In this document: positions 1 through 41,653 of the stretch, piece by piece | Numbering within the stretch: the stretch's first letter is position 1 | Layout of the letters: the number at the start of each line of letters is the position of its first letter | Origin: a virus | Length of the DNA stretch: 41,653 bases | Reading direction: 5' to 3' (one strand) | IMG/VR virus record: IMGVR_UViG_3300007351_000589 | Coordinates: 1 to 41,653 of that record | Translations under genes and position numbers: made by a program | Notes under the pieces: model-generated | What the model saw: only the letters and a program-made list of their open reading frames with translations | Told to the model about the DNA's origin: nothing | Database searches by the model: none

Positions 1-1206
1 GGCTGGAACGTGGACGGCTTCATCGCCGACGAGCAGTTCCCGATGGCGCTCTATCGCGAAGGGATGCAGCGCACCCGTGGCCGCGGCTTTTTCTGGAGCG
101 TGCAGACTCCGCTCTTTGACGAACAGGCCCAGCTCTACATTGACGAGATGGAAGCCCAGAAGCCTCACCAGCACGTGATGATGAGCTTCCACAAGGAAAG
201 CGCCTGCAAGGAGCACGGCATCCGGGGCTTCCGCACGCACGCGGCGGTGATGGAAGATATCCGCAAGTGCGACCCGGATGAATTCGCTGCCCGCGTAGAA
301 GGCAAACCGATGCACCGGTCAGGCAAGCTCTTCAAGCAGTTCCGCTACACCGTGAACGTGCTGCCGGACAGCGAAGTAATCGAGCTGGTGCGCAAGTGGG
401 GAGCCACCTTCTACGCCGGCTGTGACCCGCACGAATCCCGACCCGACATGATCGCGTGGTGCGCGGTGCTGGGCGACCCGCAGCAACGGATTATCTGGGT
501 GGACGAATGGCCGGAGTGGGATCCGGGGCTTGATGCCGAGCCAGTGCTGGTGGAAAACCGCTACCTGGAATTCTACCTGAAGCCGCGCATGATCCCCTTC
601 CACAAGATTTCGGGGATCGCCATTGACCCCTACCAGTTCTGCGAAGTGGTCAAGGCCAAGGAAGTGGAGATCATCGCCCGGTTTGCCGGGAAGGTGACAG
701 ACGGAGTGGGCCAGTTCAAGGCCGTGGGCGTGAAGGTGCACCGGCGCTTCATTGACCCGCGTGCCGGATCACGAAAGCCCAAAGGATCGCGGGATACCGT
801 AAAGGATATGTTCGCCCGGGCGGGGATCTATTTCGAGAAGGGCAAGGCCGAAGTGGACCTGAAAGAGGCGCACGATGAGATGCGCCTGATGCTGGCCGGG
901 AAGATGGACGAGGATGGTGGGTACATCGAAGCGCCGCGCATGTACTACAGCACCCGGTGCGTGAACCTGATCCACCACACGGCGAACCTGGCGTTCAAGG
1001 CGGAGGTAAAGAAGGGCGGCTGGACGGGGCAGGCGGGGGACAAGCTTTCTGAGACATACAAAGACGGCGTGGACTTGCAGCGGTACGTGATCCGACGCAA
1101 GCCAACCTACGTGCCTACGAAAGAAGTTCGGGAAGAGCGAGAGGAATTAAAGCGGCAGCAATTGCGCGGGCCGAAGCGTAGAGATGGAATTTTGAGCGGG
1201 CTGTAA
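1..1206 (+). CDS. terL: Terminase large subunit, 3' part (5' end outside window)
   Basis: The reading frame is open to the first base, so this is a C-terminal portion of about 401 residues. Near its start it has hydrophobic residues followed by Asp-Glu (GFIADEQ), which fits the end of the Walker B strand of the packaging ATPase. A later segment, FYAGCDPH, puts an Asp (codon 424-426) on a beta strand as expected for the RNase H-like nuclease domain, followed by a second strand IIWVDEW. The terminase packages DNA into the prohead through the portal and cuts the concatemer. Portal, scaffold and capsid genes follow on the same strand, separated only by reversed cargo genes. The assignment rests on motif pattern and position. 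The P-loop and true start are not visible. Confidence 0.82.
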   Translation, partial: GWNVDGFIADEQFPMALYREGMQRTRGRGFFWSVQTPLFDEQAQLYIDEMEAQKPHQHVMMSFHKESACKEHGIRGFRTHAAVMEDIRKCDPDEFAARVEGKPMHRSGKLFKQFRYTVNVLPDSEVIELVRKWGATFYAGCDPHESRPDMIAWCAVLGDPQQRIIWVDEWPEWDPGLDAEPVLVENRYLEFYLKPRMIPFHKISGIAIDPYQFCEVVKAKEVEIIARFAGKVTDGVGQFKAVGVKVHRRFIDPRAGSRKPKGSRDTVKDMFARAGIYFEKGKAEVDLKEAHDEMRLMLAGKMDEDGGYIEAPRMYYSTRCVNLIHHTANLAFKAEVKKGGWTGQAGDKLSETYKDGVDLQRYVIRRKPTYVPTKEVREEREELKRQQLRGPKRRDGILSGL

Positions 1207-1208
1207 GT

Positions 1209-1847
1209 TCAATTAAATGGCAGAATACACCCATAGATCTCAACAGATTCTGGGTCCGAGCTACCAGACATTTGCATTACCAAGCATAATTTACCCCCGT
1301 TGAAACATCCAACAACGAAGAAATGAAGATTAGTAGTATAGTCTGAAAATTTTCCTATACGGTCTTTTGCCGTTTTAACTGCATCCGTCATTTGTCTACT
1401 TATTCTATTCATATCATTATCTGAATAATTGTTGTCGTACTTGAAAACACTAAAAAGACAGGAGCATTCAAAATTATTTAGTGGATCTAATAATTTAAGC
1501 AAATTATAACACACCCTTTCAGTGGGCCATCCACTTCCTGAAAAACAAAATTCGATAGCTGCCTTTGGTTGCAAATCGTCAGTACCTACTGCGATATCGA
1601 TAAACCCCGGTGACCCATTATCAGCAAGATAATATTTATTATCATTTTTGCGATATTTACTTGATGTTGGCAGCTCTGGTAGAAGTATTGGTCCTAACAA
1701 TCCTTCGCGAGTTAGGTCGAGACAACATATTCCTCCAGCTATCAACTTCTGTACGAAATCATGATGTAGGTACCTTTCATTGCGGACTGCGCTGATATTA
1801 ATTTCATCAGCCATTTGGTAAAGAATTTGAATGATTTTGTTTTCCAT
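1209..1847 (-). CDS. Unknown cargo protein between terminase and portal
   Basis: This reversed, visibly AT-rich gene sits between GC-rich terminase and portal genes; its stop is 3 bases from the terminase stop. I chose the ATG at 1847 (MENKII, about 212 residues) because GGGAAAGAGG precedes it, although the spacer is short. The frame extends to a TTG at 1871. I do not recognise the family. A central stretch reads GFIDIAV, then about ten residues, then AAIEFCF, which resembles the Asp...Glu strand pattern of PD-(D/E)XK nuclease folds but lacks the usual Lys after Glu. Any nuclease link is therefore speculative. Orientation, composition and location fit a moron: an independently expressed lysogenic-conversion gene dispensable for virion building. 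No convincing promoter or terminator of its own was seen. Confidence 0.6.
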   Translation of the reverse strand: MENKIIQILYQMADEINISAVRNERYLHHDFVQKLIAGGICCLDLTREGLLGPILLPELPTSSKYRKNDNKYYLADNGSPGFIDIAVGTDDLQPKAAIEFCFSGSGWPTERVCYNLLKLLDPLNNFECSCLFSVFKYDNNYSDNDMNRISRQMTDAVKTAKDRIGKFSDYTTNLHFFVVGCFNGGKLCLVMQMSGSSDPESVEIYGCILPFN

Positions 1848-1890
1848 CGCCTCTTTCCCAAGTTTTACCAAGCTATGTCAGATAATCTAC

Positions 1891-1914
1891 GCTGGAAAAG
1901 GCGCTTTTCCCAGC
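1891..1914. other. Imperfect hairpin upstream of portal gene
   Basis: GCTGGAAAAG pairs with CTTTTCCCAGC across a three-base loop, with one bulged C. It lies between the reversed cargo gene and the portal start. No T-tract follows on either strand, so it is not a standard intrinsic terminator. Its role is unknown. Confidence 0.4.
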
Positions 1915-1934
1915 AATAAAATCAGTAAGAGAGC

Positions 1935-3803
1935 ATGGCAAAACCGATCAAATGGGCAGATGTCTTCATCCTGGACCAAGGCAGCCCCAAGAGGGCGGCC
2001 TGGATCAAGGAAGCTCGCAAGGCCCGCGCCTTCATGGACCTGAACTTCGAGCCGCTGCGGGAGTACGGCCTGGAAGAAGACGAAGAGACCCTGCCCATCG
2101 TCAAGCGGTCATCCATCCCTCGCGTGGTGCGGTCGCTGTACGGCCGGTTGTACGCCAACCCCATGAAGCCGTCCGTAGGCGCGTACGAGGGGCGCAAGGC
2201 GGAAGAGGCCGTGACCATGATCTCGGATGCGGTGTTCCGCTACGAGATGGCGCAGAAGCGCGGCCCCAAGCGGCGCAAGCTGATCGCCGAGATCAAGCGG
2301 GCTACGATGGATGCGCTGGTGACCGGCTTCGGTGTGACCGATCACCGCGTGGATGAGACCTTGCGCCGACCCACCTTTCCCAAGGGCATTCCCTATCACG
2401 AGCGGCTGGACCCCTTCGACGTGATCTTTGACAGGCGAGCAGGGCGCAACGAAGACAAGCGCCACCTGCACATCGTGCGCTGCTATACCAAAGACGAATT
2501 CGAAGAAATCTTCAAGACCCAGGCGTCCAATGCTGTCTTTACTCAGGTGGTGAACGAGAGCATTGACCCGGAGATGGTGGACCCGAACCTGGTGTGGGTG
2601 GTCGAGACCCAGTACCGTAAGACCGAACTGGACGTGATGTACATTCTGCCCAGGGAAGCACAGGCCGAGATCGGGCTGCCGCTGCCGCCGATGGATGAAA
2701 ACCCCAAAGCCGGGTTGGTCAGCAAGACGACGCTGGTGAGCCACCTCGAAGCGTTGAAGACCTATGCGCCGCAGCAGTACGGCTACCTGGACCTGCGGAA
2801 GTTCACGAAGGGGATGGAGAAGTACGAGACGCTGCGCTGGGGGACTTACTCTTTCATGCATGCGGGGGTGGAAAAACCGCTGACGGAAGAAGAGTACGTG
2901 GGGGATGACTTCACCGTCGAAGTGCTGGGGTTCTTCCCGATTTCCAACAGCTCCTATTTCAACGGTGTGCCCTTCTTCCTGGCCGATGCGCAGAACCTGG
3001 AGATCATCGGCGAGACGGTGCAGGCGCGGTTCCTGATGCGGGCGGACAACCCCGGCATGTACACCAAGGTGCCGTTGGAAGAGCACGTCAAGGAGCGCAT
3101 CCGCAAGAACAAGATCGGCGACATCGTGGACCTGGAGTTGCAAGGGGAAGACGCGCCCATCAAGGACCTGATCATGTTCCGGGACCTGTCGCCCATCCTG
3201 CCGTACCTGGGGCAGTTCTTACAGTCGGTTCATTACAGTATTGACGAGGAGTTCGGCACGACCAAGGAGCAGTCCGGGCAGGTGCCTTTTGCGGGGGCTT
3301 CGGGGCGGCTGATTGACCGGCTGCTGGTGGCGGGGACGTTCATGTTCACACTGTTCGTGGACGTGATGAACGAGTACCTGCCGGGGGTCTTCGACCGGGT
3401 ATTGAGGTTGGGGGCTTATGCGCTGCCAACGCGGGCGCTGCTGACCATCGCCGGGGAGAATGACGAGCAGCGCCGGAAGATGATCCTGGATGGGTCGTAC
3501 GTGCAGCGCTTGGATGTGCTGAACGCCGATGTGCAACTCGATATGACCAGCGACCAGGACCGCGCGCTGCAGAAAGAATTCGTGGTGACGCTGGCCAAGG
3601 CGGGCTTGTGCGCGCCCATCACGGCGGCACGGTTGCTGAACTTCGAGGAACCGGAGCGGTTTGCGCGGGAGGTGGAGCAGTATCAGCGTCAGCAGAGTGA
3701 GGCGCTGGGCCTGGGCAAGACCATCATCGAGAACCCGGCGCTGAAGGCTTCGGTGATGCTGCTGATGAAGAGGTATCAGGAGATGACGGCGGCGGCAGCG
3801 TAA
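1935..3803 (+). CDS. Portal protein (head-tail connector), podovirus type
   Basis: The 622-residue product lies after the terminase and before scaffold and capsid genes, the usual portal position, and its length fits podoviral portals. Sequence features agree: an Arg/Lys-rich helical N-terminal part, a central mixed beta region (about residues 150-350), and a long helical region near residues 410-480 containing EQSGQVPFAGASG, followed by helices that could form the crown. The dodecameric portal would sit at the capsid vertex, bind terminase during packaging, and later bind the adaptor encoded at 10018-10704. The start follows AAGAGAG just upstream. No single catalytic motif exists for portals, so the call depends on context and overall pattern. 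Its GC-rich composition matches the rest of the structural module. Confidence 0.78.
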   Translation: MAKPIKWADVFILDQGSPKRAAWIKEARKARAFMDLNFEPLREYGLEEDEETLPIVKRSSIPRVVRSLYGRLYANPMKPSVGAYEGRKAEEAVTMISDAVFRYEMAQKRGPKRRKLIAEIKRATMDALVTGFGVTDHRVDETLRRPTFPKGIPYHERLDPFDVIFDRRAGRNEDKRHLHIVRCYTKDEFEEIFKTQASNAVFTQVVNESIDPEMVDPNLVWVVETQYRKTELDVMYILPREAQAEIGLPLPPMDENPKAGLVSKTTLVSHLEALKTYAPQQYGYLDLRKFTKGMEKYETLRWGTYSFMHAGVEKPLTEEEYVGDDFTVEVLGFFPISNSSYFNGVPFFLADAQNLEIIGETVQARFLMRADNPGMYTKVPLEEHVKERIRKNKIGDIVDLELQGEDAPIKDLIMFRDLSPILPYLGQFLQSVHYSIDEEFGTTKEQSGQVPFAGASGRLIDRLLVAGTFMFTLFVDVMNEYLPGVFDRVLRLGAYALPTRALLTIAGENDEQRRKMILDGSYVQRLDVLNADVQLDMTSDQDRALQKEFVVTLAKAGLCAPITAARLLNFEEPERFAREVEQYQRQQSEALGLGKTIIENPALKASVMLLMKRYQEMTAAAA

Positions 3804-3842
3804 AGTGTGTTCCATACTTGGTTTTATACAAGCTTTGGGTGT

Positions 3843-4244
3843 CTACTTCCAAAGCAACCATTCTGCGAAAACAACTGCGAGAAAGCAGATTATCCATAAA
3901 ATTACAGGACCAGTGGCACCTTTGAACACGGCCCATTTTGATTCAATAACGATAGGCCCGTGAATCCCGCGGAATAATTGAACCACACAGAAAGCACAAA
4001 TCACTGCGATGGGAACACCAAACGAGATTAGAAACTGATTAGTAATTATAGTAAACCATGTACCTTGCTTAGTACCAATCCATATTACTGAAGAGTATAG
4101 ATAAACAAGCAGTAGTATTACGAAAGCAACTGCAAGGAGGCTAATGCAGAGTGCAAATGAACGTATTAGTTTCACCCAACGAGACATTTCACGCTCGTCA
4201 AGGGATGTCATCGCGACATTCTCAGATACAGGCTCAGCTGACAA
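3843..4244 (-). CDS. Small three-TM membrane protein, last gene of cargo operon
   Basis: The 133-residue product has a charged N-terminus (about 28 residues) followed by three hydrophobic segments near residues 29-52, 70-92 and 112-132, so it should be an inner-membrane protein. The start is TTG at 4244, chosen because AGAGGTG lies four bases upstream and no in-frame ATG precedes it. It lies 50 bases after the flavoprotein gene on the same strand and probably shares its transcript. The segment KGATGPVILW between TM2 and TM3 looks like a conserved motif I have a vague memory of from unannotated small membrane proteins, but I cannot name a family. In a prophage such a protein could act in superinfection exclusion or partner the flavoprotein; neither is shown by the sequence. 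Confidence 0.62.
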   Translation of the reverse strand: MSAEPVSENVAMTSLDEREMSRWVKLIRSFALCISLLAVAFVILLLVYLYSSVIWIGTKQGTWFTIITNQFLISFGVPIAVICAFCVVQLFRGIHGPIVIESKWAVFKGATGPVILWIICFLAVVFAEWLLWK

Positions 4245-4294
4245 GTATCACCTCTATGGTTATAATGTATTTACGCCCATTTCATAATTAACCT

Positions 4295-5338
4295 TTATTT
4301 GAGCAACCGATTTACAATCGGGTATATTATTCTTTTCCAGGGCACAGGAGCATAAAGCTGATTCGCTCTCTGTACTGAATCATCAGAGTTGGCCATACTT
4401 GAGATAACAAATTTAAATCCCCTTGCTTTAATAACATCATAAATAAATCTATTAACAATCGAGGTTCTGCAGTACGGGACAATCTCTTTTTTCACTAAAT
4501 CCCAATAATTTTTGTTTTCAATGATAGATTTTGCTGCCAAATAGCCTGAGTGGAAAGCCATTCGTAACCCAAAACCCCACATCGCATCCTGGAAACCGGC
4601 GGATTCACCTGTTCTTGGAATGCCAGAGTGCAAATCCTTGAATCGTGCTCCACAACCTCCAAATTTTATCGAATTTTTTATATCGAAATTGATTATTTTG
4701 CTGAATCTTTCAATTGCTATAGGTACAAATTTGTTTATTTCATGATTAGTATGTTTGGAAACAACGGCTATCGTTCCATGTCCATTCAATCCAAGCAAAT
4801 ATGCATATCCACCAGGTGCGACTTTGTCATCGAAAATTCCTAACGCAATTTTTTCAAGATTTGTATCAAAATTTATGCCAGTAGCAATTAAAAAAGGTTT
4901 CTCATATCCTGTTGCAATGATATTAGGATTTATTTCGCCTATGTCCGAATTAAAGTGAAACTGCACGCCCAAGTTTATTGCTTTATTATACAAATATGAA
5001 TCAATTGTATTTTCCATAGAACCTCGCCTAATCAAATAAAATCCTACTTTATCAGAATGCATATTGTATTTATTTAGCTTGTAATCATAATGAACACATT
5101 CTTTGAAAGGCTCATGATAGAAGGCGGTATCGATATTTATTTGCTTTAAAAAGACCAATGCGTCCTGCGGAGAGGTCCAGTTTTCTAAGCCTTGGAAATC
5201 TCCTCGCGCCTGAGATCCGATAGTAGAGCGCCTATCGAAGACTTCCACCTTAAAATTATTTAAGGCCAAGTTTATTGCTGCGGTCATTCCTGAGATGCCC
5301 GCCCCAGCTATTGAAATGGATCTATTTTTACCCGGCAT
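4295..5338 (-). CDS. FAD-dependent oxidoreductase, geranylgeranyl-reductase-like
   Basis: The 347-residue product starts with a Rossmann dinucleotide-binding fold: GAGISG at residues 12-17 and an acidic Asp35 at the end of the second strand, fitting FAD binding. A second flavin motif, GESAGF...GFGLRMAFHSGYLAA at about 244-269, has the form found in geranylgeranyl reductases and related halogenase/hydroxylase-type flavoproteins. Such reductases hydrogenate isoprenoid double bonds in lipids or quinones; the substrate here is unknown. The ATG at 5338 was preferred over 5359 because GAGGTGA precedes it and overlaps the stop of the upstream membrane-protein gene, implying translational coupling. 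It is AT-rich and reversed within the late module, hence imported cargo. Flavin binding is well supported; the reductase subclass is tentative. Confidence 0.75.
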   Translation of the reverse strand: MPGKNRSISIAGAGISGMTAAINLALNNFKVEVFDRRSTIGSQARGDFQGLENWTSPQDALVFLKQINIDTAFYHEPFKECVHYDYKLNKYNMHSDKVGFYLIRRGSMENTIDSYLYNKAINLGVQFHFNSDIGEINPNIIATGYEKPFLIATGINFDTNLEKIALGIFDDKVAPGGYAYLLGLNGHGTIAVVSKHTNHEINKFVPIAIERFSKIINFDIKNSIKFGGCGARFKDLHSGIPRTGESAGFQDAMWGFGLRMAFHSGYLAAKSIIENKNYWDLVKKEIVPYCRTSIVNRFIYDVIKARGFKFVISSMANSDDSVQRANQLYAPVPWKRIIYPIVNRLLK

Positions 5339-5345
5339 TTTCACC

Positions 5346-6422
5346 TCATTTTGCCACATTTAGAAGACTCTTAAAGAATTCAGTTATTTGTATCCATGAT
5401 TGAGCCAATATCGTCGGCAGTAAACTACTTAGTAGAGCCAATAAAATACTGATCGAAGGAAACCTGAAGGACCATTCAGAAATTGATAAAATCTCATTTC
5501 GCATATCGAGAAACTCTTTGACCTTTATCTGGATTCCATCTACATTTGGGTCATGAAGACTAATGCCGTTTACTTTGTCTTCGAGAGCGTCTGATATATT
5601 TTTGAGAATTACCTCTTTTTCTTGTACAAGAATTCTGTGAATCGGCATTTGTGTGATAAAGAAATAGTAAATAGCCAAGGCCGTGAAGACAAGAGCCATT
5701 ATATTTACACCTATATGGTTTCTAATTGGACTAACCTTAACACCCACAATGCATGTCAAGGAGGCTAAGATAATAATAATTGAAAATCCAATATACTCCA
5801 TTCCCACACGGCGAAGTCCCGCCATACGGTTTCTAAAAAGGCTTAATCGTAACTTTTTATTTTTTAAATTATTCGGAATAAGCATGGTACGGATGACGAC
5901 GTTAATTCCAGCGCCACCTATAAAAGCTGCTAATGCCCAGAGAAACATAAAGTAATATCTGCTAAAATTATTAGAGTACCAACCTGTAAATCCCTTCGAT
6001 TCAAAATAAACTAAAGCGAAGAGCGCGGGACATGTTATAGTACCCCAGATAATTAATTGCTTTGATGAGTAAATCTTCTTGAGCAGGGTTTCAAGCCATC
6101 GATCCGTTTCACTTGGTTTTTCGCTTATTTCACAAATCACTGCAAGTAACTCTTCAAATTTTTTAGCGCTCCATACAATCGCAATTGCAATGTGAGTAAG
6201 CCCAAATATGACCGCCATTGGCAAATAAATCCTATAGGAAACGTTGTCTGCTGGATTAGCTGTAAATAGAAATACCAAGAACAGCGTTCCCCCAAGAAAA
6301 ACCCATGACGCAAAATATGGAAGGAAGGGCTTTGTACCAGAAAATTTTGTGAAAAAATTTGAGAGATGGAACCTGCAAGAGTTCTCCTGATCCACCAAAC
6401 TCTCAATTCTTAGGCTCTCCAT
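5346..6422 (-). CDS. Polytopic membrane protein, first gene of cargo operon
   Basis: The 358-residue product has about seven hydrophobic segments (near residues 33-53, 65-84, 123-140, 156-178, 209-228, 236-257, 322-342). A soluble loop at about 260-320 is rich in charged residues and may be helical. I do not recognise the family. The start follows GGAGGAG at a good distance, and a consensus-like promoter lies about 40 bases upstream. The stop overlaps the ribosome-binding site of the flavoprotein gene, so both are likely made together and may form a membrane-associated complex. A role in altering the lysogen envelope or blocking superinfection would fit a moron but is inference only. Composition is AT-rich relative to the flanking portal and scaffold genes. 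Confidence 0.65.
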   Translation of the reverse strand: MESLRIESLVDQENSCRFHLSNFFTKFSGTKPFLPYFASWVFLGGTLFLVFLFTANPADNVSYRIYLPMAVIFGLTHIAIAIVWSAKKFEELLAVICEISEKPSETDRWLETLLKKIYSSKQLIIWGTITCPALFALVYFESKGFTGWYSNNFSRYYFMFLWALAAFIGGAGINVVIRTMLIPNNLKNKKLRLSLFRNRMAGLRRVGMEYIGFSIIIILASLTCIVGVKVSPIRNHIGVNIMALVFTALAIYYFFITQMPIHRILVQEKEVILKNISDALEDKVNGISLHDPNVDGIQIKVKEFLDMRNEILSISEWSFRFPSISILLALLSSLLPTILAQSWIQITEFFKSLLNVAK

Positions 6423-6462
6423 GAACTCCTCCGTGGGTTAAGAGCGATATGCACAACAAAGA

Positions 6463-6491
6463 AATATAGAAGAAATTCTCGTTCCAGTCAA
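6463..6491 (-). promoter_or_regulatory. Sigma70-type promoter of the reversed cargo operon
   Basis: Read on the minus strand, TTGACT (6486-6491) and TATATT (6463-6468) are separated by exactly 17 bases. Each hexamer matches the consensus at five of six positions. Initiation near 6456 would give a leader of about 34 bases before the ATG at 6422. The same two hexamers and spacing occur in the early promoter at 39816-39844. Confidence 0.72.
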
Positions 6492-6535
6492 GTAGTTTTA
6501 ACCCTTATTCTTAACAAAAAGTAATCAGCAAAATC

Positions 6536-6589
6536 GGGCACTTAGCCAGGACGGGTTCGCCCGATCCCGTTCTGGCGGTGCCCTTTTTT
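6536..6589 (+). terminator. Rho-independent terminator between cargo operon and scaffold gene
   Basis: An outer stem GGGCAC/GTGCCC encloses an inner stem CCAGGACGGG/CCCGTTCTGG (one G-U pair), followed by TTTTTT. It would stop plus-strand transcription. Its position, upstream of the scaffold and capsid genes and downstream of the portal, is unusual for a single late operon. It may stop readthrough entering from portal and antisense cargo DNA, or it may have been carried in with the cargo. Confidence 0.7.
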
Positions 6590-6617
6590 ACTCTAAAGAC
6601 AATAATAAACAAACACA

Positions 6618-6645
6618 TGGATTCCCGCTTTCGCGGGAATGACAG
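6618..6645. repeat. Short palindromic dispersed repeat, copy 1
   Basis: This 28-base element contains the palindrome ATTCCCGC...GCGGGAAT followed by GACAG, and is identical to the copy at 8953-8980. Elements with this core are common between genes in many environmental bacterial genomes (general knowledge). Its right end runs into the G-rich ribosome-binding site of the scaffold gene. Confidence 0.8.
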
Positions 6646-6654
6646 GGGGGAGAA

Positions 6655-7542
6655 ATGGAAAACCAACCAGGGAAGACGCCTGATCCCGGCCGGGGGGCCG
6701 GGGAGCAGGTCATCGAGATTGATGGGCAAAAGCTGACTCCGGCGCAGATCAAGGAAGCGCTGAAATCTCACGCCAGCGCCAGCACGACCAAGGCCGAGCA
6801 CGACCGGCGCGCCTCCGAGATCAAGGCTCAGGAAGCACGCCTGGCACGCATGCAGGCGCTGGAAGAGGCCGGGGTCAACGTGGACGCCATCCTTCAGTCT
6901 ACCGCCAAGAAGGAACCGCCCCGGCCCAAGCGCTACCTGCCCGACCCCAACGACTATGAGAAGCTGGGGCCGGAAGGGGAAGCCAAGTTCTTCAGCGACT
7001 ATAATGAGACGCTGGAGGGGCATATCCGCCGCCAGGACGAGACCATCGAAACGCTGAAGGCGGAGCTGGCCCAGGTCAAGGGCACCTCCACCACCATCGC
7101 CAACGTGGTCGCCAAGAAGGAGTTCATGACCAAGCACAAGCTGTCCGATGACCAGTTCCGGCAGGTGGCGGAGTACGGGGCCAAGAAGGGGATCGGCGTG
7201 ATCAACGTCGGCACCGAGCGCAACCCGGTGCTGGTGATTGACCCGGACGGGCTGGAAGACGCCTTCGTGCTGATGACCGGCAGGCAGGCGCGGGAGTCGG
7301 TGGGCCGGGGGGACACCGATGCTTACAGCCGCGCTTTGGCGGACCTGCTGGGAACGTCCGACATCCCGAATATCGCTCGCAGCAAGATCCCGCGCAGCCT
7401 GGGGTCGGGCGGCGGAGGCGAAGACGATGACCTGGTCGAGATGGCGATGGACCCGGTGCGGTCGTCCCGCATGACCAAAGAGCAGAAGCTGGCTTTTAAC
7501 AAAAGCGCGGCCATGCGGGGCCTGCCGCCCTTGCTGGTGTAA
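6655..7542 (+). CDS. Scaffolding-like capsid assembly protein
   Basis: The 295-residue hydrophilic product lies immediately before the major capsid gene, the usual site of a scaffold. It begins with a Pro/Gly-rich disordered tail, then has charged helical segments likely to form coiled coil (about residues 35-70 and 115-145), and ends in an acidic Gly-rich stretch and a basic tail (about 255-290). Scaffold proteins shape the procapsid and leave before or during packaging; their basic C-terminus usually contacts the capsid protein. No peptidase motif was seen, so a protease-scaffold fusion is unlikely. The start follows a G-rich site (GGGGGGAGA), partly supplied by the adjoining dispersed repeat. 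The call is by position and composition, not by a diagnostic motif. Confidence 0.68.
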   Translation: MENQPGKTPDPGRGAGEQVIEIDGQKLTPAQIKEALKSHASASTTKAEHDRRASEIKAQEARLARMQALEEAGVNVDAILQSTAKKEPPRPKRYLPDPNDYEKLGPEGEAKFFSDYNETLEGHIRRQDETIETLKAELAQVKGTSTTIANVVAKKEFMTKHKLSDDQFRQVAEYGAKKGIGVINVGTERNPVLVIDPDGLEDAFVLMTGRQARESVGRGDTDAYSRALADLLGTSDIPNIARSKIPRSLGSGGGGEDDDLVEMAMDPVRSSRMTKEQKLAFNKSAAMRGLPPLLV

Positions 7543-7552
7543 ACATAAAATC

Positions 7553-7629
7553 CACCGCAGAGACACAGAGAGCGCAGAGAACAGAAAAACAATTATAAAA
7601 TAATCTGCGTACTCTGCGACTCTGCGGTG
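7553..7629. repeat. Long inverted-repeat hairpin element between scaffold and capsid genes
   Basis: The left arm starting CACCGCAGAG (7553-7578) matches the complement of the right arm ending CTCTGCGGTG (7604-7629) at 22 of 26 positions, with an AT-rich loop of about 25 bases. Repeats with CGCAGAG units are known as dispersed intergenic elements in environmental bacteria. In the transcript it would form a long hairpin just upstream of the capsid ribosome-binding site. Confidence 0.78.
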
Positions 7630-7647
7630 AAAAAATTGGGGGGAAGA

Positions 7648-8850
7648 ATGGCAGACATCTATGGCACTTTAGATGCGGACCAGATGGCAGCGGTGCTGTC
7701 TGGACCGATCACGGAAAACCAGGCGATGATCTATGCGAACAACGTCTGGCACACTTCCGAATTCCGGCAGCCGCTGGGACCCTTCCAGGGGTCGGGGGAC
7801 AACGGCGCACTGATTGAAATCATCAACGACTTGCAGGAACAGGGGGGCAAGACCTACCGGCATTCCTTCGTACACCCGCTCCAGGGGGGCGTGTACAAGA
7901 TGGATTACATCCTGCACGGCACCGAAGAGAGGCTGCTGAACGCCTACATGGACGTGGGTCTGGTGGCTTGGCGCAAGGCACTGATCACCTCCAAGTTGCA
8001 GCAGCAGCTTCCCAAGTGGCAGTTGTGGCCGGCCATGCTCTCCGAGCTGGCCAACTTCCAGGCCAAGATGAAGGCCACGCACATCCTGGAATGCCTGCTG
8101 TCGGAGAACTGGAATGCGGTCAGCGGTCCGGAACTGACCGGGCCTCCGGTGCAGAACGATACGGTGCTGCATACGGGGGTATACTGCTCCAACCAGGTCA
8201 TAGCGGGCAACAACGCTACCGTGAATGGGCTGTCGGAAGACGACGTGTTCACGCCCGAGCTGATCGGTATCGCCAAGGAGGTCGCCTATAGCGGCTACCG
8301 GCGCGACGGGCAGAAGACCTTCCGCTTCAAGAAGCCGGTGGTGGCCGGGCAGACCTACGACGGCGTCTGCTTCCACCACCCCTTCCAGAAGCACGACCTG
8401 CGCTGGCACGACCCCACCCGCTTCGAGCAGTGGCTGCTGCACGGCCTGCCGCCCGGCCTGCAGAACCCCATCTGGGCGGGCATCGGCTCGATGTACGTGA
8501 TTGACAACGTGCTCATGGTCGAGCTGGAGGGCGAACTGGCGGACCTGCTGCTGTTCGACGCCAATCACGTCATGCTGGACGAGAACGGCAACGAGATGGC
8601 CTCCACGGTCAAGGGGGCACGGGCCATCTTCTGCGGAGCGCGCGCCGCTATCCGCGCCACCGGCATCGAGAAGATCCTGGACATCGAGAAGTACGACGGG
8701 TCCTGGTTCGGGCGGATGATCACCGGGGCGATGGAAGGGGTGGCCAAGACCCAGATCTCGCACCCGGCCAACTCGGAAATGCGCGACATGGGCGTGGTGC
8801 AGATCTACACCGCCGCCTCTCACCACAACATCGTGAACCCGATCCAATAA
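7648..8850 (+). CDS. Major capsid protein, N4-gp56-like HK97 fold
   Basis: The 400-residue product has a capsid protein's length and position (after scaffold, before tail genes). Sequence hints include an N-terminal arm, a charged E-loop-like region (about 50-90), a long helical spine region (about 95-150) and a C-terminal segment GARAIFCGARAA near residue 330. That segment resembles the 'ARALFLGAQA' pattern of N4-gp56 family capsid proteins (DUF4043), which adopt the HK97 fold. I placed the start at ATG 7648 because GGGGGGAAG precedes it; the frame extends to a GTG at 7627, but that codon lies inside the inverted-repeat element. The protein would form the icosahedral shell. Family membership is probable from pattern memory; a profile search would settle it. 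Confidence 0.78.
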   Translation: MADIYGTLDADQMAAVLSGPITENQAMIYANNVWHTSEFRQPLGPFQGSGDNGALIEIINDLQEQGGKTYRHSFVHPLQGGVYKMDYILHGTEERLLNAYMDVGLVAWRKALITSKLQQQLPKWQLWPAMLSELANFQAKMKATHILECLLSENWNAVSGPELTGPPVQNDTVLHTGVYCSNQVIAGNNATVNGLSEDDVFTPELIGIAKEVAYSGYRRDGQKTFRFKKPVVAGQTYDGVCFHHPFQKHDLRWHDPTRFEQWLLHGLPPGLQNPIWAGIGSMYVIDNVLMVELEGELADLLLFDANHVMLDENGNEMASTVKGARAIFCGARAAIRATGIEKILDIEKYDGSWFGRMITGAMEGVAKTQISHPANSEMRDMGVVQIYTAASHHNIVNPIQ

Positions 8851-8877
8851 TGGCTACTGGTTGTTGGCAAAATTTCT

Positions 8878-8946
8878 CGCAAAGAACGCAAAGAACGCAA
8901 AGAAGGGATGAAAATGTTTCACGCAAAGACGCCAAGACGCGAAGGG
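8878..8946. repeat. CGCAAAGAA tandem repeat and related degenerate units
   Basis: Three exact tandem copies of the 9-mer CGCAAAGAA run from 8878 to 8904. Degenerate units (ACGCAAAGACGCCAAGACGC) follow around 8931-8946. Such arrays are familiar as dispersed intergenic repeats in environmental bacterial genomes. They occupy the gap after the capsid gene, next to a palindromic repeat copy. Confidence 0.75.
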
Positions 8947-8952
8947 GGAAAG

Positions 8953-8980
8953 TGGATTCCCGCTTTCGCGGGAATGACAG
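8953..8980. repeat. Short palindromic dispersed repeat, copy 2
   Basis: This copy is identical over 28 bases to 6618-6645. It supplies the ATG at 8974, the likely start of the exported protein downstream. Read through in that frame it encodes the peptide WIPAFAGMT, a typical translation of this repeat. Confidence 0.8.
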
Positions 8981-9438
8981 TAGTAATAGCCCTGCTGTTG
9001 AGCTTGCTGCTGGGGGTGCAGACGGCGGGGGGTACGGAGGTCTGCTACCAGATCAACAAACAGGGGTGCTGGCCGACCAACCCTGACAGCCTCTGGTACA
9101 ACCAGACGATCCGAGTGGCTTTCAGCATGGCCGAAGAGGTCTTTCGCAAGGGCCAGGCAGTGCCGCCCGATTCGGTGTTCTTCTACTACACTCCGGTGAA
9201 GGTGGACGAAGACACCCTCTACCTGGACTGGTACTGCCGCAGTCCGATGGCGGTGCGGGATTCAACCCTGCTGCTGTCCACCGTGCTAAAGCCGGAAGCG
9301 GGCAAGGTGACGTGGGTGCCGCTGGCTCCGACCTGGATGCCTTTTACCGGTTCCTTCCTGCTGTACGCGGCTACACCCGATTCGGCGGATACCAACATCG
9401 TGAAGAACAGCGGCTTCGTCTTTCGCTGGTACAAGTAA
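8974..9438 (+). CDS. Exported protein of unknown function with repeat-derived start
   Basis: The mature part (about 130 residues, with Cys, Trp and Tyr and beta-strand character) is not a family I recognise. From ATG 8974 the product is 154 residues and opens with a hydrophobic signal-peptide-like segment (VVIALLLSLLLGV) followed by small residues (QTAGG), suggesting Sec export. The frame stays open upstream to an ATG at 8908, preceded by AAGAAGGG, but residues 1-22 of that longer form are pure repeat translation. A repeat insertion probably replaced or extended the native N-terminus. The gene lies in the head module, followed by a hairpin and the gene at 9506. The genes at 20645 and 21167 have similar signal sequences. 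It might be a decoration or envelope protein; this is unproven. Confidence 0.62.
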   Translation: MTVVIALLLSLLLGVQTAGGTEVCYQINKQGCWPTNPDSLWYNQTIRVAFSMAEEVFRKGQAVPPDSVFFYYTPVKVDEDTLYLDWYCRSPMAVRDSTLLLSTVLKPEAGKVTWVPLAPTWMPFTGSFLLYAATPDSADTNIVKNSGFVFRWYK

Positions 9439-9453
9439 CCTAATTTATGTAGC

Positions 9454-9480
9454 GACAGGGACCGGACGGCGGTCTTTGTC
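9454..9480 (+). terminator. Possible intrinsic terminator or attenuator
   Basis: GACAGGGACCG and CGGTCTTTGTC form an 11-base-pair stem, including two G-U pairs, around the loop GACGG. Only TT follows, so termination is probably partial. It lies between the exported protein and the next structural gene. Confidence 0.4.
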
Positions 9481-9505
9481 TTAACCTGACAAGGGAGTGA
9501 TACAC

Positions 9506-10018
9506 ATGGCAACGACCCCGATCCTGGTGGACGTGCAGTACCTGGGACAGCCCATTTACAGCCGTGAAATGGTGAAGCCCGCCCGCGTGTCCCGTCGCGA
9601 GCTGCGTAGCGGCATGATTATCGAAGAGGAAGTGCAGGCGGCTCAGTTTCGTGACGTGGACACCGGCGAGCGCCGTTTCCCTCAGACCAGGGACGGCAAG
9701 CTCTTGCCGAAGTGGGTGGATGGCAAGTACCAGTTCCGCCCGGAGAGCAACTACGTGCTGGCGATCACGGTGGATGACGCCCGGCGCTTGATCGCCCGCT
9801 GGCCGCATCTGTTCAAGCAGATCACCGACCTGGACGTGGCTCGCACCGCGCAGGCGACGGTCGAAGACCTGGAGACCCGCAATGCCACGCTGGAAGCGGA
9901 GATTGCCAGGATGAAGGCGGCCAAGGGACGAGGGAAAAGAGCGTCAGGTCACACCCATGCCAAAAGCGCATCGGCAAGACCTGACGCAACGGACAAATCT
10001 ACCACTGAGAACCCGTGA
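9506..10018 (+). CDS. Virion-module protein of unknown function with C-terminal coiled coil
   Basis: The 170-residue product starts at ATG 9506 with AAGGGAG eight bases upstream; the GTG at 9497 is less likely. The N-terminal 90 residues are mixed beta (ILVDVQYLGQPIY onward). Residues of about 110-140 form heptad-like helices (VEDLETRNATLEAEIARMKAA), and the tail is basic and rich in Ser/Thr. Its stop overlaps the start of the adaptor gene as TGATG, so translation is coupled. Between capsid and adaptor genes one may find head-completion or head-fibre proteins, and a short trimerising coiled coil would fit either, but I recognise no family. Confidence 0.6.
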   Translation: MATTPILVDVQYLGQPIYSREMVKPARVSRRELRSGMIIEEEVQAAQFRDVDTGERRFPQTRDGKLLPKWVDGKYQFRPESNYVLAITVDDARRLIARWPHLFKQITDLDVARTAQATVEDLETRNATLEAEIARMKAAKGRGKRASGHTHAKSASARPDATDKSTTENP

Positions 10019-10704
10019 TGACTCCCACGGAGCTTTACCAGTACCTTCAAGACCGGCTCGGCGGCACGAACTTCGGGCTTTCCCCCAGCGTGCTCTGGCG
10101 CTACCTGACACGGGCGCAAAATCACGTGGTGGAATCCACACAGATCAGCTTCCGTGCTGATGTGCCGGTCCTGACCACGGCGGGTATCGGGACTTACGAC
10201 CTGTCCAATGCGGGGATCATCAGTTACACGGCCGGGTGCAGCTTGAAGGATCTGAAGCGGGTGGGATACAACCTGAACCGCTGCTTGAAGAAGCGCAACG
10301 TGGGATGGATTCAGGATCAACGGCTGCGGCAGTCGAACTGTCCCTGGGATCCGGCGTACTACGCCTTCCACTACCAAGCCGGGAAGCCAACCCTGGAATT
10401 GTGGCCGGCTGCCAAGCATTCCATCTCGGCAGAAGCGGTGGATAGTGCTTACCTGCACCTGGACATCACCGAAGAGTACCCGGCTTTGTCCGCTGAAACC
10501 GCAACCCTGATCGCGCCGCCCTACGCGCACGAGTGCATCTATCTATGGGCAGCCTTCTACGTCTTCGATGACTTCGGCGATGAGCGGCGTTTTAGCCTGT
10601 CCAACGCGGCGGGCATGGGGACCGCTGACAAGAAACTGAAGGCAGTTCGGGCGCAGTCGGTCAAGAATGCTTCCGGTGATGGGGAGATAGGATACGCACA
10701 CTGA
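10018..10704 (+). CDS. Head-to-tail adaptor, T7 gp11-like
   Basis: The 228-residue product fits podoviral adaptor ('tail tubular protein A') in length and place, directly before the nozzle gene. Its N-terminus (TPTELYQYLQDRLGG, then helices ending near residue 40) and the helix-rich C-terminal part (about 165-225, with YAHECIYLWAAFYVFDD) match the expected helical bundle that packs under the portal. The middle is beta-rich. The ATG at 10018 overlaps the previous stop (TGATG); the GTG at 10015 is the alternative. It overlaps the nozzle gene in the same way at 10704. The function is inferred from family resemblance and gene order. No catalytic role is expected. Confidence 0.68.
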   Translation: MTPTELYQYLQDRLGGTNFGLSPSVLWRYLTRAQNHVVESTQISFRADVPVLTTAGIGTYDLSNAGIISYTAGCSLKDLKRVGYNLNRCLKKRNVGWIQDQRLRQSNCPWDPAYYAFHYQAGKPTLELWPAAKHSISAEAVDSAYLHLDITEEYPALSAETATLIAPPYAHECIYLWAAFYVFDDFGDERRFSLSNAAGMGTADKKLKAVRAQSVKNASGDGEIGYAH

Positions 10705-12626
10705 TGGCGAGAACCTGGAAAGCAAAATGGAAACTGCCGGGGGCGCGGGGGATGGTGTCGTCTTCCGACCCGCTGGACGTGCCGCCCGAGGCTGGGCTGC
10801 TGGTCGAAAACGCGGATTTCTCCCGCAAGCTCGGGGCGTTGTGCAAGCGGCCCGGTTTCGATCTGCACGCATTGGCTGCGGGCCTGCCTCCTGAGGCGGG
10901 CGTGATCCTGTCCCTGGCGTATCTGCCCTATGTGAAGGTGTGGGACGACCTGGGAACGACCAAGATCAACCAGCACACGGGCCGGTTAATCGTCCAGGTG
11001 AACGGCGAGCACGGTCTGGATTACTACTACCGCGAGATCAACCTGGATACGGGAGCAATCGGGGCCTGGTCACTGCTGCAATCTTCCCTGGACTGCGGCA
11101 CGACCCGAGCAGACCGCATCCGGTGGGTGCTCGAGCCGGGTGTGCTCCGGGGCGTGTGCGGGAATTGGGAAGACTCGTACCCGGTGTGGATGGGGTACAT
11201 TGACCGCGCCATCGCGGACCACAACGGGTACTTCCACGACTTCACCTATCGCGGCGCGACGGTACCCGCCGACTTGCGAGGGTATCACGATATCTTCACT
11301 TCCCGCGTCTTGCCTGAAGCCGAGGCGGGGATGAAGTTCATCGGCAAGTACCTGTTCGGAAGCGCGGGCTATAAGAACATGGGCCTGCGCTACCTGCTGG
11401 TGCCGGTCTTCGACGGCCACCAGGTCGCCACGCCCAATGAGATCGAGCTCATCAATTCCGAGTGGTCAACGAACATCACGGTGGACCTGGGATGCAACGA
11501 CGTTCACCGCTTCGTGCATCTGCAGATCGCGACTATCTGGTCCCAGAACCCGCGCTTGACGGGCTTCAATGTGTACGAAAGCCACTCGCTGGAGACCCGG
11601 CAAAACGTTTCGACACTGATTGATCCTTACGATGACTGGAAACTGGCCAGGCAGATAGATCTCCGCATCGGCAACCCCAACCCGGTCTATCAGGAATGGG
11701 GCCGTTCCGAAATCTATCCGGGCCAGGATTCGCACATGAACATCCAGTACACGGATTACCTCGAGAATGACTGCTTCAATGACCTGTGGATCGAGATCAT
11801 CGTCAGCGAGACGCATTCCGAGTTCTACCGGGTCACGGATACGACCTCGGAAGATCCGAGCGAATACACCTATATTCACTTCACCCCGGACCTGAACACG
11901 CAGATTCAGCACCTGCGGGATTACTCCATCCGGCTTTACGAGCGGTGGAAGCAGGTCGGCGCGGGCAATTTCTTTTCCATTGACCTGCTCATGGACGGCA
12001 CCGGGCTTTCCGAGCAGGTGGCTCCCGAATGGCTGCCGCTGCCCAACCAGGTGAACGACCCCACCTACAAGTATCCCAAGATCGGGGCGAATTACCAGCA
12101 CGCCATCTTCTTCGAGGAGATGCTGGTGGCGGGGAATGTCTTCTTCGACGGCGTGAAGAAGCCGCTGGATGTGATGATTAGCTTGCCCATCAACTCCGAT
12201 TTCGCCGGGCATGACCTGTTCCCGGATACGATCAACCTGGAGCCGATGGCCGATGACGAGATCATGGGCTTTGCCCAAAGCTTGAACATCCTGGGCATCT
12301 TCACCAAGTACCGCATCTTCCGGTACACTTTCGATGACAGCGGCCCGCGCCTGCTCGAGTCACCCTTCAAGATCGGCCTGGTGGCTCCGGATTCGCTGGT
12401 GACGATCAACGGATGGCACTGGTTCCTGGGGCGGCACGGGCCGGAGAGGTCGGTGTACCGATGGGATGGAATCCATCCACCCGAAGACATGGGGGCGCAG
12501 ATCGGGGATGAATTGAAGGAGATGCTCGCGGAAGATGGGGTGATCCCCGAGCACGCCATCGGCTGGTTCGACAAGCGCACGCAGCAGTACCGTTTGGCCC
12601 TTAACGCCTATCAATACGCCTCATGA
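10704..12626 (+). CDS. Tail nozzle protein, T7 gp12-like
   Basis: The 640-residue product begins with a segment (about residues 22-52: DVPPEAGLLVENADF, then GALCKRPGFD) resembling the start of podoviral nozzle proteins, where a strand crossing leads to a 'GL.KRP' turn. The remainder is beta-rich with many aromatic residues, as in beta-propeller nozzle domains. It follows the adaptor gene with a TGATG overlap and overlaps the next gene by ATGA. In the virion, a hexameric nozzle would extend the tail tube and contact the host surface. The assignment is from position, size and the N-terminal pattern. The C-terminal third could carry an additional receptor-binding or fibre-docking part. Confidence 0.65.
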   Translation: MARTWKAKWKLPGARGMVSSSDPLDVPPEAGLLVENADFSRKLGALCKRPGFDLHALAAGLPPEAGVILSLAYLPYVKVWDDLGTTKINQHTGRLIVQVNGEHGLDYYYREINLDTGAIGAWSLLQSSLDCGTTRADRIRWVLEPGVLRGVCGNWEDSYPVWMGYIDRAIADHNGYFHDFTYRGATVPADLRGYHDIFTSRVLPEAEAGMKFIGKYLFGSAGYKNMGLRYLLVPVFDGHQVATPNEIELINSEWSTNITVDLGCNDVHRFVHLQIATIWSQNPRLTGFNVYESHSLETRQNVSTLIDPYDDWKLARQIDLRIGNPNPVYQEWGRSEIYPGQDSHMNIQYTDYLENDCFNDLWIEIIVSETHSEFYRVTDTTSEDPSEYTYIHFTPDLNTQIQHLRDYSIRLYERWKQVGAGNFFSIDLLMDGTGLSEQVAPEWLPLPNQVNDPTYKYPKIGANYQHAIFFEEMLVAGNVFFDGVKKPLDVMISLPINSDFAGHDLFPDTINLEPMADDEIMGFAQSLNILGIFTKYRIFRYTFDDSGPRLLESPFKIGLVAPDSLVTINGWHWFLGRHGPERSVYRWDGIHPPEDMGAQIGDELKEMLAEDGVIPEHAIGWFDKRTQQYRLALNAYQYAS

Positions 12627-14311
12627 GCCAGGTCTATCAGATCCGAACTGACCGGAACTTGACACCGGTCGGGACTCACCAGCAGAAGCGGACCGCCTTC
12701 CGCCCGCGCACGGGCGGGACGGGCCAGGTGGGGCATATCTACTACATGGACCCGGACGTGGATTACGATATGCCGGGCTATCCGCAACGACTGCTCTACC
12801 GCTGCGTTGACGGGCTCAATTTCGCCTACCTGGGCAACTGGACTCCAGCCCTGGCCGAGGAGGTGATTGACAAACCACAGTCCATCTCGCTCATCTTCAG
12901 CAAGGACGGGACAGAGCTCTTCGCCGTTACCACAACGCAAGAATGGGTCCCGCCCAACACCTATTACTACCGGCTCTACTACGGGAAATACAACGTCGCT
13001 GCCGGGACCTGGGCCAATACCCTGATCGCGACCTCTTCATCGGAGGGATTCAATTACCCGGACATCGAGCTTGACGGGCGGGGGATGCCGATGGTCGTGG
13101 TCAAGCGCACCGATTACAGCGAGCTCTACTACTACGACGCCAACCTGGTCCTGCGGAGCGTCAGGATCGGGGGGAGCAATCCGGCGGCGGTCATCAAGCC
13201 GACCATCCTGGTCGCGGGGCATGACGTGTACGTTCACGCCGAGACCAACACGCAAGGCTATCTCTACCGCTTCCCCCTGAATCCGCAAGGCGTGCCGATG
13301 CCGCCGCAAGCCACGGAATGGGTGCCGGTGGCCGAGACGAATCTCACCGATGCCCAGATGGTATTAAGCCCCAACGCCATCGGCATTCTCGGGCTCTACA
13401 GCAACGCAACGGTGCAGTGGGTCGGCTTCCGCAAGTGGGAGCAAGAGGCGCTGACGGACCCGGAAATGGTCGTGGATTTCGCCTACACCAATGCCGCAAG
13501 TTACGGCTTGACCTACCGCCTGGACCGCTTCCATGCGATCTACACGACGGCTGTGATGAACGAGCCGCGCTACGTGGTCCGCAACCCCGACACGGAACTC
13601 TGGGATGCGGGCGTTCAGCAGCCGCCGTTCGATTCCGAATGTTGGGCGGAGGTGAGCACGACGCGAACCTGGCCCAACCCGCAAGCGATGGACGAGGGGA
13701 CGTTCGGCTTCGCCGCCGTGCAGCAGCGAGCCGCACCCGGCCCGCCGACAAATAAGGTCAAGTACATGGTGATTGATAACTGGTGGGACCCGGTGATTAC
13801 GCCGGGGACCTACTGGCCTCATGGGGGCTTGGCGGACGGGCGGGGGAGCAAGCTGGGTTTCGACATCAACAACGGCGCGGCGCACGTGCTCACGGGTGCG
13901 CTCAATCTCATGGACGCGCTGGAAATCGGGGAAGACCTGCTCTTCACCGACAACACCACGATCCTGTACTTTACCGGGAGCTTCACCGAGCATTACGCGC
14001 CGGGGCGTGACGGGATCACGACAATGCTGTGGGCCTCCGGGTCGGTGGATGCAGGCATTCCCCAATGGAAGCTGTGCGAGTGGGCGGTGGTGGACTTCGA
14101 CATCGTCCAGGGTGCCAGTCTATCCGTCACCATTGGCAACGACACCGGAACCAACAAGAAATTCACGCTGACCCGCGAGCAAGCCTTGAAGCCGTTCCGG
14201 GTGAACTTGCAGGGCCGGCACTTCACGGTCCGGGTGGAGGAGCGATCCTGCTATGACGCGACCATCCGCTCCGTCGAGCTCAAGGGGCAGTACTTCGGGG
14301 GGTGTCAATGA
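12623..14311 (+). CDS. Large beta-rich tail protein
   Basis: The 562-residue product starts on an ATGA overlap with the nozzle gene. It is rich in aromatic and Gly residues with repeated short-strand blocks (for example YYYRLYYGKYN and GTWANTL near residue 120), suggesting a beta-propeller or beta-sandwich. The C-terminal 100 residues contain DFDIVQGASLSVTIGNDTG followed by FRVNLQGRHFTVRVEE. This looks like a separate sandwich domain, perhaps docking to the nozzle. It could be the distal part of a split nozzle or a tail-hub/fibre-attachment protein. No pectate-lyase-type spike repeat or hydrolase motif was recognised. The role in tail assembly is inferred from position alone. Confidence 0.58.
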   Translation: MSQVYQIRTDRNLTPVGTHQQKRTAFRPRTGGTGQVGHIYYMDPDVDYDMPGYPQRLLYRCVDGLNFAYLGNWTPALAEEVIDKPQSISLIFSKDGTELFAVTTTQEWVPPNTYYYRLYYGKYNVAAGTWANTLIATSSSEGFNYPDIELDGRGMPMVVVKRTDYSELYYYDANLVLRSVRIGGSNPAAVIKPTILVAGHDVYVHAETNTQGYLYRFPLNPQGVPMPPQATEWVPVAETNLTDAQMVLSPNAIGILGLYSNATVQWVGFRKWEQEALTDPEMVVDFAYTNAASYGLTYRLDRFHAIYTTAVMNEPRYVVRNPDTELWDAGVQQPPFDSECWAEVSTTRTWPNPQAMDEGTFGFAAVQQRAAPGPPTNKVKYMVIDNWWDPVITPGTYWPHGGLADGRGSKLGFDINNGAAHVLTGALNLMDALEIGEDLLFTDNTTILYFTGSFTEHYAPGRDGITTMLWASGSVDAGIPQWKLCEWAVVDFDIVQGASLSVTIGNDTGTNKKFTLTREQALKPFRVNLQGRHFTVRVEERSCYDATIRSVELKGQYFGGCQ

Positions 14312-14526
14312 ACATCAAAGGCCGGTACCGCAAGCCCATCGCCGACGCTTCCACGGATGATGCCCGGCTGCGGATCGAGCACGAGCGTGCTAACAACGCC
14401 TTGCGAGGGGAAATCCAGGCGGCCAGGGATTACGCTGACGAGCGCATCAGCGAACTTTTAGACGCGCTCAATGAAGTCCTGGGAGCGCAAGGATTCGATA
14501 CGATCACCCTGCCAGGGAGAAAGTAG
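14308..14526 (+). CDS. Small helical virion-module protein
   Basis: The 72-residue product starts at ATG 14308, overlapping the previous stop (ATGA). It has a basic N-terminus (NIKGRYRKP), then a charged helix of about 40 residues with heptad character, then a short tail. I recognise no family. Its place between a tail protein and the ejection-protein genes suggests a small structural or chaperone role. Confidence 0.55.
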   Translation: MNIKGRYRKPIADASTDDARLRIEHERANNALRGEIQAARDYADERISELLDALNEVLGAQGFDTITLPGRK

Positions 14527-14535
14527 GGGGAAGTC

Positions 14536-15183
14536 ATGGCTTGGTGGATGGCAATTCCTGCTGCGATTTCGGCGGCGACCTCGCTCTATGAAGCCCTGGA
14601 CGGCGGCAAGCCCAGCGGCCAGGAGCAGGAGTGGCTGAACAAGTACAAATACCGCATGGAGCACGGGCTGTCCCCGGATGAGCGCGTAGAGCTGCACAAT
14701 ACCTACGCGCCGGGAATCGCGCGGGGGGTCTCCACCCGGCAGAACCGCATGGCCGCCATGTTCGCGTCGCGGGGCCTGGGCCGGTCCACGTATGCCAGCC
14801 GGGAGATCGGCGGGATTCCTTCGGTGGGCGAGACGGTGGCTCCCATCCTCGCCGAAGCGAACCAGCGGGCGCGCGAGACCGCCGAGCATAACTACCTGGG
14901 CCTGTCCACGTCCTTGAATCAGCGCCGCGAAGCGTCCCAAGCGGCAGGCTTCGCGGGGTTGGGTCAGGCACTGGGCGCGGGTTTCTCGGCCTTCCTGCCC
15001 ACGCCGAAGAACCCGCTGCAGGATGCCATCATCAATTACCTGAACACCAGCCTGGGCAGCCTGGGGCAGACGGCGGCGCAAGCCACTTCCGGCATGGAGG
15101 GCTTGCCCGAAGTCGGGTCGGAAGAGTGGTGGTACCGCTTCTATAATTCACCGCAAGATCTGTATCGCGGGGTGGCGTCTTAG
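14536..15183 (+). CDS. Putative ejection (internal virion) protein, small
   Basis: The 215-residue product begins with an Ala-rich hydrophobic segment (about residues 3-18) and has a second Gly/Ala-rich stretch (about 140-160: GFAGLGQALGAGFSAF). Between them are charged helices (EAN...ARETAEHNYLG). Podoviral ejection proteins such as T7 gp14 and P22 gp7 show this mixture of membrane-seeking and helical parts and occupy this position. They leave the virion and form a channel across the host envelope. A GGGGGAAG site precedes the start. The gene is nine bases after the small helical gene and nine before the next. The assignment is by composition and order only. Confidence 0.58.
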   Translation: MAWWMAIPAAISAATSLYEALDGGKPSGQEQEWLNKYKYRMEHGLSPDERVELHNTYAPGIARGVSTRQNRMAAMFASRGLGRSTYASREIGGIPSVGETVAPILAEANQRARETAEHNYLGLSTSLNQRREASQAAGFAGLGQALGAGFSAFLPTPKNPLQDAIINYLNTSLGSLGQTAAQATSGMEGLPEVGSEEWWYRFYNSPQDLYRGVAS

Positions 15184-15192
15184 GGGGGACGG

Positions 15193-16287
15193 ATGAGATT
15201 CAGACCTACAGGATTATCCGGGCTGGGAGGCAATCTCCTGCAAGCGGTGGCGGCGTGGCGTGCCAACCAGGAAGCGCAGAACGAGCTAATGACTCGCTTG
15301 GGCCTGCCCCTGATGATGGATATGCGCCAGAAGGAACTCGACCGCCAGGCCGAAGACCGTCGCGAGCAGATGCGCACGCAGCGGGAAGACGCGAACAAGC
15401 GCTGGGAATACAAGAAAGCGATAGACATCACCGCCCTGGAGCAGGACCGGGAAGACGCCCGCAAGCAGAAAGAGTGGGAGCACGAAGAGCGCTTGGAGCG
15501 AATCCGGGCCAGCGCCAAAGGTGGGGACAAAGCGGCGTCACCGGCAGAGGTTCGGGGGCAGGTGGAAACCATGATCCGGGGCAATGCTCTGCCGGAGGCT
15601 TCGGTCAAGACCCGCCAGGAGCAGCAGGCCGCCAGGGAACGCGTGGGGATCGTGGATCAGCTCTACCCCGCCGCGGGCGCGGACAAGGCGGAAGCCAAGC
15701 GGCTGAAGGCTCTGCGCCAAGACATCGTGGATCACCCGGAGAAATACCCGGAAGAGGGGAAGTTTGCCGGGCTGCTGGAGCGTTTCCCGGATGCGCCTCC
15801 GCCGCGTGGTGAAGCGTACCGGTTCACCGGATACGATCCCTTCAAGCTGTCACTGGCTCTGGGGGATAGCGCCAACAACGCCGATTTCACCATGCCGCTG
15901 ATCAACCAGATTTACCAGCAGAACACCACGGATCAGTCCCTGCCCGTCTATGCCGGGGTGATCCAGGATGAGATCACCCGGCAGAACCAGGTCTTGCAGT
16001 CTGACCCCTACAAGGACGCGATCCGCTACCTGGTCAACACCGGCGCGGACCCCTTGCAGGCGGCCATGCTGGTTCAGCACCGGGGGATCAAGGATACCAT
16101 GCAGCTCATCAAGGAAGACATCCGAGCGCGAGCAGGCCAGGTTTCCGGCGCGATGACCGCCCAGCAGTACAGCCAAATGGCCGAGGCCCTGGAAGAAGAG
16201 AACCAGAAGCTGGAATCAATGACTGAGCCGGGCCGCCAGGGGATGAGACGGTATGGGGAATTGAAGACAGAAATGCCGGTATGGTGA
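15193..16287 (+). CDS. Putative ejection protein with long coiled coil
   Basis: The 364-residue product is strongly helical. Residues of about 35-120 are dominated by Arg, Glu, Gln and Lys with heptad spacing and no prolines, a probable long coiled coil. The rest is mixed helical with a QQYSQMAEALEEENQKL helix near the end. Similar mid-sized helical proteins sit second in podoviral ejection-protein sets. GGGGGGACGG precedes the start. The stop overlaps the next start as TGATG. No enzymatic motif was seen. Scaffold-like or tail-chaperone roles are possible alternatives. Confidence 0.55.
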   Translation: MRFRPTGLSGLGGNLLQAVAAWRANQEAQNELMTRLGLPLMMDMRQKELDRQAEDRREQMRTQREDANKRWEYKKAIDITALEQDREDARKQKEWEHEERLERIRASAKGGDKAASPAEVRGQVETMIRGNALPEASVKTRQEQQAARERVGIVDQLYPAAGADKAEAKRLKALRQDIVDHPEKYPEEGKFAGLLERFPDAPPPRGEAYRFTGYDPFKLSLALGDSANNADFTMPLINQIYQQNTTDQSLPVYAGVIQDEITRQNQVLQSDPYKDAIRYLVNTGADPLQAAMLVQHRGIKDTMQLIKEDIRARAGQVSGAMTAQQYSQMAEALEEENQKLESMTEPGRQGMRRYGELKTEMPVW

Positions 16288-18425
16288 TGGCTGACGAATC
16301 GTTGGAAGCGGCTCGAGCTCGTTATGAAGCCGCCCTGGAAAAAAACCAGGCCCTGAAGGTCGAAGGCAATCTCTACACGGGGATGTTCTCCGCCACCAGG
16401 GGCGCGGTGCCGTTCGGCTATAAAATCGTGCCCAAAGGCGAGATGGAAGAGACCTTCCCGATTGCCGATGCGGTCGGTTCGCTAGCGGGCATGGTCGGCC
16501 AGGGGTGGGCCACCGGCAAGCTGCTGGACCTGGGCGCGGAAGCTCAAAGCCTGGGCAAAGTGGGCCAGTTTCTGCGCAACTCGCGCCTGGGGCATGGGTT
16601 GCTTTACGCGGCGGGCGGCGCTGCCGAGGGGGTCATGCAGACTGGCGAACCGCTAGACGTTGCTCTGGGCGCGGGGATCGGCGGCGCGGTGGGTGTGCTT
16701 GGTAAGGCATACCAGCTTCGCAAGGTCGCAAAAGCTGCCAAGCAAGGATCAGGTGAATCGGTTAGCACGATCCGAGGCCGGGTGCGCGGCTGGATGGGAA
16801 GAAGCGCCAAACCATCGGCTGTTCCCGAGCGCCAAGTCTATGTCGAGACCGCGCCGGATGGCACGACGGTGGTGCAGGCGGGCGGCACCCAGCACGTCAT
16901 TCCACCGAACCCGATGAAGCTGGACGAACCGGAACTGCTCTTCCTGGGCCTGGATGAAACGCCACCGGAGACGCCTCCGGCGGTCGAAATGCCTGCGCCG
17001 ATGGATGAACCGCCGAAGGTGGAAGAACCACCGGCACCGGTAACTCCTCCGCCTGAGCAGCCCACACAGGGACAGTCTGCCATAGCGCAGCGTGTTGAGC
17101 AAGCTCAGGCGAATCTGGGCGAGGGCATCAACGCCATCCCCGGCAACCCGGCGCAGATCATTGTCAAGCAGGGCGACCAAACCAGGGAGATCGCTTCGGA
17201 ATACCAGCTCGTGGACATCCACGAGCTGCAAGCATCCCATGATCCCATGACCTTCAAGAAGAACGAGGCTTATCCCGCTGACATCCAGGAACGCAGCTAT
17301 CACTCTGACAAGGCGGCGCAAGCCAAGGTCATCAAACACGCCGACCCGTCCGAGTTCAAGCCGGGCTTCTGGGTGACGGATAATCCGGATCTGACCAACG
17401 GACCTCCGGCCGTGGATAAGTTCGGGATCGTCCTGGGCGGGAACAGCCGCGTCATGTCGCTGTCCCGCGTGTACGAATCCGGCAATGGGGATCTCTACCG
17501 CAGCTTTCTGAAGGCCAACGCGGACCGGTTTGGTTTCAGTTCCGAGCTGGTGGACAAGGTTGAGCGCCCCATCCTGGTGCGCCGGGTCGAAGTCGAGCCC
17601 AAGGATTACGTGAAGTTCGTCCATGACTTCAACAAGGCTCCAACCCAGCGGCTTAGCACGGCGGACCAGGCGATTGCCCTGGGCAAGCAGATTGACGCTC
17701 CGGTGGTGGACGTGCTGGCCGAGCATCTGCACGACGAAGAGACTCTGCGCAAGTTCTTCGACCAGGATCGCAGCATCCACTTCGTGCGCAAGCTGCAAGA
17801 GCGGGGGATCATCAATACCGAGAATTATGCGACGCTGGTGGACCCGATCACGGAGAAGCTGTCGTCGGAGGGGAAAAGCCTGATCGAGCAGGCGTTGTTG
17901 GGCCGGGTCATCATCAACCCCGACATCCTGACTCACACGCCGGGCAAATTTAAGGAGAAGATCGTGCGGGCGCTGCCGGGCATCCTTCGGGCCATGCACG
18001 CGAACGACCTCAAGGGGCTGCCGGATAGCCTGCCCGAGGCGCTGACCGCTGCCGTGACCCGCCGCGTCTGGGGCAAGGTGGGTCAGACGCTGATGTTTCA
18101 GCCGGAAGTGTCCCCCTTGGGCGAGTTCCTATTCCGCTTCATCGAAAGCCACAAGCCCACCGAAGTGCGCGAGGCGTTCGAGCGGTACGCGCACCTGGTC
18201 GAAAACCAGAGCGCCACTCCGACAGCGGGCTTGAACTTCCTGGACGAACTCGAACACAAGGATGCCTTCGAGGTGGCTTTCGGCATCAAGCGTACGGACC
18301 TGGAGCAGTACATCCAGGATAACCCGGAAAGCATTCTCATCCAATCGGCCAAGAAGAACGTGGCGAACAAGGCCAAAGCCGGACGCACGCTGAAGAGCGG
18401 TGGCCGGAGAAAGAAAGCGGCGTAA
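16287..18425 (+). CDS. Large ejection/polyvalent protein with ParB/DdrB-like domain
   Basis: The product is 712 residues from ATG 16287 (TGATG overlap; 16281 is the alternative). Residues of about 50-150 are Gly/Ala-rich and hydrophobic, then a proline-rich linker (about 225-260) leads to a domain at about 295-440. That domain opens with VDIHELQASHDP and contains GGNSRVMSL at 384-392, with PILVRRV and a later NKAPTQRLSTADQA. This matches the ParB/DdrB-like domain of phage and plasmid 'polyvalent' proteins, which are delivered with the DNA into a new host. The usual GNGR motif reads GNSR here. The helical C-terminal part is uncharacterised. Position among ejection proteins implies packaging in the virion. 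Whether it binds or cleaves DNA is unknown. Confidence 0.68.
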   Translation: MADESLEAARARYEAALEKNQALKVEGNLYTGMFSATRGAVPFGYKIVPKGEMEETFPIADAVGSLAGMVGQGWATGKLLDLGAEAQSLGKVGQFLRNSRLGHGLLYAAGGAAEGVMQTGEPLDVALGAGIGGAVGVLGKAYQLRKVAKAAKQGSGESVSTIRGRVRGWMGRSAKPSAVPERQVYVETAPDGTTVVQAGGTQHVIPPNPMKLDEPELLFLGLDETPPETPPAVEMPAPMDEPPKVEEPPAPVTPPPEQPTQGQSAIAQRVEQAQANLGEGINAIPGNPAQIIVKQGDQTREIASEYQLVDIHELQASHDPMTFKKNEAYPADIQERSYHSDKAAQAKVIKHADPSEFKPGFWVTDNPDLTNGPPAVDKFGIVLGGNSRVMSLSRVYESGNGDLYRSFLKANADRFGFSSELVDKVERPILVRRVEVEPKDYVKFVHDFNKAPTQRLSTADQAIALGKQIDAPVVDVLAEHLHDEETLRKFFDQDRSIHFVRKLQERGIINTENYATLVDPITEKLSSEGKSLIEQALLGRVIINPDILTHTPGKFKEKIVRALPGILRAMHANDLKGLPDSLPEALTAAVTRRVWGKVGQTLMFQPEVSPLGEFLFRFIESHKPTEVREAFERYAHLVENQSATPTAGLNFLDELEHKDAFEVAFGIKRTDLEQYIQDNPESILIQSAKKNVANKAKAGRTLKSGGRRKKAA

Positions 18426-18428
18426 GCC

Positions 18429-20642
18429 ATGCCTTCCTTCGAGCCGATGTTAACCGCCTTACGGCGCGTAGGGGACGCCCTGGCCACCTCCGAAGCGATT
18501 GGCCCGGCCAGGAATCTCCTGCGCGAGACCGAGGGCGGGCGGATCTTCGAGAAGAGCCTGGAGATCATCCAGCCGCGCGCCCTGCGCTACACCGGCACGG
18601 CGGAGAAGGCCCTGGAAGAAGCGGGGGTGTACAAGCCGTCGCTGACGGGTGGCCTGAAGATGGCGCTGTCGCAAGCGGACGGCGAAGAGCTGCGGATGGC
18701 CCTGGACAAGGGGATGCACTACGCCGGGGAAAGGATTCGGCCCATCGCTGAGAAGGTGCGGGCGGTGCTGGACCAGTCCTACAACGAGCTGGTCAAGCGC
18801 GGCGTCATGGTGCGCGAGGACGTGCTGGAAGCGGATCAGTACGGCCAGCTTGCCAAGAAAGTCCGTTACCGGCCCATCGAAAAGCTGGAGAACTACTTCC
18901 CCCACCGCGAACATCCGGAGATCCTGGAAGCCTGGTACTCCGATGGCGAGCAGGTCTTCAAGGACGCCATCGAATGGACCCGCGCCGGCGACGTGACCAA
19001 GCTGCGCAAGGGCAGTCTGCCGGAAACGGTGGACTTGGGGATTCTCGACCAGTTAACCAAGAACCGCATGGCCAGGGGGAGCTTCAACAAGTGGACCTTG
19101 GAGGCCATTGACGAGCTGATGCAGCGCGACGACATCAGCGCGGGCGAGGCCATGCTAAGGCTGCGCAACCGGTCGGGTGGGCAGTTCTTCAACCCCACGT
19201 CATCGTTCAACCGGGCGCGGCGGCTGAACCTGTCTGATAAATTCTACCTGCAAGATCCGGGGCAGGTGCTGGAGCTCTATTTCCGGGCCTGGGGCAAGCG
19301 CATGGCGGAAGCGGAGGTCTGGGGCGGGCGGATGCAGCGCTGGACGCAGATGCTGAAGATGGCTCAGGATGAAAGCCCGGACGCCGCCAAGCACATCGTG
19401 AAGATGACCCACTACATCACCGGCGAAGCAGAATTCAAGGACATTCCCAAAGCCTGGAAGACTCTGACCCGCGCTTTCACCGAATTCGAGGTGGGCACCA
19501 AGATCGGGCTGGGCCTGGCCACTCTGCCTAACTTCACGCAACCGCTGATCTCGATCATCCCCAAGGCCGGCGTGATGCGCACCCTGCGCGGCGCGGCGTT
19601 CCTGTTCACCCCGGAAGGCCGCAACATGATTCGCAAGACGGGGGTCTTGAGCCGCCAGCATATCGCCATTAGCGCCCTGGCCGGGGATCCGGGGGATTGG
19701 GTCAAGCACGGGGGGCTGATCCGGTGGCTGTACTCGCATTCCGCCGGTGCTCAGAACCCCGGCATGAAGCTCTTCAACGCCGTCAACCAGGGCTTGAACA
19801 CTATCTCTGCCGCCACGGGCGAAGTCTATATCCGCGATTTGATGGACATAGCCAGAAAGCCGAAGATGTACACAGTGGCCAGCAGGACCTTCGACCGGCA
19901 AGGCTGGGCGGTCGAGCAACTCAAAGAATTGGGCATTGACGCGGCCAAGCCGCTGAAGGATGCCGAGCGCCTGGAGGGGATCTACCGCTTCGTGACCAAC
20001 TCGCAGCTCCAGAAGAACATCCTGGCCGAGCCGATCCTGATGAACGACCCCAAGTACCGCTTCTTCTACCTGTTTAAGCGGTTTGGGTACAAGCAGGCCC
20101 TGTACGTCAAGGATCAGTTGATTCGAGGGGAAGTCAGCCGGGGCAATGTGCTTCCGCTATTGCGGCTGGCGGCGGGCGGGCTGGTGGGCGGCGACCTGGT
20201 GATTCGCGCCAAGCGCATGATCCAGACACAAGCCTTCGGCGCGCCGGACCGGTGGTCGGACGAGGACAGGTCCTGGTTCCTTAGCACGCTGGACCGGCTG
20301 GCCAACGTGGGCGCGATGGGCATGATGACCGACCTGGCGCGAATGAAAGATGCGGATTACAAGAAGGCGCTGGAGTACCTGGTGCGCAACGGCTACTGGC
20401 AGGTGACGCCGGTGGTCTTCACGGAAACCTTCGGGGAGATCGGCAGCCAGACGCGCCGGGGCTGGCCGGAACTGGCGGCTCAACTGCTGGGCAGCGCGGG
20501 GGACGCGGAGAAAGCCAAGGGCGTGCTGCACAAGATGAACGCCAACGCCACCACCTTCGGGGGATACTACGAGGCGCGGCGTAGGGGACAGATCGAACGG
20601 CAGAAGACCTTCAAGAGGATGATGAAAAAAGGATGGGGGTAG
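18429..20642 (+). CDS. Largest ejection-type protein
   Basis: This 737-residue product is mainly helical and basic at the end (RQKTFKRMMKKGWG). It includes ENYFPHRE near residue 155, a hydrophobic Gly-rich stretch near 355-385 (GTKIGLGLATLPNFTQPLI) and another near 575-590 (AAGGLVGGDLVI), which could insert into membranes after ejection. Its overall style resembles the 'large polyvalent protein-associated' regions of podovirus and conjugative-element proteins, though I cannot assign a specific domain. It follows the ParB/DdrB-like protein by three bases. By place and size it corresponds to the largest internal virion protein of T7-like and P22-like phages. No lytic transglycosylase Glu motif or RNA polymerase motif was recognised. 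Confidence 0.58.
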   Translation: MPSFEPMLTALRRVGDALATSEAIGPARNLLRETEGGRIFEKSLEIIQPRALRYTGTAEKALEEAGVYKPSLTGGLKMALSQADGEELRMALDKGMHYAGERIRPIAEKVRAVLDQSYNELVKRGVMVREDVLEADQYGQLAKKVRYRPIEKLENYFPHREHPEILEAWYSDGEQVFKDAIEWTRAGDVTKLRKGSLPETVDLGILDQLTKNRMARGSFNKWTLEAIDELMQRDDISAGEAMLRLRNRSGGQFFNPTSSFNRARRLNLSDKFYLQDPGQVLELYFRAWGKRMAEAEVWGGRMQRWTQMLKMAQDESPDAAKHIVKMTHYITGEAEFKDIPKAWKTLTRAFTEFEVGTKIGLGLATLPNFTQPLISIIPKAGVMRTLRGAAFLFTPEGRNMIRKTGVLSRQHIAISALAGDPGDWVKHGGLIRWLYSHSAGAQNPGMKLFNAVNQGLNTISAATGEVYIRDLMDIARKPKMYTVASRTFDRQGWAVEQLKELGIDAAKPLKDAERLEGIYRFVTNSQLQKNILAEPILMNDPKYRFFYLFKRFGYKQALYVKDQLIRGEVSRGNVLPLLRLAAGGLVGGDLVIRAKRMIQTQAFGAPDRWSDEDRSWFLSTLDRLANVGAMGMMTDLARMKDADYKKALEYLVRNGYWQVTPVVFTETFGEIGSQTRRGWPELAAQLLGSAGDAEKAKGVLHKMNANATTFGGYYEARRRGQIERQKTFKRMMKKGWG

Positions 20643-20644
20643 GA

Positions 20645-21157
20645 ATGAAAAGATGGATAATCGGGCTGGTGATTCTGGCGCTGATACCGTGCGTGACTTC
20701 GGGGGAAGATTACGTCCTGGTGACCAGGAAGAGCGTCACCCTGGGCAAGCTGGCCGCAGCGGGGACGGCCCAGCGCCAGGTGTGCCTGTATCCCCCCAAG
20801 CCGCGCGGGATGTCGCTTTCCCGCCTGGACGTCTATGTGGATTCCCTGGCGGGGCGGTGCGATTCGGTCAAGATCGAATACCGCGAGATCTACGGCGCGG
20901 ACAGCTCGAAGGTGTACCGCAGCTACGACGGGGAACCGATGGACTGGTCCCCTCTGAAGATCTACGACGGGCCTGCGGGGGCGCTGCATGACGCGGATTA
21001 CGGCTGGACGCTGCACCACGCCTGCCTCTATCCCTGCCTGCTGCCGATGGACGGCTACATCTGGGATGGCATCGTACTGAAGGCATCCCACGTGGACAGC
21101 ACGGCCACGCCGGGCGATTCGCTGCGGCTGACGTTTCTTTTCTACTGGCAAAAGTGA
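20645..21157 (+). CDS. Exported protein of unknown function
   Basis: The 170-residue product begins with a clear Sec signal peptide (MKRWIIGLVILALIPCVTSG) with cleavage likely near residues 18-20. The mature part is beta-rich with four or more cysteines (CLYPPK, RCDS, HACLYPC), which could form disulfides outside the cytoplasm. I recognise no family. The frame opens at 20633, overlapping the previous gene, but the ATG at 20645 starts exactly at the signal sequence. It is followed after nine bases by another exported protein. Export is unusual for virion proteins; it may be a surface or periplasmic lysogeny/lysis protein, or an adhesin partner. Function unknown. Confidence 0.62.
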   Translation: MKRWIIGLVILALIPCVTSGEDYVLVTRKSVTLGKLAAAGTAQRQVCLYPPKPRGMSLSRLDVYVDSLAGRCDSVKIEYREIYGADSSKVYRSYDGEPMDWSPLKIYDGPAGALHDADYGWTLHHACLYPCLLPMDGYIWDGIVLKASHVDSTATPGDSLRLTFLFYWQK

Positions 21158-21166
21158 GGTGAATCC

Positions 21167-22102
21167 ATGAAGAAGGCGCTGATTCTTTTACTGGCGGTGG
21201 TCATCTGGGCGGGGACTGCCTGCGGGTACGAAATGATCGCTCCGGTGTTACCCTATGGCGGGGTGGCACCGCACCAGGCCGAGGTGAAGGTCTATTCCAC
21301 GCCGGGCACCTACACCTGGCGCAAGCCACCGTGGGCCAATACGGTGTACGTGGTGTGCGTCGGCGGGGGATCGGGCCGCAAGGGGGCTACGGGGTCGGTG
21401 CGCTGCGGCGGCGGGGGCGGCGGAGGCGCGGGGATGTCCATGCTGACCTACCCGGCTTCCATACTGAACGCCACGGAAACCGTTGTCGTGGGCGCGGGCG
21501 GCGAGGGCGCGGCGGCGCAGACGGCCAATGACGCGGACGGGGTGACGGCGGGGCACGGCGGACCCAGCTCGTTCGGCGACTGGCTTTCCGGGGGTCGCGG
21601 GTTGCGCGGATCGGGTGGCACCGCCAACAGCGGAACCGGGGGCACGCAAGGGTACACCATGTTCTCCGGTGGCGGGGGAGCCAGCGCCAGCACCTCGGGC
21701 GGGGCGGGGAACGCGGGATCGTCCGCCGGGGCCAGCGCAGGCGGCGGCGGATCAGGCGGCGGGATCACTTCCGGCAACACGCATTCTGCCGGGGGCCAGG
21801 GCGGATACACCGGGGGCGCTCATGCGCTGTTTTATACTACCTACGCCGGCGGCACGGGAGGCACAGCCGGAGGCGGGAACGGCGCGGATGCCTTAAGCCC
21901 ACCCACCGGCCAGGGGATCGGCAGCGGGGGCGGCGGAGGCGGAGGGTCGAGAGCATCAGACGGCAACGGCGGCAACGGGGGTAACGGCGGGTATCCCGGC
22001 GGGGGCGGCGGGGGAGGCGGCGCGGCCACCAACGACCAGGGTAACAGCGGCAGGGGCGGCAACGGCGGGGGCGGCTTGGTCATCGTGATTTCCATCTGGT
22101 AA
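21167..22102 (+). CDS. Glycine-rich adhesin-like protein with signal peptide
   Basis: The 311-residue product starts with a signal sequence (MKKALILLLAVVIWAGTACG), possibly but not canonically a lipoprotein signal. Next comes a segment (YSTPGTYTWRKPPWANTVYVVCVGGG) with the pattern of glycine-rich domains in phage tail-tip and fibre proteins. More than 200 residues then follow in runs of Gly with Ala, Ser, Asn and Thr. Such runs can form packed polyglycine II helices, as in T-even-like gp38 adhesins, where loops between them bind receptors. The gene lies between ejection proteins and lysis genes, where fibre genes often sit. A signal peptide on a tail adhesin is not expected, so it may instead act on the lysogen surface. 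Confidence 0.65.
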   Translation: MKKALILLLAVVIWAGTACGYEMIAPVLPYGGVAPHQAEVKVYSTPGTYTWRKPPWANTVYVVCVGGGSGRKGATGSVRCGGGGGGGAGMSMLTYPASILNATETVVVGAGGEGAAAQTANDADGVTAGHGGPSSFGDWLSGGRGLRGSGGTANSGTGGTQGYTMFSGGGGASASTSGGAGNAGSSAGASAGGGGSGGGITSGNTHSAGGQGGYTGGAHALFYTTYAGGTGGTAGGGNGADALSPPTGQGIGSGGGGGGGSRASDGNGGNGGNGGYPGGGGGGGGAATNDQGNSGRGGNGGGGLVIVISIW

Positions 22103-22113
22103 GGGGGGCTTAG

Positions 22114-22383
22114 ATGACCCATGAATGCAGGCAGCCGTGCCCCTACGAGAGCGACATCAAGGACATCAAGGCGGACACGTCGGAGATCCTGAAGGTCCTG
22201 AATGGGGTCAACGGGGACAAGGGCATCAAGACGCGGCTGGCGGTGATGGAAGCCTGGATGGTCGAGCAGAAGAACAGCCGCGACCGCTGGGCCAGGGCGC
22301 TGACTGTGGCCGCGGTGGGCTTCGGGGTGACAGTGATCGTGGCGGTGTTCATCGCCGCTGCGAGCGGGATAATCAAGCTGTAA
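22114..22383 (+). CDS. Small membrane-anchored protein, XhlA-like or holin-like
   Basis: The 89-residue product has an N-terminal Cys pair (CRQPC), a helical coiled-coil region (about residues 12-50) and one C-terminal TM segment (about 63-86). It ends a few residues later. This layout matches haemolysin XhlA-like and other accessory lysis proteins in phages. It precedes a holin candidate and a peptidase gene, so a role in lysis timing or membrane targeting is likely. A G-rich ribosome-binding site (GGGGGG) lies upstream. A minor virion role cannot be excluded. Confidence 0.6.
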   Translation: MTHECRQPCPYESDIKDIKADTSEILKVLNGVNGDKGIKTRLAVMEAWMVEQKNSRDRWARALTVAAVGFGVTVIVAVFIAAASGIIKL

Positions 22384-22389
22384 AGCGAA

Positions 22390-22451
22390 GCCCCGATGGT
22401 GCAGCCTGCCACCGGGGCCTGTATAGACACTGGCATCCGGGAGGCATGCCA
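22390..22451. other. Two hairpins in the lysis-gene intergenic gap
   Basis: GCCCCG (22390-22395) pairs with CGGGGC (22413-22418), extended inward by TGG/CCA. TGGCAT (22431-22436) pairs with ATGCCA (22446-22451). No T-tract follows either. They may modulate expression of the holin candidate or protect RNA ends. No gene was seen in this gap. Confidence 0.45.
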
Positions 22452-22510
22452 GGGACACTATCAATATAAGACAGAACACTCCGAAATCCAAGAAAAAACG
22501 GGTGACAATC

Positions 22511-22786
22511 ATGACCATTCTCAAAAAAGCGAAAATGGCCTGGGAGGCACTCAGGTCGTTCAAAAAGGCGAAAAAGGAGGCAAAGGTGACCAAGAAGAAC
22601 CTGGAGAGCATGACCGTCTGGGGGTTGATCATCATGGCCCTGTCCACCCTGAAGGAGCACTTCGGCTGGACCATCACCGAATCCCAGATCGAGACCGCCA
22701 TCACCTTCATCGTGTGGATCGTCGGCCTGGTGACGGCGTACTTCGGTCGCAAGCGTGCGGATAAGCCGTTGCAGGGAGTCATCTGA
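22511..22786 (+). CDS. Putative holin
   Basis: The 91-residue product starts with a basic helix (KKAKMAWEALRSFKKAKKEAK), then two hydrophobic segments (about residues 37-48 and 60-78) separated by a short HFGWTITESQIE loop, and ends with a basic GRKRADKPL tail. The segment order VWGLIIMALSTL...IVGLVTAYFGRKRA is typical of small phage holins. Holins make inner-membrane lesions that release or activate the endolysin. The ATG at 22511 is preferred over a GTG at 22502. It precedes the peptidase gene by about 60 bases. Confidence 0.65.
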   Translation: MTILKKAKMAWEALRSFKKAKKEAKVTKKNLESMTVWGLIIMALSTLKEHFGWTITESQIETAITFIVWIVGLVTAYFGRKRADKPLQGVI

Positions 22787-22849
22787 CCAATGGGGGGAGG
22801 CGGTCCGGATTCGTCCGGGCTGCCTTCCCAAGCATGAAAGGAACGGAGA

Positions 22850-23233
22850 ATGCCGGCTATTTCCTTCAAGACTCAACGAGTGCGGGAAGAATGGGAGAAA
22901 GGGCAACTGGATTCCCGGCTAAAGACAGTAGTGCGTGACCTGGGGCTGGAGATGGGCGGGGTCCGGATCACGATGATCGTGCGCCGGGATGACGAGATCG
23001 CCGCCTATGTGAAGGTCGGGGGATCACCCACCACGAAGCACCGGCTGGTCAACGGCCGCGCCCAGGCGGTGGACCTTACGCCTCCGCTGGATGCCCCGGA
23101 TAAGGACGCCTGGTACATCCGGGCGAAGGAATACCTAGATGGCCACTACCGGGGGCTGAAGGTCATAATCAAGCCGCATGGGACGGGGAGGCATTTGCAT
23201 GGGGAGATTGCGAGCGAAGTTGTTGTAATTTAA
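22850..23233 (+). CDS. Putative endolysin, M15-like (VanY/D-Ala-D-Ala carboxypeptidase-type) peptidase
   Basis: The 127-residue product carries a pattern like the zinc site of M15 peptidases: H64 in TTKHRL, then GRAQAVDL with Asp75, and later GRHLHGEI with His117 (or His115) as third ligand. M15 phage lysins cleave peptidoglycan peptide bonds. It is shorter than many full lysins and has no visible signal peptide or cell-wall-binding repeat, so it would need the upstream holin for access. GGAACGGAGA precedes the start. It is the last gene of the late module, followed by a terminator. An alternative is a related non-lytic phage protein with a partial M15 fold. Confidence 0.6.
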   Translation: MPAISFKTQRVREEWEKGQLDSRLKTVVRDLGLEMGGVRITMIVRRDDEIAAYVKVGGSPTTKHRLVNGRAQAVDLTPPLDAPDKDAWYIRAKEYLDGHYRGLKVIIKPHGTGRHLHGEIASEVVVI

Positions 23234-23268
23234 ACTAAAAGATAAATACCCACGAAAAATGCGCACAC

Positions 23269-23299
23269 GCCGAGCAAAACGCTTGGCGTTTCTGTTTTC
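23269..23299 (+). terminator. Rho-independent terminator of the late operon
   Basis: CGCCGAGC (23269-23276) pairs with GCTTGGCG (23282-23289) with one G-U pair and an AAAAC-type loop, followed by TTTCTGTTTT. It separates the structural and lysis genes from the restriction-modification cassette. Confidence 0.75.
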
Positions 23300-23312
23300 A
23301 CGAGAAATGTCT

Positions 23313-23341
23313 TGACATTGCGGGTATTTTCCTGTAAATTT
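23313..23341 (+). promoter_or_regulatory. Sigma70-type promoter of the restriction-modification cassette
   Basis: TTGACA (23313-23318) is a perfect -35 hexamer. After a 17-base spacer, TAAATT (23336-23341) is a weak -10 matching four of six positions. Initiation near 23348 leaves a leader of about 29 bases before the hsdR ATG at 23377. With the terminator just upstream, the cassette is an independent transcription unit. Confidence 0.65.
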
Positions 23342-23376
23342 GGAAATGGATTCAAGGCAATTTTAGTAGGCGATCC

Positions 23377-26241
23377 ATGTCGGAAACCCCCGAACAAAAA
23401 GCTCGCCGTGAGATTGACAGTAACCTGAAGGCTGCCGGCTGGTTGGTGCAGGATAGGGCTGACCTGGACTTGTCAGCCGGTCGTGGCATCGCTGTGCGCG
23501 AATTTCCGATGAAGTCCGGTTTTGGCTTTGCAGACTACCTGCTCTACCTGGACCGGAAAGCAATCGGCGCGGTTGAAGCCAAAGCCGAAGGCACACTTTC
23601 AGGCGTGGAAGCACAGTCGGCGAAATACTCTGCCGGTTTGCCCGACAATCTTCCTGCCCATCGCCGTCCCCTTCCTTTCCTTTTCGAGTCGAATGGCGCA
23701 AAAACCTGCTATACTAACGGTCTTGATCCCCTGCCACGCAGCCGCGAAATCTTCAACTTTCCTCAACCGCAAACCTTAGCAGACCTGATTGAACAGCCCC
23801 ACCAGCTTCGCACCCTTCTCAGAGAAATGCCTGAGCTAAATGAAATCGGTCTTTGGAAAGTACAGGAACGGGCGATTCTAAATCTTGAAAAATCCTTCTT
23901 CGAGGCTCGGCCCCGAGGACTCATTCAAATGGCTACCGGATCGGGGAAAACCTTCCTGGCAGTCAGTTCATGCTACCGTCTTCTCAGATATGCCAAAGCC
24001 CGCCGAATTCTATTCCTGGTGGACCGCACTGGGCTTGGCAAGCAAGCTGAAGGGGAATTCCGTGATTTCACCGTACCGATGGATGGCCGCAAATTCGATG
24101 AACACTATCCCTTGCAGCGACTTCAGACCAATTCTATAAATACCGCATCAAAGGTTGTCATCACCACGATTCAGCGGTTATACTCAATGCTGAAGGGCGA
24201 GCCTGAATTTGATCCGGGCAATGAAGAAGGCTCAGGCTTCGATACCGCCAAAACTTGGAATGGCCCTCCGCCTGATGTCGCGTATAATGCCGCGATACCG
24301 CCTGAGTTTTTCGATTTCATCATTGTGGACGAATGCCATCGCTCCATCTACGACCTCTGGAGCCAGGTTCTTCTATATTTCGACGCCTTTCTCATAGGAC
24401 TTACAGCCACTCCTTACAAACGCACCATTGGTTTCTTCAAGCAGAATTTGGTGATGGAGTACGGTCACGCTGAGGCCGTTGCGGATGGCGTTAATGTGGA
24501 CTTTGACGTGTATTTGATTAGGACGAAAATTACTGAGGGGGGATCGAACCTTCCATCTGGCATTTACGTTGAAAAACGGCATAAGTTAACACGCGCCGAG
24601 AGGCTGGAGCAGCTTGAGGACGATCTTACGTATACAGCCAACCAGCTTGATCGCGAAGTGGTGTCCGAGAGTCAGATCCGAACTGTCATCCAGCAATTCA
24701 GAGATAAAGTGCTCCCAGAGGCATTCCCAGACCGCAAGGAAGTCCCAAAGACACTTATCTTTGCAAAAGATGACTCCCACGCGGATGATATTGTCAGAAT
24801 TGTGCGCGAAGAGTTTGGTCAGGGCAATGACTTCTGCCAAAAGATCACCTATCGAACAGGCTTTACCCGAGTCAACAAAAAGGTTATCAATCCAGACGGG
24901 ACGGAATCGGAGATCACCGAGTGGGTGAAGACCTCTTCACTTACTCCGGATGAGATCCTGGCAAACTTCCGCACCAGCTACTTCCCCAGGATTGCCGTCA
25001 CGGTAGATATGATTTCGACGGGGACAGATGTCAAAGCCATTGAATGCGTGATGTTCCTGCGCAACGTGAAATCTGCCGGGCTATTTGAGCAGATGAAAGG
25101 GCGCGGCGTTCGTGTGATTCACACTGATAAACTGCGTGAAGTTACACCCAGCGCAGCGGCGAAGGAACGTTTCATCGTCGTAGATGCCGTTGGCGTATGC
25201 GAGCAGGACAAAACCGAATCCCAGACACTGAACCGGCAACCTACCGTTCCGCTCGAGAAGCTGCTTGAGTACGTGGCACAAGGCGGCACTGACTCCGATG
25301 CGTTAACTACACTGGCTGGACGCCTGGCGCGGCTTCAACGTGATTTCTCACCTGAGCAACTGGCCGAGCTGAAAGAGCTCGCGGAAGGCAAATCACTCTC
25401 GGACTTGGCTCACAATCTATTAAATGCCTGCGACCCGGATAAGCAGCTTGAAGCGGCCAAGGAAGAATTCTCCACGCTTCAACCAACCGAGGTGCAGGTT
25501 GCCGAAGCGACAGAACGACTCACGGACATAGCGGTAAGGCCTTTTTTCAAACCTGCGCTGCGGCGGCGCATCCTGGAAATAAAGACTCAGAATGAACAGA
25601 CGATGGACCGGCATAGTATTGATGAAGTGCTTTATGCCGGATTTGATGCGGCCGCTGTTGAGAAAGCGCAGGCAAAGGTGCAGGACTTTCGGGCTTGGAT
25701 GGAGCAACATCGCGAGGAGCTCACTGCACTCCAGGTTATTTATAGCGGTACCAAGCCTCTGAATATCTCTTTGAAAGACCTTCGTCAACTGCGGGAGGCC
25801 TTGCTTGGTCCACCTCTGGCAGTATCGCCTAAGCAGCTATGGCGTGCCTTCCAAGCCGTCGATGGCGGGAATGTAGCAGTAGCGGTTACCGATAATTCAG
25901 CAGTAAAGGTGCGTGGCGGCGAACACTTGGCAGACCTGGTAACACTTGTCCGCCATGCCCTGACACCAGACGAGAATCTTGTTCCCTATGCAGATAATGT
26001 ACGTCAGCGGTACGCCGCATGGCGACAGGATATGGGACAGCAAGGCCGGCACTTCACTCCAGAGCAGAGTGAGTGGCTGGATCGCATGGCTGAACACATT
26101 GCCACCAGCCTATTTATCGAAGCTGGGGATTTTGAAGATGGATGGTTCGGGCAGCAAGGGAGTCTGGGTAAGGCATCGGCACTCTTCGGCTTAGAATTGC
26201 CAAAGCTAATTGAAGAAATGAATAAAAGGTTGGCCGCATGA
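23377..26241 (+). CDS. hsdR: Type I restriction enzyme, endonuclease/translocase subunit
   Basis: The 954-residue product has the full HsdR layout. The N-terminal nuclease shows Asp53 and the Glu67-Ala-Lys69 pair of a PD-(D/E)XK site. The SF2 motor has Walker A ATGSGKT (about 186-192), DECH (318-321), the LTATP motif about 25 residues later, and QMKGRGVR as helicase motif VI. A helical C-terminal region for assembly follows. HsdR pulls DNA using ATP and cuts far from the recognition site when bound to HsdM and HsdS at unmethylated targets. No frameshift is visible and all key residues are present, so it should be active. It overlaps hsdS by ATGA. It is first in the operon, an R-S-M order. Confidence 0.95.
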   Translation: MSETPEQKARREIDSNLKAAGWLVQDRADLDLSAGRGIAVREFPMKSGFGFADYLLYLDRKAIGAVEAKAEGTLSGVEAQSAKYSAGLPDNLPAHRRPLPFLFESNGAKTCYTNGLDPLPRSREIFNFPQPQTLADLIEQPHQLRTLLREMPELNEIGLWKVQERAILNLEKSFFEARPRGLIQMATGSGKTFLAVSSCYRLLRYAKARRILFLVDRTGLGKQAEGEFRDFTVPMDGRKFDEHYPLQRLQTNSINTASKVVITTIQRLYSMLKGEPEFDPGNEEGSGFDTAKTWNGPPPDVAYNAAIPPEFFDFIIVDECHRSIYDLWSQVLLYFDAFLIGLTATPYKRTIGFFKQNLVMEYGHAEAVADGVNVDFDVYLIRTKITEGGSNLPSGIYVEKRHKLTRAERLEQLEDDLTYTANQLDREVVSESQIRTVIQQFRDKVLPEAFPDRKEVPKTLIFAKDDSHADDIVRIVREEFGQGNDFCQKITYRTGFTRVNKKVINPDGTESEITEWVKTSSLTPDEILANFRTSYFPRIAVTVDMISTGTDVKAIECVMFLRNVKSAGLFEQMKGRGVRVIHTDKLREVTPSAAAKERFIVVDAVGVCEQDKTESQTLNRQPTVPLEKLLEYVAQGGTDSDALTTLAGRLARLQRDFSPEQLAELKELAEGKSLSDLAHNLLNACDPDKQLEAAKEEFSTLQPTEVQVAEATERLTDIAVRPFFKPALRRRILEIKTQNEQTMDRHSIDEVLYAGFDAAAVEKAQAKVQDFRAWMEQHREELTALQVIYSGTKPLNISLKDLRQLREALLGPPLAVSPKQLWRAFQAVDGGNVAVAVTDNSAVKVRGGEHLADLVTLVRHALTPDENLVPYADNVRQRYAAWRQDMGQQGRHFTPEQSEWLDRMAEHIATSLFIEAGDFEDGWFGQQGSLGKASALFGLELPKLIEEMNKRLAA

Positions 26242-27839
26242 GAGAGAAATTAAATTTTGAACATTATCCACTCCCAAGTGAAGCAGTAGCAGATGGTTGG
26301 GATTTAGTATGCTTGAGGGACATTGCAAAGCTAATTGCTTCAGGATTTGCCAGTGGACAGCATAATGATCAAGGTATAGGTGTTCCACATATACGGCCAA
26401 TGAATATCAATCGTGATGGCAATCTTGATCTTACAACACTCAAATACGTTGAAGGTAATGTCCCACGCGAACTCTCTGAAGGCGACGTTTTGTTTAATAA
26501 CACCAACAGCCCTGACCTTATAGGAAAATCGACTTCAATTCAAACAAATGTAAGACTTGGATATTCTAACCATATGACGCGTCTTCGGCTCGAAGATGGA
26601 TTACATCCCCAATTCTTTGCCCGACAATTACATTTTTTATGGATGTGTGGATATTTTCGTCATCGCTGTACAAATCACGTGAACCAAGCAAGCATCTCGA
26701 CCGATCCACTTGCAGACACGGTGCCTATTCACATCCCGCCAAGTGCTGAGCAGACAAGGATCATTGAAACACTGGATGAACTTACAACTGATCTCGATGC
26801 TGGTGTAGCGGCTTTACAAAGGGTGCAAGCCAGACTTAAAATTTACCGGGCGGCAGTCTTAAAAGCAGCGGTAGATGGGAGTCTGACTGAAGACTGGCGA
26901 CAGCAGCATCCCCACGTGGAGCCTGCCTCTGAACTGCTGAAAAGAATCCTGGTTGAACGCCGCAAGCGATGGGAAGAAGAGCAACTTCAAAAATTTACCA
27001 GGACAGGGAAAAATCCACCGAAGAATTGGCAGTCAAGATACAAGGAGCCAAAAGATCCTGACTTCTCGTGTATATGGGATACTCCCGAATCTTGGACGTG
27101 GGTAGGAGTCGAGGCGCTTGCAGTTGGTACATCCAATGCAATAAAGGCGGGACCCTTCGGCAGCTCACTCAAGAAGGAGCATTATGTAGCTGATGGTTAT
27201 AAGATATATGGGCAGGAGCAAGTAATTCGCAACGACCCACATTTCGGCGATTACTACATAAGCTCAGAGCATTATCAGAGACTTGCAAGTTGCTCTGTTA
27301 AAGCGGGTGATCTTCTTATCAGTCTTGTTGGTACGACTGGAAAAGTACTCATCCTTCCTACCAATCTTGAGCCCGGAATCATCAACCCACGATTGATCAA
27401 AATCAGTGTAAATCCTGAGTTTGTCTATGGAAAATATCTAAAGCTATTTATTGAGAGTCCACAAGCGCGAGCATTTATTAAAGAAAAGGCTCATGGCGAG
27501 ACAATGGATGTGCTAAACATGACCATTTTGAAGCAATTTCCATTGCCCTTGCCACCTTTTGAAGAGCAATTAGCAATAATCGAGACAGTTGAAGATCAAC
27601 TATCGATTATCGACCATATAGCCGCCGATGTCAATCAGAAACTAAAAGAAACATTCACCTTACGCCAAGCCATCCTCCAAAAAGCCTTTACAGGCCAACT
27701 TGTGTCCCAAGATCCGGACGACGAACCGGCTTCAGAGCTACTGAAACGTATCGCGACCGAGCGCGAAGCGTGCTTACGCGCTAAAGGCAACCATAAGACT
27801 GAAAGAATCACTAAAAGGCGAACTCGAAGAAAGAGTTAG
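26238..27839 (+). CDS. hsdS: Type I restriction enzyme, specificity subunit
   Basis: The 533-residue product has two target-recognition domains. The first spans about residues 15-180 and the second about 275-445. Each is followed by a conserved helical segment (EQTRIIETLDELTTDLDAG and EEQLAIIETVEDQLSIID) that forms the spacer coiled coils. AAVLKAAVDGSLT and AILQKAFTGQLV are the paired repeats typical of HsdS. It reads the two halves of a bipartite DNA target and binds two HsdM and up to two HsdR. The ATGA overlap with hsdR and the 15-base gap to hsdM imply one transcript. TRD sequences vary widely, so the recognised DNA site cannot be predicted here. The gene is intact and AT-richer than hsdR. 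Confidence 0.93.
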   Translation: MREKLNFEHYPLPSEAVADGWDLVCLRDIAKLIASGFASGQHNDQGIGVPHIRPMNINRDGNLDLTTLKYVEGNVPRELSEGDVLFNNTNSPDLIGKSTSIQTNVRLGYSNHMTRLRLEDGLHPQFFARQLHFLWMCGYFRHRCTNHVNQASISTDPLADTVPIHIPPSAEQTRIIETLDELTTDLDAGVAALQRVQARLKIYRAAVLKAAVDGSLTEDWRQQHPHVEPASELLKRILVERRKRWEEEQLQKFTRTGKNPPKNWQSRYKEPKDPDFSCIWDTPESWTWVGVEALAVGTSNAIKAGPFGSSLKKEHYVADGYKIYGQEQVIRNDPHFGDYYISSEHYQRLASCSVKAGDLLISLVGTTGKVLILPTNLEPGIINPRLIKISVNPEFVYGKYLKLFIESPQARAFIKEKAHGETMDVLNMTILKQFPLPLPPFEEQLAIIETVEDQLSIIDHIAADVNQKLKETFTLRQAILQKAFTGQLVSQDPDDEPASELLKRIATEREACLRAKGNHKTERITKRRTRRKS

Positions 27840-27854
27840 CAGGACCACTCCTTC

Positions 27855-29369
27855 ATGGAAACTTCACAGATTGGCAACAGGGCATGGAGCTTCGCCCAGG
27901 TCCTTCGTGACGATGGGTTAAGCTACGCCCAATATATCGAACAACTCACGATGCTGCTCTTCCTGAAAATGGCAGATCAGCTTACGGAGTCTCCTTATAA
28001 CCGTCCAGCGATCATCCCTTCCGAACTGGATTGGAAATCTCTTCGCAAGCTGGATGGTGTAGACCTGGAGAATCATTATCGGCACATCCTGGAAGAGCTG
28101 GGGAAGAAGGATGGGATGCTGGGCGTAATTTATCGCCGTGCACGTTGTGAGATCAGCAATCCGGCGATGTTGAAGCAGCTCATCGTGAATTTGATTGATA
28201 AAGAGAATTGGCTCAGCTTATCAGTGGATGTCAAGGGGACCATTTACGAGGAGTTGCTGGCGCGTTCTGCAGCGGAATCTACCAAGGGAGCCGGACAGTA
28301 CTTCACGACCCGAGCCGTGATACAAGCCATTATTGATGTAATGAGACCCCAACCTTCGGATCGCATATGCGATCCGGCCGCAGGTACCGGCGGATTCCTA
28401 ACCAGAGCATATCAATTTGTGCTTGATAATTATGAACGTGATCTTGACAGGGATGAAAAGAAAGCTGTCAAGGAAGACCTTGTTGAAGCGATGGAGCTGA
28501 CACCTTTGGCAGGCCGCTTGTGCGCCATGAACCTATACCTTCATGGGATTGGTGGCGATAAGGTGGTGGTACAAGCTGGGCATGACAGTCTGGCGGCTAC
28601 CTGGAGTAAAGAATATTCAATGGTGTTAACCAATCCCCCATTTGGGAAAAAGAGTAGCCTGACGTTTGTGAACGAAGAAGGCGATGCTAAACAGGAAGAC
28701 CGGGTTATTGTGCGCGAAGACTTCTGGACCAGTACCAGCAACAAGCAGATGAACTTCGTGCAGCATATCTATACCTTACTCAAAATCGGCGGCAGAGCCG
28801 CAGTCGTTGTGCCGGACAATGTACTCTTCGAGGGTGGTGCAGGTGAGACCATACGCCGCAATCTGCTTCAGAAGTGTAACGTTCACACTTTACTCCGCCT
28901 CCCGACAGGAATCTGGTACAAACCAGGTGTCAAGGCCAATGTGCTTTTCTTCGAGAAGCGCGAAGGCCGGCCAGAGCCTTGGACAACCAAGCTCTGGGTT
29001 TATGATCTGCGCACAAACAAGCATTTTACGTTGAAGCAGGACCCGATCAAGCGGGAAGACTTCGATGAGTTCGTGGCCTGCTACAGCGCAGGCAACATCT
29101 ATGAGCGAAAGGAAACCTGGAGCGAGGAAAATCCAGACGGCCGCTGGCGCTGCTACGACTACGAAGAGATCCTGAAGCGCGACAAGCTCAGTCTCGATCT
29201 ATTCTGGATCAAGGACCAGAGCCTGACCGACACCGATTCCCTTCCACACCCGAGCATCCTGGCCCAGGAGATCGCGGATGATCTGGAAACGGCGCTGGAG
29301 CAGTTTACGAAGATAGCGGCGAGATTAAATATTACACACGCTCTTCCCGAGCAAGGCAGAGAACAATGA
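27855..29369 (+). CDS. hsdM: Type I restriction enzyme, adenine methyltransferase subunit
   Basis: The 504-residue product has the N-terminal helical HsdM domain (AQYIEQLTMLLFLKMAD), then GQYFT before the SAM-binding motif DPAAGTGGF (173-181), and the catalytic motif IV NPPF at 260-263. It methylates adenine at N6 in the target read by HsdS and protects host and prophage DNA. Length is normal and motifs are complete. It overlaps the next gene by ATGA, so the flavoprotein gene is translationally coupled to the RM system. This link is what ties the four downstream genes to hsdRSM. Confidence 0.95.
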   Translation: METSQIGNRAWSFAQVLRDDGLSYAQYIEQLTMLLFLKMADQLTESPYNRPAIIPSELDWKSLRKLDGVDLENHYRHILEELGKKDGMLGVIYRRARCEISNPAMLKQLIVNLIDKENWLSLSVDVKGTIYEELLARSAAESTKGAGQYFTTRAVIQAIIDVMRPQPSDRICDPAAGTGGFLTRAYQFVLDNYERDLDRDEKKAVKEDLVEAMELTPLAGRLCAMNLYLHGIGGDKVVVQAGHDSLAATWSKEYSMVLTNPPFGKKSSLTFVNEEGDAKQEDRVIVREDFWTSTSNKQMNFVQHIYTLLKIGGRAAVVVPDNVLFEGGAGETIRRNLLQKCNVHTLLRLPTGIWYKPGVKANVLFFEKREGRPEPWTTKLWVYDLRTNKHFTLKQDPIKREDFDEFVACYSAGNIYERKETWSEENPDGRWRCYDYEEILKRDKLSLDLFWIKDQSLTDTDSLPHPSILAQEIADDLETALEQFTKIAARLNITHALPEQGREQ

Positions 29370-30583
29370 AAAGCTCTACAGGTACGTCCGCTGGGATATC
29401 CGTTGCAATTATTGGTGGAGGTTTAGCAGGTATTCTCTGCGCGATTAGGCTCGCACGATCAAAAGTTCATTGCCTACTTATTGATCACTCGCTGCCAAAT
29501 GCGGAGGGAATGCTGGGGGGATTCGCCAGATTCTCCGGATCAAAATTTTCAGTTCCACCTGCGGGGTTAGGTTTAACAAAATTATCTGGATCAATCGATA
29601 AATTAAGGGAAATATCAGATGAAATTCTCGGTATAATGGGCATTACAGGCCAGGCACTTCCACTGGTTACTCGAATGGAAGCTGTTCCTATCTCGGGCTC
29701 TTTGGTTCATCGCCCGTACGACTGTATTGTTCTTTCTGAGCAAGAGATGTGCGATCTGCTTAATCGTATAACAACCTTCTCGGTATCAGTAGCGATCAGC
29801 CGATCTTTATGTACCAAAATATCACAAGACGGGCGTCTCTGGAATTTAGTGCTACGTGAGAGCGATGGCACTTTAAAGCAGATTCAGGTAGAAACTGTTT
29901 TCTTTGCGGGTGGAAGAAACGGCGCTAAAGTGCTGTTGGACACTGGATTAGCTCCGATGAATGGGAAGGGCATTGATCTTGGGATACGGATTGAATTTCC
30001 CGACTGGAAGTCCATCGAGCCACTAAAGACCTTAGGACAGGATGCAAAGATACTCTTTGAAAATTGTCGTACTTTTTGTGTAAATTGTCCAGGCGAAATA
30101 TATTGGCATGCGTATGAGGATATTGAGATAGCGGGTGGTATATCAACAGCCGATTCTAAGAGCCTATCTGCGAATTTTGGATTGCTATACCGACTCTATA
30201 GCAAGGAAGGGCAATTAGACAAAATAAGACAATCCATCCGAGACGCACAAACTTCGGGTGTTTACAGACGGACTTATAATATTATTGGCAAGGACTTGGG
30301 CAAAGCATATCCAGCGATAGAACGGTTGTACGGTGGAAATGTAGCAGAGATGCTCAGCAAATTCAAAATTGAGCTTGCAGAGAGTGGTCTTATCAGATGC
30401 GAAGCTCTACACTTAGCCCATTTGCCTCTCTTAGACTGGCATTGGCCTGTCTTTGGGGCAGGTAGCAGCTTTCAAACTTCACTCCCGAATCTTTTCGTAA
30501 TGGGGGATGCTGCTGGCTATGCGAGAGGTCTATTACAGGCAGCAGTGTCCGGCTGGTTAGCAGCGGAGGAGTATCTCAGATGA
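29366..30583 (+). CDS. FAD-dependent oxidoreductase linked to the RM cassette
   Basis: The 405-residue product has an N-terminal Rossmann motif GGGLAG (17-22) with Asp40 ending the second strand, and a C-terminal flavin motif MGDAAGYARGLLQAAVSG (379-396). Together they define a two-dinucleotide-domain-like or COG2509-like flavoprotein. A Cys-containing loop (CRTFCVNCPG, about residues 230-240) holds three cysteines that might be redox-active or bind metal. The substrate is unknown. It overlaps hsdM by ATGA and the HD gene by ATGA, so it belongs to the same operon. Flavoproteins are not part of standard type I RM systems. Possible roles are redox sensing, base or nucleotide modification, or tRNA/lipid modification; none is shown. 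Confidence 0.78.
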   Translation: MKSSTGTSAGISVAIIGGGLAGILCAIRLARSKVHCLLIDHSLPNAEGMLGGFARFSGSKFSVPPAGLGLTKLSGSIDKLREISDEILGIMGITGQALPLVTRMEAVPISGSLVHRPYDCIVLSEQEMCDLLNRITTFSVSVAISRSLCTKISQDGRLWNLVLRESDGTLKQIQVETVFFAGGRNGAKVLLDTGLAPMNGKGIDLGIRIEFPDWKSIEPLKTLGQDAKILFENCRTFCVNCPGEIYWHAYEDIEIAGGISTADSKSLSANFGLLYRLYSKEGQLDKIRQSIRDAQTSGVYRRTYNIIGKDLGKAYPAIERLYGGNVAEMLSKFKIELAESGLIRCEALHLAHLPLLDWHWPVFGAGSSFQTSLPNLFVMGDAAGYARGLLQAAVSGWLAAEEYLR

Positions 30584-31905
30584 ATATACAAAAATATAGA
30601 GTTTGGGACCCATTATACGGACTGATGGATTTCTCTCCGTTAGAGGCACAGTTCATCTTTTCGCCTGAAGTCCAACGGTTAAGGCATGTTCGTCTTTGTA
30701 ACATTGATTCACTACTTCTGCCAGGAGCCGCCAATGTATCTCGTTTCGAGCATGCGTTGGGAGTACTTCGTTTAGCAAATGAGTGGTTATCTGTACACCA
30801 TATCCATTCTGATAAAGCGAATGACCTGCGTATTGCTGCCATAGTCCATGATATCCAATCTGGTCCCTTCGGTCATTCAATACAGTATATTCTCGAAGAT
30901 AATAAGCTTGGCGCAGATTTTGGTCATGAGGACCTGGCAGAGGCTCAGGCACATAGTTATCATCAAGATATACCAGCCAATGAATCATATGTAGGGGTAA
31001 AATTTCGAGTCAGAGCGATGTGTGGTGAGCGCTGGCCTATAATATCAGATATGATCAAAGGCGAAAGTCAATTAGGGTCATTGATTTCAGGCACTTTAGA
31101 TTTAGACAATCTGGATAATGTTATCAGGCTGGCTTTTCATACTGGCCTTTGTAGTAGAATTGAGGCAGAGCAAGCCATTGAGCTAGCAAAAGTAATTGCG
31201 CCAACGCCCCAGGGAATTGCTATTCCATCTCAGAAGGTATACCTTATCGAGCAATGGCAGAAGGTACGAAAAAATCTTTATGAATTCTTACTCTATGATT
31301 GGGCTGAATTCTCAGCGAAGGCGATGCTTACCAGAGCTTTTGAAGATGCAGTAGGCCAAAAATTCGTTGGGACTGATAACTGGCGGATGACTGATGATGA
31401 ATTAATCCAATACTTCTTAGATAAAGCGATAGGCGAAACACAAAGTGTTAAAGAAATGGTGCGACGCCTGCGCTTAGGAGAATTATATACACCGATCCTG
31501 ATCGGTTCATCCGCAGCGGTTGAAAATTACAAGGTGCTGAACCAAATCAAGACTAAGCGAAATATTGAGAAAGAAATTCTAAGATCCGTCTACAAGGGAC
31601 GTGGGGGTACACAAGTACTTATTCACTTCATCCTCGATATCAATAAGATCGAACGTGCTGTGGAAGTCACGCTAAAGGACACGTTAAAACAAATAGAAGT
31701 CGGGCAGAATTCAAGGTCTCTTTTAATAGGTGTATTTACATCAGCGGCACCTACACCAAGGGAACGTGAAATGCTACAGGTAAAAGCTTTGCAAGTGCTT
31801 GCGAATAGTGGATGTCCAGAGATTCGTTTTATACCAGATCCTCTGGCAAAACCGAAAACCCCTGATAATCAAATGAAACTTTTCAATGGACCCGAAACTA
31901 CTTAG
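30580..31905 (+). CDS. HD-domain phosphohydrolase, SAMHD1/dGTPase-like
   Basis: The 441-residue product begins as SAMHD1-type dNTP hydrolases do: DPLYGLMDFSPLE, then RLRHVRL, RFEHALGV (His58), VHDIQSGPFGHS (His90-Asp91, His99) and a later DLDNLDNVIR (Asp174/176). These supply the H...HD...D metal site. Family members (COG1078) remove triphosphate from dNTPs and some restrict phages by lowering dNTP pools. The C-terminal 200 residues are family-specific and not assigned. It overlaps the previous gene by ATGA and the methyltransferase gene by 20 bases. The substrate may be a dNTP, a modified nucleotide or a signal nucleotide. All visible metal ligands are intact, so activity is likely. Confidence 0.85.
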   Translation: MNIQKYRVWDPLYGLMDFSPLEAQFIFSPEVQRLRHVRLCNIDSLLLPGAANVSRFEHALGVLRLANEWLSVHHIHSDKANDLRIAAIVHDIQSGPFGHSIQYILEDNKLGADFGHEDLAEAQAHSYHQDIPANESYVGVKFRVRAMCGERWPIISDMIKGESQLGSLISGTLDLDNLDNVIRLAFHTGLCSRIEAEQAIELAKVIAPTPQGIAIPSQKVYLIEQWQKVRKNLYEFLLYDWAEFSAKAMLTRAFEDAVGQKFVGTDNWRMTDDELIQYFLDKAIGETQSVKEMVRRLRLGELYTPILIGSSAAVENYKVLNQIKTKRNIEKEILRSVYKGRGGTQVLIHFILDINKIERAVEVTLKDTLKQIEVGQNSRSLLIGVFTSAAPTPREREMLQVKALQVLANSGCPEIRFIPDPLAKPKTPDNQMKLFNGPETT

Positions 31906-33157
31906 ACAATTGCAGGCCGTTGATTGGGATTTCCCGCGCTGGAACAAGGAGACAACATCAGCGATTCACTGGTATCCTGGGACATTCCCATCGCAGCTAC
32001 CGGCAGCATTGATTGAGGCTCTCTCCCAGCCAAATACCCTTGTCTTTGATCCATACGCGGGGATAGGGACTACCGGGCTGGAAGCCCTTCGTCTCGGAAG
32101 GAATTCTTGGTGCGTAGATCAAAATCCTGTAGGTGTTCTGGCTTCTTACGTAATGTCTGGATTGGTTCTATACAAAGCAATCTCATTACCCCATATGAGT
32201 CAAGATCCTCTTACAATCCTTGAAGAAGCAATTTTTGGAACCAAAAATAAAGTTGGCTTGCTGTCCTATGGCAAGAACGATGATGCAGAAATCTTCTCCA
32301 AAATATTGTCCCCGCAGCCCGATGAAATGTTATCTACAATGATGTCAAGAATGCCGACTAATTGGGAAATGCTTTGCAAATGGTATGAAAAAGATACTCT
32401 TCAACAAATAAGAACTACCGCTGAAGATCTTCAGATGTTAGTGTTGCCAGCTTTCGTGAAACTCATTGGAATGCTTATGATCTCATCGGCACTTCGACCA
32501 TCGTGCTCCCAAACAATTAGTTGGGGGCATGTAGCTGATAAAGTTCTACCCAAAACCTATGAAAAGAAGGACTTTATCGGTGTTTGTAAAAAGTGGATCT
32601 ATAGAATCCGAGCAATTCTTGCAAGGGCAACAGTGGTACCACGTGATATTAATACTTCCAGCGTATGCGCCTCGGTGTCCATGCATGATTGGCAATCATC
32701 CGATAGGCTTATAAGACCTTCTCGAGGAAAGAGTGAACTGTTAATTACATCTCCGCCTTATGGTGGTGCGATTGATTATGTCAGAGCACAAAGACTCTCT
32801 TTATACTATTTAGGATTCAGCGAAGATGATATAACGCAGCTTGGGGAACACGAGATTGGTTCCAGACGAAAGCGGTTTAGTCCACAATCTTTGACTATGT
32901 GGGCATCTGAATTGTCCAACTGCATTCTGGATCAGCTCAAATTCCTCACGAATGATGGCTATCTTGTAATAATTTTGCCTCACAAGGATCATGGTCGAGA
33001 AGAAGGTGCGCAAAAGTTAAACAAAGTACTTAATGATATAAATTGGCAATGTGTATTCAAAGCGGATCGATCAATCCATCAGCTTAGGACAAGGCAAAAA
33101 CAGACATGGACTAGAATTAAGCGGGAAACAATTGAAATATTTGAATATGGAGGATAA
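31886..33157 (+). CDS. DNA methyltransferase (TSPPY-type, probable N4-cytosine or N6-adenine)
   Basis: The 423-residue product has HWYPGTFPSQLPAALI (about 28-43) leading into the SAM motif FDPYAGIGTT (54-63), and the catalytic motif TSPPYGG at 288-294 followed by DYVRAQRLS. TSPPY is commonest in N4-cytosine methyltransferases. Between them lies a region of about 220 residues that could hold the target-recognition part. It is not an HsdM: motif order and spacing differ and it lacks the HsdM helical domain. It starts 20 bases inside the HD gene without a clear Shine-Dalgarno site, so translation is coupled. The kinase-fusion gene follows after four bases. It may mark DNA so that a partner system spares self, or may methylate independently. 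Confidence 0.8.
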   Translation: MDPKLLRQLQAVDWDFPRWNKETTSAIHWYPGTFPSQLPAALIEALSQPNTLVFDPYAGIGTTGLEALRLGRNSWCVDQNPVGVLASYVMSGLVLYKAISLPHMSQDPLTILEEAIFGTKNKVGLLSYGKNDDAEIFSKILSPQPDEMLSTMMSRMPTNWEMLCKWYEKDTLQQIRTTAEDLQMLVLPAFVKLIGMLMISSALRPSCSQTISWGHVADKVLPKTYEKKDFIGVCKKWIYRIRAILARATVVPRDINTSSVCASVSMHDWQSSDRLIRPSRGKSELLITSPPYGGAIDYVRAQRLSLYYLGFSEDDITQLGEHEIGSRRKRFSPQSLTMWASELSNCILDQLKFLTNDGYLVIILPHKDHGREEGAQKLNKVLNDINWQCVFKADRSIHQLRTRQKQTWTRIKRETIEIFEYGG

Positions 33158-33161
33158 TGCA

Positions 33162-34472
33162 ATGAGAACGATACTTGTACTCGTGGGGGTTAGAGGCTCA
33201 GGAAAATCCACTCTTATACGACGCCTCCCATCCATACATGGAGTAGTCTATCTTCAGCCTTCGACAACTCGCATTAAGAGGCCTGATGACGATGATCAAT
33301 ACGACCATGTTGAGAAGGGTAATTGGAACTCATCAGATTACGCTTGGGCGATTCAATTAAAAGATGAAAACTATGGAATACGAACATCAGAAATAAAAGC
33401 TCTCGAACATAGCAGGCTTGGCGTAACTGTTTTTCATCCAGGACATATAGAAGTATTGAAAGAATTTGATAAATCGACTGATATTGAGATCATCACAGTC
33501 GGCTTAGATACAGTTCTGACATACAAAATATTGCGCCAAAGGATCGGTGATAACGGTGATCGTGATGAAGGCGAGAGCACATTTGAAGATCAGCTTAAAG
33601 TTGTCAACGAATGTGATATTATTTTAAAAGGGGATAAGGAACAAATATACAAGGCATTCAATTCTGTAGTAGAATTACTGTCTTCCCGTGGTGTACTTGT
33701 GAAAGATTCGATCACCAATCTAATAAACGCCGGAACCCTTCTTGAGAACACTGTCAATGAGAATATTAAACCTGCAAGCTATGATCTTCGTGTCGGAAGT
33801 ACTGCATGGTGTAAAGGGGAAACAATAAAAATTGATGCTGATGGAAAAATCGCGATTCCACCTTACTCTTATATTATTATTAAAGCAGAAGAACAGGCAC
33901 ATTTACCTAACTTCATCATAGCCCATTATGATATTAGGGTTTCATTATTCGTAAAAGGAGTGATTCTATCAAATGGACCCCAAGTTGATCCGGGCTTTCA
34001 TGGCAGTTTATTATGTATGCTATTCAACGGGAGTGATACAAAAATTGGTTTGAGGCGAGGAGAACATTTTGCGACTATAGAATTTTTTATAACCACAAAA
34101 AAGACTCTAGGATACAGAGAACATCATCAGGGTAAGAAAAGTCTTGAAGATTACATGGAGAGTACAATTGCGTTTGGTCCTGGTGGCACAATTAGCGATA
34201 AGTTCGATGATTTGAAGAAAACCTGGGAAACTTACAGAAATTCAATAATCATTATTGGTATTACTCTTATTATTGCATTAGTTTCAGCGCCTGCTTTTCT
34301 CGTATGGTGGGGATATGATATGGCTAAACAAAATGAAATAATGAGAGCTCAAATTATGAGGGATTCAAAGGAAGTACATGATCTAATAATTGAAGAACGC
34401 GCATTAAGGGATTCTCTACATTCTGCAATTAGTGATTCTACCACTTCCAATGATGTAAATAAACAGAATTAA
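33162..34472 (+). CDS. Guanylate-kinase-like + dUTPase/dCTP-deaminase-like + TM fusion protein
   Basis: The 436-residue product has three parts. Residues 1-175 resemble guanylate kinase: P-loop GVRGSGKST, then QPSTTRIKRP like the GMP-binding TTR.RRP motif. Residues of about 190-325 resemble the trimeric dUTPase/dCTP deaminase fold: NIKPASYDLRVGS, then VDPGFHGS (275-282) and LRRGEHFATIEFF. A single TM helix (about 362-385) and a 50-residue polar tail follow. In dCTP deaminases a Glu is expected four to five residues after the PGF.G motif; aligning by eye to E. coli Dcd places Met286 there. The domain may therefore bind but not deaminate nucleotides. GGAGG precedes ATG 33162, which I preferred to in-frame starts at 33051 and 33147. 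It ends the operon. I know of no described protein with this order. Confidence 0.78.
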   Translation: MRTILVLVGVRGSGKSTLIRRLPSIHGVVYLQPSTTRIKRPDDDDQYDHVEKGNWNSSDYAWAIQLKDENYGIRTSEIKALEHSRLGVTVFHPGHIEVLKEFDKSTDIEIITVGLDTVLTYKILRQRIGDNGDRDEGESTFEDQLKVVNECDIILKGDKEQIYKAFNSVVELLSSRGVLVKDSITNLINAGTLLENTVNENIKPASYDLRVGSTAWCKGETIKIDADGKIAIPPYSYIIIKAEEQAHLPNFIIAHYDIRVSLFVKGVILSNGPQVDPGFHGSLLCMLFNGSDTKIGLRRGEHFATIEFFITTKKTLGYREHHQGKKSLEDYMESTIAFGPGGTISDKFDDLKKTWETYRNSIIIIGITLIIALVSAPAFLVWWGYDMAKQNEIMRAQIMRDSKEVHDLIIEERALRDSLHSAISDSTTSNDVNKQN

Positions 34473-34475
34473 AAA

Positions 34476-34500
34476 GCCCCCGGCAACTTTCGAGGCCGGG
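34476..34500 (-). terminator. Terminator for the early (minus-strand) operon
   Basis: CCCGGC (34479-34484) pairs with GCCGGG (34495-34500). On the minus strand the stem is followed by GGGGCTTTTT-like sequence. It stops transcripts from the replication operon before they enter the cassette. Confidence 0.65.
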
Positions 34501-34513
34501 ACCCACAATTATT

Positions 34514-34552
34514 AAGCCCCGGCGAGGTCTACCACAACCTGCCGGGGCTTTT
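34514..34552 (+). terminator. Rho-independent terminator of the defence-like cassette
   Basis: AAGCCCCGGC (34514-34523) pairs perfectly with GCCGGGGCTT (34541-34550). An inner AGGT/ACCT stem extends it, and TTTT follows. It closes the plus-strand cassette. Its AT-rich left flank could give weak activity in reverse. Confidence 0.8.
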
Positions 34553-34563
34553 GCGCGTCTGAA

Positions 34564-34593
34564 CGGCCCCGCACGGGCCGCCAGCGCGTTTTT
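34564..34593 (+). terminator. Second plus-strand terminator
   Basis: CGGCCC (34564-34569) pairs with GGGCCG (34575-34580), with possible GCGC/GCGC outer pairing, followed shortly by TTTTT. With the two hairpins upstream it forms a strong insulator between convergent operons. Confidence 0.6.
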
Positions 34594-34605
34594 CCTTTTG
34601 GTGTA

Positions 34606-35079
34606 CTACGCCAAAATCCTGATGGTTTCCCGGAGATGTTTGATGTATCCGGGATTCAGCTCGAGCTTGCCCTGGGTGGCCACGCTGTGCAGAAATTCCG
34701 CCAGGAAATTCATCTCGGTAACGGTCAACCCGTCTTGCCCGCCTTTTACCTGGTTGTAAACGCTGGCACCCACCATCAGGCGAGGTTTTGGGGCCGGCAG
34801 GAGATAGTTGATGTTCTGGATGGCTGCATAGATCCCTCTGCCTGGGCCTTGTGTCGCGGTAATCAAGAGGTACTTGTACTGCACGACTCCTGATTCGACA
34901 GTGGTGACGAAAGGTGATCCCAGGCCAGCTTCACGCCTGGACCAGGATTTCTTGTCCATCACGTAGAGCCAGTTCTGGTAAAACTTGACTCCATACCCCA
35001 TGTACTCCATCAGTCCGTTGGTAGGCTGTCCGTCCTCATCGAACGCCACTTGCATCCATTTCATTTGTTCCATGATCAT
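34606..35079 (-). CDS. Unknown protein, last gene of early operon
   Basis: The 157-residue product is mixed alpha/beta with a Gly/aromatic-rich middle (LLITATQGPGRGIYAAIQNINYLLP) and a helical C-terminus. I recognise no family or motif. The exact start is uncertain among ATGs at 35079, 35073 and 35064, and none has a good ribosome-binding site. It follows rusA by about 20 bases and ends before the terminator cluster. A role in phage recombination or replication is plausible from context only. Confidence 0.58.
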   Translation of the reverse strand: MIMEQMKWMQVAFDEDGQPTNGLMEYMGYGVKFYQNWLYVMDKKSWSRREAGLGSPFVTTVESGVVQYKYLLITATQGPGRGIYAAIQNINYLLPAPKPRLMVGASVYNQVKGGQDGLTVTEMNFLAEFLHSVATQGKLELNPGYIKHLRETIRILA

Positions 35080-35098
35080 GTGTTACCGGTGTTGCTAC

Positions 35099-35605
35099 TC
35101 AGTCTCCAGAATTTCGCAGGTGATCCTCGCGCGCCAACAACTCCTCTAATTCAGCTTCGGTGAGGAAGCGAAGGTCAATTTCGACTCTGGGCGGGTCGCC
35201 ATACCGCTTTTCGGTCGCTCCGCTGAACACCAGGGCGTCATCCCGCCAGATGATCTTGTTCAAGGCATCCTTCACGCACTTCAGCAGATTGTCCCGGTCC
35301 GGCTTGGTTGTGGGAACCGTGCTGCGCCGCTTCTTCTGCGACAAGCCCTTGGGCCAGGGCAGGTAGAACCAGACGTCTGCGATCACCGGGCCATCCCACA
35401 ACGGCCGTCCTCCGCGCTGGGCGATGGCCTGCGCTCGGATGCTGTCTTCCCATTCCACGGTGCTTGCCGGCGTGTACGTCCGGTGCATGATCCGGTCGGT
35501 GCCTGGGTAGGTTTTGTAGCGGCGATCCTTGCCCCGGATCGGCACTGTCCGTGCTCGTGCTTTCCCCTTAGCTTGGCCATAAATGACCAGCCTGATTGCT
35601 TCCAT
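35099..35605 (-). CDS. rusA: RusA-like Holliday junction resolvase
   Basis: The 168-residue product starts with the RusA-type strand (IRLVIYGQAKGKARAR) and contains the metal-binding core KPDRDNLLK (Asp103, Asp105) followed by KDALN (Asp113) and RDDALV (Asp122-Asp123). RusA is a dimeric endonuclease that cuts four-way junctions, here probably to resolve recombination or branched replication DNA before packaging. The usual length is 120-150 residues; the excess lies in the C-terminal acidic helix. I chose ATG 35605, where homology begins, preceded by GGGGGATGGG. All expected acidic residues are present. Confidence 0.87.
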   Translation of the reverse strand: MEAIRLVIYGQAKGKARARTVPIRGKDRRYKTYPGTDRIMHRTYTPASTVEWEDSIRAQAIAQRGGRPLWDGPVIADVWFYLPWPKGLSQKKRRSTVPTTKPDRDNLLKCVKDALNKIIWRDDALVFSGATEKRYGDPPRVEIDLRFLTEAELEELLAREDHLRNSGD

Positions 35606-35760
35606 GATCCCATCCCCCATTCAAGCAGTTCCAAGTACAAATTGGGATCAAAGGTACAATGCACATATGTTCAATTTAATAATACGAAACCTGGAAAGAA
35701 AGAGATAATCCAAGAAAAATTTATTCAGGTGCTTAGACGGGAGTTCTGCGGGGGGATTTC

Positions 35761-35955
35761 TCAAAGGACCCAATCCGGTAGGGGGCGACCTTGCTTCTTT
35801 AATGACAGCAATACGCGTCGGTGTTGCCGGGTTATTTTCAGCAGGTTGGAGGTGTTTATGCCCCGGTGATGGGCGATTTGGCCGGGAGTCATTCCTTTCA
35901 GGATCAGGGGTAAGATCATCTGCAGGAAGCGCTTTTCAGGCATGATGGAGCTCAT
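35761..35955 (-). CDS. Small HTH-like protein
   Basis: The 64-residue basic product reads as helices compatible with a helix-turn-helix (QMILPLILKGMTPGQIAHHRGINTSNLL: TPGQIAHHRGI as the turn). Such small proteins may act as phage regulators. The start could be ATG 35955 or 35943; neither has a clear ribosome-binding site. About 150 bases between its end and rusA hold no gene that I can support. Confidence 0.5.
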   Translation of the reverse strand: MSSIMPEKRFLQMILPLILKGMTPGQIAHHRGINTSNLLKITRQHRRVLLSLKKQGRPLPDWVL

Positions 35956-35967
35956 GGTGTATCCACA

Positions 35968-36699
35968 TCAGGGGAGGTAGAGCTCACGGATTTGAAGATG
36001 CTTGGGAAAGCGACCGATCTCGCGGACGCATTCGCCCTTCAAGTCCAGTTGCTTGACCCAGACGGCAATGTCATTTTCCCGGCACTGATCCACCAAGTTT
36101 TCCACCCATTCAATTTTACAAGGGCGACGATGGGGACCGGACTCACAGCCGATGACCACGCGATCAATAAATTCCCTGTGAAACCCAAGCCAATTGTCCA
36201 GCGTGATCGGGCCAAGCATGGGTTCCAGGGACAACCAGAGAAAGGGGAAATTATCCGTTTCAAAGGCCCAGGCGAAATAATCATTCAGGTTTTGCTCGAG
36301 CTCTGCCTGGTTACATCCGGATATCCCAAGCTCGAGATTATGCGGCAGTTCAAAGGGTAGAAAGCGAGACAGGTTCTCTGGGCGTTTCGTACAGAAAATA
36401 AAGGTGTGTTGCTGGGCTTTATAGATGGTATCCATGATGCGGTCAATGGCTTCCAGGGAGACCCAAGGATTCAGAATATCAGCGGTATTGCAGACGAAGA
36501 TGCGGCGCGGGCGTTTCCATTCCAGCGGCTTCGCCAGGATTTCCGGGCGGAACTCGAGCTTGCTGTGGTCGTGGTCATGGAAACGGCCGGCCAGGTTTTC
36601 TGCCCAGCAGTTCTGACAGCCGGGGGAGGCTTTGGGGCCGGGACAGCCGACGATAGGGTTCCAGGTTTCATCCCAGTATTGTCCGGAGGATTTCTTCAT
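35968..36699 (-). CDS. Gp37/Gp68-like (DUF5131) phage protein, radical-SAM-related
   Basis: The 243-residue product follows the Gp37/Gp68 family pattern: YWDETWNPIVGC near the start, a three-cysteine cluster Cys19-x8-Cys28-x2-Cys31, RIFVCNTADIL, FIFCTKRPENL, LGISG, LSLEPMLGPI, VIGCESGP and WVKQLD. The cysteine set and TIM-barrel-like order of strands suggest a radical-SAM-like enzyme carrying an iron-sulfur cluster. Its substrate is unknown for the family. It starts one base after the helicase-loader stop, so the two are co-translated. Being in the replication operon, it may act on DNA, tRNA or host components early in infection. The family call is firm; the chemistry is not. Confidence 0.82.
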   Translation of the reverse strand: MKKSSGQYWDETWNPIVGCPGPKASPGCQNCWAENLAGRFHDHDHSKLEFRPEILAKPLEWKRPRRIFVCNTADILNPWVSLEAIDRIMDTIYKAQQHTFIFCTKRPENLSRFLPFELPHNLELGISGCNQAELEQNLNDYFAWAFETDNFPFLWLSLEPMLGPITLDNWLGFHREFIDRVVIGCESGPHRRPCKIEWVENLVDQCRENDIAVWVKQLDLKGECVREIGRFPKHLQIRELYLP

Positions 36700-36700
36700 T

Positions 36701-37486
36701 TCAGATCTCGATTTTACAGCAGTTGGGGAGGATGATTCGGAGCAGGGCCTGGAGACCTTCCACGGCGCACTCCGGATCGGAAGTCCGGAACTGTTCCGGT
36801 GAATAGCGCGAGGTGATGATGGTCAGCCGGTGCGGTTGGGCCAGACGCCGTTCGAGCAGGGTGCTTAGCACGATCCAGGCGGTGGGATTGAACGCCGACC
36901 CGATATTTTCAAGCACGAGCACGGGCAATGTCATCTTGGGTTCCAATGTGCGCCAGGCGTAGCTATCCCACCAGGAAGGTGCGTGAATCCAGTTGATGGC
37001 TTTCACTTCCTCGCCATCATGGACGTTGTTGCTCTCCAACCAGCGGCGGGTAATGGCGGCGGCGAATCTCAAGCGGTCTCGGTCGGTGCTCATCATTCCG
37101 AAGAGATAAAACACCGGCGCTGGCTTCTTCAGTTCGGATTTGGCGGCCTTGGATTCCTTCACACCCCAGGGCTTGCAGAGAAGTGGCCCGGCATGAAGTC
37201 CGAAAGCAGCCTGGATCATGTTGTGGACTTCGACCTGACGGGCGCGGCGGCGTTCGATTTCCCGCGCCGCTTCTTCCGCTCGGCGTTCGCACTCCGGGCA
37301 CTTCTCCAGCTTACCGTAATACTCTGCGCCGCAGGTTTGGCAGGTCTTGTCCGGGACGCTGGCGAGGTTCTGTTCCCAGCGAGCCGTGAAGCCCTGGAGC
37401 AGTTCGCCTACTGATTGCATCTGGCCGGCGCGCGGTTCGATCTCGGCTGGCTGATCACTCGAATCTGATTTTTGGTTTTCCTGCAT
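36701..37486 (-). CDS. DnaC/DnaI-like helicase loader with degenerate P-loop
   Basis: The 261-residue product has an N-terminal zinc ribbon (Cys49-x2-Cys52 ... Cys63-x2-Cys66), as many DnaC-like loaders do, then a charged helix and an AAA+-like domain. The position of Walker A reads FGMMSTDRDR (about 129-138), without the GxxGK[ST] needed for ATP binding. Walker B reads VLVLENIG (189-196) in place of the usual Asp-Asp. The sensor 1 segment IITSRYSPEQ is kept. It may load the host replicative helicase without ATP hydrolysis or act as a structural adaptor. It overlaps the initiator-like gene by 32 bases. The start is uncertain (ATG 37486 or 37420). Confidence 0.7.
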   Translation of the reverse strand: MQENQKSDSSDQPAEIEPRAGQMQSVGELLQGFTARWEQNLASVPDKTCQTCGAEYYGKLEKCPECERRAEEAAREIERRRARQVEVHNMIQAAFGLHAGPLLCKPWGVKESKAAKSELKKPAPVFYLFGMMSTDRDRLRFAAAITRRWLESNNVHDGEEVKAINWIHAPSWWDSYAWRTLEPKMTLPVLVLENIGSAFNPTAWIVLSTLLERRLAQPHRLTIITSRYSPEQFRTSDPECAVEGLQALLRIILPNCCKIEI

Positions 37487-38192
37487 TGCGACGCTGCTCT
37501 GCGTTGAGTTTCTTGAAAGTCACTTCGGCTAATCGCTTCACGTACTGGTAAACTTTCTCCGGGTCGCGAGAATAAGGCGCGGTGAAGTGACCGGCTGTGA
37601 TTTCCGCATCCACAGCTCGAAGCACGTCATGCGCTACGGTTGCGGTCAGATCCAGATCCTTCTCCAAACGGTTGACCTCCCCACGTGTGAACCTGGGAAA
37701 ATTGGAAAAAGGAGGATCAAGCACGTCTTTGACAGGGTCTTCTCTCTTTTCTTCTCTCTTCTCAGTCTTCTCTTCTCTGATCTGCGCGCGCGCGTGAGGG
37801 GGTTCGGGTAACCCCTTGTTATTTTGATCCATGTGGTCAGCGGTAGAACCCTTATAGGGGTTCTTTAACGGGTCAATAAAGGGCCTATGGATCAGCTTCA
37901 GGTCATCTGTAGCGTACTTGCAAGCCACCAATGAACGGATTATAGCCTGTCCATAGGCGGTCTTCAGGCTGGCTTTGGGGCTGTTATAACCCACCTGCTC
38001 GGCCAGCCAGCCGGGATCGCAACTGCCGAGATCCCCATCAGGCAAATCGCGGGCGGCCAGCGCCCACACCCCAACGAGAATCCCGGCAGAGGTGACCGCA
38101 TCCTTCCCCAGGGCGTGACAGAAACTGCGAAATTGGCTGGTCATATTGTAGTTGACCGGAACCTTGAACCACTCGAAAGATTTTGCGCCCAC
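37455..38192 (-). CDS. Replication initiator-like protein (phage DnaD/winged-helix type)
   Basis: The 245-residue product has an N-terminal domain (about 1-115) with the pattern of phage replisome-organiser winged helices (WFKVPVNY...GILVGVWALAARDLPDG...WLAEQVGY). A very charged Glu/Lys/Arg linker (about 135-155) and a C-terminal helical domain (FPRFTRGEVNRLEKDL to the end) follow. It precedes the helicase loader, the common initiator-loader order. No origin is identified, though such genes often contain it. The start appears to be GTG 38192, without a good ribosome-binding site; the downstream ATG 38141 is an alternative. Confidence 0.62.
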   Translation of the reverse strand: MGAKSFEWFKVPVNYNMTSQFRSFCHALGKDAVTSAGILVGVWALAARDLPDGDLGSCDPGWLAEQVGYNSPKASLKTAYGQAIIRSLVACKYATDDLKLIHRPFIDPLKNPYKGSTADHMDQNNKGLPEPPHARAQIREEKTEKREEKREDPVKDVLDPPFSNFPRFTRGEVNRLEKDLDLTATVAHDVLRAVDAEITAGHFTAPYSRDPEKVYQYVKRLAEVTFKKLNAEQRRNAGKPKIRFE

Positions 38193-38205
38193 GGATGCAT
38201 CAGGG

Positions 38206-38853
38206 TTAGTAGTTGGTTACTGCTTGCAGGAATTTCTCCTGCGCTTCGGGCACGTCCACCAGTTTAGCCAAGTCGCCGCGAGTCAAGTCCTGCGGATTCT
38301 TGCCGGTGACATCGAGCACGTAGTGATCCGAGATCGCCTGCCACTCCGGGCCGGGGATGGCCGTGCCTTTCAACCATTCCCAGAACTTGCCGTACATGAA
38401 CTTGAATTGGTTATCGCTGATCGGTAAGCTGTCTTTGGAGGGATCGCGGGTGTATTGCTTCCGGCCGGTGGGATGGGAAGCGGATTTCCCGTTGTCTCGC
38501 GGGGGGAGGGTGCTGGCTTTGCGTTGGGCGGTAGCTACCTCATCGGCGCTGGCGATTTCCGACCCGGCGAACTTGAAGAAAGCCAGGGCACGACCTACCG
38601 CCGAAGTCTCGGCGTTTTCGACCATGCTGGTCTCGTTGATCTGGCTGGACTGCCGCCATTCTTCGGCGTGGCCGGTGGAGATCAGCCTGCCGGCGTCGTC
38701 TATGATGCGCGCGCGGACGATGGTCCGGTCATCGTCCAGGCGCACGATTTCGGTCTCGATGGACCACATCGGGTATTCGGCGCGGAACTCGGACATGCGC
38801 AATGCTACCGTCTTGTAGTCCCTGCCGTGGATGCGAACCGTTCCGTCTGGCAT
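38206..38853 (-). CDS. Single-strand-annealing-like recombination protein
   Basis: The 215-residue product carries ENAETSAVGRAL (79-90), then SEIASADEV. This signature is common to phage ERF/Sak-like single-strand annealing proteins and their relatives, preceded by YPMWSIETEIV and GHAEEW. The C-terminal part (about 140-215) has a small helical pattern (DLTRGDLAKLVD) also seen in such proteins. Annealing proteins pair complementary single strands during phage recombination, and RusA later in the operon would resolve the junctions. I chose ATG 38853, as AAGGAGG sits five bases upstream; the frame extends to 38916. No paired exonuclease was recognised. Confidence 0.65.
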   Translation of the reverse strand: MPDGTVRIHGRDYKTVALRMSEFRAEYPMWSIETEIVRLDDDRTIVRARIIDDAGRLISTGHAEEWRQSSQINETSMVENAETSAVGRALAFFKFAGSEIASADEVATAQRKASTLPPRDNGKSASHPTGRKQYTRDPSKDSLPISDNQFKFMYGKFWEWLKGTAIPGPEWQAISDHYVLDVTGKNPQDLTRGDLAKLVDVPEAQEKFLQAVTNY

Positions 38854-38864
38854 TTTGGCCTCCT

Positions 38865-39002
38865 TCACTTTCCCACCGAGCTCTCGTAATCCCAATCGCC
38901 GCGAGTCCAATACCAATCTTCGCGGCGGAGGTCCTCTTCTTCGTCCCCGAAAGCTTCGTCAATGTCTTCATCAGTCACTCCAGGGGGATAATTACTTGGC
39001 AT
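38865..39002 (-). CDS. Small acidic protein
   Basis: The 45-residue product (PPGVTDEDIDEAFGDEEEDLRRED...) is very acidic and rich in Trp and Tyr at its end. The ATG at 39002 follows AAGGAGGTG and overlaps the previous stop as TAATG. The PPGV-x-DxDI-like start is a pattern I have seen in small phage early proteins, but no function is known to me. Mimicry of nucleic acid is possible but untested. Confidence 0.62.
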   Translation of the reverse strand: MPSNYPPGVTDEDIDEAFGDEEEDLRREDWYWTRGDWDYESSVGK

Positions 39003-39184
39003 TACACACCTCCTTTCATCAGTTCCCATCCGCACTGAAAACAGAATTCTTCGCCCGGCTTTAAGGGGTTCCCACAGAATTCGCCGGTCACACCCGGGCA
39101 AAGTTCGCCGGCATCGTCCAGGATGGCGGTATCCCTCGGCGGGGGCGGAATCAGAACGGGATCAGGGCGCTGGATATGGTTCAT
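39002..39184 (-). CDS. Small zinc-ribbon protein
   Basis: The 60-residue product has Cys29-x7-Cys37 and Cys48-x2-Cys51, a likely zinc ribbon, after a proline-rich N-terminus (PVLIPPPPRD). AGGAGGTG precedes its ATG. The next gene's ribosome-binding site lies within its last codons. Small zinc-ribbon proteins in early phage operons often bind RNA polymerase or nucleic acid; the role here is unknown. Confidence 0.65.
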   Translation of the reverse strand: MNHIQRPDPVLIPPPPRDTAILDDAGELCPGVTGEFCGNPLKPGEEFCFQCGWELMKGGV

Positions 39185-39194
39185 GGGGCACCTC

Positions 39195-39491
39195 CTATCT
39201 GGCCATCACTCGCCGGGTTTTCATTACCGCTGCGGCAACCCGGTCCTTAAATGTCTGCTCGGCTTTATCTGAATCGGTCGAAGGGTTGATCAGGTTATTT
39301 CGCCAAAATTCCTGGAGTCCTTCGATGGTGTAGTATTCGATCACGCCATATCTGGCATAGGGCACGTGCGGCCTGACGTAGCGCTTGAAAGTGGCGATAT
39401 TCATGTCGAACAGCCAGGCGGCGCGTCCAATCTTGATTTGCCAGGGGATTTGATCCAGTTCACCCTTCGACAGCTTCCGCTGCGTGCTCAT
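39195..39491 (-). CDS. Excisionase-like/MerR-type HTH protein
   Basis: The 98-residue product contains GRAAWLFDMNIATFKRYVRPHVPYARYGVIEYYTIEGLQEFW, given here in outline as a winged-helix pattern: 'AAWLF', then 'TFKRYV', then a short wing and 'YYTIEGLQEF'. This resembles excisionases and MerR-type DNA-binding domains. With an integrase in the same prophage it may be the directionality factor, or an early regulator. ATG 39491 lies within the end of the AbrB-like gene (32-base overlap), and the longer frame to 39611 is shadow sequence. Confidence 0.62.
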   Translation of the reverse strand: MSTQRKLSKGELDQIPWQIKIGRAAWLFDMNIATFKRYVRPHVPYARYGVIEYYTIEGLQEFWRNNLINPSTDSDKAEQTFKDRVAAAVMKTRRVMAR

Positions 39492-39756
39492 GGCCGGTCT
39501 CCGTTGGGGTTGCTTGGCGCTGTGCGGAGGCGCGATCAGGCATAATTTCGATGACGATGCGGTCCTGGATGTGGTAGAACAGGACGAACGGCTTTTTCCC
39601 CACAATGTCAAACACTTCCTGGGGGAGCGTCAGGACTTTTGAGCCTGATCCTGACCCGTAGATCGAAACCTTTCGGGCTACGATGAGCCGGGCACATTCG
39701 CGAGCTTCCTCGCTAAATGTGGTAGATTGAAAGATTTCTCTTAAATCCCTTGACAT
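39460..39756 (-). CDS. AbrB/SpoVT-like DNA-binding protein, first gene of early operon
   Basis: The 98-residue product has a central swapped-hairpin-like pattern: ARKVSIYGSGSGSKVLTLPQEVFDIVG, then a beta strand RIVIEIM. It fits AbrB/MazE-type DNA-binding domains, although these usually begin 'K.vgs..Rv.iP', and Leu-Pro here takes that place. N-terminal helices (about 1-25) and a hydrophilic tail flank it. As the first gene after the early promoter it could autoregulate the operon or be an antitoxin-like regulator without a toxin. ATG 39756 lies about 53 bases from the predicted transcription start; a weak AGGAT is just upstream. Confidence 0.6.
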   Translation of the reverse strand: MSRDLREIFQSTTFSEEARECARLIVARKVSIYGSGSGSKVLTLPQEVFDIVGKKPFVLFYHIQDRIVIEIMPDRASAQRQATPTETGHEHAAEAVEG

Positions 39757-39775
39757 ATCCTGATTCCATCCGTAT

Positions 39776-39857
39776 ATTATTGGGTAATTTGGATAATTGA
39801 GCTTTTCTTTCCAATAATATAAGGATAATTTCCAATCAAGTCAAGCCTTATTTCCAA
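39776..39857. promoter_or_regulatory. Candidate operator region between early operon and repressor
   Basis: The AT-rich divergent gap holds GGATAATT as a direct repeat at 39791 and 39823 (32 bases apart), ATTTCCAA at 39828 and 39850 (22 bases apart), and the inverted pair ATTATTGG (39776-39783)/CCAATAAT (39811-39818). Spacings near whole helical turns suggest cooperative repressor sites overlapping the early promoter. A weak plus-strand -10 (TATAGT, 39884-39889) could serve the repressor gene, but no good -35 is seen. Confidence 0.5.
39816..39844 (-). promoter_or_regulatory. Early-operon sigma70-type promoter
   Basis: On the minus strand, TTGACT (39839-39844) and TATATT (39816-39821) are separated by 17 bases. 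Both are five of six to consensus, and identical to the hexamers and spacing of the cargo promoter at 6463-6491. The candidate operator repeats overlap it. It would transcribe the replication operon from near 39809. Confidence 0.75.
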
Positions 39858-39915
39858 AATATTTCGGTTCATATCCCATATTCTATAGTGATTTCTGATA
39901 GCCGGAGAAAGGGAG

Positions 39916-40392
39916 ATGGTTGAATCACCGCAAACACGCGAGAACGTTTTTGGAGATAATCTCGCGCTCCTGATGCGATTCTTCAAGGTCAGGCAGAGGC
40001 AATTAGCACAGTTGATCCAGGTGGGTCAGGACACCATAAGCTGGTGGAAAACAGGGAAGTCAGTCCCGCACCGCGACCGCCGCCATGATGTCGTAGAAAT
40101 TTTCCTTCAACGTGCTCCACGGCTGAATATCAATGCAGATTCTATTGTGCTGGTGCGGCTGACGGAGGAGGATATCAAGCGTGCTTTGGTGGAACCATCA
40201 AGCACACTTGCGGCAGCAGCATCATCCGGCCTGGACGAGTTAGCTGCTGATAGGACAATGGTGGAGTTGTTGGGGATTTCTGAGCAGGAATGGCAGATGC
40301 TTCGTGGGATAAGCTGGCCGAAATACTATCAGCCCAGCAAGAGGATCTTTATCGAGATTCTCCACGACTACAGGAAAGGAGCCGAGAAATAG
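39916..40392 (+). CDS. XRE-type repressor
   Basis: The 158-residue product has an N-terminal helix-turn-helix of XRE/Cro type (about residues 15-50: RQRQLAQLIQVGQDTISWWKTGKSVP). The C-terminal part is helical and acidic, probably for dimerisation. It lacks a LexA-like peptidase domain, so classic RecA-driven self-cleavage is not expected. It diverges from the early operon and is the likely lysogeny repressor acting on the operator region. GGAGAAAGGGAG precedes ATG. The integrase gene follows after 34 bases on the same strand, so repressor and integrase may be co-transcribed. Confidence 0.72.
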   Translation: MVESPQTRENVFGDNLALLMRFFKVRQRQLAQLIQVGQDTISWWKTGKSVPHRDRRHDVVEIFLQRAPRLNINADSIVLVRLTEEDIKRALVEPSSTLAAAASSGLDELAADRTMVELLGISEQEWQMLRGISWPKYYQPSKRIFIEILHDYRKGAEK

Positions 40393-40426
40393 GGAAATCA
40401 GGGAAAAAGGATGGAAAGGAGGACTC

Positions 40427-41653
40427 ATGGCCTATGTCAAAATCTACGCACACGTCATCTCAAAGAAGAAGCCCACTGGAAAGGTCTATTACTACGTCCA
40501 TTATAAAATCATGCCGCCGCACGGTGATGGGAAATGGCACGACCAAAGCGCCGATACCACCCGAAAGCTACAGGCGCATAAATACATGGTCACATGGGTT
40601 GAACATCTAAAGGAATCATTTTCGGAGGATCGCAAGCCTGAGCCGGTCAACATCCCGGAGCTTTTCGAGCGACGGCTGGCTTATATGCGGGAACGGATGG
40701 GGGATAGCGCCGGTGAGTACAAGAAGGGGACCATTGAGCATTACGTGCTTACTTTCAAGCACTTCAATGACTTCCTGGCGAGCAAGGGCTACTCTAAGAA
40801 TCGCCCTCTGACTTCGAGTCTGCTTGAAGAGTACAAGCTATACCGCCGAAACTTGGGCAACTCGACCAACACCGTGAACATGGCTTTGAGTTCTCTGCTG
40901 GCGACCGGCCATTGGGGGTATAAAGAGAAAATCTGCGAGCAGGTGCAGGTCAAGAAGTATGAATACGTGCCTGAATCGGAAGCGCTCAGATCCAACCAGG
41001 TCTATCTCTTCTTCAAAGCCATTGATGAAGTTGAACCGAGAGTCCTTCGACAACGAGGAGTCAAGCACACCGAAGAAACAACTCGTGCTTACTGGCGCTT
41101 GGCTTTCAGCCTGTACTTCTTCACCGGGGCCAGAAGAGGCGAGATTGCGAATCTTGCCTGGAAAGACATAGACTTCCATCGGGGGATAATTCATATTCAG
41201 AGGGAGCGCAGTAAAAACAAGAAACCCCTTGAACTGACTCCTGCGCCTGAAGACCTGGAGCAACTACAGCGAATGAAGCCGGCTGACGCCCAGGATAATG
41301 ACCGGGTGTTCTTCCATAACCCGAGGCACTTCTGGCGAACGTACCGGTATTACCTGGAGCATGGGGAGGGGTTGGGAATCACGGCAGGGAAGCTTCGGCG
41401 TCTGCACACGACGCGGCACACCTTTGCCACCCTGTCCATTGATGCCGGGATTCCTCTGGCGCACCTGTCGAAGCAGTTGGGGCATTCGGGGATTGCCATT
41501 ACCGCTGACATCTATACCCACCTGGAGCGGGAACAGCGCCGAAATAACCTGGAGCAGTTGAGAGCGTTCATCAACAAAGAGACGGAATCGCTGCGGAAAG
41601 AGAAGGAAAAAGAAGTAGCCTCGGAAGTGGCCTCGAAGGGTGAGAAGAAGTAG
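40427..41653 (+). CDS. int: Tyrosine recombinase (phage integrase)
   Basis: The 408-residue product has an N-terminal region, a SAM-like core-binding domain (about 75-180) and a catalytic domain with Arg236 (TGARRGE), a Lys in the SKNKK hairpin, His327-x-x-Arg330 (LHTTRHTFAT), His353 (LGHSG) and nucleophile Tyr363 (DIYTH). All six expected catalytic positions are filled, so it should integrate and, with an excisionase, excise the phage. AAGGAGG precedes ATG. The window ends on its stop codon; the attachment site is commonly next to int but would lie outside. The last 40 residues form a charged helical tail. Confidence 0.93.
   Translation: MAYVKIYAHVISKKKPTGKVYYYVHYKIMPPHGDGKWHDQSADTTRKLQAHKYMVTWVEHLKESFSEDRKPEPVNIPELFERRLAYMRERMGDSAGEYKKGTIEHYVLTFKHFNDFLASKGYSKNRPLTSSLLEEYKLYRRNLGNSTNTVNMALSSLLATGHWGYKEKICEQVQVKKYEYVPESEALRSNQVYLFFKAIDEVEPRVLRQRGVKHTEETTRAYWRLAFSLYFFTGARRGEIANLAWKDIDFHRGIIHIQRERSKNKKPLELTPAPEDLEQLQRMKPADAQDNDRVFFHNPRHFWRTYRYYLEHGEGLGITAGKLRRLHTTRHTFATLSIDAGIPLAHLSKQLGHSGIAITADIYTHLEREQRRNNLEQLRAFINKETESLRKEKEKEVASEVASKGEKK

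What the first reader, a model, noticed from the sequence alone, without database searches (positions are those of the whole stretch)
29366..34472. Four-gene flavoprotein/HD/methyltransferase/kinase-fusion module coupled to a type I RM system
The flavoprotein, HD hydrolase, TSPPY methyltransferase and kinase-dUTPase-TM fusion follow hsdM with overlaps of 4, 4 and 20 bases and a 4-base gap. Translation looks coupled from hsdR to the end of the operon. HD dNTPases and nucleotide deaminases are each known as separate antiphage effectors (established). Here an HD hydrolase and a dCTP-deaminase-like fold sit in one operon with a flavoprotein and a self-marking methyltransferase. I know of no described system with this set; that novelty and the defensive role are inference. 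An alternative is a DNA-base modification pathway.
Basis: partly seen in the sequence, partly recalled or inferred. Interest (0 to 1): 0.85.

Follow-up and report, generated by a model that had tools for sequence, protein, structure and literature searches.

The report
Mobile flavoprotein–HD–methyltransferase–kinase cassette
A bacterial virus dormant in this genome carries four tightly packed genes that travel together as a unit in distant bacteria and match no system we could find described; they look like a self-contained immunity or nucleotide-chemistry kit whose job still has to be tested.

Summary
The four genes lie at 29366-34472 with the stated overlaps, as accessory cargo of a prophage. 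They recur as a set in at least eight other loci (Pseudomonas, Litchfieldella, Bradyrhizobium, Rhodoblastus, Rhizobium plasmid, Treponema, a Verrucomicrobiota MAG, a family relative), and the four families co-diverge. The type I RM system is a neighbour, not a part: no other four-gene locus has it.

A wider family exists. In all 11 loci where both genes are covered, HD and methyltransferase genes overlap (1-47 nt), beside a membrane protein and a variable enzyme: FAD dehydrogenase plus guanylate-kinase-like/DCD fusion, carbamoyltransferase-ASCH, or AIRS-like (a twelfth locus, cut by its contig end, has a QueC-like gene).

The HD metal site is intact, but SAMHD1's dNTP-contact residues are replaced. 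The DCD domain lacks the deaminase glutamate. The kinase keeps its phosphate-binding residues but has Trp for the guanine-reading Glu.

Best reading: a mobile, probably defensive system with a coupled HD-methyltransferase core and a membrane-tethered nucleotide sensor (function ~0.5). Main rival: a base or nucleotide modification pathway. No PADLOC or literature match was found; no function was tested.

The parts
29366..30583 (+). FAD-dependent dehydrogenase-like flavoprotein (COG2509-like, nearest fold 3nlc)
   Evidence: model pLDDT 81.5; Foldseek best by TM 3nlc, TMq 0.71; present in all nine four-gene loci, incomplete at the contig end in L012 and split in L002
30580..31905 (+). SAMHD1-like HD phosphohydrolase; metal ligands H58, H90, D91, D176; also H99 and H116
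31886..33157 (+). Class I (N4-C-like) DNA methyltransferase, motif I DPYAGIGTTG, motif IV TSPPY, family motif EIG(A/S)RxxR; start overlaps the HD gene by 20 nt
33162..34472 (+). Kinase-DCD-TM-coiled-coil fusion protein
33162..33677 (+). Guanylate-kinase-like P-loop domain (residues 1-172): GxxGxGK, STTRxxR, YG; guanine-reading Glu replaced by W62
33687..34139 (+). DCD/dUTPase-fold domain (residues 176-326); deaminase Glu replaced by Met286, D276 of DPG kept
34245..34301 (+). Transmembrane helix (residues 362-380), followed by a long predicted helix / coiled coil to about residue 426
23312..23340 (+). Promoter-like site (TTGACA-17-TAAATT) ahead of the cargo operon, after a terminator-like hairpin at 23267-23289
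   Evidence: consensus match only
34519..34558 (+). Terminator-like hairpin GCCCCGGC...GCCGGGGCTTTT closing the operon (read by eye; not in the scan's list because of its long loop)
   Evidence: Sequence
23377..29369 (+). Neighbour, not a conserved part: type I restriction genes hsdR (23377-26241), hsdS (26238-27839), hsdM (27855-29369)
   Evidence: absent from all other four-gene loci

Best explanation
The four genes form one mobile, self-contained system. It belongs to a wider, undescribed family whose core is an HD phosphohydrolase translated in overlap with a DNA-methyltransferase-type enzyme. The core always sits with a membrane protein, and in every locus with a complete enough contig with one or more swappable nucleotide- or base-chemistry enzymes. 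Most likely it is a defence system against phages or other mobile DNA. Inferred steps: (1) the methyltransferase marks or recognises DNA as self; (2) the flavoenzyme and the guanylate-kinase-like domain make or adjust a nucleotide ligand; (3) the membrane-tethered DCD fold, which has lost deaminase residues, binds that ligand as sensor or regulator; (4) the HD hydrolase is the catalytic output, acting on a nucleotide that is not a standard dNTP. Shown here: the co-conservation, the gene coupling, the domain and residue state, the mobility. Not shown: any activity, any substrate, any defence.
For: A scan seeded only with the methyltransferase returned six loci, each with HD, FAD and kinase-DCD genes beside it; R. 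etli pA and a family relative make nine with the window. Family distances correlate (Mantel r 0.72-0.87, p 0.0004-0.04). HD and methyltransferase overlap by 1-47 nt in 11 of 11 loci, and every locus carries a TM protein, including the three divergent ones. Mobile context: this prophage (integrase, major head protein, RusA), phage portal gene next door in L030, integrase in L013, resolvases in L015 and L016, IS110 in L014. Patchy and rare: 0-3 hits per 141-395 genomes sampled. Low GC (0.38-0.45) against 0.55-0.67 in most of the prophage, with own promoter-like and terminator-like sites. The DCD-TM-coiled-coil half recurs with an adenylosuccinate-synthetase-like enzyme and a nuclease/kinase fusion in L043, which points to a nucleotide-sensing module. 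A PNP-type effector-like gene precedes the R. etli copy.
Against: No phage or expression data. None of the four proteins has a specific PADLOC match (the methyltransferase hits generic type II MTase models only). Flavoenzyme, kinase, QueC-like, AIRS-like and carbamoyltransferase partners also fit a biosynthetic or base-modification pathway. The roles of sensor and effector are assigned from architecture only.
Confidence: 0.5

Rival explanations
1. A DNA-base or nucleotide modification pathway. The flavoenzyme (elsewhere a carbamoyltransferase, AIRS-like or QueC-like enzyme) and the methyltransferase build a modified base, the altered guanylate-kinase-like domain phosphorylates the modified dNMP, and the HD enzyme clears a competing nucleotide, as DatZ and dCTPases do in base-substituting phages (recalled). 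The mark would protect the element from restriction.
For: Partner enzymes are of base- or nucleoside-chemistry type. The kinase keeps its phosphate-binding residues but has lost the guanine-reading Glu. HD and DCD lost the residues that fit canonical nucleotides. The window copy is in a prophage.
Against: No thymidylate-synthase-like hydroxymethylase or dedicated polymerase in the module. The kinase is degenerate or absent where the DCD is kept (L018). A membrane anchor is conserved, which a soluble pathway would not need. Most copies are chromosomal or on integrative elements rather than in phage genomes, and scans of viral contigs for the HD and methyltransferase families found none.
Confidence: 0.25
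2. Nucleotide-depletion defence: the HD enzyme is a dNTP triphosphohydrolase switched on by infection, as in the anti-phage dGTPase and Clover CloA systems; the other three genes regulate it.
For: Best PDB relatives by sequence are SAMHD1-type dNTPases and bacterial HD phosphohydrolases. Metal ligands and H99/H116 are invariant. Clover shows that nucleotide signals regulate an HD effector (PMC12265719).
Against: SAMHD1 residues Q149, H210, K312, Y315 and D319 (numbers recalled) are replaced by L/M, S/T, N, N and L/F in all nine members. No PADLOC dGTPase match for the window protein. No nucleotidyltransferase partner in the operon.
Confidence: 0.12
3. Synthesis of a nucleoside antimetabolite or chain terminator, in the manner of the cordycepin cluster (oxidoreductase, HD phosphohydrolase, nucleoside kinase) or of viperins.
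For: Same enzyme classes: redox enzyme, HD phosphohydrolase, P-loop nucleotide kinase. Nearby nucleotide-type genes in single loci: LOG-type in L013, DUF1937 in L016 and a PNP-type phosphorylase in R. etli.
Against: No exporter or obvious self-resistance gene. The methyltransferase resembles DNA m4C enzymes. The fold of the redox enzyme differs. The analogy rests on class-level resemblance only.
Confidence: 0.08
4. An accidental assembly: unrelated cargo genes gathered next to a restriction system in a prophage.
For: GC differs between the restriction genes and the module; cargo regions of mobile elements do gather genes.
Against: Nine loci with the same set, mostly in the same order, and correlated divergence.
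Confidence: 0.02

Closest known systems
Anti-phage dGTPase and Clover (CloA-CloB)
   Same: HD phosphohydrolase as likely catalytic output in a mobile operon with nucleotide-handling partners
   Different: Here SAMHD1-like rather than dGTPase-like, dNTP-contact residues replaced, no nucleotidyltransferase; methyltransferase, flavoenzyme and membrane-tethered kinase-DCD instead (PMC12265719)
dCTP-deaminase defence (AvcD type)
   Same: A 'dCTP deaminase' label on one component
   Different: The DCD-fold domain has lost the catalytic Glu and Arg and is fused to a kinase and a TM helix; AvcD is a different, zinc-dependent deaminase fold (recalled)
Type II RM with m4C methyltransferases and PLD nuclease
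   Same: Plasmid methyltransferases detected with a divergent member of the family as query are paired with a second methyltransferase and a PLD-type gene
   Different: HD hydrolase in place of a nuclease; no known endonuclease in the module
Base-substitution clusters of phages (DatZ/PurZ, T4 hmC)
   Same: HD-type nucleotidase plus nucleotide kinase plus base chemistry (recalled)
   Different: No PurZ, hydroxymethylase or polymerase in the module; conserved membrane anchor; mostly not in phage genomes
Cordycepin cluster (Cns1-Cns3)
   Same: Oxidoreductase, HD phosphohydrolase and nucleoside kinase together (recalled; cluster named in papers found, not read)
   Different: Different redox fold, extra DNA-type methyltransferase, DCD and TM parts; bacterial mobile elements
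DCD-TM-coiled-coil operon with adenylosuccinate synthetase (L043, unnamed)
   Same: Same DCD-TM-coiled-coil architecture, BLASTP E 1e-13
   Different: Partners are an RNase_H_2/DUF429/AAA_18 fusion and an adenylosuccinate-synthetase-like enzyme

Membership tests
SAMHD1/dGTPase-type dNTP triphosphohydrolase defence | HD metal site (H, HD, D) | tested here: met
   H58, H90, D91, D176 invariant in nine members
SAMHD1/dGTPase-type dNTP triphosphohydrolase defence | dNTP sugar and phosphate contacts of SAMHD1 (Q149, H210, K312, Y315, D319) | tested here: not met
   Aligned positions 39, 94, 177, 180, 184 are L/M, S/T, N, N, L/F in all nine; SAMHD1 numbering recalled
SAMHD1/dGTPase-type dNTP triphosphohydrolase defence | Match to the PADLOC dGTPase profile | tested here: not met
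   No PADLOC family for the window HD protein at E 0.1; only a weak hit for the divergent L032 protein
dCTP deaminase | DCD fold by profile | tested here: met
   PF22769 50.1 bits, cut-off 27
dCTP deaminase | Catalytic Glu (E138) and Arg (R115) of E. coli Dcd | tested here: not met
   Position 286 is M/L, position 265 variable; alignment to PDB members; Dcd numbering recalled
dUTPase | Conserved Asp of the third motif | tested here: inconclusive
   D276 in Q(V/I)DPG invariant in eight members; other dUTPase motifs not assessed
Guanylate kinase | Fold and phosphate-binding residues (P-loop, TTRxxR, YG) | tested here: met
   Foldseek TMt mostly 0.5-0.68; residues conserved except in L018; PF00625 passes its cut-off in L017 but is not listed for the window protein
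Guanylate kinase | Guanine-reading Glu | tested here: not met
   Aligned to W62 (Y in L017)
DNA m4C/m6A methyltransferase | SAM motif I and catalytic (D/S)PPY motif | tested here: met
   Motif I and TSPPY in all nine
DNA m4C/m6A methyltransferase | Methylation of DNA in vivo | not testable with these tools
   Needs long-read methylome or LC-MS
Type I restriction-modification as part of the system | hsdRSM linked to the four genes in other genomes | tested here: not met
   tblastn finds hsdRSM only in the divergent L030 locus
Clover (CloA-CloB) | CloB nucleotidyltransferase next to the HD gene | tested here: not met
   No nucleotidyltransferase among the genes of the four-gene operons
Named systems in PADLOC-DB 2.0 | Specific profile match for flavoprotein, HD, kinase-DCD | tested here: not met
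   newer DefenseFinder models were not available

The most novel reading that the evidence does not exclude
An undescribed, modular class of mobile defence systems: a coupled HD hydrolase-methyltransferase core with interchangeable base- or nucleotide-chemistry enzymes, read out by a membrane-tethered, deaminase-dead DCD-fold nucleotide sensor. The ligand would be a new modified nucleotide.
Probability: 0.33. Interest if true: 0.88.

Novelty: categorically new. Interest (0 to 1): 0.72.

Why it matters
If the defence reading holds, it adds a system kind in which self-marking methyltransferase and nucleotide hydrolase are built as one unit and the chemistry around them is swapped between lineages, with a DCD fold reused as a membrane-bound nucleotide sensor. 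If the modification reading holds, it points to unknown modified nucleotides made by mobile elements. Either way the set is compact (5.1 kb), has natural homologues for comparison, and is directly testable by cloning, phage plating and nucleotide LC-MS.

Tried and rejected
Type I RM as an integral partner: rejected as a general feature. Chance assembly: rejected by recurrence and co-divergence. Canonical dNTPase and dCTP deaminase activities: disfavoured on residues. PDB entry 9mr6 as a possible defence protein: it is a fungal SAMHD1 (PMC12042053). Scans of viral contigs for HD and methyltransferase found no relatives; phage records gave no hit for the window methyltransferase. A scan with the divergent L030 methyltransferase gave only generic methyltransferases. 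Wider plasmid methyltransferase hits lack the HD gene and pair with PLD-type genes. Literature searches for the gene combination gave nothing relevant; the library lacks most subscription papers. The DCD part of the fusion model is of low confidence, so its residues were read from sequence alignment, not from the model.
Full report
Setting. The window lies in a 6.4-Mb draft genome (G000, contig 40) and is a prophage: integrase, major head protein and RusA by PHROGs, with other structural genes by position. The restriction genes and the four genes of the finding form one + strand block at 23377-34472, between a short late-region ORF at 22850-23233 (endolysin-like by eye; no PHROGs match) and minus-strand early genes. 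The block has a terminator-like hairpin and a good promoter-like site just before hsdR (23267-23340) and terminator-like hairpins after gene four. GC is 0.47-0.52 in most of the restriction genes and 0.38-0.45 in most of the module, against 0.55-0.67 in most of the phage. It therefore looks like accessory cargo, acquired in at least two pieces (inference).

Observation. Coordinates and overlaps are right. One correction: hsdS and hsdM are separated by 15 nt, so the overlap chain is not unbroken from hsdR.

What the proteins are. The flavoprotein has an FAD/NAD-binding N-terminus. Its AlphaFold2 model (pLDDT 81.5) matches 3nlc from Vibrio, an uncharacterised FAD protein, at TM 0.71; the other top-listed matches are below 0.5. 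The assignment to COG2509 is mine, from the fold match and from the cysteine-rich insert of the Treponema homologue. The HD protein is SAMHD1-like. The methyltransferase has motif I (DPYAGIGTTG) and TSPPY; its nearest PDB relatives include m4C enzymes such as PvuII methyltransferase. The fourth protein is a guanylate-kinase-like domain, a DCD/dUTPase-fold domain (PF22769), one TM helix and a long C-terminal helix.

Recurrence. Starting from R. etli plasmid pA and a relative from the same family as the host (G022), I made a methyltransferase profile and scanned one genome for each of 84,980 species. Six loci were confirmed: a Verrucomicrobiota MAG, Pseudomonas cedrina, Litchfieldella anticariensis, Bradyrhizobium retamae, Rhodoblastus acidophilus and a rumen Treponema MAG. 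The other three genes were not part of the query, yet all were found beside each hit. Order is FAD-HD-MT-kinase/DCD, except in Treponema (FAD last) and Rhodoblastus (kinase-DCD divergent, with its TM-helix part as a separate gene). In the MAG L012 the FAD gene is cut by the contig end. In R. etli the flavoprotein gene is split between two frames and the kinase lacks the DCD part: a decayed copy. In G022 the kinase part is degenerate but DCD-TM is kept. Distances between members correlate for all six gene pairs (Mantel r 0.72-0.87). The system is rare: genome samples of 141-395 gave zero to two HD hits beyond the centre genome.

Restriction genes are not part of it. tblastn with HsdR, HsdS and HsdM finds them in no other four-gene locus.

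A wider family. Genome searches with the HD profile gave three divergent loci. In a second prophage (L030; phage portal gene next door), hsdR-M-S lie upstream, then HD, methyltransferase, a protein with two C-terminal TM helices, and a carbamoyltransferase fused to an ASCH domain. In L032 a TM protein, HD, methyltransferase and an AIRS-like enzyme are joined. In L031 a QueC-like protein (below the Pfam cut-off), a three-TM protein and HD run into the contig end. In all 11 loci where both genes are covered, HD and methyltransferase overlap by 1 to 47 nt, and every locus has a TM protein. This is the strongest pointer to how the system is built: a coupled HD-methyltransferase core, a membrane component and variable chemistry.

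Residues. Against SAMHD1 (numbering recalled), metal ligands H58, H90, D91 and D176 and residues aligned with H215 and H233 are invariant. The residues aligned with Q149, H210, K312, Y315 and D319 are L/M, S/T, N, N and L/F in all nine proteins. So the enzyme is probably active but not on an ordinary dNTP (inference). In the DCD domain the deaminase Glu is M/L and the Arg is variable, while D276 is invariant; I read it as a nucleotide-binding or dUTPase-like domain, not a deaminase. In the kinase, P-loop, TTRxxR and YG are kept but the Glu that reads guanine is W62 (Y in Treponema), so base specificity is probably changed.

A second context for the DCD-TM half. In L043 a 305-residue DCD-TM-coiled-coil protein (E 1e-13 to the window protein) follows an adenylosuccinate-synthetase-like gene and a fusion of RNase_H_2, DUF429 and AAA_18. 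Seven viral contigs carry DCD proteins, six of them ending in a hydrophobic, probably membrane-spanning, segment (read by eye). A membrane-tethered DCD fold is thus a reused part, which supports a role as nucleotide sensor or regulator.

Mechanism. I favour a mobile defence system with the division of labour given in the best explanation. Evidence for defence is circumstantial: mobile elements, rarity and patchiness, neighbouring restriction genes in two prophages, a PNP effector-like gene in R. etli, and a methyltransferase translated with a hydrolase. The modification rival is serious, because the swapped partners are base- or nucleoside-chemistry enzymes and both HD and kinase appear re-tuned in specificity. 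Function confidence is about 0.5; confidence that the four genes are one conserved unit is above 0.95.

Comparison. Clover shows an HD effector controlled by nucleotide signals (PMC12265719); the present set works at most like it and is not a member, since the partner and the substrate residues differ. None of the PADLOC profiles names the flavoprotein, HD or kinase-DCD proteins, and literature searches found no description. The novelty claim is limited to these sources: PADLOC is from 2023, current DefenseFinder models were not at hand, and only open-licence papers were searchable.

Noticed in passing
window 3843-6422, minus strand: A second AT-rich (GC about 0.37) cargo patch between portal and scaffold-type genes: an FAD/NAD-binding protein (4295-5359) flanked by two apparently membrane-associated proteins.
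   Followed up: partly
L043 4072-7971 (G1816:C13): Unnamed three-gene operon: RNase_H_2/DUF429/AAA_18 fusion, adenylosuccinate-synthetase-like enzyme, DCD-TM-coiled-coil protein, inserted between ATP synthase genes and a parAB/rsmG-type region.
   Followed up: partly
L046, L048-L052 (viral contigs): DCD-fold proteins of about 220-270 residues with a hydrophobic C-terminal tail, near phage lysis, terminase or regulator-type genes; tail-anchored DCD proteins appear to be a common phage part.
   Followed up: partly
L030 9564-15995: In the second prophage with HD-MTase, the type I RM genes are followed by a Hypoth_Ymh protein, an HATPase protein, a short STAS/DUF4325-like ORF and a PIN-like protein (the last two by eye).
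   Followed up: no
L002 8975-10810: Upstream of the decayed R. etli cassette lies a 611-residue protein with a C-terminal PNP/UDP phosphorylase domain, similar to PADLOC effector profiles.
   Followed up: partly
L035, L037, L038 (plasmids): Methyltransferases distantly related to this family lie in pairs next to a phospholipase-D-like gene, like a two-methyltransferase type II restriction system.
   Followed up: no
L016 7718-9310: A second FAD protein with a cysteine-rich insert lies convergent to the Rhodoblastus cassette; its C-terminus resembles the cassette's flavoprotein.
   Followed up: no
L013 10660-11223; L016 3506-3919: Single nucleotide-type accessory genes hug the cassettes: a LOG/SLOG-like protein in Pseudomonas and a DUF1937 protein in Rhodoblastus.
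   Followed up: partly

Follow-up and report, generated by a model that had tools for sequence, protein, structure and literature searches.

A fusion of guanylate kinase-like and Dcd-like domains with a predicted membrane helix, encoded in a four-gene operon shared by bacteria and archaea: a candidate nucleotide sensor

Introduction

Clover consists of the HD-domain dNTPase CloA and the nucleotidyltransferase CloB, and the cited sections of its description present an HD effector gated by dTTP and a second nucleotide, such that one nucleotide switches it on and another restrains it (PMC12265719). The locus described here resembles it in having an HD dNTPase-like protein whose partner might report on the state of the nucleotides, but no methyltransferase, FAD enzyme or protein of the guanylate kinase-Dcd-transmembrane type (GK-Dcd-TM) is described for Clover in those sections (PMC12265719). 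In Kongming, dITP binds KomB and NAD is depleted; a deoxynucleotide is thus sensed as an immune cue here too, whereas the dITP signal and the NAD depletion differ, and the cited sections describe no component in common with our locus (PMC12948488). AvcD was considered as a close relative and rejected, as its paper makes no mention of the features sought there (PMC10511110).

At the level of single domains, the archaeal dUTPases P45 (9LN0, 9LN3) and that of Thermococcus pacificus (8Y1W, with dUMP) share the Dcd-like fold of our protein (Z about 22 over about 150 residues), a methionine where Dcd has its catalytic glutamate, and the Asp of VDPG. Unlike it, they are stand-alone proteins of about 156 aa, keep the motif RSSLAREG, and have neither a guanylate kinase domain nor a TM helix. 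The Dcd and DCD-DUT enzymes of E. coli (1XS1), B. halodurans (4XJC) and M. jannaschii (1OGH) have the same fold and the ASYDLR-like and VDPGF motifs, but our protein lacks their catalytic Glu as well as two residues of their RSSxxR motif, the Ser and the final Arg. With guanylate kinases it shares the fold, the P-loop, TTRxxR and YG, but not the guanine-contact Glu and Asp. Tal et al. reportedly worked on dCTP deaminases and dGTPases in defense.

We analyzed a 41,653-nucleotide stretch of viral DNA, hereafter the window. It encodes a GK-Dcd-TM fusion protein at the end of a four-gene operon that, as a whole, appears to be new in kind, each of its domain families being already known. Against PADLOC-DB 2.0.0 the fusion protein gave no strong match (best E 0.0079, over its first 30 residues only) and the HD protein no match at E up to 1. 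We did not find the operon or the fusion described in the open-access literature.

Architecture of the fusion protein

A GGAGG lies a few bases before the ATG start of the gene, and the coordinates in Table 1 extend to the end of its stop codon. The initial annotation, made by reading the DNA, had proposed a kinase joined to a Dcd/dUTPase fold and followed by a single TM helix and a polar tail. Pfam and NCBIfam matches, a family profile, an AF2 model and hydropathy all agree with this architecture.

Table 1. Coordinates of the fusion gene, its parts and the neighboring genes
Feature	Position	Strand	Description
Type I RM genes hsdR, hsdS, hsdM	23377..29369	+	Abut the operon; not in the conserved operon
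FAD-dependent oxidoreductase, operon gene 1	29366..30583	+	405 aa; Pfam Pyr_redox_2 and others; conserved neighbor
SAMHD1-like HD-domain phosphohydrolase, operon gene 2	30580..31905	+	441 aa; Pfam HD
DNA N4/N6 methyltransferase, operon gene 3	31886..33157	+	423 aa; Pfam N6_N4_Mtase
GK-Dcd-TM fusion gene	33162..34472	+	436 aa; guanylate kinase-like, Dcd/dUTPase-like, TM
Guanylate kinase-like domain	33162..33686	+	Residues 1-175; P-loop GVRGSGKST and QPSTTRIKR present, guanine-contact residues gone
Dcd/dUTPase-fold domain	33690..34166	+	Residues 177-335
Met286 codon	34017..34019	+	Dcd catalytic-Glu position
Predicted TM helix (hydrophobic segment)	34245..34301	+	About residues 362-380; within model helix 340-426
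Polar helical C-terminal tail	34302..34469	+	About residues 381-436
Small pre-FAD protein (cluster c3)			L038, L040, L041, L042, L044, L045, L047, L048, L050, L054

The search against Dcd families suggested in that annotation recovers the fold: Pfam DCD, with a cut-off of 27 bits, scores 50.1 over residues 179-309, but TIGR02274 (dCTP_deam), whose equivalog cut-off is 92.8 bits, reaches no more than 64.3. For the window sequence alone the guanylate kinase match is weak (E 0.15 with Pfam, 0.004 with NCBIfam). A profile of 22 family rows matches solved guanylate kinases (best 1z6g, 6e-18, profile positions 6-172) and dUTPase/Dcd chains (9ln0, 1e-32, positions 194-335). The AF2 monomer model, built from a 21-row alignment, has a mean pLDDT of 86.8. 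By VIA-align, its residues 177-335 come closest, among dUTPases and Dcds, to 9ln0 (Z 22.4, rmsd 1.9 Å over 153 residues), with Z 17-21 for the Dcds, and its first 176 residues or so match guanylate kinases at Z of about 19.

In the model a single long helix takes in the hydrophobic segment (399-417 in the numbering of the 473-aa ORF). Such a C-terminal segment was detected by hydropathy in 21 of the 22 family members, window included, with a cut-off that also flags some stretches of FAD proteins and methyltransferases and so is no proof of a TM helix. The hydrophobicity of the helix is observed, and from it we infer a membrane location for the protein. Most archaeal and clostridial relatives stop shortly past this segment, unlike the window protein with its polar tail. 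Because the domain arrangement is conserved across phyla and across bacteria and archaea, it is not chance.

Lost catalytic residues and a kept pocket in the Dcd-like domain

It had been read by eye that Met286 stands in the place of the catalytic glutamate, which we take to be Glu138 of E. coli Dcd. This is confirmed by alignment with the Glu of the Bacillus halodurans DCD-DUT 4xjc and of two ordinary plasmid Dcds (a control, L001, falls one column out at the Glu in this residue-column comparison). A glutamate elsewhere in the pocket was also sought, and the alignments offer no family-specific replacement: the conserved Glu244 of the family is found in ordinary Dcds and in P45 as well.

We compared 22 Dcd-like domains, a set that omits the Rhizobium etli kinase (no Dcd part) and includes L039, which is split between frames and is not among the rows of family alignments A9 and A10. 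The Glu column holds Leu (17) or Met (5), and the motif-2 Ser column Val (19), Asn (2) or Ile (1). At the last Arg of RSSxxR we found Cys (14), Phe (3), Val (2), Ile, Leu and His (one each); the first Arg is retained in 1/22 only, the window, whose motif reads R-V-S-L-F-V. The first Ser and the last Arg are therefore replaced in 22/22 relatives, while Asp276, the catalytic Asp of motif 3 in trimeric dUTPases, is present in every one of them. The surrounding ILSNGPQ(V/I)DPG is nearly fixed and is the best-conserved stretch of the whole protein; ASYDLR-like and VDPGF motifs are retained, as recorded initially.

The initial annotation equated the lost glutamate with lost catalysis. Taken alone, this does not follow, because the closest solved relatives, 9ln0 and 8y1w, named as archaeal dUTPases in their entries, also have Met there; Met for Glu rules out dCTP deamination but not dUTPase chemistry. 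The Ser and Arg replacements throughout the family do argue against catalysis. Since the catalytic positions are replaced everywhere while Asp276 and its loop are strictly kept, the pattern looks like that of a binding site that has been repurposed. An ordinary Dcd was ruled out, as Glu, Ser and Arg are all absent.

The guanylate kinase-like domain

The P-loop Gly and Lys are present in all 20 rows with residues there, and its Ser/Thr in 19 of these; TTR and the second Arg of TTRxxR are retained in 19-20 of about 20 rows. The column at yeast Glu69 holds W, V, I, T, Y or L in the 20 rows with residues, that at Asp98 holds V, I, P or L in 20 rows, and that at Asp100 has Asp in two rows; we take Glu69 and Asp98/100 to be the guanine-contact residues, in role and in number. 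With TIGR03263 (guanylate kinase) the window protein scores 16.9 bits and its relative in L042 61.2, against a cut-off of 160.45.

In eight of the 22 rows, the window and seven others, a proline directly precedes (S/T/V)T(T/S)R. The profile alignment puts a proline of the yeast entry 4f4j at an apparently equivalent place, presumably the one substitution by which the enzyme becomes a MAGUK-like domain that binds proteins. Because the guanine contacts are lost and the proline resembles that of 4f4j, the domain is unlikely to be an ordinary GMP kinase, a candidate that we rejected on the absent contacts, and a switch or binding role is plausible. The fusion protein has the folds of Dcd, dUTPase and guanylate kinase but, judged by defining residues that we looked for and did not find, is probably a functional member of none.

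A four-gene operon

The initial annotation was silent on the conserved FAD, HD and methyltransferase genes that lie 5' of the fusion gene. In the window the FAD gene starts 4 bases before the end of the hsdM stop, FAD and HD overlap by 4 bases, HD and methyltransferase by 20, and a gap of 4 separates the methyltransferase from the fusion gene. The best PDB match of the FAD family profile is 3nlc (VP0956; 7e-17), which we take to be a COG2509-type protein.

The HD profile matches bacterial HD phosphohydrolases (9mr6, 2q14, 2o6i) and SAMHD1 chains. We aligned the HD and methyltransferase proteins of 25 chosen loci each (A11, A12), a subset of those with both genes. H58, H90, D91, H99, D174, D176, D179, N180 and R183 of the HD protein are fixed in 25/25, as are the H...HD...D metal ligands. 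The His-Glu dyad is present in the window; over the alignment its His is found in 22/25, Pro taking its place in the other three, and its Glu in 20/25, five proteins being without it. Since dyad residues are missing in some, not every HD protein need be an active dNTPase. The methyltransferase profile matches N4C/N6A methylases. Its motif I (DPxxGxG) precedes motif IV (TSPPY), an order permuted relative to the beta class; the motifs occur in 24-25 of 25 proteins, with DP, G.G, TSP, Y and DY fixed in 25/25.

Distribution and co-inheritance

Scanning genomes with the HD alignment gave 45 loci, a sample biased by its origin in two short patterns. The HD gene adjoins a methyltransferase match in 38 of the 45 (weak in one, L071) and has a Dcd-like match of the GK-Dcd family nearby in at least 20; in L038 and L054 the FAD and HD genes are followed by the contig edge. 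Hosts include Verrucomicrobiota, Pseudomonas (L032 is a Pseudomonas cedrina locus), Litchfieldella, Bradyrhizobium, Rhodoblastus, Treponema, Dyadobacter and Clostridia among the bacteria, as well as ANME-1, Bathycorpusculum, Thermoplasmatota and Heimdallarchaeota. The genes frequently overlap or lie a few bases apart, and their order is mostly constant; the FAD gene comes last in L036, and the fusion gene is upstream on the opposite strand in L035.

Rhizobium etli plasmid pA repeats the gene order of the window, with identities of 37-42%; there the kinase stands alone with no Dcd part, and the FAD gene is apparently split between frames. In G022, a genome of the window's family, the operon is present and its fourth protein has a different N-terminus with no P-loop, followed by Dcd-TM. 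From these two cases, neither the kinase half nor the Dcd half is strictly needed. Just upstream of the operon on plasmid pA (L003:426-2261) lies a gene for a 611-aa protein with a nucleoside-phosphorylase domain.

Pairwise distances of the HD, methyltransferase and GK-Dcd proteins, compared over 19 loci (L035, L039 and L046 left out), correlate with r of 0.97, 0.85 and 0.87, values reached in 0/2000 permutations; the parts therefore travel together. We distinguished two branches. In the first (the window, L032-L035 and G022) the FAD protein is without a Cys cluster and there is no small upstream gene; L036 groups with it except that its FAD protein has the cysteines. In the second (archaea, Clostridia, Dyadobacter and others) the FAD protein has a Cys-rich stretch, and in ten loci the FAD gene is preceded by one for a protein of 138-182 aa with an N-terminal hydrophobic segment (cluster c3), of which the one representative tried has no Pfam match.

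Single-protein scans of viral and genome contigs for relatives of the fusion protein returned ordinary phage Dcds or nothing, and scans of viral contigs with two-row (A1, A3, A8) and three-row (A5, A4) alignments gave no match. By tblastn against phage records, the whole protein had no match and its Dcd part found Dcd/dUTPase genes. Profile searches of genomes found the methyltransferase in 1/297 (phylum) and 7/340 (class, five of them with no other operon gene), the HD protein in 1/242 (order), and the GK-Dcd protein in 4/395 (phylum, three being Dcd-TM only) and 2/389 (class); few candidates were scored per genome, so that some members may have been missed. Because members are so few, the window's own genome among them, the operon looks rare among the relatives of that genome.

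Genomic context

The window is phage-like: PHROGs, tried on ten proteins, identifies a major head protein and RusA, with a repressor as a weak match. The contig measures 45,360 bases. By Pfam and PADLOC, hsdM encodes a typical type I methyltransferase; hsdR and hsdS were named from their sequence and from homologs beside the HD-methyltransferase locus L068. We also ran PADLOC on 20 proteins from 13 loci, picked out of 130 neighboring ORFs for size and closeness. The matches were MzaA in L032 (3e-75), RdrA (1e-29) and RdrB (4e-28) of RADAR in L036, DpdF of the 7-deazaguanine DNA system in L044 (2926-5025; 3e-121) a few kb from the operon, a type I restriction endonuclease in L050 (2e-21), an LmuB-like SMC protein in L042 (1e-19), and in L037 a reverse transcriptase that is possibly just that of an intron. 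This set, assembled without a control set, would be typical of defense islands.

Three further stretches of the window, all on the minus strand, drew our attention. Genes at 3843-6422 run opposite to the phage late region around them and include one for a second FAD-type protein (4295-5359), flanked on each side by a protein that looks hydrophobic by eye. Also in the late region, on the opposite strand, 1209-1871 encodes a 220-aa protein with no Pfam match. At 35971-36699 we found a DUF5131 protein (Pfam E 1.1e-46; phrog_2045).

HD-methyltransferase pairs with other partners

Elsewhere the HD and methyltransferase genes keep other company, as named by Pfam from one representative per partner cluster. 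The pair occurs with a QueC/QueH-like protein and a protein of 2-3 TM segments (L051, L053, L055, L059), with an AIR-synthase-like protein (L052, L061, L063, L066), or with a B12-radical SAM protein and a DUF4062-NACHT protein (L056, L058, L060, L062). In L063 and L066 HD and methyltransferase are fused in one protein of 820-823 aa. Four other loci (L064, L065, L068, L069) have a protein with 0-2 predicted TM segments and, where the contig reaches, a carbamoyltransferase-ASCH protein, and L067 has this carbamoyltransferase with a different 3-TM protein. A membrane protein is thus common but not universal among these loci. Among the recurrent neighbors that were named, none is a Pol-beta nucleotidyltransferase, the Clover-type partner.

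Possible function of the system

We tentatively favor, at somewhat less than an even chance, the view that the GK-Dcd-TM protein is the membrane-anchored nucleotide-sensing or regulatory subunit of a mobile four-gene system, probably anti-phage. The Dcd-like domain, as a trimer, would bind a pyrimidine deoxynucleotide (dCTP, dUTP or dTTP) and leave it unprocessed. The guanylate kinase-like domain, whose P-loop is observed, would bind a nucleoside phosphate and close, or would act as a protein-binding switch, and the C-terminal helix would tether the complex to the membrane. If infection then shifted the dNTP pool, the complex would be altered and would license the HD protein, which has the metal-binding residues, to hydrolyze dNTPs. 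In the least certain step, the methyltransferase and the FAD enzyme might mark host DNA as self, or else tune the trigger or add a signal.

This sensor view develops the sensor or anchor role first suggested for the protein, which the lost catalytic residues, the kept pocket and the TM helix still favor; the missing glutamate by itself would not suffice. Gating of the HD protein is preferred because of the Clover precedent and because the fourth gene combines two apparently non-catalytic nucleotide folds with an anchor. An anti-phage sensor is further supported by the recurrence of the operon, the correlated distances, the TM segment (21/22) and HD ligands (25/25), the defense neighbors (MzaA, RdrA/RdrB, DpdF, type I restriction endonuclease, LmuB-like protein and type I RM), and Clover and Kongming as far as the cited sections describe them. 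It is weakened in turn by the nearest solved relatives being named dUTPases, by TM-anchored, Glu-less Dcd-like proteins outside the operon, by the dispensability of either half (R. etli, G022), by the HD proteins that have lost dyad residues, and by the biosynthetic-looking partners, which suit modification of DNA or nucleotides no less than they suit sensing. Should it be correct, it would represent a new kind of nucleotide-pool surveillance in prokaryotic immunity, in which pyrimidine- and purine-metabolism enzymes would have become a sensor at the membrane, linked with both a SAMHD1-like hydrolase and a DNA methyltransferase.

The main rival, which we consider somewhat unlikely, is hypermodification: the methyltransferase and FAD enzyme would build a modified base for DNA or a nucleotide, the guanylate kinase-like domain would phosphorylate the unusual nucleotide, the HD protein would deplete the dNTP that competes with it, and binding or processing of the modified nucleotide would fall to the Dcd-like domain. 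Phages with 2-aminoadenine have an HD enzyme, DatZ, that removes dATP, which speaks for such a role, as do the QueC/QueH-like, AIR-synthase, B12-radical SAM and carbamoyltransferase-ASCH partners, the HD-methyltransferase fusions and the DpdF-like protein near L044. It is however not easy to see why a nucleotide enzyme should have a TM anchor, both the guanine-contact and the Dcd catalytic residues are lost, and the radical SAM loci carry a DUF4062-NACHT protein that is more like defense.

It is rather improbable that the protein is a P45-type dUTPase, active and tethered to the membrane, in which the Dcd-like domain still hydrolyzes dUTP and the remainder positions it. The closest solved structures (9ln0, 9ln3, 8y1w), two of which, 9ln0 and 8y1w, share the Met, and the invariant Asp276 would fit this, but P45 and the T. 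pacificus enzyme have RSSLAREG where the family has replaced the Ser and the later Arg in all members, and the loop before DPG differs. An ordinary phage gene of nucleotide metabolism whose active site has decayed and which has no special role, suggested by the phage-like window and by the ordinary Dcd/dUTPases found in virus records, is very improbable, since in bacteria and archaea alike the gene is conserved and co-inherited, has lost the same residues and retains the same loop.

Returning to the sensor view, a broader proposal is possible but doubtful: the operon could belong to a trans-domain, mobile HD-methyltransferase immune superfamily with swappable tailoring enzymes and membrane-anchored nucleotide-binding proteins, the sensor here being a fusion of two pseudo-enzymes (guanylate kinase-like and Dcd-like) that would read the deoxynucleotide pool from the membrane and gate a SAMHD1-like dNTPase.

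Dcd-like membrane proteins outside the operon

The Glu-less Dcd-like proteins with TM segments outside the operon come from four loci (L081, L082, L083, L017). Two are stand-alone proteins of 218 aa (L082:7064-7720, L083:6723-7379) that have a hydrophobic stretch at the C-terminus; by eye, Gly takes the place of the Glu, and both keep the RS and the Arg of the motif. That of L082 exceeds the TIGR02274 cut-off for dCTP deaminase, a warning that current models give this name to Glu-less proteins. In L081 (2841-5349) an archaeal-type adenylosuccinate synthetase, a Dcd-like-TM protein (275 aa) and a small kinase-like protein stand in a row; PurZ was rejected for the synthetase, which NCBIfam assigns to the archaeal short type. 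Lastly, the Priestia plasmid pB1.1 (L017:4983-5771) encodes a 262-aa Dcd-like protein that has no Glu and, by eye, two C-terminal TM segments.
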